Position numbers and translations under genes: made by a program
In this document: positions 1 through 64,000 of the stretch, piece by piece
How positions within the stretch are numbered: the stretch's first letter is position 1
Layout of the letters: the number at the start of each line of letters is the position of its first letter
Assembly (NCBI GenBank): GCA_026645575.1
Contig: JAPKMW010000027.1
Location: forward strand, 1 to 64,000
Direction: 5' to 3'
From: Caldilineaceae bacterium
GTDB lineage: Bacteria; Chloroflexota; Anaerolineae; Caldilineales; Caldilineaceae
Length of the DNA stretch: 64,000 bases
The notes under the pieces: generated by a model
Told to the model about the DNA's origin: nothing
Seen by the model: the letters and a program-made list of their open reading frames with translations, nothing else
Database searches by the model: none

Positions 1-63
1 GTTTACTTGGCTCCGGCAAGCTCGCTCAGGCCATTCGCACACCTTGATTACCGATTTTGATTC

Positions 64-586
64 TTAAATTTCATTAGGACAACCGCTCAAGGCGCTCACC
101 AGCGTCGGGCGATGGACATGTTTCTCATTCAAGGGGCGGCCAAAAATATCGACCCCCACCACAATCACCACAAGTGTACTCTCCAGCGGAATCACCGGCT
201 CATAAGGGGCCGGCGCTTTGAAAGGTAGTTTGCGTGCGCCATCAGCCTCGACCAGGATGGCGTCGGCCAGCTTCATCTGGGTGAGTGTGCTGACAAAGGT
301 GACGGGGACGCCGCGCGTCTTGGCAGTGGCGGGATCGCTGTTGTCGGTGAGCAAGAGGTGACGATGCTGCTGCAACGCCGCATCGATCCGTTCGACGCTT
401 GCTTCCGTGTAGAGCAAATGCGCTGGCGCCAGGGCGAGTTGCTCAACGGCAATGTGGGTGGTGGTGGTGGTAATGACACGATGCCCGGCAGCCACCAGTT
501 CATCTGCCAGCCGGAAGAGCGCACTGCTCTTCCCGCACCCGAATAATCGTACAAAGCGCCGCCGCCTGTGCAAACAATGACGGCAT
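64..586 (-). pseudogene. yqeC: YqeC-like selenium-dependent hydroxylase accessory protein, degraded
   Basis: The main frame reads 169 codons from a TTG at 573. It shows a P-loop-like GCGKSSALFR followed by the family stretches ITTTTTHI and ILVEADGARKLPFKAP, which I recognise from YqeC proteins of the selenium-dependent molybdenum hydroxylase system. Intact relatives are longer, about 230-260 residues. The C-terminus stops abruptly after the VHRP segment. At the other end, an ATG at 586 opens a different frame (MPSLFAQAAALCTII) that looks like the natural N-terminus, so a frameshift near 545 is likely. It lies downstream of the BMP-type transporter on the same strand, and a YqeB relic lies at 7010. 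I infer a decaying gene; sequencing error cannot be excluded. Confidence 0.6.
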
Positions 587-628
587 GCTTTCGAACCTGT
601 TTACCTGTTTCCCTGTCTATCTATCCCA

Positions 629-1585
629 CTACGTCCGCTCCTCGCGCATATAGGGCAAGCCCAACGCCGCCGGTGCGCCGACGCGGCGACCAAAGGTTTC
701 CCACCAGGTGATCAGAATCAGCACGAGAATCGTCAGCAGATAGGGCAACATGTTGAGCAGCGAGGCCGGAATCGTCGTGCCGGCGGCTTGTAGACGAAAT
801 TGCACCGCATTGACGCCACCAAAGAGCAGCGCCCCGATGATCGCCCGTGCTGGGTTCCAGGTGGCAAAGATCACCAATGCAATGGCAATCCAGCCCCGCC
901 CGCCGGTCATGTTTTCGGTCCAGCCGGGGATGTAGGCCAGCGACAGGTGCGCGCCCCCCAGCCCGACCAACATACCACCGATAATCGTATAGAAATAGCG
1001 CAACCCGGCCACATCCACGCCCATGGCATCGACTGTCTGCGGATTTTCACCCACGGCGCGCAGGTGCAGACCGGCGCGGGTTTTGTAGAGAAAATACCAG
1101 CTTAGGATCACCACCAGATACATGAGATAGACCAGCAGGTCACGGTGAAAGAGCGCCGGGCCGATCACCGGCAGTTGACTCAACCCCGGCAACAGCACCT
1201 CGTTAAAGCGCGGCCCGGTCAACCCCACCAACGGCGCGCCTTCCGGCCCCAAACGCTGTCCCAGAAAACTTGCCAACCCTGAGCCAAAGAGGGTGAGCGC
1301 CAAGCCGGAGACGACCTGATCAGCGCGCAGGGTGATGGTGAGCAACGCATGGATTGACGCTAGCAGTCCGCCCACCAGCACCGCCGTCGCTACCCCGGCC
1401 CAGGCGTTCCCTGTGTGGAAGGCGGCGGCGAAGGCCGTCACCGCGCCCATGATCATCATCCCCTCCACCCCCAGGTTGAGAATCCCCGCCCGCTCGGTGA
1501 TAATCTCCCCCACCGTCGCAAAGACCAGCGAAGTCCCCGCGGCAATCGTAATGCTTAAGAGCGAAACAAATAGTGCTGTGTCCAT
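629..1585 (-). CDS. BMP-type nucleoside ABC transporter permease (NupQ-like)
   Basis: This 318-residue, highly hydrophobic protein has the family N-terminal pattern with VGEIITERAGILNLGVEG near residues 25-42, typical of the smaller permease of Bmp/NupNOPQ-type nucleoside transporters. Several membrane-spanning segments are visible. It would form the channel with the larger permease just upstream and the ATPase at 4006-5568, fed by the lipoprotein at 5705-6859. The start at 1585 has GGAGAC seven bases upstream. It is separated from the upstream permease by a repetitive hairpin tract. Purine nucleosides or bases are the likely cargo, inferred from family and neighbours, not proven. Confidence 0.88.
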   Translation of the reverse strand: MDTALFVSLLSITIAAGTSLVFATVGEIITERAGILNLGVEGMMIMGAVTAFAAAFHTGNAWAGVATAVLVGGLLASIHALLTITLRADQVVSGLALTLFGSGLASFLGQRLGPEGAPLVGLTGPRFNEVLLPGLSQLPVIGPALFHRDLLVYLMYLVVILSWYFLYKTRAGLHLRAVGENPQTVDAMGVDVAGLRYFYTIIGGMLVGLGGAHLSLAYIPGWTENMTGGRGWIAIALVIFATWNPARAIIGALLFGGVNAVQFRLQAAGTTIPASLLNMLPYLLTILVLILITWWETFGRRVGAPAALGLPYMREERT

Positions 1586-1603
1586 TGATCGTCTCCATAG
1601 TTA

Positions 1604-1727
1604 GTGAGACAGTAGGTCAGTAAGACAGTGGGACAGTAGGTCAGTAAGACAGTAGAACAGTATAAGTAGACCACTGTCTCACTGTCCCACTGTCCCACTG
1701 TTTCACTGTCTCACTGTCGTTCCTATC
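1604..1727. repeat. Intergenic hairpin made of tandem GACAGT-type words
   Basis: The left half repeats variants of AGTAGGTCAGTAAGACAGT and the right half repeats variants of CACTGTCTCACTGTCC, which is its inverted complement. The tract can fold into a long imperfect stem. The right end overlaps the 3' end of the upstream permease gene. Confidence 0.7.
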
Positions 1728-2845
1728 TTCTTCGCTTCCCCACGCCACACCACGCGCAGCCGGTAGCGGGTAAAAATATCGCCGCCGAGGACGCAGAAGA
1801 GGATGGCCCCTTGCAGCACCAGAGCGACAGCGGCGGGGAGGCCCATGCTGATCTGAATCTGTTCGCCGCCGACCAACAACGCGGCCAACAGCACGGCCAC
1901 CAGCAAAATTCCCCACGGGCTGAGTTTACCCAGCCAGGCGACGATGATGCCGGTAAAGCCGTTGCCTACATCCAACCCGCGCTGGAGACGGTGCGAAATG
2001 CCCGTCACCTCGGTCACGCCAGCCAGCCCCGCCAGCCCGCCGGAGAGCGCCATCACCAGGATGATGTTGGCAATGATACTAATGCCGGCATAACGGGCGA
2101 CGTTGGGGTTCTCGCCAATCAGCCGGATCTCATAGCCCCAGCGGGTGCGATCCAGCACGATCCAGAGCAGGATGGCCACCGCCACGGCGATGACCAACCC
2201 CCAGTGCAGCCGCCCGGTAAAGCGGGGCAGCCAGGTGTAGTCGGGCAACATGGCCGTCCCCGGAAAGCCCATGCCCTGGGGATCTTTCCAGGCGATCTGG
2301 AAGAGATATTGATACCACAAAATGGCAATATAATTGAGCATCAAGGTGATAATAATTTCATTGACCTGTAAATAAGACTTGAGCAGCGCCGGGATCAACC
2401 CCCAGATCGCCCCGGCGATCATGCCGGCAATGATCATCAACGGCAGGTAAACCCACGGGCTTTGCGGCAAAAAAGGCAGTGTCGCCGGGAACCAAAGCGC
2501 CACCGCCGCCGCACCGACGCCCCCCATCACCAGTTGCCCTTCGGCCCCAATATTCCAGAAGAGCATCCGAAAGGCAATCGCCACCGACAGCCCGGTCAAC
2601 ATCAGCGGGATGGCCTTGACCAAGGTCTCGGTCAAGCCAAAAAATTCACCCTTTTGCCACTGCGCCGGCGCCCCAAAGGCCCCCTCAAACATGGCGCGAT
2701 AGGTCTGCCACGGATTCGCCCCCACCACCGCCAGCAAGATCGCGCCAAAGCCCAACGCCAACAGGAACGAAAGCACCGGCGTCAAATAATAAGCCATGCG
2801 AGAGATTGTCAGACGTTTCTCAAATTTAAAAGAAAAAGGTAGCAT
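1703..2845 (-). CDS. BMP-type nucleoside ABC transporter permease (NupP-like)
   Basis: This 380-residue integral membrane protein is the larger partner permease of the nucleoside uptake system. It starts with a basic stretch and a hydrophobic segment (YYLTPVLSFLLALGFGAILL), and contains FRMLFWNIGAEGQLVMGGVG and QVNEIIITLMLNYIA, patterns characteristic of this permease family. The ATG at 2845 is preceded by AGAGGG at seven bases. It lies directly upstream of the smaller permease, but on the other side it is separated from its ATPase by an HNH endonuclease gene of different base composition, breaking the usual ATPase-permease-permease order. Confidence 0.88.
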   Translation of the reverse strand: MLPFSFKFEKRLTISRMAYYLTPVLSFLLALGFGAILLAVVGANPWQTYRAMFEGAFGAPAQWQKGEFFGLTETLVKAIPLMLTGLSVAIAFRMLFWNIGAEGQLVMGGVGAAAVALWFPATLPFLPQSPWVYLPLMIIAGMIAGAIWGLIPALLKSYLQVNEIIITLMLNYIAILWYQYLFQIAWKDPQGMGFPGTAMLPDYTWLPRFTGRLHWGLVIAVAVAILLWIVLDRTRWGYEIRLIGENPNVARYAGISIIANIILVMALSGGLAGLAGVTEVTGISHRLQRGLDVGNGFTGIIVAWLGKLSPWGILLVAVLLAALLVGGEQIQISMGLPAAVALVLQGAILFCVLGGDIFTRYRLRVVWRGEAKKIGTTVRQ

Positions 2846-3026
2846 GCGTTACCCTCTAACGTAGTAAATAGTCAAGGATGCACGGGATACGTACTCATGT
2901 TATTTGTCCAGATAAATGCACGCCATACAACATACCTATATATGCTAAAATTGTTGCCATCAACGTAAATTAATTTTATATTTTTACTTATCTACCAGCT
3001 AACTTCATGGTAATTGGGTTACGCAA

Positions 3027-3908
3027 TCACTTCTCGTCAATGGAATACCATGACTCGTAGTAATCTGAAGTAGAGCTGTAATGATGTCGTTTTTGTTGAT
3101 TGCAATCTCGGCAAAGCAACTGAATGTTGCTCACATCATTGAGGCCGCCTTTTGCTAGTGGAACCATATGGTCATAATTTTCTATATTGCCAATACTTAT
3201 GATACCGGATAAATCCCGATGGCAAGTTACGCATAAACCTCGATCTCGAAAGTAAACAGCTCGCTGAACCCATTTAGAGATATTAACCCTTTTCAAGACC
3301 CCAGAAGATGAAAAGTGTTGGCTTACTTCAAAATCCAGCCAATCAATGTTTGTTTCAGTTACTTGGTTCGCCATCATTTCATTAAACAATAGCAATAGTC
3401 GGCGATTTTGGAAAAGAACAAAAAATACTTCACTAACTGAGCGAGTGAGAAGTTTCTCATAGGATTCTTCCATTCGTATTTCACAATAGTATTCTGATAC
3501 ATCATCAGGGATGGCGTCTTGGAATGTCTTTCCGTGTTCTGATAACCATTTTTCAAATGAATTATGCTCAATCTTATAGTAATCAAAAGCAAGGTTAATC
3601 GGAAGAAGTGCAAGCTTCAGATCGGTAATGGCTGAGGGTATAGAAGAGAAGTTGCGTTGTATTGCTTGCCTCTTTTCAATATTGATATCATCGATTTGCT
3701 CCCAAATGATATCATCAATAACAAATTCTATAAAGGAATGAAATACGGAGTACCGCGGAAATGGATGGATGAAACTCAAGTACTTTGAGTCTCCATAGAA
3801 ATCATCAAGCTTTCTAAGGTAGCTGAATCGATCATGTATTACATTTCGCACAATATTTGCGAAGTAGTATGTTTCATAGTAACCCGCTTCAAATAAGGGT
3901 CTTTCCAT
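3027..3908 (-). CDS. HNH endonuclease, probably acquired
   Basis: This 293-residue protein ends in a classical HNH/zinc domain: C226-x2-C229, the DH pair at 246-247 followed by MVPLAKGG, an N in VSNIQLLC, and C266-x2-C269. The first 220 residues match nothing I recognise and are rich in aromatic and acidic residues. The gene is visibly AT-richer than its neighbours. It sits between a permease and the ATPase of one transporter, with about 180 bp and 97 bp of AT-rich flanks. The start at 3908 has AAGGAAG five bases upstream. HNH genes of this kind act as homing-like, restriction or defence nucleases; which applies here is unknown. Recent horizontal insertion is my inference. Confidence 0.85.
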   Translation of the reverse strand: MERPLFEAGYYETYYFANIVRNVIHDRFSYLRKLDDFYGDSKYLSFIHPFPRYSVFHSFIEFVIDDIIWEQIDDINIEKRQAIQRNFSSIPSAITDLKLALLPINLAFDYYKIEHNSFEKWLSEHGKTFQDAIPDDVSEYYCEIRMEESYEKLLTRSVSEVFFVLFQNRRLLLLFNEMMANQVTETNIDWLDFEVSQHFSSSGVLKRVNISKWVQRAVYFRDRGLCVTCHRDLSGIISIGNIENYDHMVPLAKGGLNDVSNIQLLCRDCNQQKRHHYSSTSDYYESWYSIDEK

Positions 3909-4005
3909 TCAACTTCCTTGCTTTTTATACTACCCCAACAATTACCTCAGTAGAGTATCATAGAACATCCAAAAGTTAATTTATCCTGGTCTCATGTTTC
4001 CTGGT

Positions 4006-5568
4006 CTACCTACTACTCTCCCCCGCCATCATCAATCCCAACCCCTCCACCGTGGCGTGGGCGGCATCGACAATGCCCATGATACGACCACCGCAGATGA
4101 CGGCGATGCGGTCGCTCAGGTTCAATAACTCATCCAAATCTTCCGAGAGCAGGAAGATGGCAACGCCCTGGCTGCGCTGTTCCAGCAGGTGGCGGCGCAC
4201 GGTTTCGATGGCGCCCACATCCAGCCCGCGCGTCGGGTAGGCAGCGACCAGCAGGCTCGGTTGCATTTGCCGCTTTTGTTGTCCGGCTTGAATTTCACGG
4301 GCCAGAATGGCTTTCTGTTGGTTGCCGCCAGAGAGCATCCGCGCGGGGGTGGCAGCGTTGGGGGTCAGGATCTGAAAGCTCTGGATCAACCCCTGGGCAA
4401 AACCGGCGATCACCCGATTGGCCAAAAAGGGACCATTTGAAATTGGCGCTTGCCGGTAGGCTTTCATGACCAGATTGTCGCTAATGGGCAGGTTGCCCGC
4501 CAGCCCCATGCCCAGCCGGTCGCTGGGGACGTGAGAAACACCAGCCTCAATAAAGCGTCGTGGCGGTTGATGGGTTAGATCGACGCCGTTGACCAACACT
4601 TGGCCCGCCGTGCTGGGACGCAGCCCGGTGACAACTTCGGTGAGTGTGCGTTGCCCATTGCCGGCGACCCCGGCCAGCCCCACAATCTCGCCCCCATGTA
4701 CTTCCAGCGAAACGTCATGTAGCGCTAGCAGCCCCTTGTCATTGCGCGCCTCGACATTGCGCAGGGTCAAGACAACCGGACCAAGCTCCACCTTGCGTTT
4801 TTCCGTGCGGAAAAGCACCTCGCGCCCGACCATGAGTTTTGCCAGTTCGACCTTGCTGCTCCCGGCGGTGTCCAGGGTGGCAACTGTCTTGCCCCCGCGC
4901 AAGACAGTGACGCGGTCGGCAAAGGCCATCACTTCGTCCAATTTGTGGCTGATAAAGATGATCGCCTTGCCTTCGCCGGCCATACGACGCAAGGTTTGCC
5001 CCAATTCATCGGCTTCCTGCGGGGTCAACACGGCGGTCGGCTCATCCAGAATCAGCACATCGGCGCCACGGTAGAGCAACTTCAAAATCTCGACCCGCTG
5101 CTGCTCCCCCACCGACAATTGCCAGATGTAGGCTTTGGGGTCAACCGGCAGGCGATATTGTTGCGAGAGGGTGCGAATCTTCGCTTCTACTGCGGCCATA
5201 TTCAGGTTGAAAGGCACATCCTTCAGCCCCAAGATCATATTTTCGGCCACGGTCTGGGTCGGCACCAACTTAAAATGTTGATGAACCATGCCAATGCCAT
5301 GCGCAAAGGCCGCGCTGGGCGAATGGAGATCGACCGGCTGTGGCGCCCCTTTCCCCTTGCCGTTCAGCAGAATCTCTCCCTCATCCGGGCGATAGAGACC
5401 GCAGAGAACGCTCATCAACGTACTCTTCCCCGCCCCATTTTCGCCCAACAAGGCATGGATCTCCCCTGCCCGCACGGTCAGATCCACCTGCTCATTGGCC
5501 AGCACACCGGGAAACCGCTTCGTAATCCCACGCATCTGCACCGCAATCGGCGCTTCCTGATCAGCCAT
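4006..5568 (-). CDS. BMP-type nucleoside ABC transporter ATP-binding protein (NupO-like)
   Basis: This 520-residue protein holds two fused ABC domains, as usual for RbsA/NupO-type ATPases. The first has a canonical Walker A (GENGAGKST, about residues 42-50), an LSVGEQQRVE signature and LILDEPT Walker B. The second has a degenerate Walker A (AGVAGNGQRT), with LSGGNQQKAILARE and a Walker B region reading AAYPTRGLD, the known asymmetry of this family. It powers uptake through the permeases at 629-2845. The start at 5568 has GAGG five bases upstream. The lipoprotein gene lies just upstream across a tandem-repeat hairpin. Confidence 0.92.
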   Translation of the reverse strand: MADQEAPIAVQMRGITKRFPGVLANEQVDLTVRAGEIHALLGENGAGKSTLMSVLCGLYRPDEGEILLNGKGKGAPQPVDLHSPSAAFAHGIGMVHQHFKLVPTQTVAENMILGLKDVPFNLNMAAVEAKIRTLSQQYRLPVDPKAYIWQLSVGEQQRVEILKLLYRGADVLILDEPTAVLTPQEADELGQTLRRMAGEGKAIIFISHKLDEVMAFADRVTVLRGGKTVATLDTAGSSKVELAKLMVGREVLFRTEKRKVELGPVVLTLRNVEARNDKGLLALHDVSLEVHGGEIVGLAGVAGNGQRTLTEVVTGLRPSTAGQVLVNGVDLTHQPPRRFIEAGVSHVPSDRLGMGLAGNLPISDNLVMKAYRQAPISNGPFLANRVIAGFAQGLIQSFQILTPNAATPARMLSGGNQQKAILAREIQAGQQKRQMQPSLLVAAYPTRGLDVGAIETVRRHLLEQRSQGVAIFLLSEDLDELLNLSDRIAVICGGRIMGIVDAAHATVEGLGLMMAGESSR

Positions 5569-5584
5569 TGGTTCCTCTTTTGGT

Positions 5585-5705
5585 GTAGGTAGACAGGTAG
5601 ACAGGGAGACAGGTAGACAGGTACACAGGGAGACAGGTATTCATCTACCCGATTACGTGTCTACGTGTCTACGTGTCTACGTGTCTACCTGTCTACCTGT
5701 TTCCC
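5585..5705. repeat. Intergenic hairpin made of tandem GTAGACAGG words
   Basis: The left arm is an array of AGGTAGACAGG units and the right arm an array of GTGTCTAC/CCTGTCTAC units, giving a long imperfect inverted repeat between the lipoprotein and ATPase genes. Units are 8-9 bp and drift along the array. Confidence 0.75.
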
Positions 5706-6859
5706 TACTCCCCCAACCCCTCCGTCGCTTCGTTCGGGGCTTCGCCGACGACGCCTTCAACAAAGTAGTCCATGCTCAAGAGTTCGGCGTCGGTGAGGCA
5801 TTTGCCTTCAGCGACGACCAACTTGCCGTTGGCGCCGTTGACCGGGCCGCAGAAGAGTTTGCCCTTGCCTTCGACAAATTCCTGTTTCTTGCCTTCGACC
5901 AGGGCTTTGGTCTCATCCGAGACTTTGGCCGAGACGGGCGCCAGATCGACAATGCCTTCATCCATACCGCCATAGTAGGATTCGCTGGCATAGGTGCCGT
6001 CCATGATCTGCTGGACGATGGCGCCGTACTTGAGACCCCAGTTCCAGACCGGGCTGGTCAGCACCGTATCGCCGACAATCTGGCTCATGTCTGAATTGTA
6101 GCCGATGGAGAACTTGCCGGCATCAGCGGCGGCTTTTTGCGGCTCGGTGGTATCCTGGTGTTGGGCGATGACATCGGCGCCGGCAGCCAAGAGGGCGTCG
6201 GCGGCTTCCTTTTCTTTGGGCGGGTCAAACCAGGTGTTGGTCCAGACGACACGTACTTCCGCCTCAGGATTGACTTCACGGACGCCCAGGGTAAAGGCGT
6301 TGATGCCACGCACCACTTCCGGGATGGGGAAGGCGGCGACATAGCCGACAATGTTGCTCGTGGTAGCCGCGCCGGCAACGAGACCAGAGAGATAGCGCGC
6401 CTGTTCCATACGCCCGAAGACGGTCGAAACATTGGCGGCGGTCTTATAGCCGGAGATGTGGACAAACCAGGTGTCCGGGAATTCAGTCGCGACGGTGATG
6501 GTCGGGTCCATAAAGCCAAAGGAGGTGGTGATGATCAGCTTGTACCCCTTCTGGGCAAAATCGCGGATCACACGCTCGGCTTCCGGCCCTTCGGGGATAT
6601 TTTCAACATAGGCGGTTTCGATTTTGTCGCCAAACTGCTCTTCCAGCGCCAGCCGCCCCTGATCGTGCGCCCAGGTCCAGCCTAGATCGCCAATCGGTGC
6701 GACATAGACAAAGGCGATCTTCAAGACGCCTTCGACGGCAGCCGGTTTTTCTGCCGCTGCGGCTTGATCGCCACCAGTAGCCGGGGCCGCTGGCGGCGGG
6801 GCGCAGGCGACCAGGATCAAGGCTAGCAGCAACAAGGCATAGGCACGGATACGGTTCAT
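5705..6859 (-). CDS. BMP-family substrate-binding lipoprotein (nucleoside/purine uptake)
   Basis: The start at 6859 (MNRIRAYALL) is preferred because AGGAG precedes it and a lipoprotein signal follows: basic residues, a hydrophobic core and the lipobox LVAC with Cys19. An upstream in-frame Met lacks this fit. The mature protein (about 365 residues) has the BMP/Med-family fold features FVYVAPIGDLGWTW, DFAQKGYKLIITTSFGFMDP, GRMEQARYLSGLVAG and NTWFDPPKEKEAADALLAAGADVIAQHQDTTE. It should bind the substrate outside the membrane and deliver it to the permeases. A promoter with a palindrome lies immediately upstream, so this gene probably starts the transporter transcript. Confidence 0.93.
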   Translation of the reverse strand: MNRIRAYALLLLALILVACAPPPAAPATGGDQAAAAEKPAAVEGVLKIAFVYVAPIGDLGWTWAHDQGRLALEEQFGDKIETAYVENIPEGPEAERVIRDFAQKGYKLIITTSFGFMDPTITVATEFPDTWFVHISGYKTAANVSTVFGRMEQARYLSGLVAGAATTSNIVGYVAAFPIPEVVRGINAFTLGVREVNPEAEVRVVWTNTWFDPPKEKEAADALLAAGADVIAQHQDTTEPQKAAADAGKFSIGYNSDMSQIVGDTVLTSPVWNWGLKYGAIVQQIMDGTYASESYYGGMDEGIVDLAPVSAKVSDETKALVEGKKQEFVEGKGKLFCGPVNGANGKLVVAEGKCLTDAELLSMDYFVEGVVGEAPNEATEGLGE

Positions 6860-6886
6860 AAAACGCTTTCTCCTTTTTGTTATGGG

Positions 6887-6924
6887 TATATAATGCAGAT
6901 GAACATTGTGTAATGAATCTGCAT
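6887..6924 (-). promoter_or_regulatory. Promoter with overlapping palindrome upstream of the BMP lipoprotein
   Basis: On the minus strand a TTACAC (plus positions 6908-6913) is followed after 17 bases by TATACC. ATGCAGAT and ATCTGCAT (6893-6900 and 6917-6924) form an 8-bp dyad surrounding the -35 element, suggesting an operator for a dimeric regulator. Read by eye only. Confidence 0.4.
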
Positions 6925-7009
6925 AATCGGTGCAATCTAGGATAGATGACTTACATTGTACCATCAAAATACAATTATTGTCGCATAATGGCGCTTGTCA
7001 AAATCGCTT

Positions 7010-7330
7010 CTAAGACACCGTCGCCGCCGGATCGACCAGTACCGGAATCGCAGCGCTGTAGGCCATCGCCTGTGCTTCGGCACTGCTGTCCACTTGCTGC
7101 GCCGTCAAGCCTTCAACCGTGATCGCTCCACTATAGATTGCCTCGCCAGAGGAGACGGCACGCCGCACAAAAAAGGGCGCCGGCAGTTCCGTCATCAATA
7201 ACGGAAAGCTCGCCCGTTTGAGGCGATAGGCCACCCCGCTTGCCAGGTCGCCGGCGCCTTTGATCACAATCAGGTGCTTTGGGAAAAGGGGATTCAATGC
7301 GAAACGCTCGGTCAATCGGCGACTTTTCAT
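7010..7330 (-). pseudogene. yqeB: YqeB-like molybdenum hydroxylase maturation protein, truncated
   Basis: The frame contains VIKGAGDLASGVAYRLKRA, LLMTELPAPFFVRRAVSSGEAIYSG and ITVEGLTAQQV, which I recognise from the EF2563/YqeB family of selenium-dependent molybdenum hydroxylase systems. Intact proteins are about 260 residues; this one ends after roughly 107, just past the IPVLVDPA motif. Another frame continues as LEAILTSAIMRQ for a dozen codons, hinting at a frameshift then loss. Upstream codons of the open frame lie inside a dispersed GTCCC palindrome, so the natural 5' end may also have been replaced. It sits between the LLM oxidoreductase and the BMP lipoprotein genes. Confidence 0.65.
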
Positions 7331-7332
7331 CC

Positions 7333-7407
7333 GTCCCGTAGGGACGCTTGAGTTTAGAGGGGAAGTTCTCATTGTTCCCATGCTAAACTCAGCCGTCCCT
7401 ACGGGAC
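7333..7407. repeat. Dispersed GTCCC palindromic element, copy 1
   Basis: A left arm GTCCCGTAGGGACGCTTGAG and a right arm ending CCGTCCCTACGGGAC face each other around a short AT-richer centre, about 75 bp in total. Full copies recur at 27569-27646 and 32082-32159 and a half copy at 38606-38631. It resembles a small non-autonomous palindromic element. Confidence 0.7.
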
Positions 7408-7443
7408 AAAAGCACACCAAAAACCTTATTGCATAAAATAGCG

Positions 7444-8451
7444 CTACGCGCTATACCCTTCCGAGAAAACCTCGATCATCAAATACGGATCGCCCAAGGG
7501 ATACAAGATCGGGCAGGTGCAGCCGCGGTTGACATATTCGCGTACTTTGGCTTTCACCTCTTCCGGTGTACCGCTGGCGGTGATCCGTTGCACCAGGTCA
7601 TCCGGCACCAGTTTCATCGCTTCTTTGATCTGCTCTTTGGTGGCGGGCCAGCCGAGAATTGATTGAATTTGGGCGACAGTCTCTGGCGGGGTGTTGCTGG
7701 CTTTGGTGATGTGGGGCTGTTGGGCAATGTACTGGGTCAGCAACCAGCGAGCGCCATCCAACGCCTTGGCCTTGTCCATATCAACGGAACAGACAATCAA
7801 CTGCGGGCGGTCAATATCGGCCAGGGTGCGACCAGCGCGTGCCGCACCAGCTTGCAGTTGCTTTATTGCATCATCATTATACTCAGGCGGTACACAATAG
7901 TTCAAAACCGCACCATCGGCAATTTCGCCGGTCAATTCCATCATCTTGCCGCCGGTTGCACCGATCATCATTGGGATGTTGCGCGGCTCGCGGCGACCAT
8001 GCACCACATCCAACTCAATACCCTTGACCTTGTGGAACTCGCCCTCATAGGTGACATTTTCCATACGCAACAAACGCCGCATCACTTCAATGGTCTCCCG
8101 CATGGCGAGCAGCGGCTTGCGCCGTTCGATACCGACATTGGCCGCCAGTGGATCCCACCACGCCCCAATGCCACAGATAATCCGATCCGGCGCCAGATCA
8201 TCTAGTGTCAAAAAGGTCGAGGCCAACAACCCGATATTGCGCGTCCAGTTGTTAATGACCCCTGACCCCACCTTAATGCGATCCGTGACCGCCGCAAAGG
8301 CGGCCATCGGCACAATCGCATCACGTACCAACCGACTCTCTGCTTGCCAAACTGCCTCAAAGCCATGTTTCTCGGCATACTGGACAATCTTCATACCTTC
8401 GCGCAACTCATGCGCATCTTGTAAATAAAGGGCGACGCGATCCTGAGTCAT
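7444..8451 (-). CDS. LLM-class flavin-dependent oxidoreductase
   Basis: This 335-residue TIM-barrel protein matches the luciferase-like monooxygenase / F420-dependent reductase class: [39 protein letters not shown] and [14 protein letters not shown] are family patterns. The start at 8451 has AGGAG six bases upstream; an upstream in-frame ATG at 8466 overlaps that site and is less likely. The cofactor (FMN or F420) and substrate cannot be told from sequence. It is followed downstream by the YqeB relic and preceded by the carbamoyl amidohydrolase, so a role in ring oxidation or reduction of a nitrogen heterocycle is possible but speculative. Confidence 0.85.
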
Positions 8452-8467
8452 GGTTTTCTCCTTCATA

Positions 8468-8548
8468 TGGATGACAAGGTGACAAGGTGAAAGGGCGACA
8501 AAGTGAAAGGGTAACAGAGTGAAAAACTTTTGTCACTTTGTCATCATT
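8468..8548. repeat. Intergenic hairpin of tandem GACAAGGTG words
   Basis: ATGACAAGGTGACAAGGTGA-type units are followed by GTCACTTTGTCATC, their approximate inverse complement, between the LLM and amidohydrolase genes. Confidence 0.55.
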
Positions 8549-9776
8549 GTTGATCAAGGGCGATGACCGCTTCGGCCAGCACTTGGACGCCAAGGGCCAG
8601 GTCTTCCGGTTGGGTCAACTCTTCGGGAGCGTGGCTGCGACCATCAATGCTCGGCACAAAGATCATGGCTGCCGGGGCCATCAAGGCGACATAGTTGGTG
8701 TCGTGGCCGGCGCCGCTGGGGGTGACAATGGCGTTGGGGTCATGTTGTCGGCAGATGTGTAAGACCGTTTCATGGAGCCAGGCGGGCGGGATGACCGAAT
8801 CCATGCGCGTGTCGTTAAAAAGTTGATAGGTGACGCCTCGTTCGGCGCAAGCGGCGTCAACCACCGTCATCAACTGCGCCCACATGCCGTCAACCTCGTT
8901 CATATTCAGGCTGCGCATTTCGGGCATCATCGTCACCTGTTCGGCAATGACGTTGCCCTGGTTGGGACGCACCTCCACCTTACCGATGGTGCCGACTGTG
9001 CCGGGGTGGGCGCGGGCAATGTCTTCAACGGCACAGATCACGCGCGCTGCGGCGGCCATCGCATCCTGGCGCAGATCCATGGGTGTGGCGCCAGCATGAT
9101 TGGCCTTGCCGCGCAATTCAAGGACCGCGCGGCGAATGCCGACAATGCCGCTCACCGCCGCCAACCGTGCGCCCCGCGCTTCCAGCACCGGTCCCTGTTC
9201 GATGTGTAATTCGAGGGCTGCGGCGATTTCTCCCGGCTGCACCAGGCAGTGGCCTAATTGATCGGGCTGACCGCCCATATCGGCAATGGCTTGGCGCAGG
9301 GTAATCCCGTTGACTGTCCGTTCGAGCCAGGCCGCTTTGAAATGATTGGTATAGCGGGCCAGGCTCCCCATACAGGCAATTGCATAGTCGGTCGCTTCTT
9401 CGGAAAGATAGTCGGCCAGAATCAGCGGGTGGCGCAACTGGTAGTTGGCGTCGCGTAGCGTGCGTACAACCTCTAACCCGCCGATGACCCCCAATACGCC
9501 ATCAAAACGCCCGCCCCCCATGACCGTATCGGTGTGCGAACCAATATGGAGGGCTGGCAACGCCTCACGGCCAGGGGTGCGACCAAAGAGGTTGCCCACC
9601 GCATCTAATTCGGTTGTCAAGCCGGTTGCTTCCATTTGTTGGCGCAACCATTGACGACTGCGTTGATATGCTTCCGACGGAAAACGCCGTGTCCAGCCGG
9701 GGGTATCAGGTTCCGTAAATTGCGCCATCTCGGCAATCGTCGCATGGAGCCGTGACGCATTGATGGTAATTGTCAT
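8544..9776 (-). CDS. Zn-dependent hydantoinase/carbamoylase family amidase (allantoate or N-carbamoyl amino acid hydrolase)
   Basis: This 410-residue M20-type enzyme hydrolyses carbamoyl or ureido groups. Metal-ligand motifs are in place: HIGSHTDTV, GGRFDGVLG, an acidic LSEEATDY, LELHIEQGP and GAGHDTNYVA followed by GRSHAPEE. FTEPDTPGWTRRFPS at the N-terminus is typical. MTITINASRL at 9776 is chosen over more upstream in-frame codons because homology begins there. It lies 61 bases downstream of the YgeY-like gene and probably shares its transcript. Allantoate or carbamoyl-amino-acid hydrolysis fits the purine-salvage context; the exact substrate is inferred. Confidence 0.88.
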   Translation of the reverse strand: MTITINASRLHATIAEMAQFTEPDTPGWTRRFPSEAYQRSRQWLRQQMEATGLTTELDAVGNLFGRTPGREALPALHIGSHTDTVMGGGRFDGVLGVIGGLEVVRTLRDANYQLRHPLILADYLSEEATDYAIACMGSLARYTNHFKAAWLERTVNGITLRQAIADMGGQPDQLGHCLVQPGEIAAALELHIEQGPVLEARGARLAAVSGIVGIRRAVLELRGKANHAGATPMDLRQDAMAAAARVICAVEDIARAHPGTVGTIGKVEVRPNQGNVIAEQVTMMPEMRSLNMNEVDGMWAQLMTVVDAACAERGVTYQLFNDTRMDSVIPPAWLHETVLHICRQHDPNAIVTPSGAGHDTNYVALMAPAAMIFVPSIDGRSHAPEELTQPEDLALGVQVLAEAVIALDQQ

Positions 9777-9837
9777 GGTGATTTTGACCTTGCTCCAAGG
9801 TAACTGCGTAATTCGTAATTCGTGATTCGTAAACGGG

Positions 9838-11058
9838 TCACGCACGACGCTTTAACAGGTACGGAAAGAGTGCATAAAATTCTGTGGCCTTGACTACATC
9901 GTCAAGGGGGACGCTGTCTTCGGTGGTGTGGGCGGTCACTTCGTCGCCGGGGCCAAAGCCGATGGCCGGAATGCCCGCTTTGCCGGCCCAGTAAGTGCCG
10001 TTGGTGCTAAAATTCCACTTACCGCTGGGCGCCGCAGGTAGACCGATGGCTTCACGGGTGGCTTGGCCGGCTACGATCATCGGATGGTCAGCCGGGTAGG
10101 CCCAGGCCGGGAAATATTTGTCCACGGGCAAGACAAAGCCGGTGTAGCTCGGCTCGTCGTAAAAGAGTTCTTCCAGGGTGATTGTGTCGCGTTGGTCGGG
10201 CGGGATCAGGGCGGCGATCTGCGCTTTGACGGCTTCTTTGCTCTCGCCAAAGGTGATGCGCCGGTCGATAAAGATGGTGCATTCATCGGGGACAGCGTTG
10301 ATCGATGGCGTTTTGACCTGCATATCGCTGACGGTGATCTTGCCGTGGCCCAGAAATTCATGGTCGCCCAACTGCGGCTCCAGTTGGCTAATGGCAGCGA
10401 TAATCGGCAGCATCTTGTAGATGGCGTTGTCGCCTAGATGGTTGGAAGCGGCATGGGCGCTCTTGCCCTTGGCGGTGATTTTGAGTTCCAGCCGCCCCTT
10501 GTGGCCGCGATAGACCTGCATTTTGGTCGGCTCGCCGATGATTACATAGTCGGGGCGCAGCTTGGGGTCAACTTCGACAAAGCTGTTGGGGGCGATGCCG
10601 TCACACCACTCTTCCATATTGCCGAAATAGTAGAGGGTGTATTCGTCGGGGGAAATTAGGCCCAGGTCACGGGCCAGGGCGATGCCGTAGACCATGCCCG
10701 GCGTCGAGCCTTTTTCGTCGCAGGCGCCGCGGGCATAGAAGATGCCGTCTTCTACTTTGCCCACAAAGGGGTCCCATTGCCAGGCCGCTGGGTCGCCAAT
10801 GCCCACGGTGTCTACATGGCTATCGTAGACCAGCACGGTGGGGCCATGCCCGACGCGACCCAGGATGTTGCCCATGACATCAAAGCGTACTTCGTCAAAG
10901 CCCAACGCCGTCATCTCGGCAGCAATGCGTGTGCCGACGGCCTGTAGTTGACTCGCCATGCTGGGGATGGCACAGATGTCGCGCAGAAAGTGGATGATCG
11001 CATCCCGCCGCTGCTCGACTGCTTCATGCAATGCGTGTAACAATTCTGCTGAAATCAT
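9838..11058 (-). CDS. ygeY: YgeY-family M20 hydrolase linked to selenium-dependent purine catabolism
   Basis: This 406-residue metallopeptidase-fold hydrolase has DSHVDTVGIGDPAAW, YARGACDEKGSTPGM, YFGNMEEWCDG and IIGEPTKMQVYRGHKGRLE, which together mark the YgeY subgroup rather than generic ArgE/DapE. In other bacteria ygeY sits with selenium-dependent xanthine-type hydroxylase, ygeW/ygeX and yqeB/yqeC genes; the YqeB and YqeC relics here support that link. The start at 11058 (MISAELLHAL) has AGAGAAG upstream. The gene is divergent from an enolase-superfamily gene. The chemical reaction is not firmly established for the family. Confidence 0.85.
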   Translation of the reverse strand: MISAELLHALHEAVEQRRDAIIHFLRDICAIPSMASQLQAVGTRIAAEMTALGFDEVRFDVMGNILGRVGHGPTVLVYDSHVDTVGIGDPAAWQWDPFVGKVEDGIFYARGACDEKGSTPGMVYGIALARDLGLISPDEYTLYYFGNMEEWCDGIAPNSFVEVDPKLRPDYVIIGEPTKMQVYRGHKGRLELKITAKGKSAHAASNHLGDNAIYKMLPIIAAISQLEPQLGDHEFLGHGKITVSDMQVKTPSINAVPDECTIFIDRRITFGESKEAVKAQIAALIPPDQRDTITLEELFYDEPSYTGFVLPVDKYFPAWAYPADHPMIVAGQATREAIGLPAAPSGKWNFSTNGTYWAGKAGIPAIGFGPGDEVTAHTTEDSVPLDDVVKATEFYALFPYLLKRRA

Positions 11059-11116
11059 CGGTGCTTCTCTTTGCCGGATACATTGGTGATGGTGGTACAA
11101 TTTTGTTTACAGGTGA

Positions 11117-11147
11117 TTGCGTCAACCTAAAGAGTATTCTGTATAAA
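11117..11147 (+). promoter_or_regulatory. Candidate promoter for the enolase-superfamily gene
   Basis: TTGCGT at 11117-11122 and TATAAA at 11142-11147 are separated by 19 bases in the divergent spacer, about 60 bases upstream of the ATG at 11210. Spacing is slightly long. Confidence 0.35.
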
Positions 11148-11209
11148 ACAACAACTTTTGTCAAAACTGCTGCTGGTTGTGTGGCCCCTTCCAAAGAAAG
11201 CAAAGCAAG

Positions 11210-12613
11210 ATGCAAAGTGATATTCGTGTTCGTAGTGTTGAAACCTTCAAAGTCATGACCCGCTGCCGCACGCCGCTCAAGTTTGGCGCCGTGGTTGTCG
11301 ATGAATTGCCCATTGGCTATGCCCGTGTCACGGTGGAGAACCGGCATGGCCGGCTGGCGACCGGATGGGGCGCCATGTTTCTCATGGATTTGTGGGCCTG
11401 GCCGGTCTCCAAGGCGTCCCATGCGGCTAAGAATCAGGTGATGTGTGACCTCTTTGACGCCTACGCCCGGTTGATCGGCAGCTATCAACACTTTGGTCAT
11501 CCCATCGAGATTTTTATGGCGACCAAGGCTGATCTGCAACGGCTGAACGAGTCCATCTGCGCGCAGCTTACGCCGGGGGAAACCATGCCTTTTCTGGGCG
11601 CCCTCATCTGTGCCAGCCCGGTTGACCATGCGCTCCATGACGCCTTTGGGCAGGTCAACAGCATTGATTCCTACCGCGGCTATGGGCCGGAGTATATGGG
11701 TTTTGACCTTTCTCGCTATTTGGGCGATGCGTACCGGGGCGTCTACCCATCGCAATTCCTGCGCCAGGATTATGCACCAACCGTACCAGTTTTTCATCTG
11801 GTGGGCGGATTGGATCTCTTGCGCAAGAGCGAAGTCACTGCCGCTTTTCCACAAGATGGCATTCCCAATTCGTTGGATGAGTGGATTGCGCGCGATGGCG
11901 TTTTTTGTCTCAAGGTAAAGTTGCAAGGCCGCAACCTTGACTGGGACCTACACCGCACGCTGGAAGTTTCCCGCATCTACCACGAAGTACGCGCTACTGT
12001 GCGACCTGATCTGCCGGTTCGCCCCTATCTTACCGCTGACACCAACGAGCAATGCGAATCGCCCGAATACATGATCGAGTACCTGCACAAAGTGCGTGAA
12101 CAGGCGCCCCAGGTCTATGACGAAATTCTTTACCTCGAACAGCCGACCGAACGCGACTTGACGGCGCACCGCTGGGACATGCGAACGCTTGCCAAGTACA
12201 AACCGGTGCTGATCGATGAGAGTTTGTCCACCGTGGAGGATTTCAAATTAGCGATGGAGTTAGGCTGGTCGGGCATTGCGCTCAAAAGTTGTAAATGTCT
12301 CTCCTCTGATCTGCTCTTTATCCCGCTGGCCGAGATGAACCGGATTCCCTATGCCGTGCAGGATTTGACCAACCCTTCACTGGCCTTGATCGAATCGGTG
12401 GGACTGGCGGCGCGCTGTCATACGATTTTGGGCGTAGAAGCAAACTCCCGGCAATTTTTCCCGGCGGCCAATGAACTGGCCGCGGCTGTGCATCCGGGGC
12501 TGTACAACGTGCGCAATGGTGTCGCCAACACCGCAACGCTGCGGGGAACGGGGTTGGGGATGCAAGTAGAGAAACTGCCGGCGCTGGTCGCGTTCATTGA
12601 ACAGAACGGTTGA
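11210..12613 (+). CDS. Enolase-superfamily (mandelate racemase / muconate lactonizing-like) protein
   Basis: This 467-residue protein carries the enolase-superfamily barrel motifs in order: a KVKL lysine pair, the metal acids of TADTNEQ, LEQPT and IDESL, then ALKSCK and VQDLTNPSLALIES. These imply proton abstraction next to a carboxylate and dehydration or racemisation of an acid sugar or similar acid. It is longer than typical members (about 370-400), mostly through extra sequence in the first half (LTPGETMPFLGALICASPVDHALHDA). A divergent paralogue with the same layout is at 24505-25848. The ATG at 11210 follows a weak AGCAAAGCAAG ribosome site. Confidence 0.85.
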   Translation: MQSDIRVRSVETFKVMTRCRTPLKFGAVVVDELPIGYARVTVENRHGRLATGWGAMFLMDLWAWPVSKASHAAKNQVMCDLFDAYARLIGSYQHFGHPIEIFMATKADLQRLNESICAQLTPGETMPFLGALICASPVDHALHDAFGQVNSIDSYRGYGPEYMGFDLSRYLGDAYRGVYPSQFLRQDYAPTVPVFHLVGGLDLLRKSEVTAAFPQDGIPNSLDEWIARDGVFCLKVKLQGRNLDWDLHRTLEVSRIYHEVRATVRPDLPVRPYLTADTNEQCESPEYMIEYLHKVREQAPQVYDEILYLEQPTERDLTAHRWDMRTLAKYKPVLIDESLSTVEDFKLAMELGWSGIALKSCKCLSSDLLFIPLAEMNRIPYAVQDLTNPSLALIESVGLAARCHTILGVEANSRQFFPAANELAAAVHPGLYNVRNGVANTATLRGTGLGMQVEKLPALVAFIEQNG

Positions 12614-12621
12614 GGTGTTTG

Positions 12622-13177
12622 ATGCACGCAATCATCGCTGACATTGTTCGTGCCATTCACCCATATGATTCCCTGGAAGCCGCTCACCTTGCGCAGACAT
12701 TCGCCTGGATTGCTTCGGGCGCACCCTTGTGTCGTACGGCGAAACCGGCCACGCCACCGCAACATTTGGTTGCCTACTTTGCGCTCTTTGACCCGCACCA
12801 GCAAAAACTACTGTTGGTTGATCACAAAAACGCCGGCCTCTGGTTGCCCAATGGCGGCCATGTGGAAGTCGGAGAGCATCCACGCACAACTGTTGTGCGT
12901 GAACTGGGCGAAGAACTGGGGCTAGACGCACATTTTTTTCTGGCCGGATCCCCTCTTTCTGACGATAACGGAGACGGTGGGCGGGGTGCGGCATACAGAC
13001 GTGTCGTTCTGGTATGTCCTCTATGCTGATTGTACGCAACCGCTGACTTATGATGAAGGTGAATTTTATGGCGTTGCCTGGTTCCCACTGGATCAACTAC
13101 CCCTCACCCGTACCGATCCCCACTTGGCGCGCTTTGTGGCGAAGTTACAGGCGCAGCGGACACGACAACGGATTTAG
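12622..13177 (+). pseudogene. NUDIX hydrolase split by a frameshift
   Basis: The first frame (ATG 12622) contains an intact Nudix box, GGHVEVGEHPRTTVVRELGE continuing EELGL. It then slides into nonsense and stops at 13029. The next frame carries the natural C-terminal half: FWPDPLFLTITETVGG, then RHTDVSFWYVLYADC, EGEFYGVAWFPLDQLP, ending at 13177. Removing one T from the seven-T run at 12933-12939 joins the halves into a protein of about 185 residues. NUDIX enzymes hydrolyse nucleoside diphosphate derivatives. It follows the enolase-superfamily gene by nine bases. A sequencing or assembly error, slippage, or a real mutation are all possible. Confidence 0.75.
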
Positions 13178-13244
13178 GCGGCAACGAATTCAATCCGGTT
13201 ACGCACCGAGTTCAGATGAGTTCATTTCAAAGGGAGATGATCGA

Positions 13245-13817
13245 ATGGGAAATGGCAAGCTTTATACGGCGCCTGCCGCCCAACAGTTGCGCCATAGCCT
13301 TGAACAATCCGATTTTCAACTATTCTATGACCACGGTGCTGCCAGCGATGCAATGGCAATTGCCGTATGGTATGGCGATCAATATACGCAACCATTGCGC
13401 CCAAAACAACTGGCTCACCTTGATCTGGCCGTCGTCCATGATAAAAGTTTGCGCGTTGTTGCGTTGATTGAAATTGAAGACACGACCGATAATCCCAAGA
13501 CTCTCCTTGGCGATCTGATGGCTACCCTGTTGGGCAGTGGCATTGCGGTTGGTTCACAAACCCCGTGGACAATTGGTCCGTGGACAACATTAATTATCTT
13601 TGCCCATATTGATAATCCAGCCCGTCAAACCGAGTATCAAGGTCGGATAGCTTATCTGCAAACCCAGATCAGGCGCCTCCTTCCCCAAATCGGGACAAAC
13701 AACGCCAGGATTGGGTGCGTGATTCTTGATTCATTTGTGACACAAGCAGAGTTGGACGATAAGCTTCAATACTATGTGGGCGAGGCGATGAAGGCGGGTA
13801 TTACCCAATTCCCCTAA
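13245..13817 (+). CDS. Hypothetical protein with a PD-(D/E)XK-like core
   Basis: I do not recognise the family of this 190-residue protein. The ATG at 13245 has AGGGAG eight bases upstream. The central HLDLAVVHDKSLRVVALIEIED resembles the D...ExE/K beta-hairpin of PD-(D/E)XK folds, followed by an amphipathic helix (KTLLGDLMATLLGSGIAV), but the usual lysine after the glutamate is missing, so activity is doubtful. The C-terminal part (ILDSFVTQAELDDKLQYYVGEAM) looks helical. It lies between the NUDIX relic and a Gfo/Idh/MocA gene on the same strand. Confidence 0.7.
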   Translation: MGNGKLYTAPAAQQLRHSLEQSDFQLFYDHGAASDAMAIAVWYGDQYTQPLRPKQLAHLDLAVVHDKSLRVVALIEIEDTTDNPKTLLGDLMATLLGSGIAVGSQTPWTIGPWTTLIIFAHIDNPARQTEYQGRIAYLQTQIRRLLPQIGTNNARIGCVILDSFVTQAELDDKLQYYVGEAMKAGITQFP

Positions 13818-13875
13818 CGCAAGCGTTGTGCGCCACGAAACATGATTTTGTATTAACCAAGAAGAGGAAGATCCC

Positions 13876-14841
13876 ATGCTCGACAAAGTACGTGTCGTCA
13901 TGATCGGTGCTGGTGGCATGGCCAACCGGGTTCATTATCCATCGCTGGCCGGCTTTCACGATGTAGAGATTGCCGCCATCTGTGACCTCGATCCGGTGCG
14001 CTTGACCGCCACCGCCAACCGCTATGAGGTGGAACATCGGTACACCGATTACCGCAAAATGATCGAAGAGACCGCGCCCAACGCTGTCTATGCCATCGGT
14101 CAGCCCCATTTTATGATCGACATCTGGCTGTGGTGTCTTAGCCAGGGGCTGAATCTCTATATTGAGAAACCAATGGGCATCACGCTCCATCAGGCGCGTC
14201 TGTTACACCACCTGGCCGAGCAGAAAGGGTGCATTACTCAGGTCAGCTTCCAAAGGCGCGCCTGCCCGATGGTGGTGCATCTGCACAATGAATGCTTGAA
14301 ACGGGGGCCAATTGTCCATGCCGAATGTGCCTTTTACAAATGCGAACCGCAACCCTACCTGCAAGCCCGCGACCACATGATGGATGATGGCGTCCACGCC
14401 ATTGACACCCTGCGCTGGATCTGTGGCGGCGAAGTGGTGGAGGTTGAAAGTCGCTGCAAGCGCATTGGCACCCCAGACATCAACTTTATTTCGGCCTTCC
14501 TGCATTTTGACAATGGCGCCACCGGCGTCATGCTCAACAGCTGGACGAGCGGTCGGCGCATCTTCAAAGTAGAAATGCACGCTCCCGGTATCTGCGCCGA
14601 AGCCGAACATGAAAACAAGGGCCGCCTCTATGCCGATGGCGACACCAAAGGCATTGAATTTGATACGCGCCAGGTGGCCGGCAGCGACGAGATTCGCATT
14701 TACGGCGGCTTTCAAGCCAAAAACCGTGAATTTATTGACGCCGTCAAGACCGGAACGCAGCCGTCGTCCTGCTTTGCCGACGCGATCAAGACCATGGCAG
14801 TGGCGGAGATTATTCTGGCGCAGGCGTTGCTTAAGCCGTAG
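13876..14841 (+). CDS. Gfo/Idh/MocA-family oxidoreductase
   Basis: This 321-residue NAD(P)-dependent dehydrogenase begins with a Rossmann motif (VVMIGAGGMANRVH) and carries the conserved EKP triad at residues 97-99. The helix DDGVHAIDTLRWICG, where Asp/His would be catalytic, follows near 172. Such enzymes oxidise or isomerise sugars and cyclitols. AGAGGAAG lies upstream of the start. With the sugar isomerase at 15705 it suggests carbohydrate oxidation; the substrate is unknown. Confidence 0.9.
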   Translation: MLDKVRVVMIGAGGMANRVHYPSLAGFHDVEIAAICDLDPVRLTATANRYEVEHRYTDYRKMIEETAPNAVYAIGQPHFMIDIWLWCLSQGLNLYIEKPMGITLHQARLLHHLAEQKGCITQVSFQRRACPMVVHLHNECLKRGPIVHAECAFYKCEPQPYLQARDHMMDDGVHAIDTLRWICGGEVVEVESRCKRIGTPDINFISAFLHFDNGATGVMLNSWTSGRRIFKVEMHAPGICAEAEHENKGRLYADGDTKGIEFDTRQVAGSDEIRIYGGFQAKNREFIDAVKTGTQPSSCFADAIKTMAVAEIILAQALLKP

Positions 14842-15036
14842 CACGTGTGAAAGTGAAGGCGCGGAAATCATGGAAACAATTTGCAGCGCTTTGGCCCCTG
14901 CTATTCATCCCTGGCGCGGATTGGGGAGATTGCGCAGAAAAACGCAACATGACAATTGCTTGTGTGAAGTTTCGCCTTGGCTTGTGGTATACTGAACTAG
15001 ACGCTGGCGTAGTAAAGCTGTAATGCGGAGGGAATC

Positions 15037-15657
15037 ATGACCGTTCTTGAACGCTTACCAAAAGGACGTGGCGAGCCAGTTTGGGAGATTGCACGCCTGT
15101 TCCCTGTTCAGGGTGAGTGGACAGTTGAGGAATATTTGGCGCTCGATACCAACCATCTTGTTGAATTCTCCAATGGCTATGTGGAGGTTTTACCCATGCC
15201 GTCACCGTCTCATCAACGGATCGTTTTCTTTTTGCAAAGAATACTTTGGGTATATATCACAGATCGGCGTCTGGGCGAGGTATTATCGGCTCCTTTGCCC
15301 GTCGAATTATGGTCTAAAAAATTTCGTGAACCTGATTTGATCTTTGTCTCGAAAGCAAAACTGGCCCATCAATCTGCCAAGTTCTGGCGTAACGTTGACT
15401 TAGTGATTGAAGTCGTCAGCCCAGATGATCCTGGGCGCGATTATGAAGACAAACGCGAAGAATATGCACGCGCTGGCATTGCTGAATACTGGATTGTTGA
15501 TCAGCAGAAAAAAGTCGTGACTGTCCTCGTCTTACAGGGGAAAACCTATCAAGTCCATCAGGAATTCAAGCCAGGTATGCAACTAACCTCTGTGTTATTA
15601 GAAGGTTTTACGCTGCCGGTTAGTGACATTTTTACCGCAGCGTTGCCACCACTGTAA
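15037..15657 (+). CDS. Uma2-family (DUF820) putative endonuclease
   Basis: This 206-residue protein is a standard-length Uma2 member, a PD-(D/E)XK-fold family abundant in cyanobacteria and Chloroflexota. Visible landmarks are WTVEEYLALD, VEFSNGYVEVLPMPS, the acidic REPDLIFVS, then VDLVIEVVSPDDPGRDYEDKREEYARAGIAEYWIVD, where D, E and K match the nuclease-like core. The start has GGAGGG upstream. Biological role is unproven; mobile-element or defence functions have been proposed for the family. Confidence 0.9.
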   Translation: MTVLERLPKGRGEPVWEIARLFPVQGEWTVEEYLALDTNHLVEFSNGYVEVLPMPSPSHQRIVFFLQRILWVYITDRRLGEVLSAPLPVELWSKKFREPDLIFVSKAKLAHQSAKFWRNVDLVIEVVSPDDPGRDYEDKREEYARAGIAEYWIVDQQKKVVTVLVLQGKTYQVHQEFKPGMQLTSVLLEGFTLPVSDIFTAALPPL

Positions 15658-15704
15658 ACCTACCTGTCGCACCGGCCATCAATCATAAGGAGCCAACAAG
15701 GGCT

Positions 15705-16505
15705 ATGTCTAATCAAGTTGCTGTCTTTGTCAAACCCTGGAAAGCGCTGTCCCTCCCCGATCTGGGCGCACATATCCGCAACCTGGGTTTCCAGTGGATC
15801 GAACTGCCGGTGCGTCCCGGTTTTCCTTGCCAACCGGCGACGATTGAACGCGACCTGCTGGAAGCGGTCAAAATTCTAGGCGACCAAGGCGTGCGCATTC
15901 TCAATATCACCGCCGCACTGCCGCTGGATGAGGAACGGCTCTACGCTGCCTGCGCGGCTGCCGGCATTGGCATGAACCGGGTCATGTTTGGCGTCGATGG
16001 TCGGCGTTACTGGGAAGCCGAAGCCGCCGCCCGCCGTCAATTAGACGCCGCGCTGCCTTTCTGTGAACAGTACAACGTCCAGATCGGCATCCAAAACCAT
16101 TGCGCCAAGTTTGTCGGCGTCAACGAGATGGGCCTCTATCATTTGGTCAAGGATTATAACCCGAAGTATATTGGCATTGTCTGGGACGCGGCCCATAACG
16201 CGTTGGAAGGGATGGAGCCGGAGTTAGCCATCGACGTGGTGGAAGCCTATCTCTGCTGTGTCAACTTGAAGAACGCCTTCTGGCAGCGGGTCAATGGCCC
16301 GGAAGCGGAGGTGGCTGAATGGAAAGTCTACTGGACTTCCGGTCGCCAGGGGCGCGCTTCGTGGCCGCGGGTGGTTGCCAAATTGCAGGCGATCAACTAC
16401 ACCGGCCCCATCTGCTTGACGGCGGAATATAGTGATCACGATGCCGTGGATCGGCTCATTCAGCAGGATCTCGCCTTTGCGCAGTCACTTCTGGATCGCG
16501 CATGA
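15705..16505 (+). CDS. Sugar phosphate isomerase/epimerase (xylose isomerase-like TIM barrel)
   Basis: This 266-residue protein shows the AP-endonuclease-2/xylose isomerase-like barrel: IRNLGFQWIELPVRPGFP, IGIQNHCAKFVG, YIGIVWDAAHNALEGME and the late CLTAEYSDHDAVDRL. These contain plausible metal ligands (E, H, D). Family members interconvert ketoses, aldoses or inosose derivatives. Its stop overlaps the next start in ATGA, so translation is probably coupled to the deoxyribosyltransferase-DinB fusion gene. An AAGGAG lies 12 bases before the ATG. Confidence 0.85.
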   Translation: MSNQVAVFVKPWKALSLPDLGAHIRNLGFQWIELPVRPGFPCQPATIERDLLEAVKILGDQGVRILNITAALPLDEERLYAACAAAGIGMNRVMFGVDGRRYWEAEAAARRQLDAALPFCEQYNVQIGIQNHCAKFVGVNEMGLYHLVKDYNPKYIGIVWDAAHNALEGMEPELAIDVVEAYLCCVNLKNAFWQRVNGPEAEVAEWKVYWTSGRQGRASWPRVVAKLQAINYTGPICLTAEYSDHDAVDRLIQQDLAFAQSLLDRA

Positions 16506-17368
16506 AACTTTATCTTGCCATCAAATACCATGCCGATCAGCGTAACCGGCAAGCTATTGAACGTCTTACCGAAGTGTTGACGGCGCAAGGCCATGATCTC
16601 TTCTGCATTGCCCGCGATCTGGAGCAATGGGGCGCTTTGTCTTTTCCCGCCGACAAATTGATGCTCTATACCTTTCAAATCATCGCTGCATCAGATGTGG
16701 TGCTGGTTGATCTCACCGAAAAAGGCGTTGGGCTGGGCATCGAAGCAGGCTATGCACATTCTATTGGCATTCCAGTTGTGACCATTGCGCAAACCGGTGC
16801 TGATGTTTCCGAAACCTTGCGTGGCATCTCGACGGCGGTTTTCTCGTATACCGACTATACCGACTTGGCAAAGCTGCCGCTGCCAACCCCTAATCGCCAA
16901 TCCAAAGCGCTTACCCTTTGGCGTTTTAGTAGCAGGTCGGTGGAACGGCTGCTGGCTTGTTTGGATGGCCTGGATGAGGCAGCGCTCAATTGGCGACCAT
17001 TACCCAACGCCAGTAGCCTCTATAATCTGGCTACCCACATCATCGGCAATATTGAAGAGACGGTGCTGGGGGTGATTTGTGGACACAAGGTAGCCCGCGA
17101 CCGTGATGCTGAATTTTCAGTCATTGGCAGCGATACCGCTGCGCTCCGGACACGCTGGGAGCAATTAGAGACGCAGATCATCCGCGATCTAACCTATATG
17201 ACGCCCATCGATCTTGACCGCCCTCGCTTGCACCCGCGTCGCGGCATGATAAGCTCCTGGGAAATTTTGATCGTGGTTGCCCGTCATGCCGCTGAACATC
17301 TGGCGCACGCTGAACTAACCCGCGATCTATTCCTGGCAACCCATCAAAAAGAAAGCAGACTGGCATGA
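16502..17368 (+). CDS. Nucleoside 2-deoxyribosyltransferase-like / DinB-like fusion protein
   Basis: Two unrelated parts are visible in 288 residues. Residues 1-125 look like the nucleoside 2-deoxyribosyltransferase fold (MKLYLAIKYHAD, then DVVLVDLTEKGVGLGIEAGYAHSIGIPVVTIA). Residues 138-280 look like a DinB/DUF664 four-helix bundle: LDEAALNWRPLPNASSLYNLATHIIGN and a late HAAEHLAHAELTRD, where the spaced histidines would bind a metal. The start and stop each overlap their neighbours by four bases (ATGA). The pairing could mean repair or clearance of a damaged nucleoside or thiol adduct; that is only a guess. Confidence 0.75.
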   Translation: MKLYLAIKYHADQRNRQAIERLTEVLTAQGHDLFCIARDLEQWGALSFPADKLMLYTFQIIAASDVVLVDLTEKGVGLGIEAGYAHSIGIPVVTIAQTGADVSETLRGISTAVFSYTDYTDLAKLPLPTPNRQSKALTLWRFSSRSVERLLACLDGLDEAALNWRPLPNASSLYNLATHIIGNIEETVLGVICGHKVARDRDAEFSVIGSDTAALRTRWEQLETQIIRDLTYMTPIDLDRPRLHPRRGMISSWEILIVVARHAAEHLAHAELTRDLFLATHQKESRLA

Positions 17369-19185
17369 AACCGGATCCACACTGGCAAAAGCGGTGGCAA
17401 CCGCGCTGGCAACATTGGCTGACCAAACATCATGCCAACCGTGTTTTTTTACTCTGTTTTCTTCTACTTAATCTCTTGCTCTTTTTGCCGCTCTATCTGC
17501 TCAATCGGGCGGATACGACGCTCTTTCCGGTTGCAGAACTCTTGGGACGCGATTGGCAGACTGATCTACAAACCTTGTTGCTCTGGCGCAGAAATAGCGA
17601 TCCCTTTCGTTGGAATATTGAACTCTTCATCTTAGTCGGGTTGTGGATCAATGTCAGCTACCTACGCCGTCGTTCGCTCCGACCATTCTTTATCCTGTTG
17701 TACTTCTTGACCCTCTTTTATTACGCCTACGAAGCGATCACCCGCACCATCTATCAGGTTGATCCCATCCTCTACCACCACTATTACCTGGCGCTAGATG
17801 GTTTGCAATTTCTCCTGAGCCATCTCCATCTTTCGCTGGCAAGTTATCTTGGCGCGGCATTGGGGGCGTTGCTGGCGTTGGGGATCGTCTATGCCCTAAC
17901 CCGTTTGTTGTATAGCATTTCGCTGGCCGATCAGTTGAGTCGCTGGGTACGCATCAGCTTTGGTGTGCTGGCACTGGTGATGTTGCTGCCCCTCTTTGCC
18001 TATCGCCAGGTGTTGGCCTCACCGGTGATGGTAGTGAGCAGCCTTTATTACAAAATGGCGCTGAATCTTGAAAAATCACTCCAGGTCTACTATGACGTGA
18101 CCAATTTTGATGACACGGCGCTACGCCAGACTTATGACTACCATGACCTGACCTTGCACCGGAAACCGAACATCTATCTCATCTTTGTTGAGTCCTATGG
18201 CAGCGTTCTCTATCAACGTCCGGATTACAAGGTTGGCTATGAATTACTCTTGGAGAAGTTACAAAAACAACTGACTGACGGCGGCTGGTCGATGGCCTCC
18301 ACCTTGAGCGAATCACCAACCTGGGGGGGCGGTTCCTGGCTGGCGTACAGCAGCGCATTCTTTGGCCTGCGCATTGAAACTCACCCCCAATTTCTCGCCT
18401 TGCTCAATAAATATCAGGTGGAAAGCTATCCCAACCTGGGCCGCTATCTGAAAACCCAGGGCTACAATTACTATCATCTCTCCGCTCTCTCTTCCGAGCT
18501 ATCGGAGGGTGACTGGTTAAAACAGGAACGCTTTTTCGGCGTCGATGATTGGTTTCGTTTTGAAGAGTTGCAATTTGCGGGGCCAATGTACGGCTGGGGA
18601 CCGGCGCCGCCGGACCAATATGCGTTACACTATACCCATGAGCGGCTGACCAGGGAGAGCAATCAACCCTTTGCCCTCTTTTTTATCACCCAAAATTCGC
18701 ACTATCCCTTTGCCCCCATCCCAACGCTGGCGGAGGATTGGCGCACGCTGAAAAACGATGAGCCTTCCCCACCCGCTATCGACCCCGAAGGCATCCCCCA
18801 TGACCAACGGCGGCGCAACTATGCCGAGGCGATCCGCTATCAGCTATCTATGTTGACGGAATTTGTCTTAACAACGGGTAATGAAAATGATCTCTTCATT
18901 TTCATCGGCGATCATCAGCCGCCGCGCGTCTCCCGCCGTGAAGACGGCTTTGCCACGCCGGTGCATATTGTTAGCCGCGATCAACAATTGATTGCCTCGT
19001 TACAGGAATACGGTTTCACCCCCGGTCTAGAAGTGGCTGATCTGTCGCCAACCATGAAACACGAAGGTCTCTACTCTCTGATCGTGCGTACCCTCTTGTA
19101 TAATGCTGGCGATGGCGATCAAAGCGCCCTACCCGCGTACTTGCCTGCCGGCTTTGTCGCAACCCCAATGGCAACCGGCAATTGA
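17365..19185 (+). CDS. LTA synthase-like membrane sulfatase-fold protein
   Basis: This 606-residue protein begins with about five hydrophobic segments (residues 30-230, e.g. LCFLLLNLLLFLPLYLL) followed by an extracytoplasmic alkaline-phosphatase-superfamily domain. Landmarks are YLIFVESYGS, SESPTWGGGSWLAYSS (candidate catalytic Thr), FALFFITQNSHYPF and FIFIGDHQPPRVS (metal Asp/His). Lipoteichoic acid synthases and phosphoethanolamine or phosphoglycerol transferases share this layout, so the likely role is adding a phosphoglycerol-type group to an envelope polymer or lipid. The start overlaps the upstream stop (ATGA). Confidence 0.85.
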   Translation: MKPDPHWQKRWQPRWQHWLTKHHANRVFLLCFLLLNLLLFLPLYLLNRADTTLFPVAELLGRDWQTDLQTLLLWRRNSDPFRWNIELFILVGLWINVSYLRRRSLRPFFILLYFLTLFYYAYEAITRTIYQVDPILYHHYYLALDGLQFLLSHLHLSLASYLGAALGALLALGIVYALTRLLYSISLADQLSRWVRISFGVLALVMLLPLFAYRQVLASPVMVVSSLYYKMALNLEKSLQVYYDVTNFDDTALRQTYDYHDLTLHRKPNIYLIFVESYGSVLYQRPDYKVGYELLLEKLQKQLTDGGWSMASTLSESPTWGGGSWLAYSSAFFGLRIETHPQFLALLNKYQVESYPNLGRYLKTQGYNYYHLSALSSELSEGDWLKQERFFGVDDWFRFEELQFAGPMYGWGPAPPDQYALHYTHERLTRESNQPFALFFITQNSHYPFAPIPTLAEDWRTLKNDEPSPPAIDPEGIPHDQRRRNYAEAIRYQLSMLTEFVLTTGNENDLFIFIGDHQPPRVSRREDGFATPVHIVSRDQQLIASLQEYGFTPGLEVADLSPTMKHEGLYSLIVRTLLYNAGDGDQSALPAYLPAGFVATPMATGN

Positions 19186-19205
19186 CTTACAAAGGAGTTT
19201 CTGAG

Positions 19206-19916
19206 ATGTACCGAAAGCGATTACTCTTGCTGGTTAGCTGCGTGCTGACCGTCTATATCCTGGCCGCTTGTGCCAGCACCCCAGCGCCTGCTGCCGCGCC
19301 CACCCCCACTGCTGTGCCGGCGGCGCAAGCGTCACAACCGGTGGCCGAAGGCGCTCGTCGCTTTGTTGTCGTGCCGGCTGAATCGAGCGCCGCTTATGTG
19401 GTTGATGAAGAATTTTTCGCCGGCGCATTGGCGAAGCTGGGGATTGACGCTGGATTGCAAAAGATCACCGGCAGCACCAACGAAGTGACCGGCGAACTTC
19501 AGTTGCGCCTGGACGACCCGCAAAATGCCTTGGCTAGTGGCGAATTTACCGTGAATTTGCCGTCGCTCAAGACCGACCAGGATCGGCGTGACAGTTGGAT
19601 TCGCGACAACGCCCTTGAATCAAACCGCTTCCCCGTCGCCAAGTTCGTCGCCAAGTCGATCAACAATGCGCCGACCAGTTACACCGACGGCGCCGAAGTG
19701 ACCTTCCAACTGCTCGGCGACCTCACCGTGCGCGACATCACCCAACCCGTCACCTTCGATGTCACCGCCACCCTCACCGGCGACACGATCAAGGGCATCG
19801 CCACCACGGCGATGAAGATCAGCAGCTTTGGCTTCGACCCGCCCAACTTTGCCAACACGCTGACCGTGGCGGATGATTTTACGATTCGGGTGGAGATTAC
19901 GGCGAAGGAGCAGTAG
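19206..19916 (+). CDS. YceI-family lipoprotein
   Basis: The ATG at 19206 has AAAGGAG nine bases upstream and opens a lipoprotein signal with lipobox ILAAC, followed by an Ala/Pro/Thr linker of about 30 residues. The rest is a YceI-like lipocalin-type barrel: GEFTVNLPSLKTDQDRRD, NRFPVAKFVAKSI, LLGDLTVRDITQPVTFDV and the closing AMKISSFGFDPP. YceI proteins bind isoprenoid or other lipid ligands in the periplasm; here it would be anchored outside the membrane. It sits just downstream of the LTA-synthase-like gene. 236 residues. Confidence 0.92.
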   Translation: MYRKRLLLLVSCVLTVYILAACASTPAPAAAPTPTAVPAAQASQPVAEGARRFVVVPAESSAAYVVDEEFFAGALAKLGIDAGLQKITGSTNEVTGELQLRLDDPQNALASGEFTVNLPSLKTDQDRRDSWIRDNALESNRFPVAKFVAKSINNAPTSYTDGAEVTFQLLGDLTVRDITQPVTFDVTATLTGDTIKGIATTAMKISSFGFDPPNFANTLTVADDFTIRVEITAKEQ

Positions 19917-20012
19917 GGGCGCGGAACAATAGCCGTAAGGGAGCGGATTCAGGTAACGCGGATTAGCTTGCCAGACGAAAAAAATCCGCACCACCTGAAT
20001 CCGCGCCCCTAC
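19913..20012. terminator. Inverted repeat between convergent genes
   Basis: GTAGGGGCGCGGA at 19913-19925 pairs perfectly with TCCGCGCCCCTAC at 20000-20012, and an inner GGATTCAGGT/ACCTGAATCC pair overlaps it. It lies exactly between convergent yceI-like and dapA-like genes and probably ends both transcripts. Confidence 0.6.
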
Positions 20013-21070
20013 CCCAACCACTCATCCAAATGTTCCGCCACGAACGCATCATCCTGTAAATGGGGATAGGCCCGATAGACCCGGTCGATCTCCTCCATCT
20101 GCCCCGGCGACAACCCTTCGTTGGGATTGAGACACCAATTCCCCCGCATCAACCCCTGGCGGCGCAACACTTCGTGGATGCCGGCGATACAGCCGTGAAA
20201 GGCGTGGGCCGGGTCAAAAAAGGCGGCGTTGGCGTCGGTCACTTGCCCGTTATAGGCGAGCCATTGCGCGTAGTCAAGCGTAGCATTGGCGCGTTGGTGT
20301 TGGATCGCGGCCAGCATGGCGACCGCCGGCTGCGTCCAGACTGCCCAGTGGCCGAGCAAGCCGCCGACAAAGCGTAGCGGCCCTTCGGTGGGCTGCACAT
20401 GGAAATCAGTGATGAGATCAGCCACAATGTTGTCGTCGTTGCCGGTGTAAAGCGCAATTTCGTTGGCCCGACCGGCATCGGCAATGGCGCGCACGACATC
20501 AAGCGTTTTATAGCGATCAAAAGGCGCGACCTTGATCGCCACCACATTGGGAATCTCGGCAAAGCGCCGCCAGAAGCTGTAACTGAGGACGCGCCCGCCC
20601 ACCGCCGGTTGCAAGTAAAAGCCAAAGAGCGGAATCACCTCAGCGACGCGGCGGCAATGGTCGAGCAGTTCGTCGTCGGTGGCGGTTTTCAACGCGGCGA
20701 CACTGAGCAGCCCGGCATGATAGCCAAATTGCCGCGCCAGTTCCGCCTCGCGTAGCGCCTGCTCTGTCCGCCCGATCACGCCGGCTACTTTGACAAAGGG
20801 GTGCGGATCAGTGAGTAACATGTCGTCAATTGTCTCACTGGCCAGTTCCAGCACCGGCGCCAGCAAGCCGACCTTGGGATCATGAATTTCAAATTGCGTC
20901 GTGTGGACGCCTACCGCCAGACCACCGACACCGGCGGCGCAATAGTAGCGGGTAAGCGCTCGTTGATGGCGTTCATCCAGTTGGCGATCAGCGGTGACGG
21001 CCAGCGGATGGGCGGGAATGACGACGCCGGCCCGTAATTGTTCGGCGATTGCGTTTGGTAATTTGTCCAT
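20009..21070 (-). CDS. Dihydrodipicolinate synthase/N-acetylneuraminate lyase family aldolase
   Basis: This 353-residue TIM-barrel aldolase has the Schiff-base lysine in VVAIKVAPFD (K180), preceded by GFYLQPAVGG where family members usually have a YN-P motif. It is longer than classic DapA (about 290) because of its C-terminal region. It probably cleaves or makes a keto-acid rather than acting in lysine synthesis, judged by the catabolic surroundings. Its start overlaps the stop of the upstream epimerase-like gene in TAATG, so the two are probably translated together. Confidence 0.85.
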   Translation of the reverse strand: MDKLPNAIAEQLRAGVVIPAHPLAVTADRQLDERHQRALTRYYCAAGVGGLAVGVHTTQFEIHDPKVGLLAPVLELASETIDDMLLTDPHPFVKVAGVIGRTEQALREAELARQFGYHAGLLSVAALKTATDDELLDHCRRVAEVIPLFGFYLQPAVGGRVLSYSFWRRFAEIPNVVAIKVAPFDRYKTLDVVRAIADAGRANEIALYTGNDDNIVADLITDFHVQPTEGPLRFVGGLLGHWAVWTQPAVAMLAAIQHQRANATLDYAQWLAYNGQVTDANAAFFDPAHAFHGCIAGIHEVLRRQGLMRGNWCLNPNEGLSPGQMEEIDRVYRAYPHLQDDAFVAEHLDEWLG

Positions 21071-22134
21071 TAGAACCTGCCGTCCCGTGCTTCAAAATGT
21101 GTCGGTTTGTTCAACAGCGCACCGCCTTGATTGACCCAAGCCGCTGTCCACTCGACCAACTGATCGAGTGTAACGCGTGGATAACCAAAAAGCCGTTGCG
21201 CCTTGGCGGCGTTATTGAGCAGGGCGGTGGGCGCTTCACTGCCGACGAATTGCGGTTGCGTGCCAAAGATCGTCCCAAAGCGCTCCGCCACCCGTCGCAC
21301 GGAAAGGGTTTCCGGCCCGGTGACATTGAGGACAAATGGCGGCGACGAACAGTGGGCCAACAGCGCCAACGCCTGTGCATTGGCATCCCCCTGCCAGATG
21401 ACATTGGCCGCGCCCATGCTCAAATCAATCGCTCGGCCCGCTTTCACCTTCAACGCCAGATCCAGTAACACGCCATAGCGCAGATCAATCGCATAGTTGA
21501 GCCGCATAATCGCACAGCGTAGCCCATGCGTCAGTGAAAAATGTTCAAAGATCCGCTCGCGCCCCAGGCATGAGTTCGCATACTCACCGACTGGTTCCGG
21601 CGGATCACTCTCCACCGAACCACCCTGCACCACCGGCGTCAACGAATAGATATTGCCGGTGGAAAAGACCACGACACGGGCATCGACAAAGCGTTCCGCC
21701 ACTAATGCCGGCATATAGCTGTTCATCGCCCAGGTTTGTGACGGCGCGCCGGTGGTGCCAAACTTCTGACCGGCCATAAAGATAACGTTGCGGCTATTCG
21801 GCAACGCGGCCAAGGCTGCCCGATCTAGCAGATCACAGGCAAGGGTTTTGACGCCCCAGCTTTCGAGTTTGGTGCGCAACGCCGGTTGACTAAAGCGCGC
21901 AACCGCCACCACCTGAAACGGCGAACCGATGGCTGCCAACGCCTGCGCCGCCATGCGCGCCAGCGTCGGCCCCATCTTGCCGCCGACGCCAAGAATGAGT
22001 AGATCACTTTCCAGCGTTTGCATAGCGGCCAGGGCCTGGGACGAAGGTTCCGCCAACAGGGTTTCTAATTCGTCTTCCGTTGTAATTACGGACGGCAGTA
22101 TGGGTGTTGAAATAATGGATGAATGATTGAGCAT
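21070..22134 (-). CDS. NAD-dependent epimerase/dehydratase family protein
   Basis: The 354-residue product starting at 22134 (MLNHSSIIS) has an extended SDR fold: LLILGVGGKMGPTLARMAAQ as the dinucleotide motif, then VIFMAGQKFGT, VFSTGNIYSL and an AYANSCLGRERIFEH-like segment (written YANSCLGRERIFEH) in place of the YxxxK catalytic motif. The tyrosine is present but the lysine is replaced by a Gly-Arg context, so activity is uncertain. It is coupled to the aldolase gene by TAATG. Sugar nucleotide or free sugar acid metabolism is plausible. Confidence 0.8.
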   Translation of the reverse strand: MLNHSSIISTPILPSVITTEDELETLLAEPSSQALAAMQTLESDLLILGVGGKMGPTLARMAAQALAAIGSPFQVVAVARFSQPALRTKLESWGVKTLACDLLDRAALAALPNSRNVIFMAGQKFGTTGAPSQTWAMNSYMPALVAERFVDARVVVFSTGNIYSLTPVVQGGSVESDPPEPVGEYANSCLGRERIFEHFSLTHGLRCAIMRLNYAIDLRYGVLLDLALKVKAGRAIDLSMGAANVIWQGDANAQALALLAHCSSPPFVLNVTGPETLSVRRVAERFGTIFGTQPQFVGSEAPTALLNNAAKAQRLFGYPRVTLDQLVEWTAAWVNQGGALLNKPTHFEARDGRF

Positions 22135-22261
22135 AGGTCTGTTCTTGCCTGTTACCTTGGGCCGACAGAAAAATGTCGTTTGCCAAATAAAATGAGATGC
22201 GCAATAATGTATATCACTGAACGCACAAAGGTGCAAACCATACATTCAAGGTAACTACTCT

Positions 22262-22318
22262 GCTCCTAGCCAGTCCGTGACTGGCGATTGGGGCGCCAGT
22301 CACGGACTGGCTAGGAGC
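22262..22318. repeat. Perfect 25-bp palindromic element (GCCAGTCCGTGACTGGC type)
   Basis: Arms at 22262-22286 and 22294-22318 are perfect inverted copies with a 7-base loop. The core is a variant of the REP palindrome found around the RAYT gene. It lies in the divergent spacer between the epimerase and dehydrogenase genes. Confidence 0.8.
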
Positions 22319-22368
22319 GGGCAGGATAGTTACCATTCAAGGCGCTTTCACTACTTTGGAGTTTGCCA

Positions 22369-23286
22369 ATGCGCATCGGTCTTGTTGATCTTGACACCTC
22401 CCACCCCCAGAACTGGATCCCGATCCTCCGTCAACTCGGCCATACGGTGGTCGGCGTATGGGACGGCGGTTCGGTTCACCCACCGGCCTATGTCCAAAAG
22501 TTTGCTACGGATCATGCCATTCCTCAAGTTTGTACTTCCCTGGCGGAACTAGCAGATATCGCCGACTGCGCCATCATTCACGGTTGCGACTGGGATACCC
22601 ACCTTGCCAAGGCCCGCCCCTTTGTCGAAGCGGGCAAAGCGGTGTTGCTTGACAAACCGCTGGCCGGCAACCGGCGCGATTTGCAACAACTGCGCCAGTG
22701 GGTGCAGGATGGTGCGCGCATTAGTGGCGGCTCGTCCTTGCGCTTTGCGGTCGAAACGCAGGAATGGTTGGCGCAACCAATCGCTGAACGGGGAACGCCC
22801 CATACCGTCCTTTGTGGCTGTGCTGTTGATGAATTCAATTATGGCATTCACGCCTACGCCCTGTTGAGCGGCATTATGGGCGGCGGCCTTCACACCGTGC
22901 GCCACCTGGGCGAAGGGGTCCAACGCCGGATCCTCGTGCAGTGGGCCGACGGGCGTCAAGGCATCCTTGTGATCGGTGCGACGGCCAAGTGGATGCCCTT
23001 TTACGCGACCATTGTCACTGAACGCACTGTTACTCATTTACAAGCGGACAACAGCAAGCTTTATCGCGCCCTGCTCGAAGCCACGCTGCCCTATCTAGCT
23101 GGTGAAACGAACACGCCGCCGCTCACGGTCGATGAATGGTTGGAACCCGAATTGTGTGCCTTAGCGGCGCGCCATTCCTGGCGGCATGGCGATCAAGAAG
23201 TGGCCCTGGCAGATCTACCGCTGGACGATGCAGGATACGACGGCGAAGCCTTTGCCGAGGGCTACCGGAAAGCGAAATATCCATAA
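22369..23286 (+). CDS. Gfo/Idh/MocA-like oxidoreductase
   Basis: This 305-residue protein resembles the Gfo/Idh/MocA family, with DKP in place of EKP at residues 95-97 and a C-terminal mixed sheet. The N-terminal nucleotide motif is atypical (RIGLVDLDTSHPQNW rather than GxGxxG), so cofactor use may differ. TTGGAG lies upstream of the ATG at 22369. A perfect hairpin terminator begins at its stop codon. It is followed by a more canonical paralogue. Confidence 0.75.
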   Translation: MRIGLVDLDTSHPQNWIPILRQLGHTVVGVWDGGSVHPPAYVQKFATDHAIPQVCTSLAELADIADCAIIHGCDWDTHLAKARPFVEAGKAVLLDKPLAGNRRDLQQLRQWVQDGARISGGSSLRFAVETQEWLAQPIAERGTPHTVLCGCAVDEFNYGIHAYALLSGIMGGGLHTVRHLGEGVQRRILVQWADGRQGILVIGATAKWMPFYATIVTERTVTHLQADNSKLYRALLEATLPYLAGETNTPPLTVDEWLEPELCALAARHSWRHGDQEVALADLPLDDAGYDGEAFAEGYRKAKYP

Positions 23287-23333
23287 AACTCATCGTAGCG
23301 GCACGAACTATCGTGCCGCTACGATGAGTTTTT
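23285..23333 (+). terminator. Perfect 22-bp hairpin terminator
   Basis: Arms 23285-23306 and 23311-23332 are exact inverse complements around the loop ACTA, begin at the stop codon, and end in a T run. The A run on the 5' side could also allow reverse termination. Confidence 0.75.
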
Positions 23334-23357
23334 GCGAATCCAATAAGGACGAAAATT

Positions 23358-24335
23358 ATGGCATTGCGTGCAGCATTAATCGGTTGTGGCGGGTTGGGTA
23401 AGGTTCATGCCCAGATGGTGCAACAGGTCGGTGGTCTACGGATGGCAGCCTTTTGTGATGTGGATGGGGCGCGCGCCGAGCAGTTCTGTCGCGACTTTGG
23501 CGGCGACTATGCTACCAGCGATCCGCAAACCATCTTTGCTGACCCGGCGATTCAGGTCGTCTACATTTGCACCCATCACGACACCCATGCTGAATTTTGT
23601 ATCCGCGCCGCCCACGCTGGTAAACATATTCTGGTGGAAAAACCGCTGGCGCTCACCAGCGAAGCCTGTGTTGCGATTGGGCAAGCGGTGGCGCAGACCG
23701 GCGTCAAACTGATGACCGCCTTCAAGATGCGCTATTTTGACATGATCCAGAAGGTCAAAGAACTGATCCCCAACCCGCTCATGGTGACGATGCAGATGAT
23801 GGACAACCGCTGGCCCGACGACATGTGGGCCAACGATCCAATCAAAGGGGGCGGCAATGTCCTCAGCCAGGGTGTTCACTCGTGTGACATCTTGCGCTAT
23901 GTGGTGGGCAGCGACCCCGTTTCCGTTTATGCCGTTGGACGCAACTACTACCAAAAGACCGGCGTGATCGACAACATGGCCGCCATCTATCGCTTTGCCA
24001 ACGGCGTCACCGGCAATCTGGTGCAGGGCGACGCCCATTGTCCGTCCCATGTTAGCAAGTTTTACATGCAGGTCTTTGCTGAAAATCGATCGGCCACCCT
24101 TTCCAGCCGCTTGACCACCTTGACCTATCAGGAAAAGGGCAAAGATCCGGTCATCTACCAAGGGACGGAAACCGGCTTTCTCGAAGAAAATCGCGATTTT
24201 ATCCGCGCCCTGCATGAAGACCGCCCCATGCCGATTGACCATCGCGATGGCCTGTTGGCAACCCTGATGATCTTGCAAGCCTTTAAGTCGATTGAGACTG
24301 AGCAGCCGCAGCCGATCTTAGCCCTGTTGACGTAA
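23358..24335 (+). CDS. Gfo/Idh/MocA-family oxidoreductase
   Basis: A canonical 325-residue member: GCGGLGKVHAQM Rossmann motif, EKP at residues 94-96, and the GGGNVLSQGVHSCDILRYVVG helix with the likely catalytic residues. The substrate would be a sugar, cyclitol or derivative. AAGGACG lies before the ATG. It lies between the preceding dehydrogenase and an enolase-superfamily gene, suggesting an oxidation-dehydration route for an acid sugar; this is inferred. Confidence 0.9.
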   Translation: MALRAALIGCGGLGKVHAQMVQQVGGLRMAAFCDVDGARAEQFCRDFGGDYATSDPQTIFADPAIQVVYICTHHDTHAEFCIRAAHAGKHILVEKPLALTSEACVAIGQAVAQTGVKLMTAFKMRYFDMIQKVKELIPNPLMVTMQMMDNRWPDDMWANDPIKGGGNVLSQGVHSCDILRYVVGSDPVSVYAVGRNYYQKTGVIDNMAAIYRFANGVTGNLVQGDAHCPSHVSKFYMQVFAENRSATLSSRLTTLTYQEKGKDPVIYQGTETGFLEENRDFIRALHEDRPMPIDHRDGLLATLMILQAFKSIETEQPQPILALLT

Positions 24336-24504
24336 GGCCATTGCAAAATAAGCACAGTAGATGTTCCTACGTATTGCGTGTTGCGTGAACCATTTTCAAG
24401 TGTCATCTCAATATTCCTGGACAAGGATCGATCCTAAAAATCTGTGTTCCTTCCTATCCGTGTTAACTTTTGATTGATTTGAAGTGGAGTCGTGCTGATT
24501 TCAT

Positions 24505-25848
24505 ATGGTAAAACCATCAGATGTATGTGTTGAAGCCGTGACAGTGACCTTTAGCGACGAAGGATTCGCCACGCCATTGCGCTTGAGCCGCGGCTTGATC
24601 ACCGAGATCACCTATGCCAAAGTGGTGATCGACGTGCGGACACGCGCTGGTCAAGCGCACCAAGGAACCGGCGCCATCTTTCTCTCCGATCTTTGGGCCT
24701 TCCCTGATCCGACCTATGATCACGCCCAAAAAGACCAGGTCATGCGCACGCTCTGCCAGACCATTGCCGCCCATCTGCAAGCGGGGGATGACTATGGCGA
24801 CCCCTTGGAGAAGGGGCATCACCTGGAAGCAGCGCTGCCGGGGCTGGTGACCGCGACCGAAAATGCGTTGTCGTTTCTACAGCCAGGGGCCATCCCATAC
24901 CTGGCGGCGCTCAATTGTCTGTCGCCCTTTGATGCCGCCATCCATGATGCTTGGGGGCGGGCGCTTGGTGGGTCAACCTATGCCTTTTATGACGCGCCGT
25001 GGCTCAATGCCGACCTGAGCGCTTATCTGGGGCCGACCTTTCGTGGTTACTACCCGGCTGCGTTTTTGCGCCAACGCCGGTCAACCTTGCCGATTCAACA
25101 TGTCGTTGGCGTGAGCGACGCGTTGACGCCCGCGGAAGCCACTCCACCCGTTGGTGATCTACCCACCGATTTAACCACCTGGATTAAACGCGATGGGCTG
25201 ACCTGTTTCAAGCTCAAGTCGCGCGGTCAAGATCCAGCGGCGGATGCGCAACGGCTGGCGGCGGTCTACACCACGGCGGTGCAAGCCGGTATACAACCCA
25301 ACCAGGTTCACCTATCCCTCGACCCCAATGAGGTTTGCCCCGGCCCTGACTATTTGCTGGAGTTATTCCAGCGATTGGAACGTGATGCGCCGCTGGCCTT
25401 CGCCGCATTGGATTACATCGAACAGCCGACGGCCCGTGACCTGAGCAGCTATACCTTTACCTTGCACGCAGCAGCGCGTCACAAACCAATCATTATTGAC
25501 GAGAGTTTAGACCGCCTGGAAAACCTGGCGCGGTTGCAACCCCTCGGCTGGTCCGGGTTGGCCCTGAAAAGCTGCAAAGGGCAGACTCACACCTTGTTGG
25601 CCTACTGCTGGGCCAGGCAACACAAACTCTTTATCACCCTGCAAGACTTGACCAATCCGGGGCTGGCGTTGGTGCATAGCGCTAATCTGGGCGCGCACCT
25701 GGTCTTATCTGTGGACTACTTTGAAACCAATTGCCGTCAATATACACCGGCGGCCTGCCCAGCGGAACAGACGGCCTATCCAGCTTATTTCCAGGTGCGT
25801 GGCGGCGCGCTGCATCTACCGGCGCACGCACCCTTCGGTCTCTATTAG
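24505..25848 (+). CDS. Enolase-superfamily protein, paralogue of the 11.2-kb gene
   Basis: This 447-residue protein has the same order of motifs as the gene at 11210: KLKS lysines, LDPNE, IEQPT, IDESL, ALKSCK and LQDLTNPGLALVHS. The shared N-terminal features (GTGAIFLSDLWAFP against GWGAMFLMDLWAWP) show common ancestry. An acid sugar dehydratase or racemase role is likely. There is no strong ribosome site before the ATG at 24505. It is followed after 228 bases by the sugar ABC transporter. Confidence 0.83.
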   Translation: MVKPSDVCVEAVTVTFSDEGFATPLRLSRGLITEITYAKVVIDVRTRAGQAHQGTGAIFLSDLWAFPDPTYDHAQKDQVMRTLCQTIAAHLQAGDDYGDPLEKGHHLEAALPGLVTATENALSFLQPGAIPYLAALNCLSPFDAAIHDAWGRALGGSTYAFYDAPWLNADLSAYLGPTFRGYYPAAFLRQRRSTLPIQHVVGVSDALTPAEATPPVGDLPTDLTTWIKRDGLTCFKLKSRGQDPAADAQRLAAVYTTAVQAGIQPNQVHLSLDPNEVCPGPDYLLELFQRLERDAPLAFAALDYIEQPTARDLSSYTFTLHAAARHKPIIIDESLDRLENLARLQPLGWSGLALKSCKGQTHTLLAYCWARQHKLFITLQDLTNPGLALVHSANLGAHLVLSVDYFETNCRQYTPAACPAEQTAYPAYFQVRGGALHLPAHAPFGLY

Positions 25849-25956
25849 TATCAGCAAGCGCTGGCGTCCAAGGTCAGCAGTAACGACCCCTAACCTTTCG
25901 ACAATGTGTGTGCAGTCACTTCACGCAACACGAATTACAAATCACACATTTGTAGG

Positions 25957-25971
25957 ATATTATGATAATAT
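25957..25971. promoter_or_regulatory. AT-rich palindrome upstream of the sugar ABC operon
   Basis: ATATTATGATAATAT is a perfect 7-bp dyad with one central base, about 106 bases before the solute-binding protein start. It may be a regulator site or contain a -10 element. Confidence 0.35.
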
Positions 25972-26076
25972 GACTTGCAGCACGCCAACCACCAGACAAC
26001 GGGTTCCCGCCCGTTACTGTTTTGTATACACTTTTCCGTCAACACGATTCATGGCAAGGTTTGAAAGGAGTGGTAC

Positions 26077-27369
26077 ATGGTACGCAGGAAAAAAGTTGTC
26101 TTGTCGTTGTTCTGTTGGGTGAGTCTGCTGGCGCTGTTGGTGAGCTGTGCTGCGCCGGTCGCTCCCGGTGGTGCGCCCGCCGGTGAGGCAGCGCAAAGCA
26201 CAGGTGGCGGCGGCGAAATTGTCATGTGGCGTTTCCCGCTCATGGATGACCAGGATCAGGAGGCCAAAACCTGGGATGGGCTGATCGCTTCGTTTAAGGA
26301 AAGCCACCCTGATGTCAACATTACGATTGAAACGCAGCCCTGGGATGATCGCCGCCAAAAGTTGCTCTCGGCCATCGGCAGCGGGCGCGGGCCGGATGTC
26401 TTCTATATCAACCCCGACATGATCTCGCTCTTTGCCAACAGCAGCGCCATTGTGCCAATCTCCGACTTTGTCAGCGAGGAAGATCTGGCGAAGTACAACC
26501 CCGGCACCTTGATCCCGTGGGAAGGCAAGCTCTACGCGCTACCCATTCTGCAAAACTCGATTGTTCACATCTACAACACCGATCTGGTCGCCTCCATTGG
26601 TCTCGACCCGGCCAAACTGCCGACCACCATCGAAGAGTTTGAACAATGGGCCACCACTGCCAAGGAAAACGATCTCTTTATCAGCACCTGGGCCGGCAAC
26701 ACCGCTACCTCTGGTCTGACGGCGCTGATCTGGCAATTTGGCGGCGAAGTCTACGATGAAGAGGGCAACGTCATTATCAATAGTCCCGAAACCGTGGCCG
26801 CCATGACCTTCCTCAAGAAGATGTATAATGAGGGCTGGATTCCGCCCGATTCCGTCACCGGCGGCGATGAGGTCGGCACCGAGTTGTTCCGTTCGCAGAA
26901 GGTGTTGGCGGTCCTCACCGACGGCAACCGCTTCTATGGTTCGCAAGAAACCTACATCGACAATTTCCAGTGGGCCTTTGGGCCGATCCTGAGCGGCAAA
27001 CGCCAGGTGACAAGCGGCACCGTCGGCTCCTATGCCGTCAGCGCCAATGCCGAAAACCCGGAACTGGCCGTGGCCTGGATCAAACATGTCACCGATAGCG
27101 CCAACTCGGTCACGCTCAACAAGACGGTGGGCTATCTGCCGCCACTGCAAGAGGCCGCCAGCGCCTATGAGGGGGAAGAGGGCTTCCAAACCCTGCTCGA
27201 ACGTGCTGGGCATGTCCAGGTCGATCCGATCTTCCCCTCGGCCAGCCAAGCGTACCTGATTCTAGCCGAAGAAGCGCAGGCAATCATGACCGGTTCCAAG
27301 TCGCCGGAGGATGGCGTCGCCGCCATGCAAGAGCGTATTGAAAAGGCCAAAGCCGAGGTCGCCCAGTAA
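26077..27369 (+). CDS. Family 1 extracellular solute-binding lipoprotein (carbohydrate ABC transporter)
   Basis: This 430-residue protein starts with a lipoprotein signal (basic MVRRKK, hydrophobic core, lipobox LVSC) and a Gly/Ala-rich linker, followed by IVMWRFPLMDDQDQE, SFKESHPDVNITIETQPW, LLSAIGSGRGPDVFYINPD and a late GSYAVSANAENPELAVAWIKHV. These are hallmarks of MalE-like sugar-binding proteins. GGAG precedes the start. It should feed the permeases at 27753 and 29678; the ATPase is not nearby, as is common when a shared MsmX-type ATPase is used. Confidence 0.93.
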   Translation: MVRRKKVVLSLFCWVSLLALLVSCAAPVAPGGAPAGEAAQSTGGGGEIVMWRFPLMDDQDQEAKTWDGLIASFKESHPDVNITIETQPWDDRRQKLLSAIGSGRGPDVFYINPDMISLFANSSAIVPISDFVSEEDLAKYNPGTLIPWEGKLYALPILQNSIVHIYNTDLVASIGLDPAKLPTTIEEFEQWATTAKENDLFISTWAGNTATSGLTALIWQFGGEVYDEEGNVIINSPETVAAMTFLKKMYNEGWIPPDSVTGGDEVGTELFRSQKVLAVLTDGNRFYGSQETYIDNFQWAFGPILSGKRQVTSGTVGSYAVSANAENPELAVAWIKHVTDSANSVTLNKTVGYLPPLQEAASAYEGEEGFQTLLERAGHVQVDPIFPSASQAYLILAEEAQAIMTGSKSPEDGVAAMQERIEKAKAEVAQ

Positions 27370-27462
27370 CCAACGCTGGTTCCCACCGCTCCGCGTAGGA
27401 ACTCAAGGTGGACGCTCCGCGTCCAGGCTTGCGCTTTAGGTCTCAACCGGAACACAGGGGCT

Positions 27463-27537
27463 AGACAACCATCTTCCGGGAAGATTTGACGGACGATCTT
27501 GTCCATCCAACCGATCTTCCCGGAAGATTGGCTTGTC
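27463..27537. repeat. Nested palindromes ATCTTCC-GGAAGAT
   Basis: Two copies of a self-complementary ATCTTCC(C)GGAAGAT box (27470-27485 and 27514-27528) are themselves arranged as an inverted pair with outer GACAA/TTGTC. They occupy the 383-base gap between the solute-binding and permease genes, which holds no gene I can see. Confidence 0.6.
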
Positions 27538-27568
27538 AACGCCCTGGCTTCCGAATGACCCTGCTTTT

Positions 27569-27646
27569 GTCCCGTAGGGACGCCTGAGTTTCGAGAGGGA
27601 AAAAGCTGATCCTCTTCCCTCCTAAATTCAGGCATCCCTACGGGAC
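27569..27646. repeat. Dispersed GTCCC palindromic element, copy 2
   Basis: GTCCCGTAGGGACGCCTGAG faces a right arm ending GCATCCCTACGGGAC, 78 bp overall, matching the elements at 7333 and 32082. It lies between two genes of one transport operon. Confidence 0.75.
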
Positions 27647-27752
27647 GTGGCAACCCGTGCACAATTCGTTTAATACGAAATGAGGATGCGGAGCGTCCCG
27701 TCTGTATCGCTACGCCGAGCGTGGCGACGAGAAGGCTTGGAGGGTCTTCAGC

Positions 27753-28712
27753 ATGAGTTCGACAACGGTCTTGGGTAAGGCAAAAGGTGCAAGCAAGGAA
27801 AGCCAGGGTCGGCAGTTGTCCTGGTCGGCGCGCGTCTGGCGGGAGTTGAAGCGCAACCACTTTGCTTATACGATCATGATCCCGCTGCTGATCCACTTTC
27901 TGCTCTTTGAATTTGGGCCGTTTGTCTTTAGCTTTGTCCTGACCTTTATGAATTGGAAGCTGATCGGGACGCCGCAATTTGTCGGGCTGGCGAACTGGCG
28001 CGACTCGTTTCAAGACCCGTTGGTCTGGCAGGCGTTGCGCAATACAACCTTGTTTGCGATCTATTATGTCGTGCCGACGATTGTGCTGGCCTTCTGCATG
28101 GCGCTGATTATCAACACGGGCGTGCGCGGCGCCAAAGTCTTTAAAACATTGGTGTTGATGCCCTTTGTCACCTCCGGGGTGATCATTGCCGGCATCTGGC
28201 AACACATCTTCAAAGGCTCCGAGAGTGGCCTCTTTAATGTGCTGCTGGGCTGGTTCAACATTCCACCGCAAATCTATTTCTCCGATCCGCAACTGGCGAT
28301 GTTGGTGCTGGCGGCGCTCAGTGTCTTTCGCGTCTCCGGTTATCTGATGATCTACTACCTGGCTGGTCTACAATCGATTCCCACCTACCTTTACGAGGCG
28401 GCTGACATTGACGGCGCCACGGCCTGGAAGAAGACCTGGTATATCACCATCCCCCTGCTCAAGCCGATCCATTTCTTTGTGGCGATCATCACGACCATTA
28501 GTGCCTTTCAGGTCTTTGAGCAGATGTTTGTCATCACTAAGGGCGGCCCGGCGTTTGGTACGACGACGATTGTCTACTATCTCTACCAGATGGGCTTCAA
28601 CATGTTGCGGCTGGGTTATGCCACGGTGGTCGCCTTTATTCTCTTTGTGGTCATTTTTGTCCTTTCGTTAATTCAACGCTGGTATCTGGGCAAGGAAGTG
28701 AGCTACTACTGA
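27753..28712 (+). CDS. Carbohydrate ABC transporter permease, MalF-like
   Basis: This 319-residue permease has an N-terminal basic stretch, six likely membrane segments, and the cytoplasmic EAA-type loop YEAADIDGATAWKKTWYITIPLLKP that contacts the ATPase. GGAGGG lies upstream of the ATG. Its TGA overlaps the ATG of the dioxygenase gene, so the intervening enzyme gene is embedded in the transporter operon. Confidence 0.93.
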   Translation: MSSTTVLGKAKGASKESQGRQLSWSARVWRELKRNHFAYTIMIPLLIHFLLFEFGPFVFSFVLTFMNWKLIGTPQFVGLANWRDSFQDPLVWQALRNTTLFAIYYVVPTIVLAFCMALIINTGVRGAKVFKTLVLMPFVTSGVIIAGIWQHIFKGSESGLFNVLLGWFNIPPQIYFSDPQLAMLVLAALSVFRVSGYLMIYYLAGLQSIPTYLYEAADIDGATAWKKTWYITIPLLKPIHFFVAIITTISAFQVFEQMFVITKGGPAFGTTTIVYYLYQMGFNMLRLGYATVVAFILFVVIFVLSLIQRWYLGKEVSYY

Positions 28713-29560
28713 TGCAAACAACGACTGACAAAGTTGGGCTTGCTGCTGCCGAACGCAACCAGTTTGCGGAAGAGGGCTATCTGATTCTGCGCGGCTTTTT
28801 GTCGCCAACCATTCTGTCCGACGCACAGGCAGCGATCAATGAATTGGTGAGCCAACACGCGGAGCGCCTGGTCGCCGCCGGCAAACGCACCGACCGTCTG
28901 GCCGCAACGCCTTTTCCCCTGCGCTTGCTCAAGCTCTATGAAGACAACCTGGACGAAGCGCCGGTGATCTTTCGGCCCCAACTGCATCTGCTGGGTCTCT
29001 TTCCGCTCTTTTTTCATCCGGGGTTGTTAGATCTGGTCGAAAGCGTCCTGGGCGGTGAAATCCGGCTCTATCCCAACTATTCCGTGCGCCCCAAGTATCC
29101 CGACCTGGCCGCCACCGAAGTCCTCTGGCATCAGGATGGCGGCTATACCGCGGGCAATGTGGCCGACCTGCGTATGGTCAATGTCTGGACCCCCTTTGTA
29201 CCGGCCCGGGTGGCGAATGGTTGTATGCAATTCATCCCCGGCACCCATACCCTTGGCCCTGTCCCCCATGAACGTCGCCAATACTATTTGGAAATCGCCG
29301 CGTCGGTGCTGGATGCGCACCGGGCGCGGGCGGTCAACATTGAACTTGATCCGGGCGATCTTGTGCTTTTTCATAACCTGCTTTTTCACCGCGGACTGCC
29401 CAACCGTAGCCGGGAAATTCGTTGGAGTGCCGACTGGCGCTATCAAGACGCTACCCAGTCCACCCTGCGCAAGGAAAACGGCCACCTGGCCCGCAGTCGG
29501 CAACACCCGGAAGCGGCAGTGCAAAGCGCGGCAGCGTGGGCGAGTTTGTCCTTTACCTAG
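28712..29560 (+). CDS. Phytanoyl-CoA dioxygenase (PhyH)-like Fe(II)/2-oxoglutarate oxygenase
   Basis: This 282-residue protein carries the facial triad pattern: LWHQDGGY (H and D), a distal LLFHRGLPN (H), and the 2-oxoglutarate arginine in SREIRWSADWRYQ. FAEEGYLILRGFL at the N-terminus is typical of PhyH-like enzymes. The start overlaps the upstream permease stop (ATGA) and the second permease follows, so it is probably expressed with the transporter and may hydroxylate or dealkylate the imported compound. Confidence 0.87.
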   Translation: MQTTTDKVGLAAAERNQFAEEGYLILRGFLSPTILSDAQAAINELVSQHAERLVAAGKRTDRLAATPFPLRLLKLYEDNLDEAPVIFRPQLHLLGLFPLFFHPGLLDLVESVLGGEIRLYPNYSVRPKYPDLAATEVLWHQDGGYTAGNVADLRMVNVWTPFVPARVANGCMQFIPGTHTLGPVPHERRQYYLEIAASVLDAHRARAVNIELDPGDLVLFHNLLFHRGLPNRSREIRWSADWRYQDATQSTLRKENGHLARSRQHPEAAVQSAAAWASLSFT

Positions 29561-29573
29561 ACTTAAATGACCA

Positions 29574-29641
29574 CCGCCAAGGCCGCAAAGAGCGCAAAGA
29601 AAATCTTACGCAAGTCTTTGCGCTCTTTGTGGCCTTGGCGG
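29574..29641. repeat. 27-bp near-perfect hairpin inside the transporter operon
   Basis: Arms at 29574-29600 and 29615-29641 match at 26 of 27 positions with a 14-base loop. The arms are built from repeated GCAAAGAGCGCAAAG-type words. It may stabilise or attenuate the operon transcript. Confidence 0.75.
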
Positions 29642-29677
29642 TAGAAATCTTCATGGTGATTGCTTTGGAGGAAGTTG

Positions 29678-30520
29678 ATGAACGATGATGCACCGGCCAT
29701 GACCCAGCGCCTGCCGTTGATCGCTAAGACGCTGCTCCTCTTGTTGATGATCGGGTTGGGGCTGGCTTATCTGACCCCCTTTACGCTGATGGCGCTGGGC
29801 TCGTTACGCGAATCGATCGCCTTTATTCCCGACCTGAAATATATGCTGTCGGAGTTGTCGTTGGCGAACTTTGCCTACATTATCAGCCGCAATCAGTTCC
29901 CGCGCTGGTTTTTGAACTCGGTGATCTTTGCCGTGATCCCGGTGATCGCCCAGTCGATCTTTTGCACGCTGATCGGCTATGTGCTGGCGCGGCGCGACTT
30001 CTTTGGCAAGAATGTCTTCTTTATGATCATGTTGGCGATGGTCATGATCCCGACCCAGTTGATGGTGATTCCGCAGTACATTTTGTTTGACCGCTTGAAC
30101 TGGATCGACCAATATTGGGCGATTCTGGTGCCGGACTTGTGGGCAGTGATCGGCGTTTTCTTTGCCCGTCAATATATGCAGACCATCCCCCGCGAGATCG
30201 ACGAGGCCGCCAGCATGGATGGCGCTAACGACTGGCAGATCTTCTTTCGCCTGATCATGCCACTGGCCGCGCCGGCGATTGCCACCATCGCCACCTTCCG
30301 CTTTATCTGGAACTGGAACGATCTCTTCCGCCCGCTGATCTTTATGCTTTCCGAGCGCATGTTCCCGCTCTCGGTGGGGCTGGCGGCACTCTACTCGTTA
30401 CAGGGCAACTTTGGCATCCAGATGGCGGCGGCAACCCTGGCCTTTTTCCCGACCTTTCTGACCTTTTTGTTTTTCCAACGCTACTTTACCCAAGGCGTGC
30501 AGATGAGCGGCATTAAGTGA
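29678..30520 (+). CDS. Carbohydrate ABC transporter permease, MalG-like
   Basis: The ATG at 29678 has GGAGGAAG just upstream and is preferred to an upstream in-frame TTG. The product (280 residues) has six likely membrane segments and the EAA loop REIDEAASMDGANDWQIFFRLIMPLAAP. It pairs with the MalF-like permease. Two amidohydrolase genes follow with very short gaps. Confidence 0.93.
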   Translation: MNDDAPAMTQRLPLIAKTLLLLLMIGLGLAYLTPFTLMALGSLRESIAFIPDLKYMLSELSLANFAYIISRNQFPRWFLNSVIFAVIPVIAQSIFCTLIGYVLARRDFFGKNVFFMIMLAMVMIPTQLMVIPQYILFDRLNWIDQYWAILVPDLWAVIGVFFARQYMQTIPREIDEAASMDGANDWQIFFRLIMPLAAPAIATIATFRFIWNWNDLFRPLIFMLSERMFPLSVGLAALYSLQGNFGIQMAAATLAFFPTFLTFLFFQRYFTQGVQMSGIK

Positions 30521-30527
30521 GCAACCC

Positions 30528-31295
30528 ATGACCATTATCGACATTCACGTCCACCACACCTGGGCCAACCCCGCCGACCCACCTTGGCCGCTGATCGAGG
30601 AGACCTTTACCCTGGCCGCCCAATGCGGTATTGCCAAAATTGGGCTGTTAGGCACCTATAGCTTTCACGGCTATGACCCGACGCCGGAGGGAATTCGTGA
30701 CTGTAACACTCATGCCGCCCGCATTGTCGAACGCTATCCCGATCAGGCGTATTCTTTCTGTTACCTCAACCCCGCCCATGATCCCGCCTTTATCCGGGCT
30801 GAATTGGATCGCTGCGTCGGTGACTTTGGCATGAAGGGCATCAAGTTGTGGATTGCCGTCAACGCCCGCGACGCGCGGTTGGATGAGGTGATGGCCGGGG
30901 CGCGGCGTCACAACTTGCCGGTGTTGCACCACGCCTGGTATAAAGCCACCGGCTATGTCTACAACGAATCGACCCCGGCGGATGTGCGTGATCTCGCCTT
31001 GCGCTTTCCCGATGTGCCGATCATCATGGCGCATCTCAACGGCTGTGGCGTGCGCGGGGTGCTGGACATCCAGGATCTGCCCAATGTCTATATCGACACC
31101 TCCGGTTCACAACCCGACGCCGGTTTTACCGAGTTTGCGGTGGCCCAGTTGGGCGCCGAACGCATCCTCTTTGGTTCCGACGCGCCGATCCGTGATTATG
31201 CCGTACAGTTGACCAAAGTCACCGGCGCCAAGATCAGCGCGGCTGCCCGTCAACAAATTCTCGGCCAAAATGCGGCAAGATTACTCAAGCTCTGA
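30528..31295 (+). CDS. Amidohydrolase family (TIM-barrel) protein
   Basis: This 255-residue protein starts IIDIHVHHTW, the metal HxH of amidohydrolases, followed by LPVLHHAW, IIMAHLNGCG and ERILFGSDAP (terminal Asp). This layout matches the amidohydrolase-2 group, which includes decarboxylases and lactonases. It lies eight bases after the permease stop. A lactone or carboxyl substrate related to the transported compound is likely, but unproven. Confidence 0.85.
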   Translation: MTIIDIHVHHTWANPADPPWPLIEETFTLAAQCGIAKIGLLGTYSFHGYDPTPEGIRDCNTHAARIVERYPDQAYSFCYLNPAHDPAFIRAELDRCVGDFGMKGIKLWIAVNARDARLDEVMAGARRHNLPVLHHAWYKATGYVYNESTPADVRDLALRFPDVPIIMAHLNGCGVRGVLDIQDLPNVYIDTSGSQPDAGFTEFAVAQLGAERILFGSDAPIRDYAVQLTKVTGAKISAAARQQILGQNAARLLKL

Positions 31296-31306
31296 GGGAG
31301 GCAACC

Positions 31307-32065
31307 ATGATCGACGCCGACGTATGGGCCGGCCACTACCCCTTTCGCCCCTTCCCCTATCCCAGCCAGGACTCCCATCAGATCAAAGATTATCTCCAGG
31401 CGCGCGGTATCCAGCGCGCCTGTTTGGCGTCGCTCCACGCCGCTTTTTACGCTGACCCGCAACAAGGCAACGCCGAATTGCTACCTCAGGTGGTCGGTGA
31501 TGATTTCTTTCTACCGGTTGGCGTCATCAACCCATCCCTGCACAATTGGCGGGGTACCCTGGCCCGCTGTGCGGAGGAATACGGCTGTCGGTTGGTGCGT
31601 TTGCTGCCTAGCTACCATCTGTACAGCCTGGCCGATGGCTTTGTGGCCGATTTTCTGGCGGAAGCCAACCGTCGCCGCCTGGTCGTTACCATCGCCAAGC
31701 GGCTGGAAGACGAGCGGATGCACCCCCTCTTGATGAAAGTGCCGGGGGTGGAGAACAGCGACATCATCGCCCTGGCGCAGCGCTATCCGCACCCGTTGCT
31801 CATCCTGTCGGCCTATTTGGCCGAGATTAAAGAGTTGGCGGCAGCCAGCCCTCAGCTTTACTTTGACATCGCCTTTACCGAAACGATGAACACCATGCAA
31901 CGGCTCACCGAAAGCGTCACTGCTGACCGCCTGCTCTTTAGCACCCATACGCCCTTCTTCTACCCGGAAGCGGCCATCGGCAAAATCGAAAGCTGGGCAG
32001 CGAGCGCGGAACAGCGCCAACAAGTTTATGGTGCTACCTTGACGCAGCTCTTGGCTACCGTTTGA
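31307..32065 (+). CDS. Amidohydrolase-like TIM-barrel protein, degenerate metal site
   Basis: This 252-residue protein resembles the preceding amidohydrolase in layout (IDADVWAGHYPFRPF, GCRLVRLLPSYHLYSL, DRLLFSTHTPFF), but the N-terminal HxH is replaced by DADVWAGH and the terminal SD by ST. It is probably a diverged paralogue with altered metal binding. GAGGGAGG precedes the ATG and the gap to the upstream gene is 11 bases. Confidence 0.7.
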   Translation: MIDADVWAGHYPFRPFPYPSQDSHQIKDYLQARGIQRACLASLHAAFYADPQQGNAELLPQVVGDDFFLPVGVINPSLHNWRGTLARCAEEYGCRLVRLLPSYHLYSLADGFVADFLAEANRRRLVVTIAKRLEDERMHPLLMKVPGVENSDIIALAQRYPHPLLILSAYLAEIKELAAASPQLYFDIAFTETMNTMQRLTESVTADRLLFSTHTPFFYPEAAIGKIESWAASAEQRQQVYGATLTQLLATV

Positions 32066-32081
32066 ACCATGTGGTGGTTTC

Positions 32082-32159
32082 GTCCCATCGGGACGCTTGA
32101 ATTTAGGATGGGGCAATTTTATTCCTCGCGTTGCCTAAATTCAAGCGTCCCTACGGGAC
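32082..32159. repeat. Dispersed GTCCC palindromic element, copy 3
   Basis: GTCCCATCGGGACGCTTGAA faces TTCAAGCGTCCCTACGGGAC over 78 bp, the same family as the elements at 7333 and 27569. Confidence 0.75.
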
Positions 32160-32267
32160 GAATTACCGTATGATAATTTACGAATGAACTGGGGCCAGCG
32201 ATGAGCCGCAGAAACGGCTGGTTGCGGGTGAATGCGTTTTGCGGCACAATTAGAGCGCAATTGGAGA

Positions 32268-32382
32268 CGCCTTGAACTAAAGTTCAGGCGAAAAGCGTAA
32301 GTTGGCTCAAGCCAACTGTGTTGTTATCACCAGTCCACTCCAGTGGACTTTCGCGATCAGCCTGAAATTGATTTCAAGGCTG
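32268..32382. repeat. Array of four consecutive short palindromes
   Basis: In order: CGCCTTGAAC/GTTCAGGCG, AGTTGGCTCAAGCCAACT (32300-32317), AGTCCACTCCAGTGGACT (32332-32349) and CAGCCTGAA...TTCAAGGCTG (32358-32382). Each folds alone and the last ends just before the ribosome site of the nitrilase-like gene. The gap 32066-32405 holds no gene. Confidence 0.65.
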
Positions 32383-32405
32383 AATCTGCTGCCAAAGGAG
32401 ATGTT

Positions 32406-33326
32406 ATGACCCGAAATGTGACCATTGCCGCCATTCAGTTACCTATTTGGAGTGAGGGCGAGACGAACGCCCAACGCAAACGCTTCCGTGTGGAGGCCAT
32501 CATGCATTGGTTGGAAGCGGCGGGCAAAGCCAAGGCTGATCTCGCCTGCCTGGGCGAAACCTGCACGGGCGAGATCGAAGTGGAAGATGCGCTCACCGGC
32601 CCCACAACCCGCATGGTGCAGAAACTTGCCAGCCACTACAAGATGCACGTCGTTCTGCCGCTCCATGCCAGGGTGAACGGGATCCTACGCAACACCGCGC
32701 TGATCATTGATGATCGCGGCCAACTGGTCGGGCGCTATGACAAAGTCCACCCCACCCGCCGCGAATTACGCGATGGCGTGATCCCCGGCAGCGATTTTCC
32801 CGTCTTTGACCTGGCCTTTGGTCGGCTCGGCGTCTGTATCTGTCACGACTTGAGCTTCCCCGAAAGCACGCGCGTGTTGGGGGTGCGGGGCGCCGAGATT
32901 ATTGTTTGGCCCACCTATTGGAGTGGCTGGGGTGATGATCTCTGTTATGCCGTGATCAAAAGTCGCGCCGTTGACAACGCGGCCTGGCTGGTCAATGTCA
33001 CCTTTGGCATTGAAGACCACAAAGCGTGGCGACCAGGCATGATCCTGGGGCGTAGCGGCGTCATCGGGCCGGATGGACAGATTCTCTCCAATGCCGGGCG
33101 CTACGTCGGCATGTCACTTTGTACTATCGACCTGGATCGCCCGCGCATCGCCCATGATTTCTCCTTTCCCGGTGACAACGACGCCCGCACCTCGATCCTG
33201 GCGGATCGCCGGCCCGATGCCTATGGCCCGCTGGTCGATCCCAGCCTGGTCGTGCCGCCTTCACCGCCGGCTGGTTTTTATGACACCACTGAAAAAGTAA
33301 GCGCAATGGCAGTCGCCAACGTGTAA
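32406..33326 (+). CDS. Carbon-nitrogen hydrolase (nitrilase superfamily amidase)
   Basis: The ATG at 32406 has AAAGGAG upstream, giving 306 residues. The catalytic triad is visible: E51 (ACLGET), K113 (GRYDKVHP) and C146 (GVCICHDLSFPE). Family members hydrolyse amides, including N-carbamoyl compounds. It lies in the catabolic block and may release ammonia from an amide intermediate; substrate unknown. Confidence 0.9.
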   Translation: MTRNVTIAAIQLPIWSEGETNAQRKRFRVEAIMHWLEAAGKAKADLACLGETCTGEIEVEDALTGPTTRMVQKLASHYKMHVVLPLHARVNGILRNTALIIDDRGQLVGRYDKVHPTRRELRDGVIPGSDFPVFDLAFGRLGVCICHDLSFPESTRVLGVRGAEIIVWPTYWSGWGDDLCYAVIKSRAVDNAAWLVNVTFGIEDHKAWRPGMILGRSGVIGPDGQILSNAGRYVGMSLCTIDLDRPRIAHDFSFPGDNDARTSILADRRPDAYGPLVDPSLVVPPSPPAGFYDTTEKVSAMAVANV

Positions 33327-33405
33327 GACAATATGAACCACACGATGGCTTTCAACCGTTCACGAAACACGCAATACGAATCACGCACCAATAGGAGCGA
33401 ACCCT

Positions 33406-34683
33406 TTGTCAACAGCCAACAACTTGCCCTTGCAACGGTCGCTCGCTCTCTTTGCACGGGCGCAACAGCGGATCCCCGGCGGGTCACAGACCAACAGTAA
33501 ACGACCTGTGCAGTTTGCCTTTGGCGGCTATCCCATCTATGCTGACCGCGGTGTCGGGGGGCGGATTATGGATGTCGATGGGAATGAATATATTGATCTG
33601 GTGCAGGCGCTTGGCCCGGTGATCCTGGGCTATTGCTACCCGACTGTCGATGCTGCGATTGCCGCCCAACTGGAACGGGGCATCATCTATGGTCTGCTGT
33701 CGCCGTTAGAGGTGGAATGCGCCGAGTTGATCGGATCTGTGGTGCCTTGCGCCGAGATGGTGCGCTTTTTCAAAGGGGGCGGAGAAGCGACTGCCGCAGC
33801 CGCGCGTCTGGTACGTGGCTACACCAAACGGCAGGTGATCCTCAACTGCGGCTACCGTGGCTGGCCCGATGTTTGGGCTGTCACAACGGGCGACCCCGGT
33901 GTGCCGACCGTGTTGCAGGGGAGTGTTGTCCCGTTCGGCGAGTTTGAGCTAGAAACATTGCAGCGTTTGTTTCACACCCATCGCGGTCAGGTGGCAGCGG
34001 TTTTCCTCGATATTCAACGTGCTGCTCCGCCCCCTGGCTATCTGGCCGCCGTCAAAGCGCTCTGTCATGAACATGGCGCGCTGTTGGTCTATGATGAGAT
34101 CGTCACCGGTTTTCGGCTGGCACTGGGTGGGATGCAGGAGTATTGTGGCGTCACACCGGATGTGGCCTGTTTCGCCAAGGCGCTGGCCAATGGGATGCCG
34201 TTGGCCTGTGTCGCCGGGCGGGCTGAGATCATGGCTTCCATGCAGGAGCGCGCCATCTCGCTTACCTATGGCGGGGAAGCGCTATCGCTGGCCGCCGCCA
34301 TTGCCACCATCCAGGAAGTACGGGACAAGCGGGTCAACGCGCATTTGTGGGAACTAGGCGCGTTTCTTCAACAGGGGCTGACCGACGCAGCTCTGGAGAC
34401 CGGCATTCCCTTTCACTGTGGCGGCCTGGCCCCGATGACGACGATGGCCTTTACCGCAACTGATGGTCAACCGGAAGCGCTCTTGTGGGAATACCTGCTT
34501 CAGGAAATGGCTGTGCGCGGCGTTCTCTTGCGGCGGGGCGGGCTAAACTTTTTGACCTATCGCCACACCAAAGCGGATTTGACGCAGGTAATTGCTGTCG
34601 CAGTCGAGGTTTTCGCCAACCTGCGTACCCTTTGGGGAACAAGTGGGCTGGCCGCAGCGGTTGCCACGCGTAAACAAGGCTAG
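33406..34683 (+). CDS. Class III aminotransferase (glutamate-1-semialdehyde aminomutase-like)
   Basis: This PLP enzyme of 425 residues has QRIPGGSQTNSKRP and GNEYIDLVQALGP at the N-terminus, VYDEIVTGFRLALGG for cofactor binding and the Schiff-base lysine in CFAKALANGMP (K258). It resembles HemL in sequence, but the catabolic context suggests transamination of an amino sugar or amino acid. The start is TTG at 33406 with AGGAG nine bases upstream, which I prefer as no ATG fits. Confidence 0.88.
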   Translation: MSTANNLPLQRSLALFARAQQRIPGGSQTNSKRPVQFAFGGYPIYADRGVGGRIMDVDGNEYIDLVQALGPVILGYCYPTVDAAIAAQLERGIIYGLLSPLEVECAELIGSVVPCAEMVRFFKGGGEATAAAARLVRGYTKRQVILNCGYRGWPDVWAVTTGDPGVPTVLQGSVVPFGEFELETLQRLFHTHRGQVAAVFLDIQRAAPPPGYLAAVKALCHEHGALLVYDEIVTGFRLALGGMQEYCGVTPDVACFAKALANGMPLACVAGRAEIMASMQERAISLTYGGEALSLAAAIATIQEVRDKRVNAHLWELGAFLQQGLTDAALETGIPFHCGGLAPMTTMAFTATDGQPEALLWEYLLQEMAVRGVLLRRGGLNFLTYRHTKADLTQVIAVAVEVFANLRTLWGTSGLAAAVATRKQG

Positions 34684-34725
34684 TCGGTGTTGGCTTTTTT
34701 GCTGGCCTGATTTTGGACAAAAAAA

Positions 34726-34793
34726 ATCCAGTGAATATATTTACAGTTCCCCCGAAGCGGTTATTAGCCGCACTGTAAATACATTCACCGGAT
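34726..34793. repeat. 22-bp inverted repeat with GC-rich inner hairpin
   Basis: Arms 34726-34747 and 34772-34793 match at 20 of 22 positions (ATCCAGTGAATATATTTACA and its inverse). The loop contains a second hairpin, GCGG-TTATTAG-CCGC. It lies between the aminotransferase and dehydrogenase genes. Confidence 0.65.
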
Positions 34794-34877
34794 GTCTACA
34801 TGGTATCATGCTTTTGCGGCGTTGTCAACCCCCAATTTTAAATTCCGAACAATGTTTGGTTTACCGGAAAGAACCCT

Positions 34878-35891
34878 ATGCCTACTGCATCTCATCTGTT
34901 GGTGGCAATACCACCGCAACTTTATCACCAGTTGTTTGACCGTGCAGCCGATGATCTATTACGGTCATTGGTTGAAGTTACCTTTAAGACCGACGATCTG
35001 CTGTGGGACTCGGCAGAACTGGCGCGGCGACTGATCGGTCATGATCTGGTCATTACCGGCTGGGGGACGCCGACCTTCACCCCAGAAGTGCTGGCGGCGG
35101 CCCCTGATCTCAAACTGATTGCCCACTCAGCGGGGAGTATCAAGAAGATGTTGCCGCCTGCTGTCTTTGCCCAAGGCGTTGAAGTCACCCACGCCGCCGT
35201 TGCCATTGCCCCGGCTGTTGCTGAAATGACGATCCTGCTGATTCTCTTGTCATTGCGACAGGTGCATCGGCTGGACCGCATTCTCAAAGAGAGCCATGAT
35301 TGGGCCGCAACCAAAAGCATTGGCATGGGGCAAGAACTGGCCGGCAACCGCGTCGGCGTGGTTGGGGCGGGCTACACGGGGCGCGAAGTGATCTGGCGGC
35401 TCAAGGGTTTGCGGGCCGAGGTCTGGGTCTACGATCCCTACCTGTCACCGGAACGGGCAGCAGAATTGGGCGTTTACAAAGCGCCCGATCTCGACACGAT
35501 CTTTCGTGACTGTCCCATTGTCACCATGCAAGCGCCGCCGACTGCCGAAACAGAACGGATGATAGGCGCCCGCCATTTCAAACTGTTGCGCGATGGCGCC
35601 ATCTTTATCAACACAGCACGCTCGCTCACGGTTGATCAAGACGCCATGCTGGCCGAATTCCAAAGTGGGCGGATCAGTGGCGCGCTTGATGTCTATGATC
35701 AAGAGCCGCTGCCCGCCGATAGTCCCTTCTTACGCTTGGAGAATGTCATTACCACCCCTCATATCGCCGGCGCTTCGGTGCAGGCGCGTTATCGCCAGGG
35801 GCAAACCATTGTGGATGAGATCCGCCGCTTTGTCACCGGGGAAGGACTGCGCTATCGTGTGACTGGCGAGATGTTGGCAACGATGGCATAA
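34878..35891 (+). CDS. D-isomer-specific 2-hydroxyacid dehydrogenase
   Basis: This 337-residue enzyme shows the NAD motif RVGVVGAGYTGREV, the catalytic arginine in NTARSLTVDQDAM, an acidic QEPLP and the catalytic histidine in VITTPHIAGAS. It would reduce or oxidise a 2-keto/2-hydroxy acid. GGAAAG precedes the ATG. It starts a run ending in rpiB-nagA-nagB. Confidence 0.92.
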   Translation: MPTASHLLVAIPPQLYHQLFDRAADDLLRSLVEVTFKTDDLLWDSAELARRLIGHDLVITGWGTPTFTPEVLAAAPDLKLIAHSAGSIKKMLPPAVFAQGVEVTHAAVAIAPAVAEMTILLILLSLRQVHRLDRILKESHDWAATKSIGMGQELAGNRVGVVGAGYTGREVIWRLKGLRAEVWVYDPYLSPERAAELGVYKAPDLDTIFRDCPIVTMQAPPTAETERMIGARHFKLLRDGAIFINTARSLTVDQDAMLAEFQSGRISGALDVYDQEPLPADSPFLRLENVITTPHIAGASVQARYRQGQTIVDEIRRFVTGEGLRYRVTGEMLATMA

Positions 35892-35911
35892 TGGATGCTA
35901 GCGATATAGGA

Positions 35912-35980
35912 GGAGATTAAGAGATAAAGAGATTGAGTACGCTCTTCCTAATCCCTCAATCTCTTTATCTCTTAATCTCT
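35912..35980. repeat. 26-bp near-perfect hairpin of GAGATTAAGA words
   Basis: Arms 35912-35937 and 35955-35980 match at 25 of 26 positions around a 17-base loop. The arms are built from GAGAT/AAGAG repeats. It separates the hydroxyacid dehydrogenase from rpiB. Confidence 0.8.
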
Positions 35981-36019
35981 CAAGTATTTGTTACCAACCA
36001 TCAACAATGGAGAAGTTTT

Positions 36020-36499
36020 ATGAAACTAGCCATCGGCGGCGATCACGCCGGTTTCCCTTTGAAAGGCCCCATCATTGAGCGGCTGCGCGCTTGGGGCCAT
36101 GAGGTGACGGACTATGGCACTTATAGCACCGACCCGGTTGACTTTCCCGACATTGCCGCCCGTGTTTGTGCGCAGATTCGGGCAGGAACCGTAGAGCGGG
36201 GGATTTTGGTTTGTGGCACGGGTGTCGGCGCGTCGATTGCCGGCAACAAAACCCCAGGCGTGCGCGCTGCCCTTTGCCATGATGTCTATTCGGCGCACCA
36301 GTGTGTCGAGCATGATGATGTCAATCTGCTCTGTATCGGCGCCTGGATTGTGGGCATTAAGCTGGCGGAAGAGATCCTCCAAGCTTATCTCAAGGCCGAA
36401 TTTAGCACCGACCCTGACTTCCGCCGGCGCGTTCAGAAATTACACGATATGGAATTATGGGCTGCCGAACAAGTCATGAAGGAGCGGGGGCAAAAGTGA
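36020..36499 (+). CDS. rpiB: Ribose-5-phosphate isomerase B family (RpiB/LacAB)
   Basis: The ATG at 36020 follows TGGAGAAG and gives 159 residues, the family length. GGDHAGFPLK and the catalytic cysteine motif GILVCGTGVGASIAGNK are clear, then HDVYSAHQCVEHDDVNLLCIGA. It interconverts aldose and ketose phosphates. Its stop overlaps the GTG of nagA, so the two are translated together, which fits sugar-phosphate catabolism rather than only pentose synthesis. Confidence 0.93.
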   Translation: MKLAIGGDHAGFPLKGPIIERLRAWGHEVTDYGTYSTDPVDFPDIAARVCAQIRAGTVERGILVCGTGVGASIAGNKTPGVRAALCHDVYSAHQCVEHDDVNLLCIGAWIVGIKLAEEILQAYLKAEFSTDPDFRRRVQKLHDMELWAAEQVMKERGQK

Positions 36500-37683
36500 G
36501 CGCGACGGCTCCTACCCGGTTTGCCTTAACCAGTGGGCGTCTTGTCTTGCCGACAACGCTTGTGACCGATCATGCGTTGGTCATTGACGCCGGTCGCATT
36601 GCCGCCATTGTGGAGGCAGCCGATCTGCCTGCTGATCTGCCCAAGATCGATGTCGGCGGGCGCTTGATCAGTCCCGGTCTGATCGACATTCACATTCACG
36701 GTGCGGTCGGTCACAGCTTTAATGATGCCACCCAGGAAGCCTTTGCCGCCATCACCCAGGAAACGGTGCGTCGGGGCATCACCAGCCTGCTTGCTACCAC
36801 CGCCACCGACAGCATTGAAAACCTGCTGGCCGCGCTGGAAGTGGCTGAACAGTGGATGGCAACATCACAGCCGGGGACGCAACTGCTGGGAGTCCATGTC
36901 GAAGGCCCCTATTTCAGCATGGCCCAACGCGGCGCCCAAGACCCGGTTCACATTCGCAATCCTGATGACGGCAGCGTCGAACAGTTGCTGGAATATCGCG
37001 ACGTTATTCGCATCATGACCTATGCCCCGGAATTGCCGGGCGCGCTGGCCCTTACCCAACGGTTGACCGAACTTGGCATTATCGCCGCCTCCGGTCATAG
37101 TTCGACGCGTGAAGAGGATGTCAAGCCGGCCATCGACGCGGGGCTGCGTCATTGCATCCACCTTTGGAGTTCGCAATCGACTACCATTCGTGAAGGCCCG
37201 TGGCGCAAACCGGGGCTGCTGGAAGTGTCACTCACCGATGAGCGCTTGACCGGCGAGATCATCGCCGACGGCAAACATCTGCCGCCGACGCTCATGAAAC
37301 TGGCCTACAAGTGTCTCGGCTCCGACCGCCTCTGCGCCATCTCTGACGCCACCAGCGGCGCCGGTCTGGCTGATGGTTCCCGTTTCCGCATGGGGGGCAT
37401 GGAATATGAGGTCTGTGACGGTGTGGGAATGCTCTTTGACCGTACCGCCTTTGCCGGCAGCACAACGCTGCTCAACCAGATGATCCCGATTCTCACCCAG
37501 CAAGTCGGCATCCCGCTGCTCGCAGCGATCCGCATGGCCAGCCTAACCCCGGCGCGCGTCATCGGCGTGGCGGATCGCAAGGGGAGTCTGGAAATTGGCA
37601 AAGATGCCGACATTGCCATTTTTAACGACGATTTTACCACCTGGGGTGTCCTGATCGGGGGACACGTTGTCAGTGGATTTTGA
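36496..37683 (+). CDS. nagA: N-acetylglucosamine-6-phosphate deacetylase
   Basis: Starting at GTG 36496, which overlaps the rpiB stop and has GGAG upstream, the product is 395 residues. Metal and substrate motifs of NagA are visible: GLIDIHIHGAVGHSF, HVEGPYFSMAQRGAQ, ASGHSSTREED, HCIHLWSS, IADGKHLPP and CAISDATSGAG. It removes acetate from GlcNAc-6-phosphate, giving substrate for the nagB product 140 bases downstream. Confidence 0.9.
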   Translation: MSATAPTRFALTSGRLVLPTTLVTDHALVIDAGRIAAIVEAADLPADLPKIDVGGRLISPGLIDIHIHGAVGHSFNDATQEAFAAITQETVRRGITSLLATTATDSIENLLAALEVAEQWMATSQPGTQLLGVHVEGPYFSMAQRGAQDPVHIRNPDDGSVEQLLEYRDVIRIMTYAPELPGALALTQRLTELGIIAASGHSSTREEDVKPAIDAGLRHCIHLWSSQSTTIREGPWRKPGLLEVSLTDERLTGEIIADGKHLPPTLMKLAYKCLGSDRLCAISDATSGAGLADGSRFRMGGMEYEVCDGVGMLFDRTAFAGSTTLLNQMIPILTQQVGIPLLAAIRMASLTPARVIGVADRKGSLEIGKDADIAIFNDDFTTWGVLIGGHVVSGF

Positions 37684-37822
37684 GTGCGGATTGAGCGGAC
37701 AACAAGACCGGAGTCCTCATCGCGTAGAGCAATCTGTTCTCGCATTATCCGTTCAATCTGTTCCCTGAATCTGCTGACAGCGCGCCACCATGACACCAAC
37801 CATTCACCAAGGATCACTGACA

Positions 37823-38596
37823 ATGCAAGAACCGCTAACAACTCGTATGTATGAGGCGCTTCCCGTTGCTATCTACCCCAGTAACCAGGCGTTGGGCTTG
37901 GCGGCGGCGCTGGAAGCTCGTCGCATCATCCAAGCCGCCATTGCTGACCGCGGCGCAGCCAACATCATCATTGCCACCGGCAATTCGCAACTTACCTTTT
38001 TGCACGCCCTGCGTGATCTGGCCGGTATCGACTGGGGCAAAGTTACCGTCTTTCACATGGATGAATATGTGGGCATCGACCCGAACCATCCGGCCAGCTT
38101 TCCGCTTTTCCTGCACCAGCACATTATCGATGCCGTGAAACCGGGCAAGTTCTACCCTGTTCCCGGCCAACCGGCTGATACGGAACAAGCCTGTCGCGAC
38201 TACGAAGCGCTCTTGCGCGCCCACCCCGCCGACCTGGTCGCAATGGGGTGGGGTGAAAATGGTCACATCGCCTTTAATGACCCGCCCTATGCCGATTTTG
38301 ACGATCCTGTGTGGGTCAAAGTGATCGCGTTGGCGGAAGCCAGTCGCCGCCAGCAGGTGGGGGAAGGCCATTTCCGCTCGCTGGCCGAAGTGCCGACCCA
38401 CGCCATTACCCTGACCGTGCCGGCGCTCCTCGCCCCTAAACGCATCCTCTGCATTGTGCCGGAAGCGCGCAAAGCCGCAGCGGTGCGCGCCTGTCTCACC
38501 GAACCGATCAGCGAAGATCGACCTGGCTCGATTTTGCGCACGGTCAGCCATGCTCAGTTATATCTAGACCCAGATTCGGCGGCCCTGTTATCGTGA
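37823..38596 (+). CDS. nagB: Glucosamine-6-phosphate deaminase
   Basis: The 258-residue product has IIATGNSQLTFLHAL, VFHMDEYVGIDPNHPASF and MGWGENGHIAFNDPPYADF, matching the NagB active-site loops (D and H of the general base system). It converts glucosamine-6-phosphate to fructose-6-phosphate and ammonia. The ATG at 37823 has AAGGA about ten bases upstream; an earlier ATG at 37790 lacks a ribosome site. AFNDP in place of the usual AFNEP is a small deviation. Confidence 0.88.
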   Translation: MQEPLTTRMYEALPVAIYPSNQALGLAAALEARRIIQAAIADRGAANIIIATGNSQLTFLHALRDLAGIDWGKVTVFHMDEYVGIDPNHPASFPLFLHQHIIDAVKPGKFYPVPGQPADTEQACRDYEALLRAHPADLVAMGWGENGHIAFNDPPYADFDDPVWVKVIALAEASRRQQVGEGHFRSLAEVPTHAITLTVPALLAPKRILCIVPEARKAAAVRACLTEPISEDRPGSILRTVSHAQLYLDPDSAALLS

Positions 38597-38605
38597 TAAG
38601 CTCCC

Positions 38606-38631
38606 GTCCCATAGGGACGCTTAAGTTTAGG
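38606..38631. repeat. Half copy of the GTCCC element
   Basis: GTCCCATAGGGACGCTTAAG matches one arm of the elements at 7333, 27569 and 32082; no facing arm is present. It argues against a coding start at 38593 for the next gene. Confidence 0.6.
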
Positions 38632-38646
38632 GAAGAGTACACACCT

Positions 38647-39399
38647 ATGCAGCATAATGAATTGACCCTGCAATTACGTCACCAGCGCTTGGCGCAAGAC
38701 AGTGGTGGTCGCTATCACTGGCAAGCGGAAACTACGCAACGGACTATTGCTGCCGTCAACCTCGCCATCATCATCTGTGATATGTGGGACAACCACTGGA
38801 GCCGCGGTGCGGCGGAACGGGAAGCGGCCATGATCCCGCACATGAACGCTGTCCTGGCCGCGGCGCGGGGCAAGGGCGCGCACATTATTCATGCCCCGTC
38901 AGAGACGATGGCGTTCTACGCTGATCATCCGGCACGTCAGCGGATTTTAGCCGTTCCCTCTATAACACCACCGCCGGATCGCGATCACCCAACGCCGCCA
39001 CTGCCGGTCGATGCTTCGGATCAAGGCTCCGATACGGGCGAAACCCAAATGTACAAAGCCTGGAGCCGCCAACACCCTGAAGTGGCGATTGATGTAGCGC
39101 ATGATCTCATCTCCGACAAAGGGGCCGAGATTTACAGTTATCTCCAGGCCAACGCCATCGACCAGGTGTTGCTCATGGGCGTCCACACCAACATGTGCAT
39201 CCTGAATCGCTCCTTTGCCATCAAACAGATGGTGAAGTGGGGCGTCAACATTGCTCTGGTGCGCGATCTGACCGACACCATGTACAACCCCGCCATGCCC
39301 CCTTACGTCAGCCATGACGAGGGAACGCGTCTGGTGGTCGAATATATCGAAAAATTCTGGTGTCCGTCGCTGCACAGTAGCGACCTACTCAAACCATAG
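38647..39399 (+). CDS. Isochorismatase-like cysteine hydrolase
   Basis: This 250-residue protein has the family Asp in LAIIICDMWDNHW and the catalytic cysteine in MGVHTNMCILNRSFAIKQM. The family hydrolyses amides such as nicotinamide, N-carbamoylsarcosine or biuret. An insertion of about 40 residues (38941-39060) lengthens it relative to typical 180-200 residue members. ATG 38647 is preferred over GTG 38593, which would read through a repeat. Confidence 0.85.
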   Translation: MQHNELTLQLRHQRLAQDSGGRYHWQAETTQRTIAAVNLAIIICDMWDNHWSRGAAEREAAMIPHMNAVLAAARGKGAHIIHAPSETMAFYADHPARQRILAVPSITPPPDRDHPTPPLPVDASDQGSDTGETQMYKAWSRQHPEVAIDVAHDLISDKGAEIYSYLQANAIDQVLLMGVHTNMCILNRSFAIKQMVKWGVNIALVRDLTDTMYNPAMPPYVSHDEGTRLVVEYIEKFWCPSLHSSDLLKP

Positions 39400-39404
39400 A
39401 AACC

Positions 39405-39460
39405 TCACCTACCGCTCGTAGCCACACCCCCGCGGAGGTGTGGCTACGAGCGGTAGGTGA
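39405..39460. terminator. Perfect 24-bp hairpin after the isochorismatase-like gene
   Basis: Arms 39405-39428 and 39437-39460 are exact inverse complements with an 8-base loop. The CGCTCGTAGCCA/TGGCTACGAGCG core recurs at 47973-48051 and 51654-51696. There is no T run, so it may be a mobile palindrome rather than a terminator. Confidence 0.6.
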
Positions 39461-39481
39461 CTAAGTACGAAAGGATCTGCC

Positions 39482-40525
39482 ATGCAACCACTCAACTTTG
39501 CCGTTATCGGCGCCGGAAACATTGGGAAGATTCAAGCTGAAGCCATTCGCCATATTCCCGATGCACGGGTAACAGTGGTTTGTAACCGGGGGGAAGCGGC
39601 TGGTCGCACGCTGGCCGAACAACACGATGCCACGTGGGTGGCCGATTTTCAGGACGCGGTCACGCGTGCTGATGTTGATGTTGTCACAATCTGCACCCCC
39701 AGTGGCACGCATATGGAAATTGCAGTTGCCGCAGCGGAAGCGGGTAAACATCTACTGGTGGAGAAGCCGATTGAGATCACCTTACCCCGCATCGACCAGA
39801 TTCTCAGCGCGGTAGAAAAGGCCGGTGTTGTGCTGGCCTGTGTCTTTCCCTATCGCTTTGCCCAGGGTGTCCACAAAGCCAAGGCGGCGCTCGACGCTGG
39901 TCGCCTTGGGCGTCTGACGCTGGCTGATGTCTTTGTCAAATGGTATCGCCCGCAAAGCTACTATGATGGCAATTGGCGCGGCACCTGGCAACTCGATGGC
40001 GGCGGCGCGCTGATGAACCAGTCGATCCATAGCATCGACCTGCTCCAGTACCTGGCCGGCCCAGTGGAAAGTGTCATGGCGCGCACGGCCACCCTGGCCC
40101 ATGAGATGCAAACGGAAGATACCGCTAGCGCTGTCCTGACCTTCAAGAATGGCGCGCTCGGCGTGATTCAGGGGGCCACCAGTTGCTGGCCCGGCGACCG
40201 CGCCCGTGTTGAACTCCACGGCGACCGGGGAACGATCGCCCTGGAGGAAGGCCGGATTGTTCACTGGAAGCTGGCCGATGCCGTCCCTGGTGAAGAAGAG
40301 GCCATGCTGACCTTGGAGCAAGCCCAGGGCAGCGGCGCCGCTAATCCCACCGCCATTGGCTATGAAATGCACCGCCGTCAGCTTGTTGATCTGGTTGCAG
40401 CCATTCGCCACCAACGCCCACCGGCGATCCAAGGTGCAGAGGCGCGCCGATCCGTTGAGATCATTCGTGCAATTTATCTTGCAGCATCCGAACAGCGATT
40501 AGTCACGTTACCGATCCTTACATAA
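39482..40525 (+). CDS. Gfo/Idh/MocA-family oxidoreductase
   Basis: A 347-residue canonical member: FAVIGAGNIGKIQAEAI, EKP at residues 94-96, and DGGGALMNQSIHSIDLLQYLAG near residue 172. AAAGGA lies upstream of the ATG. It closes the catabolic block on this strand and is followed by a 244-base spacer. The substrate is likely a sugar or cyclitol. Confidence 0.92.
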   Translation: MQPLNFAVIGAGNIGKIQAEAIRHIPDARVTVVCNRGEAAGRTLAEQHDATWVADFQDAVTRADVDVVTICTPSGTHMEIAVAAAEAGKHLLVEKPIEITLPRIDQILSAVEKAGVVLACVFPYRFAQGVHKAKAALDAGRLGRLTLADVFVKWYRPQSYYDGNWRGTWQLDGGGALMNQSIHSIDLLQYLAGPVESVMARTATLAHEMQTEDTASAVLTFKNGALGVIQGATSCWPGDRARVELHGDRGTIALEEGRIVHWKLADAVPGEEEAMLTLEQAQGSGAANPTAIGYEMHRRQLVDLVAAIRHQRPPAIQGAEARRSVEIIRAIYLAASEQRLVTLPILT

Positions 40526-40769
40526 TCTACACCTGATCAGTAATTTTTTGAAGGTTTTTACCCTTCTCTGGTATAAAATGCGATCCAGAGAGAATCGTAT
40601 TTTGCATATTTTCATGCTTGATGTAGAATGCTCCCCCAGCGTCCAGTGGTGTACAGGAGTGAAATACGCGTGCTACTCCTGTATATTTTCGAAAAAGACG
40701 CTACAAGTGTGTGGTTAGTCGAATTTGGATTCGTTGTTTCAAGTGTTTGTTTCAAGAAGGAGAAGAAGT

Positions 40770-41024
40770 ATGGCGTACAAGTACACCAACTCCAAGGGTC
40801 GGAGCTACATTCTACATTCGCGTGACACGACGCTGAAGAATGGCACCAAGCAGACGATCTATTTCTTTGCCTCTGAAGCCAAAGATGGCGCTTTGGATGC
40901 CATTCCGAAGGGTTACGAAGTTTCCGAGAGCAAGAATGGCTTGCCAGTACTCAAGCGTAAGGCCCCCGAACCGGAAAAACCGGCCAAGGCGCCACGCAAG
41001 TCTTCGAAGAAAAAAGAAGAATAG
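40770..41024 (+). CDS. Small basic conserved protein (YKYTNSKG type)
   Basis: The ATG at 40770 has AAGGAG nine bases upstream and gives 84 residues. The first 65 residues (YKYTNSKGRSYILHSRD, TIYFFASEAKDGALDAIPKGYEV, NGLPVLKRK) resemble a short conserved protein family seen in Chloroflexota and cyanobacteria. The last 20 residues are Lys/Pro/Glu-rich and probably disordered. Function is unknown; the basic tail suggests nucleic acid or ribosome contact. Upstream in-frame codons lack homology. Confidence 0.85.
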   Translation: MAYKYTNSKGRSYILHSRDTTLKNGTKQTIYFFASEAKDGALDAIPKGYEVSESKNGLPVLKRKAPEPEKPAKAPRKSSKKKEE

Positions 41025-41042
41025 TTGTTTTGCCTTTGAAGC

Positions 41043-41078
41043 AAAAAGAGGGTGAGCGCCAAGCGCTTACCCTCTTTT
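41043..41078. terminator. Bidirectional hairpin terminator
   Basis: AAAAGAGGGTGAGCGC pairs with GCGCTTACCCTCTTTT through one G-T pair, with A and T runs on both sides, between the convergent small-protein and cold-shock genes. Confidence 0.85.
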
Positions 41079-41109
41079 GATCAGGTCCTAGTCTAGTGGA
41101 ACCATCGCC

Positions 41110-41322
41110 TTAGACTTTGGTAACATTGACAGCGTGAAGACCTTTTTCTCCTTGTTCAATGGTGAATTCAACCCGCTGGCCTTCAGCCAAACTACGGTAG
41201 CCTTGCATGGCAATTGAGGTATGGTGAACAAAAATATCGCCGCTTTGACCATCGCGCGCGATAAAGCCATACCCCTTGGCATCATTGAACCACTTGACTG
41301 TTCCGGTTTGTCGTTCGCTCAT
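41110..41322 (-). CDS. Cold shock protein (CspA family)
   Basis: A complete 70-residue cold shock domain: GTVKWFNDAKGYGFI contains RNP1 and DIFVHHTSI contains RNP2, ending in GLHAVNVTKV. It binds single-stranded RNA or DNA and acts as an RNA chaperone. Length and motifs are typical. A spacer of about 220 bases separates it from the next gene upstream and could hold a regulatory leader. Confidence 0.97.
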   Translation of the reverse strand: MSERQTGTVKWFNDAKGYGFIARDGQSGDIFVHHTSIAMQGYRSLAEGQRVEFTIEQGEKGLHAVNVTKV

Positions 41323-41542
41323 TGTTACACTCCTCCTTGTACTACAATTGCTGTTACTGATCGATGCTGCTCATAACTGCTTGGGAGCTGTTTTGTCTGT
41401 TGCAAAGCAAACAACCCAGATCGTTTATGGGACTGGGCAGCAAACTTCTTCCTCTTCAGACTAAAACAGAGCAGCATCAAATGTAACTATACATCCAATT
41501 GAGTCGGAAGTCAAGGGAACGTTTTTGTAAGGTTTGTGGAGG

Positions 41543-41839
41543 CTATTTACGTGGCGCCCCTTTAGTTGGCGTCCCGGCCGGCGTCCATCCTTCAGGCATG
41601 GCCGCTTCGGCGCCAAAGAAAAAGTCCTCCATCTGTTCGCGCAAAAATTTTTGAGCCTGGGCGTCCATCAAACTCAGACCATAGTGATTGATCAAAATAA
41701 CGGCTTGACGCTTCCACATCTCCCATGCTTCTTGCGAAACATTGTCGAAAATGCGTTGCCCCAGTTCGCCAGGATAGGGTGGCCGTTCTAGACCTGGTAA
41801 CTCACGACCTAATTTTACACATTGCACCATACGCGCCAT
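41543..41839 (-). CDS. yggX: YggX-like Fe(II)-trafficking / oxidative damage protection protein
   Basis: This 98-residue protein matches YggX: MVQCVKLGRELPG with the conserved cysteine, PYPGELGQRIFDNVSQEAWEMW, INHYGLSLMDAQAQKFL and EDFFFG. A tail of about 20 Pro/Thr/Lys-rich residues extends beyond the usual length. The family is thought to limit iron-linked oxidative damage. It is best known from proteobacteria, so its presence here is worth noting. The start has AAGGAGT upstream. Confidence 0.9.
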   Translation of the reverse strand: MARMVQCVKLGRELPGLERPPYPGELGQRIFDNVSQEAWEMWKRQAVILINHYGLSLMDAQAQKFLREQMEDFFFGAEAAMPEGWTPAGTPTKGAPRK

Positions 41840-41967
41840 TGTAGAACTCCTTTCTTGCCCTACTCACAACCGGCTGGGGATCAACGAATTTCTCTTGCCT
41901 CGCCGCCATGAGTATTTGAACGACCTGTGCTATACTAGCGTGTTATTATAGGGCTTGCGGTGAAAGA

Positions 41968-42963
41968 ATGTCAATTGTGCGAATGGTACCGAGTGGTAAC
42001 AATCCAAAGAGAAGAACAGAACCTGGTGTAAAGCCAAGTCAGGATAATACCGGAGGCATGGCCGCTTTGCGGATCGGCTTCTGGGGAACGCACAGCCTCT
42101 TCTCGCAAACTGTGTTGACAACGCTTCTCGAACAGTATGCGCTTGCTGTGGTCGCGCTACCGGCAGGCGAAGCGCAGGCCGCGCCCGTCGCCCTCTGGCA
42201 GCCCCCGCCCCCAGCCGTTGACGAATTTGTCATTGTCAACAATTTTGTCCCCTCTCCTGTTGTCCAAAGCGCCTGGCAGCAAGCAATCCCAACCTATCAG
42301 GTGCAACGGTTACAGTCGCCAATGGCCGCGCAGTGGTTAGGCGCGCTGGGGCTGGATCTTGTTTGTGTCGCCTGCTTCCCCTGGCGCATCCCTGCAGCAT
42401 TGCTAGCGCTGCCCACCTATGGCTTCTTGAATGTCCACCCTTCGCGCTTGCCGGCCTATCGTGGGCCGGCGCCGCTCTTCTGGCAACTGCGCGCTGGCTT
42501 GTCGAGCGGCGGGGTGACCGTTCACTGGATAGATGTCACCTTTGACACCGGCCCCATTGCTGCGCAGACGGCGCTTCCTTTTCCTGCTGGCGCCACCAGT
42601 GCGGATCTGGATCGTCTGCACGCCGTGACCGGCGCCGGTTTATTGCTCGATGTCATTCGTCAACTGGCGGCGGGACGCCGACCGGAACAATCACAAGCCG
42701 CGGGTGGCAGTCAACAAAGCTGGCCGACTGCCGAGGACTTTCGGCTGGAGCTACAGTGGTCGGCCCGTCATGCCTATAACTTTATGCACGGCACGGATGA
42801 GTGGCGCCAGCCCTATCCCGTTACGATTGACCAGGAAGCGCTATTGCTTCGGACCGCGCTGGCCTATCTCCCTGATCAACAACTTGGTCAGCCTATGACC
42901 CGTAGTGGCGCCGAAGTGGCGATCCAATTTACACCGGGAGTGTTACGCGCCCTGCTCTGGTGA
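41968..42963 (+). CDS. Methionyl-tRNA formyltransferase-like protein
   Basis: The formyltransferase signature is clear: FLNVHPSRLPAYRGPAPLFWQ with catalytic Asn and His, and IDVTFDTGPIAAQ with the Asp. Homology begins at MAALRIGFWG (ATG 42058), so the first 30 residues of the longest frame may not be translated; I keep 41968 because a TATACT lies at 41931 and the GGAGG is only one base from 42058. The C-terminal tRNA-binding part is short and diverged, so another N10-formyl-THF-dependent formyltransferase is possible. Confidence 0.78.
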   Translation: MSIVRMVPSGNNPKRRTEPGVKPSQDNTGGMAALRIGFWGTHSLFSQTVLTTLLEQYALAVVALPAGEAQAAPVALWQPPPPAVDEFVIVNNFVPSPVVQSAWQQAIPTYQVQRLQSPMAAQWLGALGLDLVCVACFPWRIPAALLALPTYGFLNVHPSRLPAYRGPAPLFWQLRAGLSSGGVTVHWIDVTFDTGPIAAQTALPFPAGATSADLDRLHAVTGAGLLLDVIRQLAAGRRPEQSQAAGGSQQSWPTAEDFRLELQWSARHAYNFMHGTDEWRQPYPVTIDQEALLLRTALAYLPDQQLGQPMTRSGAEVAIQFTPGVLRALLW

Positions 42964-43013
42964 TGTTTTATTTAACAAAGGACGCACCCAGGAAATTATG
43001 TCAGTTTTACCTT

Positions 43014-43074
43014 GCTCTTGGCGAGTCCGTGACTCGCCTTGGCATAGGGTGCGAGTCACGGACTCGCCAAGAGC
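43014..43074. repeat. REP-type palindrome GCGAGTCCGTGACTCGC, perfect 24-bp arms
   Basis: Arms 43014-43037 and 43051-43074 are exact inverse complements around a 13-base loop. The same core is repeated around the RAYT gene at 46614. Confidence 0.85.
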
Positions 43075-43090
43075 GAACCGATAGAAGAAG

Positions 43091-44263
43091 ATGAAGACAA
43101 GAAGACAAGAAGAGAAGAACACAAGAAGACAAGAAGCACAGCAGCACGACACCATCGTGACAGTCGAGTTGACGGATGTTGCGCAGACGGGGGAGGCGAT
43201 TGGGCGTGTGGATGGGATCGTTCTCTTTGTTCCCTTTGGCGCGCCGGGGGATCGGGCGGAGGTGTTGATCACGGAACGGAAGCGCACCTTTGCACGAGGA
43301 CGGTTGCTGCGTTTATTGGCGGCGGCGCCGCAGCGAGTCACGCCGGTTTGTCCTTATTTCACCGTTTGCGGCGGTTGTGAGTGGCAACATCTGCCGTATG
43401 AAGAACAGGTGCGGTTGAAAACCGAAAGTGTACGTTCGCATTTGGTCCGCATTGGTAAGGTGGCAGATCCCTCTGTCTTGCCCTGTCTGCCCAGCCCGCA
43501 GCCATACGGCTATCGCAACCATGCGCGTCTGCACCGCACGCCCACCGGCGCTATCGGTTATCGGGCCGCCCGTTCGCATGACGTGGTTGCTATTACCACC
43601 TGTCCCATTTTGGAACCGGAACTGAATGAAGCCGTACAGCGGTTGGCTGTGGATCCCCCGCCTGCTACCACCGGGGAAATCCAGGTGCGCGTCGCCATGC
43701 CCTTGCCAATCGGCGCCCACACCTATGATTTCGCCCCCGCCGCTTTCTTTCAAGCCAATACGGCCATTGCCGCCCAGTTGGTGACAGCGGTGCTACAGGC
43801 ATTAATGCTTCAAGGCCATGAACAAGTGTTGGAACTCTATTGCGGCGGTGGCCTCTTTACCATTCCAATGGCCGCGGCCGGCGCTTCTGTCCTGGGTGTT
43901 GAAGCAAATGAAGCCGCGATTACCGATGCCTGGGCCAATGCTGATCGCGCCGGTGTGCGCGAACGAGTGACGTTACTGGCTGCGCCCGTCGAAGAGGCAT
44001 TAACACAACCCACTGTTCAGGAATGCCAGTGGGACGCCATTGTGTTGGACCCTCCGCGTGCCGGTGTTGCGCCAGCGGCGTTAACAGCCCTGTTGACCTT
44101 CGCCGCCCCCAAAATCGTTTATGTCTCTTGCGACCCAGCCACCCTGGCGCGCGATACGCAGATCCTCTGCACCAACGGCTATCGTCTGTGTTATGCTCAA
44201 CCTTTTGACATGTTCCCCCAAACCCATCATGTCGAAACGGTGGCGCTTTTTGAACGGCTCTGA
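43091..44263 (+). CDS. 23S rRNA (uracil-5-)-methyltransferase RumA/RlmD-like
   Basis: This 390-residue protein has an N-terminal TRAM-like domain (VELTDVAQTGEAIGRVDG), cysteines CPYFTVCGGCEW for a 4Fe-4S cluster, FFQANTAIAAQLV, the SAM-binding ELYCGGGLFTIPMA, and the catalytic VSCDPATLARD. It methylates uridine in rRNA or tRNA. The first 20 codons come from a simple AAGACAAGA tract, so the true start may be the GTG at 43157. Confidence 0.9.
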   Translation: MKTRRQEEKNTRRQEAQQHDTIVTVELTDVAQTGEAIGRVDGIVLFVPFGAPGDRAEVLITERKRTFARGRLLRLLAAAPQRVTPVCPYFTVCGGCEWQHLPYEEQVRLKTESVRSHLVRIGKVADPSVLPCLPSPQPYGYRNHARLHRTPTGAIGYRAARSHDVVAITTCPILEPELNEAVQRLAVDPPPATTGEIQVRVAMPLPIGAHTYDFAPAAFFQANTAIAAQLVTAVLQALMLQGHEQVLELYCGGGLFTIPMAAAGASVLGVEANEAAITDAWANADRAGVRERVTLLAAPVEEALTQPTVQECQWDAIVLDPPRAGVAPAALTALLTFAAPKIVYVSCDPATLARDTQILCTNGYRLCYAQPFDMFPQTHHVETVALFERL

Positions 44264-44362
44264 TACGTTTGACGATTGTGGGTTGCCTAGTTCGCCATCG
44301 GCTGTTATGATTACCTCGATTCGTAAACTGTAGTAAAGTCAAGGTAATTACCAAGCTAAACC

Positions 44363-44440
44363 CCTCCTAGCCTCCCCAGTTAAGGGGAGAAATTGTGTGC
44401 CGTCAACCATTCCCTCCCTTCTCAGGGGAGGGTTAGGGTG
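44363..44440. repeat. Palindromic element of CCCTCCTAGCCTCCCC type
   Basis: CCCCTCCTAGCCTCCCCAGT at the left faces GGGGAGGGTTAGGGTGGGG at the right. The same CCTCCCCC/GGGGGAGG word is tandemly inserted in the NACHT gene at 49773-49985. Confidence 0.6.
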
Positions 44441-44472
44441 GGGTGAGCTGTAAAGTCAAAGAAGGAATTGGA

Positions 44473-46407
44473 ATGAATCATCAAGCACGCCTTGCGTCGT
44501 CGATCAACGGGCCGGTAAACGGACGACGTCTCATGCTCTTGTTGCTGCTGGTCACTGCGCTCCTTCCCCTGGCCCCTACCCTCCATGCGCAGTCGCCCGG
44601 CTTTAAAGTCGCCAACGGCTTTGTGGCCGAAGTGGTCGTCACCAAGCTAAAGATGCCCACCGCCTTTGCGTTTGGCCCCGATGGTCGTGTCTACATTACC
44701 GAAAAAGAGGGGGTGGTGCGCGTCGTCCAGAATGGTGTTCTCCAGAGCGAACCCTTTATCGATCTGCGCGCCGAGGTCAACGCCGTGGGGCAGCGGGGCT
44801 TGTTAGCCATTGCCGCCCATCCCCGCTTCCCCGCCACCCCCTATCTCTATCTTGGTTATGTCTATGACCCGCCCGAAGCCAAAAGCTATGATCCCAATGG
44901 CGCCCGTGCGTCGCGTGTGCTGCGCATCTCGGCCAACCCCGCCAACCTGAATGTCCATCAACCCGGCAGTGGCGTCGTGATCTTGGGGAACAACAGCAAT
45001 TTTACCTATATTCCCAATCCTAATTTTTCCGAAAAACAACCCTTTGCCTGTGATAACGGTCAGGGCGGCTTTGTTAATGACTGCCTGCCCAATGACGGCC
45101 AGGTGCATCCGGTGGCGGATCTGGTCTTTGGGCGCGATGGGGCGCTCTATGTTGGCACTGGGGATGGCTTGAACTATGGCGTTGGTAGCCTGCGCGCCCA
45201 GGCTATCGACAGCCTCGCCGGTAAGATCCTGCGCATCGACCCGATTACGGGCGCCGGCTATGCCAATAACCCCTTCTACGATGGCAACCCGCAGAGCAAC
45301 CGCTCCAAGGTCTATGTCTATGGCATGAAGCACCCCTGGCGCTTTGCCGTTCACCCGACCACCGGCGAACTTTTTATTGGCGATGTGGGCAACCTGAAAT
45401 GGGAAGAGCTGACGCGTGCCGGCGCCGGCGCCAATTTAGGCTGGCCCTGCTTTGAAGGCAAAAACCCCAACGCCTTTGACCCTGTCTGTCAGCCCCTGCT
45501 CAATGGGCAGCAACCGGTGACGCATGGCTTCCACCTCTATCCCCATGAAGATGGCTGGGGCGCGGTCATTGGTGGCGGTTTCTACACCGGCAACGCCTTC
45601 CCCGCCTGGATGCGCAATGCCTATTTCTATGGCGATTTTAACAAAGGCACCATTCAGGTGACGCCGGCCAATGCTGTTAGCTTTACCGACTTTGCCACCG
45701 GCATTCCTGGTTTTGTGCAAATCAGCAGCGGCCCGGACGGCGCCATGTATGTTCTCTCGGTCACCACCGGCAGCCTCTACCGCATTCGCGTCGGCAGTGA
45801 ACCGGCGCCGCCACCGGCCACCGTTGCCGCGACCCCTGCTGCCGGTTCAACCCCAACCGGCAACAAAACCTCTGCGGCTGCCCCGACAACAGCGGTCGCG
45901 CCGGCTGCACCCAGCGGCGCCGGCGCCGGCAAAATTCTGCGCGAATGGTGGACCGGCATCGGCGGCAAGAGCGTGGCCGATCTCACTAACAGCAAAGATT
46001 TCAAAGAAAAACCCGACGGCCAGGAGATGCTCACCAGCCTCGACGCCCCCCGTGGCGCCGGCAACGACTATGGCGCCCGCATTCGTGGCTACGTGATCCC
46101 GCCCGTCACCGGCGACTACCGCTTCTGGATCGCCAGCGACGACGCTAGTCAACTCTGGTTGAGCAGCGACGCCAACCCCGCGAACAAGAAGCAAATCGCC
46201 GGCGTCAACGACTGGACGCCCGCCCAACAATGGGATCGCCACCCGTCGCAGCAATCCGAAGTGATCCGCCTGCAAGCCGGTCAACGCTACTATCTCGAAA
46301 TCCTTCACAAACAAGGCGACCAAAAAGACAACCTCAGCGTCGCCTGGCAAATCCCCGGCAGCGACCGCCAAGTCATCAGCGGTCAATACCTCTCGCCGCC
46401 CGAATAA
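44473..46407 (+). CDS. PQQ-dependent sugar (glucose/sorbosone) dehydrogenase with C-terminal PA14-like domain
   Basis: The ATG at 44473 has AAGGAAT upstream and gives 644 residues. A signal peptide (LMLLLLLVTALLPLAPTLHAQ) precedes a six-bladed beta-propeller: PTAFAFGPDGRVYITEKEGVVR, GQRGLLAIAAHPRF, SLAGKILRIDP, KHPWRFAVHPTTGELFIGDVG and ISSGPDGAMYVLS. An Ala/Pro/Thr linker leads to a PA14-like domain (about 500-640; YRFWIASDDASQLWLS), which often binds carbohydrate. It is probably a secreted sugar oxidoreductase. Confidence 0.88.
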   Translation: MNHQARLASSINGPVNGRRLMLLLLLVTALLPLAPTLHAQSPGFKVANGFVAEVVVTKLKMPTAFAFGPDGRVYITEKEGVVRVVQNGVLQSEPFIDLRAEVNAVGQRGLLAIAAHPRFPATPYLYLGYVYDPPEAKSYDPNGARASRVLRISANPANLNVHQPGSGVVILGNNSNFTYIPNPNFSEKQPFACDNGQGGFVNDCLPNDGQVHPVADLVFGRDGALYVGTGDGLNYGVGSLRAQAIDSLAGKILRIDPITGAGYANNPFYDGNPQSNRSKVYVYGMKHPWRFAVHPTTGELFIGDVGNLKWEELTRAGAGANLGWPCFEGKNPNAFDPVCQPLLNGQQPVTHGFHLYPHEDGWGAVIGGGFYTGNAFPAWMRNAYFYGDFNKGTIQVTPANAVSFTDFATGIPGFVQISSGPDGAMYVLSVTTGSLYRIRVGSEPAPPPATVAATPAAGSTPTGNKTSAAAPTTAVAPAAPSGAGAGKILREWWTGIGGKSVADLTNSKDFKEKPDGQEMLTSLDAPRGAGNDYGARIRGYVIPPVTGDYRFWIASDDASQLWLSSDANPANKKQIAGVNDWTPAQQWDRHPSQQSEVIRLQAGQRYYLEILHKQGDQKDNLSVAWQIPGSDRQVISGQYLSPPE

Positions 46408-46608
46408 CGCGCCACGGACTCGCTAGGAGCAGATTGTTCTGCTCCCAGCAAGTCCGTGGCTCGCCCTGCCCCGCTGCCCCAACCGCTCTGCGCGAGTCCG
46501 TGACTCGCCCTACCCCCGCCGCCCCAGCCGCTCTAAGCGAGTCCGTGACTCGCCCTGCTCCCGCCGCCCCAACCGCTCCAAGCGAGTCCGTGACTCGCCC
46601 TGCTCCCC
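46408..46608. repeat. REP array downstream of the RAYT gene
   Basis: Four copies of the GCGAGTCCGTGACTCGC core or close variants, spaced about 45 bases with CCGCC/CCCC-rich spacers, fill the gap between the sugar dehydrogenase and the transposase. Confidence 0.85.
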
Positions 46609-46613
46609 CACAC

Positions 46614-47168
46614 TTACATCAACTTCCGCACATCACTAATCGGAATCACCGTCCGCTTATTCGCCAAATAATAGCGCGCACTCGACCACATATACTGCTC
46701 AGCCCGATCCGCCAATTGCCAGCGTGATTGCAGCGGATTATGATGAATATACTCCATCTTCTGCCGCAGAAATCCCGGCGTGAAGACATTCGCCGCCTCA
46801 TACTCCGTCTCCCACACGGAATGTTCTTGATCATCCGGCGCCGCCTCCGCCAAAAAGGCCAGCACCGCCGCATTCTCTTCCGCTTCATAGTGACGAATAA
46901 TCAAATTGGCCGTCGCCTTCTTGTACTCACGAATCACCGTAATCGGCGTATGTCCTGTGCAGCAGCGCACAATAAAGTGGATATGGTTCGGCATAATCAC
47001 AAATGCATACAGTTCATACTGCCCCAGAATCCGCCCATTGTTCAAACAATCGACCAAGATCCGCTTGATCACATCCCGCTGGAACAGATGTACCCGTTTG
47101 ATGGCGCTGGTCGTAAAAAAGTAAAGATGTGTGGGGTCAATATGGACAGGCCACGTAGCGGAGGCCAT
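46614..47168 (-). mobile_element. REP-associated tyrosine transposase (RAYT, Y1_Tnp family)
   Basis: This 184-residue protein has the HUH motif in MPNHIHFIV (His62 and His64) and the nucleophilic tyrosine in MEYIHHNP (Y140), in the standard single-Tyr order. AAAGGA precedes the start. Arrays of the GAGTCCGTGACTC palindrome lie on both sides (46408-46608 and 47222-47577). RAYTs bind and cut REP hairpins as single-stranded DNA, so this protein is the likely source of the dispersed palindromes across the island. Confidence 0.92.
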
Positions 47169-47221
47169 AACGCTTTTCCTTTCGATCGAGAGCTTTTGAT
47201 TTTGTTCTTACTTGCCTGCGC

Positions 47222-47350
47222 TGGGTGAGTCCGCGGCGCGTTTCCTCAATCTCATCCCACCGGCTCCCCGCGAGTCCGTGACTCGTCCTGCTTGGCCGAA
47301 GTTACCAACGCTCAGCGTAACCGGCTCCCCGCGAGTCCGTGACTCGCCTT
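47222..47350. repeat. REP copies upstream of the RAYT gene
   Basis: Copies of CCCCGCGAGTCCGTGACTCG occur at about 47265 and 47328, with a diverged copy near 47225. Confidence 0.8.
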
Positions 47351-47516
47351 ACTCACCCCGCAAATATGCAGTTTGTTTGTGTTTGCTAGTTCCGTTACCA
47401 GACTAACAGTATCACAGAGTGTAGCCTATTAGGACGAAATTGTAAAATATTAAGTAAATCGTAAGTGATTGGGATGTAGATCCTATCAAGATGAACACTG
47501 GCTAGAGGAAACCAGG

Positions 47517-47577
47517 GCGAGTCATGGACTCGCGGGGAGCGGGATTGGGGCGAGTCACGGACTCGCGGGGAGCGGGT
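47517..47577. repeat. REP pair in opposite orientation, next to the DGR template
   Basis: Two GCGAGTCA(C/T)GGACTCGCGGGG copies with GGAGCGGG tails stand in the orientation opposite to those at 47222-47350. They end about 20 bases before the template-RNA promoter. Confidence 0.8.
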
Positions 47578-47595
47578 CGTGAGGGATTGGTGGAG

Positions 47596-47625
47596 TTGGT
47601 GAAATTGTTCGGGCTTCGGTATAAT
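47596..47625 (+). promoter_or_regulatory. Promoter for the DGR template RNA
   Basis: TTGGTG at 47596-47601 and a consensus TATAAT at 47620-47625 with an 18-base spacer. The expected start near 47632 is at the left edge of the template repeat. Inferred from sequence only. Confidence 0.55.
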
Positions 47626-47631
47626 GGACAT

Positions 47632-47960
47632 GGGCGGCGACCATCAGGTGCGTTGTGCGTACCGCAACAGGAACAATCCCAGGAACAGGAACAACAACGT
47701 CGGGTATCGCCTCGCCAGCACCTCTGTCAATAGATAATGGACAATGAATAATGGTTAATGTTGTCCAGCAGCGACGCCAGGTCAGAAATGTCGGCGCGCT
47801 ACGGCCCGCCGACCGCGATCAAACGAAGAGAGGTCCAGGACGCTGTCCCGGTCTGGTTGCGTAGGCCACCAGGCCAAAGAAGCTAGGCCCGTTCGTCTTT
47901 TAGTAACCGCAGGGCGACCACCGGCGGACGGGCTGCTTTGGTAAAAAGACAAGCCGGCAA
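47632..47960 (+). ncRNA. Candidate DGR template RNA (template repeat plus structured 3' spacer)
   Basis: No convincing gene lies between the RAYT gene and the NACHT gene. Downstream of the template the sequence holds good hairpins: TGGACAA/TTGTCCA (47738-47744 with 47761-47767), GTCGGCG/CGCCGAC (47790-47796 with 47807-47813), and GCCCGT/ACGGGC in 47885-47935. In studied DGRs a structured spacer 3' of the template binds Avd and the reverse transcriptase and primes cDNA synthesis, so I infer the same here. Extent is approximate. Confidence 0.55.
47648..47720 (+). repeat. DGR template repeat (TR)
   Basis: Positions 47648-47718 align without gaps to 51001-51071 in the NACHT gene (offset 3353). 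The central codons are AAC AGG AAC AAT CCC AGG AAC AGG AAC AAC AAC. None of these can mutate to a stop by changing only A. The last 17 bases before the end (GTCGGGTATCGCCTCGC) are the likely initiation anchor. Confidence 0.93.
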
Positions 47961-47972
47961 CACGATCCCACC

Positions 47973-48051
47973 GCTCGTAGCCAGTCCGTGACTGGCGTTA
48001 AGGGATGCCAGTCACCGGGACCCCTTCGGGGGTGTGGCTACGAGCAGCAAG
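47973..48051. repeat. Palindromic element upstream of the NACHT gene
   Basis: GCTCGTAGCCAGTCCGTGAC at the left, with GTGTGGCTACGAGC at the right and an inner ACCCCTTCGGGGGT hairpin. It is related to the elements at 39405, 22262 and 51654. Confidence 0.7.
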
Positions 48052-48072
48052 TCGATACGATAGGAAGATCAC

Positions 48073-51000
48073 ATGCGCGACTCCCCCCAGCCCCCAACCC
48101 AACCTCCGGCCCAGCCCCCGGCCCAATTGTCAACCACCATCGGTGGCAATGTCAACCTGCGTGATGGGCATTTTATCGGGCGCGATTACAACCACCTGGA
48201 AGTGCATTTTAGCGGCGCTGAATTACAGACGCTATTCAGTGAACTCTTGCCCCTCTTGCGCAGCGCCGATGGCCGCGTGGCCGATGGCGTTGTCACCGCG
48301 CAGGGGCAAAGCCTGACGGTGACCGCGGCGCAAGCCGAAGCCCTGGGCCAATATTTGCTTACCAACAGCCAGCGCGACCGCGGCGAACGGGAACTACACT
48401 ACCTGACCCGCCTCTGCATCGACCCGACCTACCAGCAATGGCAACGGCGTTATACGCCCCTCTCCGGCGGCTATCGCCCCGCGCCCCAACTTGACCCGCG
48501 CTTTAGCGAGATTCTGGTGCGCGGCGACGGCCCGCAACGGCAGATTGAGCGCATCCACCTGCCTGACATTCGCGATGCCCTGGAACGCCATGCCAGCGCC
48601 GTTCTCCTGGCCCAACCGGGTGCGGGCAAGACGACGGTCTTACAGCGCCTGCTGCTTGATCTTGCCCTGCAACGGCTGCAAAGTCAGCAGCCAGGCGCCG
48701 CGGCCAAACCGGCGCGCCTGCCCTTTTTCGTGCGGCTGGCAGCGCAACTGCCTGACGAAAGCCCGCTCGCCTTTTTGACCCGCGCCTGGCAAGCGGCTTT
48801 GCCCGGCGCCCATCGCGATGCCGCCGCTGAGTTGACCCAGGCGCTCCAGCGGGGCGAACTCTGTCTGCTCTGTGACGCCCTCAACGAGGCGCGGCGCGAC
48901 CGCTACGCCGAGCGCATGGCCGACTGGCGCGACTTTGCCCGCGACCTGCCCGCCGGCAACCGGCTGCTCTTTACCTGTCGCAGCCAGGATTATTATGGCG
49001 AGTTGGCCGTGCAACAGGTGGAGATTGACCTGCTCACCCCGGCGCAGATTGCCGACTTCTGTCGCCGCTACCTGGACGAGGCGCACGGGGCAGCACTCTG
49101 GCAAACGCTGCAAAACGACCACGCCGCCCTCCTGCCGCTGGCCGCCATTCCCTACTACCTGCTCATGATCGTCGAAGTCTATAGCGCCGACGGGGCGTTG
49201 CCGACCCAACGCGCCCGCCTCTTTGAGCAATTTGCCCTGCGCCTGCTCCAACGGGAAGCGGAAAGACGCCACGCCGACTGGATCGAACCGGCGGCGCAAC
49301 ATTGGCTGCTGGGCGAATTGGCCTTTGCCATGCAAGCGCTGGGGGAAGGCACCGAAGTGAGCCGCGATTGGGCGATCAACACGCTGCCGGCCACGGTGAC
49401 GCTGCCCAAAGGCCCACCCCTCCCCACCCCGGCGGCAACCCTTTTACGCCTGGGCTGCGCCGCCACCCTCCTGAGCGAAACGCCCAGCGGCGGCTTCAAA
49501 TTTGCTCACCATCTGCTCCAGGAATATTTTGCCGCCGAAGCCCTCTTGCGCCACCACCAACAGGGTGCGGATCTCAGCGACAAATGGCGCGTCCCCAGCA
49601 CTGTGCGCGCCATGCCGCCGGCAGAACGAGGCCAATGGGACCCGCTGCCCGGCCCGCCCACCAGCGGCTGGGAACAGACGACGATCCTGGCCGCTGGTCT
49701 CTACCCGGCCTTGATCGAGACGGTGTTGCCGGTCAACCCGGCGCTGGCAGCGCGGTGTCTGTTGGCGCAAGGTGGACCCCCTCCCAGCCTCCCCCAGCTT
49801 GGGGGAGGAGCCATTGGCGCTGCGTTGCTGGTGGAACCCCCTCCCAACCTCCCCCAGTTTGGGGGAGGAGCCATTGGCGCTGCGCTGCTGGTGGAACCCC
49901 CTCCCAGCCTCCCCCAGCTTGGGGGAGGAGGAGTGGTCCCGCCGACGAGTTCACGGCTCCCTCCCCAAACTGGGGAGGGCGGGGGAGGGGTTAGGCATGG
50001 CGCTCAACAAGCCTTGTTAGCCCGCCTGGGCAACGTCGCCATCCACCTGCGCAGCCGGATCGAGGCCGGGTTGTTGCTGGGCAAGTTGGGCGATCCGCGC
50101 TTCCCGGTCGAGACCATCAAGGGCGTCCAGGTGATCCTGCCACCGATGGTCAACATTCCAACCGCCACCGCCACCATTGGCAGCGGCTGGTGGGACCGTC
50201 AGGCGAACCGCGATGAAAAGCCACGCCACACCGTCAACCTGGCCGCCTATGCCCTGGGGCGCTACCCCGTGACTAATGCCGAATATGCTTGCTTTATGGC
50301 CGCCGGCGGCTATGAAGAGGAGCGCTACTGGACGACCGGCGGCCAATATTGGTTGCGGGGCGAACCAGTGCCGGGGGAAGAAGATCCGATTGATTGGTGG
50401 GTGCGAACTTGGCAACGCCGCAAAAAGAATCCGGCGGAGATCGATGAATCGGTGAAAAAGGGGTGGATGACCGAACGCGAGGCAGAGGGATGGCGCGCTC
50501 TGATTACGTGGCCGGAAGAACGGGCATTAGCTCAGTTTCGTGAATGGTATCCAACTGGTCAAACCTATCGTGAACCACGCTACTGGCAAGATGACGCCTT
50601 TAACAACCCCAGTCAGCCCGTTGTCGGCGTCTGCTGGTACGAGGCGATGGCCTACGCTGCCTGGCTGGCAACCCTGACCGGCGACCCCTACCGGCTGCCC
50701 AGCGAAGCCGAATGGGAGTGGGCAGCGCGGCGGGGCCGGCGGCTCTACCCGTGGGGTAATTTCTGGGATGCAACCAAGTGCAATAGCCTGGAAGAGCGAG
50801 TTATGCGCACCACGCCTGTCGGTGCCTACCCCCACGGCGCTACACCCGATGGCCTCTTTGACCTGAGCGGTAATGTCTGGGAGTGGACCGTTTCGCTGAA
50901 TAGCGACTACCCTTACCAGCCAAACACTGGGCGCGACGCGGCGGACGTTACAGGGCTTCGCATAAACCGTGGCGGCGCATGGGACTCTAGTCAACAAATG

Positions 51001-51087
51001 GTGCGTTGTGCGTACCGCAGCTGGGGCTATCCCTGGAACGGGCTCAACAACGTCGGATATCGCCTCGCCAGGCTCCCTCCTTCGTAG
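48073..51087 (+). CDS. DGR target: NACHT-type NTPase with C-terminal formylglycine-generating-enzyme (FGE-sulfatase) domain
   Basis: This 1004-residue protein has four parts. Residues 20-47 hold a Pro-rich lead and the motif GNVNLRDGHFIGRD. Residues 150-480 form a NACHT/STAND-like NTPase with Walker A GAGKTT (183-188) and Walker B LLCDALNE (D268). Residues 566-637 are a repetitive Pro/Gly linker made by a DNA repeat. Residues 690-1004 are an FGE/SUMF1 C-type-lectin-like domain (YPVTNAEYACFM, RLPSEAEWEWAARRG, DLSGNVWEWT). The end, RINRGGAWDSS to the C-terminus, is the variable repeat. AGGAAG precedes the ATG. STAND NTPases sense ligands and trigger effectors; the hypervariable lectin fold is the probable sensor. 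Confidence 0.93.
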   Translation: MRDSPQPPTQPPAQPPAQLSTTIGGNVNLRDGHFIGRDYNHLEVHFSGAELQTLFSELLPLLRSADGRVADGVVTAQGQSLTVTAAQAEALGQYLLTNSQRDRGERELHYLTRLCIDPTYQQWQRRYTPLSGGYRPAPQLDPRFSEILVRGDGPQRQIERIHLPDIRDALERHASAVLLAQPGAGKTTVLQRLLLDLALQRLQSQQPGAAAKPARLPFFVRLAAQLPDESPLAFLTRAWQAALPGAHRDAAAELTQALQRGELCLLCDALNEARRDRYAERMADWRDFARDLPAGNRLLFTCRSQDYYGELAVQQVEIDLLTPAQIADFCRRYLDEAHGAALWQTLQNDHAALLPLAAIPYYLLMIVEVYSADGALPTQRARLFEQFALRLLQREAERRHADWIEPAAQHWLLGELAFAMQALGEGTEVSRDWAINTLPATVTLPKGPPLPTPAATLLRLGCAATLLSETPSGGFKFAHHLLQEYFAAEALLRHHQQGADLSDKWRVPSTVRAMPPAERGQWDPLPGPPTSGWEQTTILAAGLYPALIETVLPVNPALAARCLLAQGGPPPSLPQLGGGAIGAALLVEPPPNLPQFGGGAIGAALLVEPPPSLPQLGGGGVVPPTSSRLPPQTGEGGGGVRHGAQQALLARLGNVAIHLRSRIEAGLLLGKLGDPRFPVETIKGVQVILPPMVNIPTATATIGSGWWDRQANRDEKPRHTVNLAAYALGRYPVTNAEYACFMAAGGYEEERYWTTGGQYWLRGEPVPGEEDPIDWWVRTWQRRKKNPAEIDESVKKGWMTEREAEGWRALITWPEERALAQFREWYPTGQTYREPRYWQDDAFNNPSQPVVGVCWYEAMAYAAWLATLTGDPYRLPSEAEWEWAARRGRRLYPWGNFWDATKCNSLEERVMRTTPVGAYPHGATPDGLFDLSGNVWEWTVSLNSDYPYQPNTGRDAADVTGLRINRGGAWDSSQQMVRCAYRSWGYPWNGLNNVGYRLARLPPS
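49773..49985. repeat. In-frame 60-bp tandem palindromic repeat inside the NACHT gene
   Basis: Two full copies and one partial copy of an exact 60-bp unit encode the 20-residue repeat EPPPSLPQLGGGAIGAALLV. Each unit contains the perfect hairpin CCTCCCCCA-GCT-TGGGGGAGG. A facing CCCCAAACTGGGGAGG segment follows at 49960-49990. It stays in frame and is probably an inserted intergenic element turned into a linker. Confidence 0.85.
50971..51077 (+). other. DGR variable repeat (VR) with anchor
   Basis: The aligned core 51001-51071 differs from the template at nine sites before the anchor: 51020, 51022, 51025, 51026, 51028, 51034, 51040, 51043 and 51044. All nine are A in the template (four A to G, four A to T, one A to C). 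They change residues 983-986, 988, 990 and 991. The anchor differs by one G to A at 51057, as expected for non-identical IMH versions. Confidence 0.93.
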
Positions 51088-51153
51088 CCGTTGTCCGCTG
51101 TCCTTTGTCCCCTGTCCCCTGACCCAGATCAGCCTGCGCGGCGTGACCCGCCC

Positions 51154-51180
51154 CGCCCCGAAGGGGCGTCGCCAAATTTT
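51154..51180 (+). terminator. GC hairpin downstream of the variable repeat
   Basis: CGCCCC-GAA-GGGGCG (51154-51168) is followed after six bases by a run of T. It may terminate the NACHT transcript; a hairpin shortly downstream of the VR is also required for retrohoming in some DGRs. Confidence 0.5.
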
Positions 51181-51196
51181 TTGCAGGGCCAATCCC

Positions 51197-51276
51197 GCTC
51201 TAGGCGAGTCCGTGACTCGCCCTACTTCCTTAACCCGCCCCCGCTCATGGCGAGTCACGGACTCGCTGAGAGCGGG
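51197..51276. repeat. REP pair after the NACHT gene
   Basis: Facing copies GGCGAGTCCGTGACTCGCCC and GGCGAGTCACGGACTCGCTG with flanking CGCTCT/AGAGCG. Confidence 0.8.
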
Positions 51277-51288
51277 TATAGGCATAGC

Positions 51289-51636
51289 TTACCCTTTGCG
51301 CCAGGCGCCCAGCAACTTGCCCACCTGGTTGAGCAGATTGGCGCCCTGCTCATATTGCTTGGTGTTCAAACAGCGCAACTCATGGGCCAGCCGTAGTTGG
51401 AGACGCAGCGTATCCAGCGTCACATCGGCTTGGAGCAACGTTTCGGCACGGGCGGGGCCGGTCACTTTGCGGGCGCGGATCAACTGGCTGTGGCAGAGAA
51501 AGGCGCTATCCAACAGCCGGCTACCCAGCAGAAAGCGTTGGGCGCGCGGAAACTTTTCGACACAGGGGATCAGCCAGGTGGTGAAATCATAGAGCCGGGC
51601 AAAGACCGGTGCTTCGTTCATCGGTTGGGTGGTCAT
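51289..51636 (-). CDS. avd: Avd: DGR accessory four-helix-bundle protein
   Basis: This 115-residue, all-helical, basic protein has the Avd-type pattern: LYDFTTWLIPCVEKFPRAQRF, then RLLDSAFLCHSQLIRARK, LLQADVTLDTLRLQLRLAHELRCLNTKQYEQGANLLNQVGKLLGAW. Avd proteins form a pentameric barrel that binds the reverse transcriptase and template RNA. AGAGGAAA precedes the start. It lies just downstream of the reverse transcriptase gene on the same strand, separated by a small palindrome. Four-helix proteins found in rRNA intervening sequences look similar, but the neighbourhood settles the call. Confidence 0.92.
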   Translation of the reverse strand: MTTQPMNEAPVFARLYDFTTWLIPCVEKFPRAQRFLLGSRLLDSAFLCHSQLIRARKVTGPARAETLLQADVTLDTLRLQLRLAHELRCLNTKQYEQGANLLNQVGKLLGAWRKG

Positions 51637-51653
51637 AAGACAATTTCCTCTGC

Positions 51654-51696
51654 CGCTCGTAGCCAGTCACCGGGAACCCTGGTGTGGCTATGAGCG
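51654..51696. repeat. Palindrome between avd and the reverse transcriptase
   Basis: CCGCTCGTAGCCAGTCACCG faces TGGTGTGGCTATGAGCGG; same family as 47973-48051. Confidence 0.7.
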
Positions 51697-51702
51697 GAAC
51701 TG

Positions 51703-52761
51703 TTATGATAAGACAATCTCCTTTAACAAGCGACGGCGCAACTGATAGGTGTCGCCGTGGCTGGCGTGGGCGATCCAGGCGACGAGGGCCTGACGAAATT
51801 GGGCTGCGCTCATCCGGCCGGCCTGGTAGGCTTTGCGGTAGCGCTGCAACCGTTGGCGCGCCAGCCGTACATTGTCACTGCGCAGCCGGCGATGGGTGGG
51901 AAAGAGGCGAAAGCCCAGAAAGGGAATGCCGGTGCGGGTCGGGTAGACCACTGACCGTCGCCAGTTGAGACAGAGACGTAGGCCGGCCAGGTGATCCTGC
52001 ACGGCTTCTTTCCAGGCGTGCAACTGCGCTTTGTCGTGATGAAAGAGCAGAAAGTCATCGGCATAGCGGACATAGGCGCGACACTTCAATTCCCGCTTGA
52101 CAAACTGATCGAGCGAATCGAGGTAGATGTTGGCCCAACTCTGTGAGGTGAGGTTGCCTACGGGCAGGCCGCGTGGCCGCAACACCGCAAAGAGATCATC
52201 GCCGGGGAAATATTCCATGGTATACATGGGGGTGAGAATGCCGGCGCCGCCGGCCAGGATCTGCTCAATGAGCCAGAGGGTGTCGGCGTCGCGAATCCGG
52301 TGCGCCAGCTTTTCATAGAGAATGGCGTGATCGATGGCGGGGAAGAATTGGTGAACATCGCACTGCAGGACATAGGGGTGGCCGCGGGCAAAGTGCTGGG
52401 CGCGGTCGAGCGCTTTGTGCGTCCCTTTGCCGGGCCGGTTGGCGTAGGTGTCGTGGATGAAACGGCGCTCCCAAATGGGGTTGATCACGGCGCAGAGGGC
52501 GTGGTGGACGACGCGATCGCAAAAGGGCGCAGCGCTGATCAGCCGCAGTTTACGTTCGCGGATGTAGAAATTGCGGTAGGGGCCGGGGCGGTAGCTGCGC
52601 GTTTGTAAGTCGGTCTGGAGTTGGAAGAGGTTGGCTTCCAGGTCAACTTCAAAGGCGGCGATTTCGGCGCGGTCCCGTTTGCCTTTGCGCGCTTTGCGAA
52701 AGGCGGTGTGGAGGTTGGCAAAGGCGGTGATGGTGGGGTAGAGGTTGCAATAAGTTTGCAT
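51703..52761 (-). CDS. DGR reverse transcriptase
   Basis: This 352-residue enzyme copies the template RNA with errors at adenines. Palm motifs are complete: catalytic Asp135 in LQCDVHQFF, and YADD at 233-236 in VRYADDFLLF. Between them, GLPVGNLTSQSWANIYL has SQ at 206-207 where retroviral and group II intron enzymes have QG, a known mark of DGR enzymes. The maturase and thumb-X regions of group II intron proteins are absent. AAGGAT is six bases before the ATG. It precedes avd and follows the caspase-like gene on the minus strand. Confidence 0.95.
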   Translation of the reverse strand: MQTYCNLYPTITAFANLHTAFRKARKGKRDRAEIAAFEVDLEANLFQLQTDLQTRSYRPGPYRNFYIRERKLRLISAAPFCDRVVHHALCAVINPIWERRFIHDTYANRPGKGTHKALDRAQHFARGHPYVLQCDVHQFFPAIDHAILYEKLAHRIRDADTLWLIEQILAGGAGILTPMYTMEYFPGDDLFAVLRPRGLPVGNLTSQSWANIYLDSLDQFVKRELKCRAYVRYADDFLLFHHDKAQLHAWKEAVQDHLAGLRLCLNWRRSVVYPTRTGIPFLGFRLFPTHRRLRSDNVRLARQRLQRYRKAYQAGRMSAAQFRQALVAWIAHASHGDTYQLRRRLLKEIVLS

Positions 52762-52798
52762 CGGGATCCTTCTTGTTGGTTGTGATTGATAATGTGGG

Positions 52799-52943
52799 GG
52801 CGAGTCACCGGTTGCCTTTTAGGCGCGCCGGGAGCGGGGAGTGGGTTGGGGTGGTGGGGAGTCGGGGCGAGTCACGGACTCGCGGGGAGCGGGTCGGGAG
52901 CGGGGGCCAGGGCGAGTCACGGACTCGCACAGAGCGGGTACGG
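52799..52943. repeat. REP array upstream of the reverse transcriptase
   Basis: Two intact GGGCGAGTCACGGACTCGC copies and one diverged copy, with GGAGCGGG tails. The gap 52762-53037 contains no gene and no second template repeat. Confidence 0.8.
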
Positions 52944-53037
52944 CAGCGGGGGGCGGCAGGGGGCGTGGTGGCACTGACCAGTGACTGGTAGGATCGCAGA
53001 AACGCGCTTGGTCAGTGCCACGCACGCTCTATCTGGG

Positions 53038-54441
53038 TTATTCAGTCAACTTGCCCAGCACATACCGGGTGACTGGCCCGATGGCGGGGGCGAGGGCCGG
53101 TTGGTTGAAGGTGAGGGTGAGAATCGGTGCCGCGCCAGGCAGCAGGGCGGCGAGTTGTTCGATTTGGCGGGCCAGACGTTGATCGTTGGCCTGGGCGCCC
53201 TGTTGGGCTTCGCTTTGGATGACTTGGACGACAGCCAAGACGGCAGTGCGTTGGGTCGGTGGCGCGACCTGCGCAAGGGCGATGAGCGCGGCAAAGTGTT
53301 GATCGATCTGGCTGCCGCCGCTGGTTGTGGCCGTGGTGTTGCGGGTATGGGAGCCAATGGCGACGCCGGTATTGCCGGTCATGTTGCCAATGGTGATCTT
53401 GTCGCCGCGCACAGCGTCGCCGTAGGTGATCTGGTCGCGACCGACAAAGTCGCCTTTGTCCACCCGCACGTTGCCGCGGATGTAGGCGCCGCCACCAGTG
53501 TTGATCGTGGTGGTTGTCCAGGGTGTAGGCTCGGCGGGAAGATCATGCAACGGATCGGGGGCGGTTGCCCCTTTGGCCAGCCCTTTGCCACCCAGCAGCC
53601 GGGCAACGGGAAAGTTGCCGCTGATGAGGTAATCAGGCGTCTGCGCGGCCTGCCAATCGGTTTGGGCGCTGGCTGGCACGCGACGGTAAACATGGCTGAC
53701 AATATCCGAGACCAAGACATCGGTCGCGCCCTGGGCTGGCTGGGCATGGCCGGTGAGCGCTTCGATCAGGTGATAGGTGAAGATGCTCATGGCGCCATCT
53801 CTGCGCAGGTAAGAGGGTTGATCACCCTGAGACGAGCTGAGGATGGCGCGCCCGGCGCCGTTTTCCAATGTCTCTATCCCTTTGGCGCCAATGGTGGCCG
53901 GCGTTACCCCCTTGCCGTCGCTCAAGATCTGGCGCGGCGCGGCGGCGGGAGTGTAACCCTTGATCAATGGCGTCACTTCCTTCACCCCCATCCCCGCGGC
54001 GTGACAGCAGTCCAGCGCCACCAACAGCCGCTTGGGCTGTACCTCGCGGATCGTATCGGCAAAGGCATCGGCGCGCAACGCTGAGGCGGCCAGCCCAAAC
54101 TCTTTGGCATCATAGGGAATCAGGTAAAACACCGCATTGGCATCATTGCTGGTGCGCCAACCATGCCCGCTGTAGTAAATCACGACCGTCGCATTGCCGC
54201 TCTTATCAGCGGATAATTTTTCGTGTAGCCAAAATAAGCCTGCAATAATGCCATCATGTGTAGCTGCTTTGCCGGTAATCTGCTTGACATGTTCAGTGCG
54301 ATAGGCGCAGCGCTCTGGGCTGGTCAAGACAGCAGCAAGCGCCGCAATGTCTTTGTTGACGGCAGGCAGAGCAAATCTGGCAACGGCATTCTCATCAACA
54401 CCGATCAATAGGGCATAACCGTGGTCAAAATAGGTGGACAT
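53038..54441 (-). CDS. Caspase-like (peptidase C14) protease with C-terminal GNV-GDFVGRD adaptor region
   Basis: The ATG at 54441 (MSTYFDHGYALLIGVDEN) has AAAGGA upstream and gives 467 residues. The caspase p20 core is complete, with catalytic His93 in YYSGHGW and Cys146 in ALDCCHAAG. After the protease domain (to about 280) come GNVRVDKGDFVGRDQI (331-338 hold GDFVGRDQ) and further Gly/Asp/Ile repeats (YGDAVRGDKITIGNMTG), then a helical C-terminus of about 95 residues. The same motif opens the DGR target. It is the likely death effector of the island. Confidence 0.9.
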   Translation of the reverse strand: MSTYFDHGYALLIGVDENAVARFALPAVNKDIAALAAVLTSPERCAYRTEHVKQITGKAATHDGIIAGLFWLHEKLSADKSGNATVVIYYSGHGWRTSNDANAVFYLIPYDAKEFGLAASALRADAFADTIREVQPKRLLVALDCCHAAGMGVKEVTPLIKGYTPAAAPRQILSDGKGVTPATIGAKGIETLENGAGRAILSSSQGDQPSYLRRDGAMSIFTYHLIEALTGHAQPAQGATDVLVSDIVSHVYRRVPASAQTDWQAAQTPDYLISGNFPVARLLGGKGLAKGATAPDPLHDLPAEPTPWTTTTINTGGGAYIRGNVRVDKGDFVGRDQITYGDAVRGDKITIGNMTGNTGVAIGSHTRNTTATTSGGSQIDQHFAALIALAQVAPPTQRTAVLAVVQVIQSEAQQGAQANDQRLARQIEQLAALLPGAAPILTLTFNQPALAPAIGPVTRYVLGKLTE

Positions 54442-54480
54442 GGGGAGTTCCTTTCGGGTAAAGAATTGGCTGTCAAACAC

Positions 54481-54594
54481 TACAGCGGATTTGGGTAGCA
54501 ACGGATTTACGTCCCGGTCGATCACCTGGTTGATGCGACCGACTCCTCGTTCAGCCCCGTGACAAATCCGCTGCATCCTAAATCCGCTGTAGTG
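54481..54594. repeat. Long inverted repeat CTACAGCGGATTT
   Basis: CTACAGCGGATTT and AAATCCGCTGTAG are perfect 13-bp ends, with internal ACGGATTT/AAATCCGCTG copies, spanning the gap between the caspase and ABC ATPase genes and overlapping the end of the latter. Confidence 0.65.
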
Positions 54595-55561
54595 TTGCTT
54601 GCTCCACCAACCAACAGCGCGACTGTCGGCCTGGCTCCGGCGTAAAGAGTGATGGCGCTGTTGTCTTACAGCGATCAAAAACGTGCGGACAACGCAGATG
54701 GAAGCGACAGCCGCTGGGCGGCGTCCGCAGATCCGGCGGCGCGCCGGGGATGAAGTCGGGCATGTGGGTATCATGCAGGCGCGGAATGCTGGCGAGCAAC
54801 TTCTGGCTATAGGGATGAGTGGGCGCCAACAGCATCTGTTCGGCGCTGCCCTGTTCCACCAATTCACCGGCATAGACCACCGCCAGCCGGTCGCAGACAT
54901 CGCTGGCCAGGGCAATATCATGGGTAATAAAGATGATCGACAAGCCCAAGTCACGCTTGAGTCGCTTGAGCAAGTTCATGATTTGCGCCTGCACACTCAC
55001 ATCGAGCGCCGAGGTGGGTTCATCCATGATGATCAGGGGCGGCTGGAGAATCAGCGCGGCGGCGATCATCGCGCGTTGCTTCATGCCGCCGCTTAACTCA
55101 TGGGCGTAACGGGTGTAGACCTCCGCCGGCAAACCAACTAGCGTGAGCAACTCTTCGGCTCGTTCACGGGCGGCGCGATGGCTCATCGTGCCATTGACCA
55201 CCGCCGGTTCGATGATCTGTTCGCCCACGCGCACCACGGGATTAAAGCCATTAAGCGCGCCCTGTGGCACCCAGGCAATCTGCTGCCAACGCACCTCCCG
55301 GCGAAATTGGTGGTCGGACAGCCGGAAAAGTTCCGTCCCTTGTAAATAGATCTCGCCCTCATAGCGCGCCACATTGGTCGGCAACAGTCGCATCAACGCC
55401 GCTGCCAGACTCGACTTGCCGCTGCCCGACTCGCCGACAACGCCAATCGCTTCGCCTTTGCCCGTCAGCGTCAACGAAATACCATCAACGGCCCGCACCG
55501 CACCCTTGCGGTCGGCATAATGCAAATAGAGATTGCGAATTTCTAAGAGTGGTGTGGTCAT
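54578..55561 (-). CDS. Oligopeptide/dipeptide ABC transporter ATP-binding protein (DppD/OppD-like), orphan
   Basis: This 327-residue ATPase has GVVGESGSGKSSLAAALMRLL (Walker A), LSGGMKQRAMIAAALILQPPLIIMDEPTSALDV (signature and Walker B) and the C-terminal cysteine region typical of OppD, SGCRFHLRCPHVFDRC. Its usual partners (a second ATPase, two permeases, a peptide-binding protein) are not next to it in this window; upstream is an unrelated nuclease-like gene. The ribosome site before 55561 is weak. Confidence 0.9.
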   Translation of the reverse strand: MTTPLLEIRNLYLHYADRKGAVRAVDGISLTLTGKGEAIGVVGESGSGKSSLAAALMRLLPTNVARYEGEIYLQGTELFRLSDHQFRREVRWQQIAWVPQGALNGFNPVVRVGEQIIEPAVVNGTMSHRAARERAEELLTLVGLPAEVYTRYAHELSGGMKQRAMIAAALILQPPLIIMDEPTSALDVSVQAQIMNLLKRLKRDLGLSIIFITHDIALASDVCDRLAVVYAGELVEQGSAEQMLLAPTHPYSQKLLASIPRLHDTHMPDFIPGAPPDLRTPPSGCRFHLRCPHVFDRCKTTAPSLFTPEPGRQSRCWLVEQATLQRI

Positions 55562-55690
55562 AGCCTGCTATTGTACACAGAGAAACCATTTCCCCCAAGC
55601 GCCATTCATGCCCAATCTTCTTTCCTGCTCCTACCCAGTCGCGTAGCGACGACTGCCGGTAGCCGAGGGTTTCAACCCTCGATCCGCCCA

Positions 55691-56260
55691 TCACCGCGCC
55701 TTCATTATCGCCCATTCGCCACCTTGCTGCTGAAACGCCTTGATGGCCGGCACTTCACGCAAGGCGGTGGCAATCGGCACGAGACGACCGGCGGTGCGCC
55801 AGTGACTACCGTCGCGTTGACTCTGGGCGATGCGTTCGCGGAAGCGCTTCATGTTTTCAATAAACCAGGGCTTGACAACCTCCATGGGCAGACAGTAGAG
55901 CTTGCCGCTGTTGATAAAGTAATAGAAGAGCCACTCGGCGCGCGTGATGACAAAGCCACCGCCTGTGCTATATTGCAGGTTGCTCACCGTTTCAAAGAAA
56001 AAGTTACCGGTCTGGTCATAGCGGTCGCCTTTGACCTCGACCGTCATGCTGCGCAGGAAGCTGCGTTCGGGGACCACCCAAAGCAGGTCGATGCCCAGCG
56101 GTTGATAGCGCGGGTCATCTTCGACGCTGTGGACAAGCTGGGTGGCAAACCAGGCGCTTTTGACGACCGGGCTTTGCAGAAAGGCCGTGACGGCTTGGAC
56201 AGCCTGTTGCCCGACGGCAAGTGATTGGTTCCACTCTTGAACGCGATTGGCTGAGGTCAT
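55691..56260 (-). CDS. PD-(D/E)XK nuclease-like protein of unknown role
   Basis: I do not recognise a named family for this 189-residue protein. GIDLLWVVPERSFLRSMTVEVKGD contains the D...ExK spacing of PD-(D/E)XK folds, followed by GNFFFETVSNLQYSTGGGF, a polar stretch common in restriction-like or resolvase-like proteins. The C-terminal half is aromatic and basic. MTSANRVQEW at 56260 is preferred; upstream codons come from a hairpin repeat. Confidence 0.72.
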   Translation of the reverse strand: MTSANRVQEWNQSLAVGQQAVQAVTAFLQSPVVKSAWFATQLVHSVEDDPRYQPLGIDLLWVVPERSFLRSMTVEVKGDRYDQTGNFFFETVSNLQYSTGGGFVITRAEWLFYYFINSGKLYCLPMEVVKPWFIENMKRFRERIAQSQRDGSHWRTAGRLVPIATALREVPAIKAFQQQGGEWAIMKAR

Positions 56261-56284
56261 GATGGTTGGGTGATTGGGTGATGG

Positions 56285-56357
56285 GGTGATGGGGTGGTTC
56301 GGTGGTTCGGTGATTGAGCCTGTCGAAACCACCGAACCACCGAACCACCCCATCACC
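56285..56357. repeat. Perfect 28-bp hairpin of GGTGGTTCGGTG words
   Basis: Arms 56285-56312 and 56330-56357 are exact inverse complements around a 17-base loop containing GCCTGTCGAA. It overlaps the end of the acyltransferase gene. Confidence 0.85.
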
Positions 56358-56936
56358 TTAAACATGAGCAGTGTGATAAAATTGCTGTAACGTTGCTAGG
56401 TCGGCTTCGAGATCCCCGGTAGGGGTCAGCAAGGGGCCAAAGATGACTCGTTTGCCCGGATTGTCGATGTAGATCGGGAGAATCGGCACACGGGCGCCTT
56501 TGGCAATGTAGTAGAAACCGGTCTTCCACTCTTTCACGGGGATGCCGGCCCGTTTGCGTGTGCCTTCGGGCATCAAGCCGACGATCAATTGCGGATGGGT
56601 GGCAAAGTGCTGAATCGTCTGTTCGACAACATTGTGGCGGCTGGTACGGTCAATGGCAATGCCACCTAACCAGCGCATGATGCCCCCCAACGGCCAGCGG
56701 AAGAGCGAAGCTTTGCCCATCCAACTGACCCGCACGCCCAGACCGATGATCAGCATCATGCCCAGAAAAAAATCCCAGGACGAAGCATGGGGAGCGCCCA
56801 CCGCCACAAATTGCGCCAGGTTTGGAATTTCGCCTTCCGTCCGCCAACCGAAACGGGCCAGGGCAAAGCGGGCCAGGGCTTGGAAGAGGGGGAGCTTGCG
56901 TTTGGGTAATGCATCACCAACGGTAGGCAAGTTCAT
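56358..56936 (-). CDS. PlsC-like 1-acylglycerol-3-phosphate acyltransferase
   Basis: This 192-residue protein has the acyltransferase box HASSWD (H-x4-D) and the glycerophosphate-binding LMPEGTRKR, then an internal IAIDRTSR block. It should acylate a lysophospholipid or related alcohol at the membrane. Its ATG overlaps the stop of the acyl-CoA ligase gene (ATGA), so acyl activation and transfer are co-expressed. Confidence 0.88.
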   Translation of the reverse strand: MNLPTVGDALPKRKLPLFQALARFALARFGWRTEGEIPNLAQFVAVGAPHASSWDFFLGMMLIIGLGVRVSWMGKASLFRWPLGGIMRWLGGIAIDRTSRHNVVEQTIQHFATHPQLIVGLMPEGTRKRAGIPVKEWKTGFYYIAKGARVPILPIYIDNPGKRVIFGPLLTPTGDLEADLATLQQFYHTAHV

Positions 56937-58663
56937 GCGTTCACCTGGGTTTGTTTCTTCTTTTCCTCTTCTACCAAGACGCGCCGCAAAATCTTGCCAG
57001 CCTGACTCTTGGGCAACTCATCGCGAAATTCAACAAAGCTTGGCACTTTGTAGGCGGCTAGGTGCTGTTTGCAGAAGGCGCGAATCTCGTCGGCATCCGC
57101 CTGTTGCCCTTTTTTCAGCACAACGAACGCTTTCACCGACTCGCCCCGCTTAACATCGGGCACCCCGGCGACCGTGGCTTCCATCACCTTTTCGTACATA
57201 TAGAGAACTTCTTCCACCTCGCGTGGCACAATGTTATAACCGCTGGCGATGATCAGGTCTTTCTTGCGATCCACAATGTAGAAATAGCCCTCTTCATCCA
57301 TCCTGCCGATGTCGCCCGTGTGAAGCCAGCCGTTGGCATCGATGTCCTTGGCCGTTTCGTCGGGGCGATTCCAGTAGCCTTTCATCACCTGTGGGCCGCG
57401 CACCACCAGTTCCCCTTCTTCCCCTTGGGCCAGGAAGGCATAGTTGCCCTCGGCATCAGGCGTTAAGGCGACGACCGCCACTTCGGTGTTGGGCACCGGC
57501 AAGCCAATCGAGCCGATTTTACGTTCGCCAAAGATGGGGTTGGCGCAAACGACCGGCGAACACTCGGTCATGCCGAAGCCTTCGACCAACCGCCCGCCAG
57601 TGATCGCTTCAAACTGGTTCGCTACCTCCACCGGCAACGCCGCTGCGCCGCTCAGACAAGCTTTGATGCTGCGCAAATTGTATTGCTTCACTTTCGGGTG
57701 GTTGTTAATGCCCACATACATCGCCGGGATGCCGGGGTAGATCGACACTTTCTCGCGGTCGATGATCTGCAACACATGCTCGGTGTTGCGCGGATCAGGG
57801 ACAATAATCATCTCGGCGCCACTGACGAGGGCATAGAGCATGGCGACGGTCATGCCATAGACATGGAAGAAGGGGATGGCCGCCAGCACCTTTTCGCGCC
57901 CATGCTGGGCTTTGGCAAACCAGGCATTGACTTGGGTCACATTGCTAACCAGATTGCGGTTGGTCAACATGGCGGCTTTGGCCAGGCCAGTGGTGCCGCC
58001 GGTGTATTGAAAAAGGGCGACATCGTCCGGTTGGGCCGTGACCTGTGCAATCGAACCGGTGCTATTGACCAGATCCGTGTAGCGATGAAAATCCGGCGTG
58101 GTCGGTGTCGCTTTCATCATACCACTGGCGCGCACCTGTTTTTCGACCAAACCCTTGAAAGGCCAGCGCAGGGTGTCAGGGATATCGGTGACAATGACAT
58201 GCTTGACGGTCGTTTTGGCGCGGATTTGTTGCAAGCGCTCGACAAACCCACTGAGCAGAATAATTGTCTCGGCGCCGCTGTCATGCAACTGGTGTTCCAA
58301 TTCGCGCGGTGTATAGATCGGGTTGGTATTGACGACAATGGCGCCCAATTTGAGAATGCCGAAAAAGGCTACCACACTTTGAGGCAGATTGGGCAACATA
58401 ATCGCCACCCGATCCCCCTTACCCACGCCCAATTTTTGCAGACCTGCCGCAAAGCGATCACTGGCTTCATCCACCTGTTGATAGCTCATCTTCGATCGGA
58501 TCGCCAGCCCCAGGGGAAGATACTTCAGTAACAAATGGACAGCGGTTTTATTAGCATATTTGCGCGCTGCATCGCTAAGGATCTGGCTCAACGGCGTAGA
58601 CGGAATCGCAACGGTTGCCGGCACGCCCTCCTCATAATGGGCTGTCCAAGGGTAGGTAGACAT
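56933..58663 (-). CDS. Long-chain fatty acid-CoA ligase (FadD-like)
   Basis: An AMP-forming acyl-CoA synthetase of 576 residues. Motifs include FQYTGGTTGLAKAA (P-loop), EGFGMTECSPV, WLHTGDIGRMDEEGYFYIVDRKKDLI and a C-terminal LPKSQAGKILRRVL with the catalytic lysine. I choose ATG 58663 because AAGGA is at proper distance; the in-frame ATG at 58669 is too close to it. It supplies acyl-CoA for the adjacent acyltransferases. Confidence 0.94.
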   Translation of the reverse strand: MSTYPWTAHYEEGVPATVAIPSTPLSQILSDAARKYANKTAVHLLLKYLPLGLAIRSKMSYQQVDEASDRFAAGLQKLGVGKGDRVAIMLPNLPQSVVAFFGILKLGAIVVNTNPIYTPRELEHQLHDSGAETIILLSGFVERLQQIRAKTTVKHVIVTDIPDTLRWPFKGLVEKQVRASGMMKATPTTPDFHRYTDLVNSTGSIAQVTAQPDDVALFQYTGGTTGLAKAAMLTNRNLVSNVTQVNAWFAKAQHGREKVLAAIPFFHVYGMTVAMLYALVSGAEMIIVPDPRNTEHVLQIIDREKVSIYPGIPAMYVGINNHPKVKQYNLRSIKACLSGAAALPVEVANQFEAITGGRLVEGFGMTECSPVVCANPIFGERKIGSIGLPVPNTEVAVVALTPDAEGNYAFLAQGEEGELVVRGPQVMKGYWNRPDETAKDIDANGWLHTGDIGRMDEEGYFYIVDRKKDLIIASGYNIVPREVEEVLYMYEKVMEATVAGVPDVKRGESVKAFVVLKKGQQADADEIRAFCKQHLAAYKVPSFVEFRDELPKSQAGKILRRVLVEEEKKKQTQVNA

Positions 58664-58682
58664 GAACATTCCTTTCTAATAG

Positions 58683-58745
58683 TAGGGTGTTACGTGATTC
58701 GCAGCCTGCGCCTGTCGAAGGCCACAAATCACGTAACACCCTACG
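58683..58745. repeat. Perfect 18-bp hairpin GTAGGGTGTTACGTGATT
   Basis: Arms 58683-58700 and 58728-58745 are exact inverse complements. The loop contains GCCTGTCGAA, as in the hairpin at 56285. The right arm covers the stop of the SDR gene. Confidence 0.8.
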
Positions 58746-59529
58746 TAATTTTCGTGCGTCGGATCATCCGATTATAGAGGCCGGGCCACAAGCGTTTCAA
58801 GTAGACCGCCAACACTTCTTTACCGCCGACCAGCACCTCTTCTTCATCCCGTTCGATGGCCTGACAAATACGCGTTGCCAAGGTTTCCGGCGTCATGCCT
58901 TTGGCTTGCGTGGGGTCCATCTGCCCATGCGCGCCGCCTTCGCCTGTGAGGGCATGGAGTGATAGATTTGTCTTCGTGTAGCCAGGGCAAACAATTGTCA
59001 CGCGCAGCCCATCCTGATAGACTTCAGCGCGCAAGGCATCAAAAAAACCATGCAACGCATGTTTGGAAGCGGCATAGGCCGACCGCCGTGGTGTACTGAT
59101 CTTGCCGGAGAGGCTGCTGATGACCACGATGTGACCGCTGTGGCGGGCAATCATGCCGGGTAACAGCGCATGGGTGAGGGCAACGGCGCCAAAGTAGTTG
59201 ATCTCCATGATCCGGCGCTGCACAGTCATGCTGGTCTCGGCCACCGTCGAACGTTGGCTGACGCCGCCGGAGTGAATTAGCAAATCAATGGCGCCAACTT
59301 CCGCCAACGCCTGTTGTGTCACTGCCTCAGCGTCAAAGGCGGCCAGATCCAGCGGCAGGGTGATATGGGTAGCAGGATTCGTACAGTGACGGCGCACACG
59401 TTCCAATTCTTCCAATCGCCGCGCCGAGAGGATCAGCCGCACCCCCTGCGCACTCAACGCATAGGCCAGCGCCTCGCCAATCCCCGATGAAGCGCCTGTA
59501 ATCCAGGCCGTTTTGTTTTGTAGATTCAT
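58741..59529 (-). CDS. Short-chain dehydrogenase/reductase
   Basis: This 262-residue classical SDR has TGASSGIG at 11-18, the catalytic SAYAASKHA with Y152 and K156, and PGYTKTNLS after the active site. C-terminal residues are basic and hydrophobic, as in membrane-associated lipid SDRs. It lies between the acyl-CoA ligase and a PlsC-like gene, so a ketoacyl or lipid keto substrate is plausible. Confidence 0.92.
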   Translation of the reverse strand: MNLQNKTAWITGASSGIGEALAYALSAQGVRLILSARRLEELERVRRHCTNPATHITLPLDLAAFDAEAVTQQALAEVGAIDLLIHSGGVSQRSTVAETSMTVQRRIMEINYFGAVALTHALLPGMIARHSGHIVVISSLSGKISTPRRSAYAASKHALHGFFDALRAEVYQDGLRVTIVCPGYTKTNLSLHALTGEGGAHGQMDPTQAKGMTPETLATRICQAIERDEEEVLVGGKEVLAVYLKRLWPGLYNRMIRRTKIT

Positions 59530-59535
59530 AGTATT

Positions 59536-60174
59536 TCATTCCCATGCCGGCATCTCGACTTGTTGGGCCAACGCTTGCATGGCGCGTTCATACGCTTGCA
59601 TTGTCTCATTCACCGAACCGCGCCAGTAGATCGGCTCGCCGATCACCACATCGACAAAGAAGGGCACCAGCAAAAAATCACCCCGTGGCAACGCTTTACC
59701 CAGCCCGTGCATAAAGACTGGAATCAGCGGCGTCTCCGGATGCCGTTCTAGCAACCGCGCAACGCCGCTCTTAAAACGGCTCAAGCGCTCCGGCTCTCCG
59801 CGCGAGCCTTCTGGGAAGAGCAGGACAATCTGGTTTTGTGCTAACATGTCAGACGGTTCGGCCAGTGGATCGCTCTCCCTGTCCTTGCGGTTGCGGTCAA
59901 TGGGGATGATGTGCATGATGTTCAAGCTAAACCAGGCCAACTTGGCATTGGTCAGAAAATAATCTGCCGCCGCCACCGGTCGCACTTGAAAGACTCTGGA
60001 CAACGGCCAAAGCGACATCAAGGTGAGCGTATCCAGATGGCTGTTGTGGTTGGCCGCAATAATGGCCGGCCCGTCCATGGGCAAGCGTTCCTCAGAGCGA
60101 ATCTTCACCCCCAGCACCACCGCCACCAAGGGCCGTACAATCAACAAAAAGAAGAGTGCTTGTAACCAACGCAT
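59536..60174 (-). CDS. Lysophospholipid acyltransferase (PlsC-like)
   Basis: This 212-residue protein has an N-terminal membrane segment (LQALFFLLIVRPLVAVVLG), NHNSHLDTLTLMSL (acyltransferase box H-x4-D) and LFPEGSRGEPERLSRFKSG. It should place the second acyl chain on the glycerol backbone. GAGG precedes the ATG. It is followed closely by the SDR gene and preceded by the cdsA-like gene. Confidence 0.92.
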   Translation of the reverse strand: MRWLQALFFLLIVRPLVAVVLGVKIRSEERLPMDGPAIIAANHNSHLDTLTLMSLWPLSRVFQVRPVAAADYFLTNAKLAWFSLNIMHIIPIDRNRKDRESDPLAEPSDMLAQNQIVLLFPEGSRGEPERLSRFKSGVARLLERHPETPLIPVFMHGLGKALPRGDFLLVPFFVDVVIGEPIYWRGSVNETMQAYERAMQALAQQVEMPAWE

Positions 60175-60182
60175 AAGCTAAC

Positions 60183-60357
60183 CTCAGTCCGTAGTCCGTA
60201 GTCCAGAGTCCGTAGTCCAGAGTCCGTAGTCCAGAGTCCGTAGTCCAGAGTCCGTAGTCCAGAGTCTGTAGTCCACAGTCAATAGTCCTCAGTCTGGGGT
60301 CAAAAGTCGAATCGTCAGTTGAACTGTAGACTCTGGACTGTGGACTACGGACTATTG
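60183..60357. repeat. Tandem GTAGTCCAGAGTCC array with facing arm
   Basis: About seven copies of an 18-bp unit near GTCCGTAGTCCAGA lie at 60187-60285, and an inverse-complement arm with GGACTGTGGACTACGGACTA at about 60335-60354. It separates the cdsA-like and plsC-like genes. Confidence 0.75.
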
Positions 60358-61311
60358 ATAATGCCACGCCAGTACGAGATAGAAAAAGAGCGGCGCGGTG
60401 TAGATCAAGTTGTCGATCCGGTTGAGGATGCCGCCATGACCGGGAGTCATCGTGCCGCGGTCTTTAATTTGGAGATCCATCTTGATCGCAGAAAGGACGA
60501 TATAGCCGACAAAGGAACTCGCCGCAATAATAGCGCCCATGAGCAACGCTTGCACTGGCGTAAAAGGAGTGATAAGGGGCGCCGCCAACCAGGCTACCAC
60601 TGCTGTAACCACAACACTACCAGCCAGGCTAGCCCAGTTGCGTGTCTGGCTGACTTTTAAACTCAGGCGCGGATCAGGAAAAAGTCGGCCAAAAAGAAAT
60701 TGGGCAAAATAGCCCAGTTGTGCCAGACCGACAAGAAAAATAAACAGCCCCGCGCCGGTGGTTGGCGGGAGTGTATCCGCCGGCAAGACCAAGAGATAGG
60801 CTAAATGGCCCAAACTGTAGACAGTGGTGATAATCCCCCAGCCAATGGTACTCCATGCCCGTAAGAATCCCCGCGGGTCGCCAACCATGACCATCACCAT
60901 GGGCAGGATCAAAAAGACATGGATCGGCGTATAGAGAATAAAGGCGGTGCGTCGTTCAAGGAGAATCAAGATAAATTGAATGGGCAGTGACAGATAGGCC
61001 CAGAAGAGAACCCGCCGGTCGGCGCGCCGGGTGGGGGTCATGGAGAAGAATTCTTTCAACGCAAGAAAGGCGATAAACCAGATGTACAGGATGAGAATTT
61101 TGGGGCTGTAGAGAATTGCCAGCAAATAGACGATCAACACTACCCAGAGAAAGGCAATGCGCGAGCCGATTTTGGGCAGACTGGGACCAGGGCGAAACCA
61201 GAGCAACAACCAATAGCTCAGGGTGACGCTTGCCAACAGCGCCAGCAGCGCATTGGTCATCATAGGCAACCCATACTGATTCTGTAAAAGCTGTGTGAAT
61301 GTGACCATCAT
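60352..61311 (-). CDS. cdsA: Phosphatidate cytidylyltransferase (CdsA)
   Basis: Starting at 61311 (GGAG upstream) this is a 319-residue protein with about eight membrane segments. The C-terminal signature SAIKMDLQIKDRGTMTPGHG followed by GILNRIDNLIYTAP matches the CDP-alcohol-forming signature of CdsA, with N in place of the usual D before RID. It makes CDP-diacylglycerol from phosphatidate and CTP, the step after the acyltransferases encoded downstream. Confidence 0.9.
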   Translation of the reverse strand: MMVTFTQLLQNQYGLPMMTNALLALLASVTLSYWLLLWFRPGPSLPKIGSRIAFLWVVLIVYLLAILYSPKILILYIWFIAFLALKEFFSMTPTRRADRRVLFWAYLSLPIQFILILLERRTAFILYTPIHVFLILPMVMVMVGDPRGFLRAWSTIGWGIITTVYSLGHLAYLLVLPADTLPPTTGAGLFIFLVGLAQLGYFAQFLFGRLFPDPRLSLKVSQTRNWASLAGSVVVTAVVAWLAAPLITPFTPVQALLMGAIIAASSFVGYIVLSAIKMDLQIKDRGTMTPGHGGILNRIDNLIYTAPLFFYLVLAWHYQ

Positions 61312-61689
61312 GGTCTCCAAAAAAGCGTGGGAGCTGAGAACCGCTACGTACTGTTCATCCGAAAATTCTCGGTTCCCGCTGGGCACAACCGAATTTTTGG
61401 ATCGATTCTTACTAAAAGTTTACCCTGTCTCGCAGCGTTGCACAAATGGCGTGATCGGTGGTAGGCACAGCAGCTTACGTACGCAACTCAGTCGTATGTT
61501 GACAAGCAACCAAACGTTTGCCCCTTGCCTGTTCTTCGTCCAGCCCCATAATGAAAAGCGCCCTACAATCCCAATACCAGTTTTGCCCAAAGTAACACCC
61601 GTGGGACAAGCAGTCGCCGTCGCGCCGTCATTAAGAATAAAGTGCCCTGCTTGCAAAAAGAGTGAATGGTGGAGAGGAAAAGAAAGCAG

Positions 61690-64000
61690 ATGAACAAAAA
61701 TACGGCGCGCCCATTGCTTTTTGGCTTATTTTTATCTTTTGTTGTTCTCTTTGTCGGTATAGAAGGCGCCTGGGCGCATGGATCAATGGAAGATCCGGTC
61801 AGTCGTGTCTATCAATGCTATCAAGAGGGACCGGAAAATCCCCAATCAGCGGCGTGTCAGGCGGCGGTTGCGGCCGGTGGGACACAACAATTTTATGACT
61901 GGACAGGCGTGAACCTCCTGGCCGCCGATCAACACCGCACCTTGATCCCTGATGGTAAGTTGTGCAGCGCCGGCAAAGAAAGCCACCAAGGGCTGGATCT
62001 GGCCCGCGCTGATTGGCGCGCACAGGCGATAGCCCCGGACGCCAACGGTAACTACGAATTTGTCTTCCGCGCCACGGCACCCCACTCCACCAAATATTTC
62101 GACTTTTATGTCACCAAAGATGGCTATGACCCGACCCAGCCGCTGAAATGGTCGGATCTGGAAGCCGCGCCCTTTTGCCAGATCACCAGCGTTACCCTAG
62201 CCGATGGCCGCTACCGGATGAGTTGTCCCCTGCCCAAAGGCAAAACCGGCAAACATATCATCTACAACATCTGGCAGCGTGACGATAGCGCCGAAGCCTT
62301 TTACTCCTGTATGGATGTCGAGTTCACCACTGGCAACGCCACCCCCACCGGCACACCGGCCACCGCCACGCCAACCCCTGTCACGACACCAACGCCACCG
62401 ACGACCACAGCAAGCTGTCGCGTCGATTACACCATCACCAGCGCCTGGAGCAATGGCTTTAATGCCGATCTCATCATCACCAACCAGGGCCACAACGCAC
62501 TGAATGGGTGGACGCTTACCTGGAGCTTTCCCGGCAATCAGGCGATCACGAGCCTGTGGAACGGCAAGGTGAATCAGAGCGGATCGGGGGTGATTGTGAC
62601 CAATGAAAGCTGGAATGGTGCGCTGGCGGCGCATGGCGGCACGACTACGATTGGCTTTGCCGCCACCTTCCAGGGGGCCAACCCGCAGCCGGCCACCTTC
62701 CTGCTCAATGGTCTGGTCTGCACCACTGGCGGCGCTGTACCAACCCCGGCGGTAACGCCATCGCCAACAAGCACCGGCACAACCCCAACCCCAACGCCCT
62801 CTACTACACCGGCGCCGGGCGGTGGTGGCAAGCAGGTGGTTGCCTACTTTACCCAATGGGGCATCTATGGCCGCAATTATCATGTCAAAAACATGGTAAC
62901 CAGTGGAGCAGCCAGCAAGATCACGACGATCAATTATGCTTTTGGCAACATTGTCAACGGCGAATGTATCATGACCACGCAGGCCGGCGTCATGGATGCC
63001 TACGCTGATTACCAGAAGAGCTATACCGCGGTGGAAAGCGTCGATGGTCAGGCCGATCTGTGGGATCAACCCCTGCGCGGCAACTTCAACCAACTGAAAA
63101 AGCTAAAGCAACAATATCCTCACCTCAAACTGCTCATTTCGCTCGGCGGTTGGACTTGGTCGGGCGGTTTCCATGAGGCGGCCAAGACGGCGGCGTCACG
63201 GCAGAAGCTGGTCGCCTCTTGTCTCGACATCTATATTCGCGGCAATTTGCCAGCCATCGATAACGCTGGCGGACAAGGAGCCGCGGCTGGTCTCTTTGAT
63301 GGGATTGATATTGATTGGGAATACCCTGGCGACCCTGGGATCGGCAACCCCTATGGCCCGGAGGATAGGCACAATTTCACCCTGCTATTACAGGAATTCC
63401 GTAAGCAATTGGACGCCATTGATCCCAAGTTGATGTTGACCATTGCCACCGGCGCCGGTGTGGACAAATATAGCTTGCTGGAACTGGATCAGATTCACCT
63501 GTTCCTCAACTACATTAACATTATGACCTACGACTTTCATGGCGCTTGGGAAAACATCACCGGTTTTGCTGCCCCCTTGTATACTTCACCCGGCGCGCCC
63601 TATAGCCACCCGGTCAGCACCTATGCCGCAGCGAATTCAGTACTGGGCTATCGTCAGGCTGGTGTGCCGGCGGCGAAGATTGTCCTGGGCATTCCTTTCT
63701 ATGGCCGTGGCTGGACTGGCGTTGGTAACACCAACAATGGTCTCTGGCAGAGCGCCACCGGTGGCGCCCCCGGCGCTTGGGAAAGCGGCATCGATGACTA
63801 CAAAGTGATCAAAACGCTCGCTTACCCCGTTTACCGTGATGAGGCCGCTGCCGCCGTCTGGAAATATAATGGCGCCACCTTCTGGAGCTATGATGATCCC
63901 ACCACCATTGCCGCCAAAATGAGCTATGTCAAGCAACAACAACTGGGCGGCGTCATGATCTGGTCGCTCGATGGTGACACAGCGGATGGCGAGTTGGTGG
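61690..64000 (+). CDS. Secreted AA10 (LPMO)-CBM2-GH18 chitinolytic enzyme, partial at the window end
   Basis: The frame stays open to the window edge (770 codons). A signal peptide ends in EGAWA so that His30 becomes the mature N-terminus of an AA10 lytic polysaccharide monooxygenase (HGSMEDPVSRVYQC; second copper histidine in TAPHSTKYFDFYVTKDGYDP). After a Thr/Pro linker comes a CBM2-like domain (Cys243 to about 343, CRVDYTITSAWSNGFNADL). A second linker leads to a GH18 domain with DGIDIDWE at 537-544 (catalytic E544) and MTYDFHG. It would oxidise, bind and hydrolyse chitin outside the cell. An in-frame ATG at 61666 is an alternative start. Confidence 0.93.
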   Translation, partial: MNKNTARPLLFGLFLSFVVLFVGIEGAWAHGSMEDPVSRVYQCYQEGPENPQSAACQAAVAAGGTQQFYDWTGVNLLAADQHRTLIPDGKLCSAGKESHQGLDLARADWRAQAIAPDANGNYEFVFRATAPHSTKYFDFYVTKDGYDPTQPLKWSDLEAAPFCQITSVTLADGRYRMSCPLPKGKTGKHIIYNIWQRDDSAEAFYSCMDVEFTTGNATPTGTPATATPTPVTTPTPPTTTASCRVDYTITSAWSNGFNADLIITNQGHNALNGWTLTWSFPGNQAITSLWNGKVNQSGSGVIVTNESWNGALAAHGGTTTIGFAATFQGANPQPATFLLNGLVCTTGGAVPTPAVTPSPTSTGTTPTPTPSTTPAPGGGGKQVVAYFTQWGIYGRNYHVKNMVTSGAASKITTINYAFGNIVNGECIMTTQAGVMDAYADYQKSYTAVESVDGQADLWDQPLRGNFNQLKKLKQQYPHLKLLISLGGWTWSGGFHEAAKTAASRQKLVASCLDIYIRGNLPAIDNAGGQGAAAGLFDGIDIDWEYPGDPGIGNPYGPEDRHNFTLLLQEFRKQLDAIDPKLMLTIATGAGVDKYSLLELDQIHLFLNYINIMTYDFHGAWENITGFAAPLYTSPGAPYSHPVSTYAAANSVLGYRQAGVPAAKIVLGIPFYGRGWTGVGNTNNGLWQSATGGAPGAWESGIDDYKVIKTLAYPVYRDEAAAAVWKYNGATFWSYDDPTTIAAKMSYVKQQQLGGVMIWSLDGDTADGELV

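Follow-up and report, generated by a model that had tools for sequence, protein, structure and literature searches.

The diversity-generating retroelement (DGR) of Bordetella phage BPP-1 combines a reverse transcriptase (RT), the accessory variability determinant Avd, a template repeat (TR) and a variable repeat (VR) in a lectin fold, as does the locus described here; in BPP-1, unlike this locus, the target is a phage tail-fibre protein and the order is avd-TR-RT. A structured RNA trailing the BPP-1 TR has also been predicted, according to the available part of PMC8867640. DGRs that diversify a C-terminal CLec/FGE fold fused to a STAND/NACHT NTPase, with protease genes nearby, are described in the available text of Doré et al. 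2024 (PMC10907252) for DGR 3 and DGR 6 of Thiohalocapsa PB-PSB1 and for clade 5D, at loci marked by transposons and MITE-like repeats. VMAP and related ternary conflict systems of multicellular bacteria likewise combine DGR-linked FGS/FGE domains with caspase-like peptidases and NTPases, as given in the accessible portion of Kaur et al. 2020 (PMC7159879). Among 122 catalogued DGR cassette patterns, those with the RT inverted relative to TR/VR form group G5 in the available text of PMC6642488, which we take to be Yan et al. 2019.

Here, we analysed a window of 64,000 nucleotides from a Caldilineaceae contig and found a DGR of this known kind (NACHT-FGE DGRs; Doré et al. 2024, PMC10907252). By Pfam its target has the central STAND/NACHT NTPase and C-terminal CLec of the clade 5D NACHT-CLec class. 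The diversified C-terminal fold and the nearby protease gene are shared with the PB-PSB1 and clade 5D DGRs, but in contrast to these, as far as the available text describes them, TR and target lie opposite avd and RT, REP-like palindromes stand beside a RAYT-like gene, and the caspase-like neighbour carries a GNV..FVGRD motif and not a named EAD. A DGR-linked FGE, an NTPase and a caspase-like peptidase are common to the window and the VMAP-type systems as described in the portion cited; no vWA or MoxR partner was present among nine neighbourhood proteins scanned with Pfam. The inverted RT is common to the window and group G5, a comparison made by description only, and the available text of that catalogue states no link between G5 and REP palindromes. 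We put the probability at roughly 0.8 that this is a DGR with TR, VR, Avd and RT present, in which a predicted adenine-error copying of the template RNA would rewrite the end of a NACHT-FGE protein that is likely a sensor.

Template and variable repeats

The TR (47647..47718, + strand, including the 3′ anchor GTCGGGTATCGCCTCGCC) corresponds to the VR (51000..51071, + strand), which encodes target residues 977-1000. The original prediction had aligned 47648-47718 with 51001-51071 without gaps, and our comparison confirmed this at an offset of 3353, with one extra identical base on the left. Ten of the 72 positions differ, nine of them at template adenines. The nine changes listed beforehand are exact (47667 A>G, 47669 A>T, 47672 A>G, 47673 A>G, 47675 A>T, 47681 A>T, 47687 A>G, 47690 A>C and 47691 A>T), and no C, G or T is changed in the core ahead of the 3′ anchor, as had been claimed. 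The sole non-adenine difference, 47704 G>A, lies within the anchor, an IMH/IMH* candidate that is otherwise the same in TR and VR. Adenine occupies 20/71 of the TR, and the hypergeometric probability that at least nine of ten differences fall on A is 1.9e-5.

The predicted variable codons S, W, G, Y, W, G and L at the target end were recovered as N>S, R>W, N>G, N>Y, R>W, R>G and N>L at residues 983-991 of 1004. Ahead of the anchor the VR has 11 adenine-bearing codons, which allow 1.85e10 encodable variants and a stop codon at none. No further TR/VR copy was found on either strand of the window, the next best stretch being mismatched at 22/51 non-A positions, and a second TR close to avd-RT was searched for and is not present there. 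We also considered the 72-nt TR as a truncated form, many relatives having 110-130 nt; this was dropped, with TRs of 72 nt in L195 and L237, 73 nt in L198 and 65-75 nt in L199. Over 71 rows the TR/VR finder counted 1045 adenine versus 15 other mismatches, a total that we did not use as evidence because the finder retains only pairs with few non-adenine mismatches. In genome G034, three VRs, each on a contig of its own, correspond to a single TR, and 34/34 mismatches fall at A.

Avd, reverse transcriptase and target protein

An Avd gene and an SQ-type RT had been predicted to adjoin the repeats, and both were borne out. The avd gene (51289..51636, - strand, 115 aa) matched NCBIfam DivGenRetAVD (NF033474, 91.1 bits, cut-off 80), Pfam bAvd (67.2 bits, cut-off 40) and PHROG 3206, while a sequence comparison of Avd with solved structures gave no convincing match. 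The RT (51703..52761, - strand, 352 aa) keeps intact both the catalytic YADD at 233 and, at 199, LPVGNLTSQ, the SQ motif that is the mark of DGR RTs. Its best solved-structure match was 8ub7 (E 3.7e-51), presumably the BPP-1 reverse transcriptase. Group II intron, retron and DRT-like models of NCBIfam also matched, every one below its cut-off. In PADLOC the RT matched many RT models.

The target (48073..51087, + strand) is a predicted sensor of 1004 aa, with a NACHT domain at residues 180-336 (Pfam 27.5 bits, cut-off 26.7) and a C-type-lectin-like FGE-sulfatase domain at residues 690-1000 (Pfam 163.1 bits). An AlphaFold model (mean pLDDT 88.8) showed a fold match to EgtB/FGE structures, and 2y3c, a variable protein of T. 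denticola, is among the structures that the FGE domain matched (E 2.3e-5), in agreement with the earlier placement of the VR at the very end of a C-type-lectin-like FGE fold. No named adaptor (EAD) domain was found by Pfam in residues 1-200, and no PADLOC model matched the target or Avd. The similarity of the target to the antiphage NACHT protein EruA was weak (48 bits, far under the cut-off of 1000). The NACHT identity of the target had not been part of the original prediction, nor had the rearranged cassette, the conserved RNA tail or the caspase-like gene beside the RT.

Variation in target homologues

It had been proposed that variation should be limited to template adenines, and we checked this on homologous proteins instead of reads, with a favourable outcome. 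The homologues are clustered metagenome proteins from a population different from that of the window and were compared at the protein level. In P0122, the nearest one, 6/11 template-adenine codons differ versus 16/286 other FGE positions (Fisher 3e-5); the corresponding counts are 11/11 versus 33/286 in P0123 (Fisher 2e-10) and 8/11 versus 40/286 in P0124 (Fisher 3e-5). Among 48 homologues, taken from the top of a list of 120 out of 4079, template AGG sites carried W, R or G in 134/144 cases, compared with 25% of FGE residues, which fits A-to-N mutagenesis, and AAY sites carried an amino acid of the NNY set in 331/335, compared with 78%. Five of the 48 were judged atypical by eye after inspection, and the counts were made both with and without them. 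Residue 994, which has no adenine in the window's TR, is constant in P0122-P0124 and varies in remoter homologues; some homologues may have a different template at this site, as is the case in L195. This codon-set test, in which AGG template sites should yield W, R or G only, makes DGR activity readable from protein databases without reads.

Template RNA and its structured tail

A perfect -10-like hexamer, TATAAT (47620..47625, + strand), lies just 5′ of the TR and is a weak candidate for the template-RNA promoter. CACAAT/CATAAT-like hexamers occupy a comparable place in L195, L196 and L237. A consensus promoter scan of 47.2-48.2 kb returned three matches, none directly 5′ of the TR, and did not report this TATAAT, ahead of which there is no good -35 hexamer. 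Judged from sequence, the hexamer is a possible promoter of the template RNA.

Further downstream lies a conserved structured 3′ domain (47823..47933, + strand) with the terminal stem GCCCGUUCGUC/GGCGGACGGGC. The covariance model R1, trained without the window, matched this tail at 42.7 bits (E=1.4e-10), and the runner-up in the window had E=0.11. R1 was searched against the window and 94 of 95 loci, L040 being omitted because L205 covers the same place. Of the 72 TR-bearing loci, 36 gave a same-strand match (E up to 1) 40-126 nt 3′ of the TR; 11 of these are the training set of R1 and the remaining 25 include the window. Near the TR of the other half such a match is absent. The model is based on alignment A4 of 11 sequences, reduced from the 17 of A3 because the 3′ stem of L001, L009, L015, L017, L021 and L031 aligned wrongly or poorly. 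These six and L005, which was never aligned, were all matched by R1 (7/7, E 1.9e-11 to 0.0023). Pairing of hairpin H3 is poor in the alignment (60.5% of cells). Nine pairs changed on both sides, a number reached by 11/500 shuffles, and this count carries selection because the A4 sequences were trimmed by eye to stop at the 3′ stem; slid controls and held-out matches are better evidence for conservation of the tail. Rfam had no family matching the tail; in 46.4-53.1 kb it gave three microRNA-family matches, all under their gathering scores, which we took as chance. Our literature search found no earlier description of such a DGR RNA tail, and a prior one is possible; the literature pairing 'covariance model' with DGRs concerns DRT systems in the text available. 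R1 offers a route to templates that no longer lie near their reverse transcriptase.

Cassette layout and REP-like palindromes

In the window, the + strand carries TR and target and the - strand avd and RT; the target lies between TR and RT, which are about 4 kb apart. We compared this layout with the best 80 of at least 512 confirmed loci and a further 15 that were the best-scoring stretches of a second search. RT and TR are on the same strand in 70/72 distinct TR-bearing loci (L040 excluded) and on opposite strands in two, the window and L208, whose RT is frameshifted. The Caldilineales relatives L195, L196, L197+L237 (G034, two contigs), L198 and L199 have RTs 60-74% identical to the window's. 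Like the window, all five have avd and FGE targets, the avd of G034 lying on its second contig. Their TRs measure about 72 nt and carry a similar anchor, and the RNA tail was matched in every relative but L196. Unlike the window, all five keep RT>avd>TR on one strand, with the TR cut in L196, where the TR-like stretch stops after about 22 nt. The target is ahead of the RT in four, the L198 contig stopping there, and after the TR in L196, L198, L199 and G034.

The joints of the window's cassette are occupied by REP-like palindromes. A left block (46492..47566) holds seven copies of palindromic GCGAGTCNNNGACTCGC elements on both sides of a transposase gene and up to the TR; one pair (51204..51266), partly one arm of the inverted repeats I11 and I19, lies between target and avd, and the palindrome scan placed another 5′ of the RT gene (52867..52928). 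Positions 52909-52938 are 93% complementary to 51194-51223 over 30 nt. We counted 13 palindromes versus 0.01 expected, 11/13 of them within 46.4-53.0 kb. The 184-aa product of the transposase gene (46614..47168, - strand) resembles a REP-associated tyrosine transposase (RAYT), with Pfam Y1_Tnp at 31.2 bits (cut-off 23) and NCBIfam REP_Tyr_transpos at 77.7 bits, slightly under its cut-off of 80; palindromes lie on both sides of the gene. Our literature search found no paper linking 'diversity-generating retroelement' with 'REP-associated tyrosine transposase'.

A caspase-like neighbour

Beyond the RT lies a gene for a caspase-like protease (53038..54435, - strand, 465-aa reading, Pfam Peptidase_C14 58.1 bits), a predicted effector that also matched the caspase model of PADLOC. 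It has a GNV..F[IV]GRD motif in common with the N-terminus of the target (16 residues, BLAST E 0.005), and it shares the motif and a C-terminal region with a CHAT protease beside the related DGR in L196.

Discussion

The repeats, Avd, the RT, the lectin-fold target and the variation among homologues support the original assignment of this locus as a DGR. It had been called complete, which holds for the parts (TR, VR, Avd, RT and target); activity in the cell, a role in immunity and the way in which the cassette was rearranged are what we infer. Reverse transcription of the template RNA would introduce errors at adenines, and the mutated copy would replace the end of the NACHT-FGE protein gene. 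The TR would be usable from the other strand, beyond the target, because the template RNA would have its own promoter and RT-Avd would use the TR in trans. Recombination between inverted REP-like palindromes may have inverted either the TR-target block or the avd-RT block with respect to its partner. More tentatively, and with the odds against it, such a DGR may consist of separately movable, REP-bounded blocks (an autonomous template-RNA gene with promoter, TR and structured tail of its own, the target and avd-RT) that inversion reorders without stopping mutagenesis. The tail would then define a new RNA family and label the template RNAs of DGRs across Chloroflexota. If so, templates could therefore be found wherever they have moved. 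If the locus is active, template and enzyme need share neither strand nor operon.

Ordinary duplication followed by random divergence, with no retroelement mechanism, would explain the existence of the repeat and nothing beyond it. We reject this reading as having a negligible chance, given 9/10 differences at adenines, the 34/34 of G034 with one TR against three VRs, the codon-set test, which speaks strongly against it, and the adjacent RT and Avd. Recent silencing, in which a rearrangement severed the TR from the RT-Avd operon and left the VR as a relic, is improbable in our judgement. It would accord with the 4-kb distance and the opposite orientation of TR and RT in a region rich in palindromes, with the frameshifted RT of L208, the sole other opposite-strand locus found, and with the 22-nt stretch of L196. 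However, the sequence shows an intact RT, Avd and TR, with one non-adenine difference accumulated, the RNA tail still fits R1, the G034 TR serves targets on other contigs, and P0122, a homologue whose layout may differ, varies at 6/11 variable codons. Still less probable is a misassembly at the palindromes that hides a true order of RT>avd>TR on one strand. Inverted repeats of about 30-45 nt do stand at the joints, but these are shorter than typical reads or assembly words, and the sequence of the window is continuous. Moreover, in L195, L198, L199 and L237, the nearest relatives whose TR is whole, the TR follows avd, and more than one wrong join would be needed because avd here adjoins repeats and then the target end.

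As to function, the FGE patch may bind ligands, with the NACHT domain as the switch and the caspase-like protease as the effector. DGR-diversified lectin folds serve attachment in phages, and the target might instead be a recognition or attachment protein (for example for kin or a surface) and no immune sensor, with the caspase-like gene a mere neighbour. This would suit a target in which Pfam finds no named adaptor domain and for which PADLOC has no model, and we regard it as unlikely, though less so than silencing. Against it stand the NACHT domain, the similarity to EruA, weak as it is, the caspase or CHAT protease with a common C-terminal region that adjoins the DGR in both loci examined (window and L196), and the association of such DGRs with conflict systems in the available text of PMC10907252. 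In the sensor reading, DGRs that rewrite NACHT-type proteins are candidates for anticipatory immunity in bacteria. The TR DNA pattern had 0 matches in viral contigs, and an RT search of these contigs gave 76 loci with a top identity of 48%, farther than the genomic relatives.

An apparently intact DGR in an uncommon layout

The original prediction was a diversity-generating retroelement (DGR) with an accessory variability determinant (Avd), a reverse transcriptase (RT) and an FGE-fold target, and all of these parts were recognised. The template repeat (TR) at 47648-47718 aligned without gaps to the variable repeat (VR) at 51001-51071 exactly as first described, with the nine differences at template adenines confirmed; a tenth difference, G to A at 47704, lies within the 3′ anchor. 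The TR has A at 20 of its 71 positions, and the probability of at least nine of ten differences falling on A is 1.9e-5. Before the anchor it carries 11 adenine-bearing codons, none of which can be converted to a stop codon, and about 1.85e10 proteins are encodable. No additional TR or VR copy was found within the 64-kb window.

The target gene (48073-51087, plus strand) encodes a NACHT domain slightly over the cut-off and a strong C-terminal FGE domain with a C-type-lectin-like fold, the VR forming part of its last residues. The FGE domain matched solved FGE-like enzymes and, more weakly, the Treponema variable protein 2y3c. An AlphaFold model of this fold, computed from an alignment of 40 sequences (mean pLDDT 88.8), resembled EgtB/FGE structures; in the 50 matches listed, TM-scores normalised to query length ran from about 0.54 to 0.65. 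On the minus strand, Avd (51289-51636) scored above the NCBIfam and Pfam cut-offs, and RT (51703-52761) showed the motifs LPVGNLTSQ and YADD, with 8ub7 as its top match among solved structures. The next gene after RT on the same strand (53038-54435) is caspase-like. Several of the nearest named relatives were Caldilineaceae or Caldilinea MAG proteins, which makes a host from this group probable. The locus is a genuine DGR of an already described kind and apparently intact; its layout is uncommon and rearranged, with the template RNA unit displaced yet complete.

Hypervariable adenine codons in homologous targets

Variation restricted to template adenines was checked on homologous proteins, where the adenine codons proved hypervariable, in agreement with the prediction. 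The homologues P0122, P0123 and P0124 differed from the window target at 64/961, 108/976 and 121/962 aligned positions overall, and at 6, 11 and 8 of the 11 adenine codons, respectively. Outside these codons, 16, 33 and 40 of 286 FGE positions differed; at constant VR positions the counts were 0, 1 and 0 of 13.

We also asked which residues occur. Mutation at adenines turns template AGG only into NGG, encoding W, R or G, and AAC/AAT only into NNY, a set of 15 amino acids that lacks W, M, Q, K and E. Among the first 48 proteins of the homologue list, the three AGG sites were W, R or G in 134/144 cases, while these residues make up 25% of their FGE domains; the seven AAY sites fell inside the NNY set in 331/335 cases, against a background of 78%. 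Leaving out P0154, P0161, P0163, P0165 and P0169, whose ends appear frameshifted or atypical and which were chosen by eye post hoc, gave 127/129 and 300/300. This codon-set test, which presumes from the proteins alone that the homologues' templates share the window's codon pattern, is a stronger test of adenine-limited variation than the difference counts. The window element itself is presumably active. Residue 994, a GTC codon in the window, was constant in P0122-P0124 and variable in more distant homologues; the template of the Caldilineales relative locus L195 has AGG at this position.

The template lies apart from avd and RT

For comparison, 80 loci were gathered by RT similarity from genome contigs (the best 80 of a longer list), and a further 15 were the top-scoring places from a search of 46 genomes in the order of one relative; L040 and L205 are one place. 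When both strands of each locus were searched, a TR/VR pair turned up in 72 distinct loci, the window among them, and none was detected in 23. The TR shared the RT strand in 70 of the 72, with a median TR-RT gap of 374 nt and a maximum of 989 (71 same-strand rows, duplicate included). The only exceptions were L208 and the window, whose TR is 4 kb off, on the far side of the target. In L208 (9600-12000), the TR opposes a frameshifted RT, and VRs occur on both strands, with 15 and 13 mismatches at A and 0 elsewhere.

RT, avd and TR are consecutive on one strand in all five nearest relatives, among which the G034 locus is divided between two contigs. A target lies upstream of RT in four of the five (in the fifth, L198, the contig ends at that point), and targets also lie downstream of TR in L196, L198, L199 and G034. 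In genome G034 one TR pairs with three VRs on three contigs, every mismatch (10, 12 and 12) falling on A, indicating that a template need not adjoin its target. In L196 (9034-9420, genome G047), the sequence next to avd-RT resembles a TR for about 22 nt only, and two targets are kept; another G047 contig, L236, carries both a TR/VR pair and an RNA tail belonging to it, and the L236 stretch gave no RT match.

A conserved structured RNA tail follows the TR

Relatives share a conserved block downstream of the TR. A sequence-only alignment of 11 relatives, excluding the window, showed changes on both sides in 9 of the 12 pairs of a terminal stem, a number equalled by 11/500 shuffles; a second helix was poorly supported (60.5% of cells paired). 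Over the whole structure, 34 cells changed on both sides versus 10.0 ± 2.3 in shuffles (0/500 reached 34), a count not fully independent because the stretches were trimmed by eye to finish at the terminal stem. The covariation score was 0.643 versus at most 0.168 for slid versions. R1, a covariance model built without the window, matched the window at 47823-47933 (E=1.4e-10; runner-up in 64 kb, E=0.11), with no non-standard model pairs marked. The template RNA is predicted to be transcribed from a putative promoter of its own. On 94 other loci it gave 50 more matches at E<=1. Counting the window, 36 of the 51 were on the strand of a TR and 40-126 nt downstream of it, corresponding to 36 of the 72 TR loci (11 of which trained R1); five lay elsewhere and ten came from loci without a detected TR pair. 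The other 36 TR loci had no R1 match near the TR.

No Rfam family matched the window's RNA tail. The idea of a structured RNA behind the TR is not new, since earlier work predicts one for BPP-1 (PMC8867640) and reports, for Nostoc, a highly expressed TR RNA whose upstream and downstream parts are predicted to be in the complex (PMC12691664); an R1-type model for these DGRs may be new. Genome G030 has three template-RNA tails (L239, L240 and L241) and no match to the window's RT; the templates may be orphans, the RT may have diverged, or the assembly may be incomplete.

A putative sensor-protease pair

NACHT/STAND-type DGR targets have been proposed as antigen sensors (PMC10907252). The window's target, at its N-terminus, and its caspase-like protein have the motif GNV..F[IV]GRD in common. 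The CHAT protease beside the second L196 target shares a C-terminal region with the caspase-like protein (32% identity, E 1.5e-13) and also has a motif closely similar to GNV..F[IV]GRD. As judged from sequence, this supports, and does not prove, that target and caspase-like protein act as a sensor-protease pair, for which an immune role would be plausible.

Palindromes and rearrangement

The window has 13 copies of the palindrome GCGAGTCNNNGACTCGC at up to one mismatch, versus 0.01 expected, and no exact copy was found in 245 other related loci. Eleven of the 13 fall within 46.4-53.0 kb: one block is to the left of the TR, another separates target from avd, and a third lies upstream of RT. A RAYT-like (REP-associated tyrosine transposase-like) gene sits among the left copies. 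Inverted repeats flank avd-RT (51194-51223/52909-52938, 93% complementary) and TR-target (47514-47548/51189-51223, 89%). In Thiohalocapsa DGRs, MITE-like arrays replace DGR parts, according to Doré et al. (PMC10907252).

A single inversion of either block, TR-target or avd-RT, would produce the opposite strands. Alone it would not account for the TR preceding the target, unless the ancestor had a target after the TR. Over NACHT, the window target was about 56-58% identical to the RT-preceding targets of L195, L196 and L197, versus 25-27% for the TR-following targets of L196 and G034. Because it most resembles targets preceding RT, at least one event beyond inversion seems needed on the presumed path of rearrangement.

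The RAYT-like transposase gene with palindromes on either side (46492-47566) is a possible REP-generating unit, and two further palindromes (43021-43067) directly precede an RlmD-like 23S rRNA methyltransferase gene. Within the target, a 60-nt unit is present in three copies (49776-49992; 95% and 70% like the first), in frame between NACHT and FGE; these repeats encode PPSLPQLGGG... and contain the palindrome CCTCCCCCAGCTTGGGGGAGG. P0122-P0124 carry differing versions of this stretch, and a piece similar to the repeats lies at 44358-44377.
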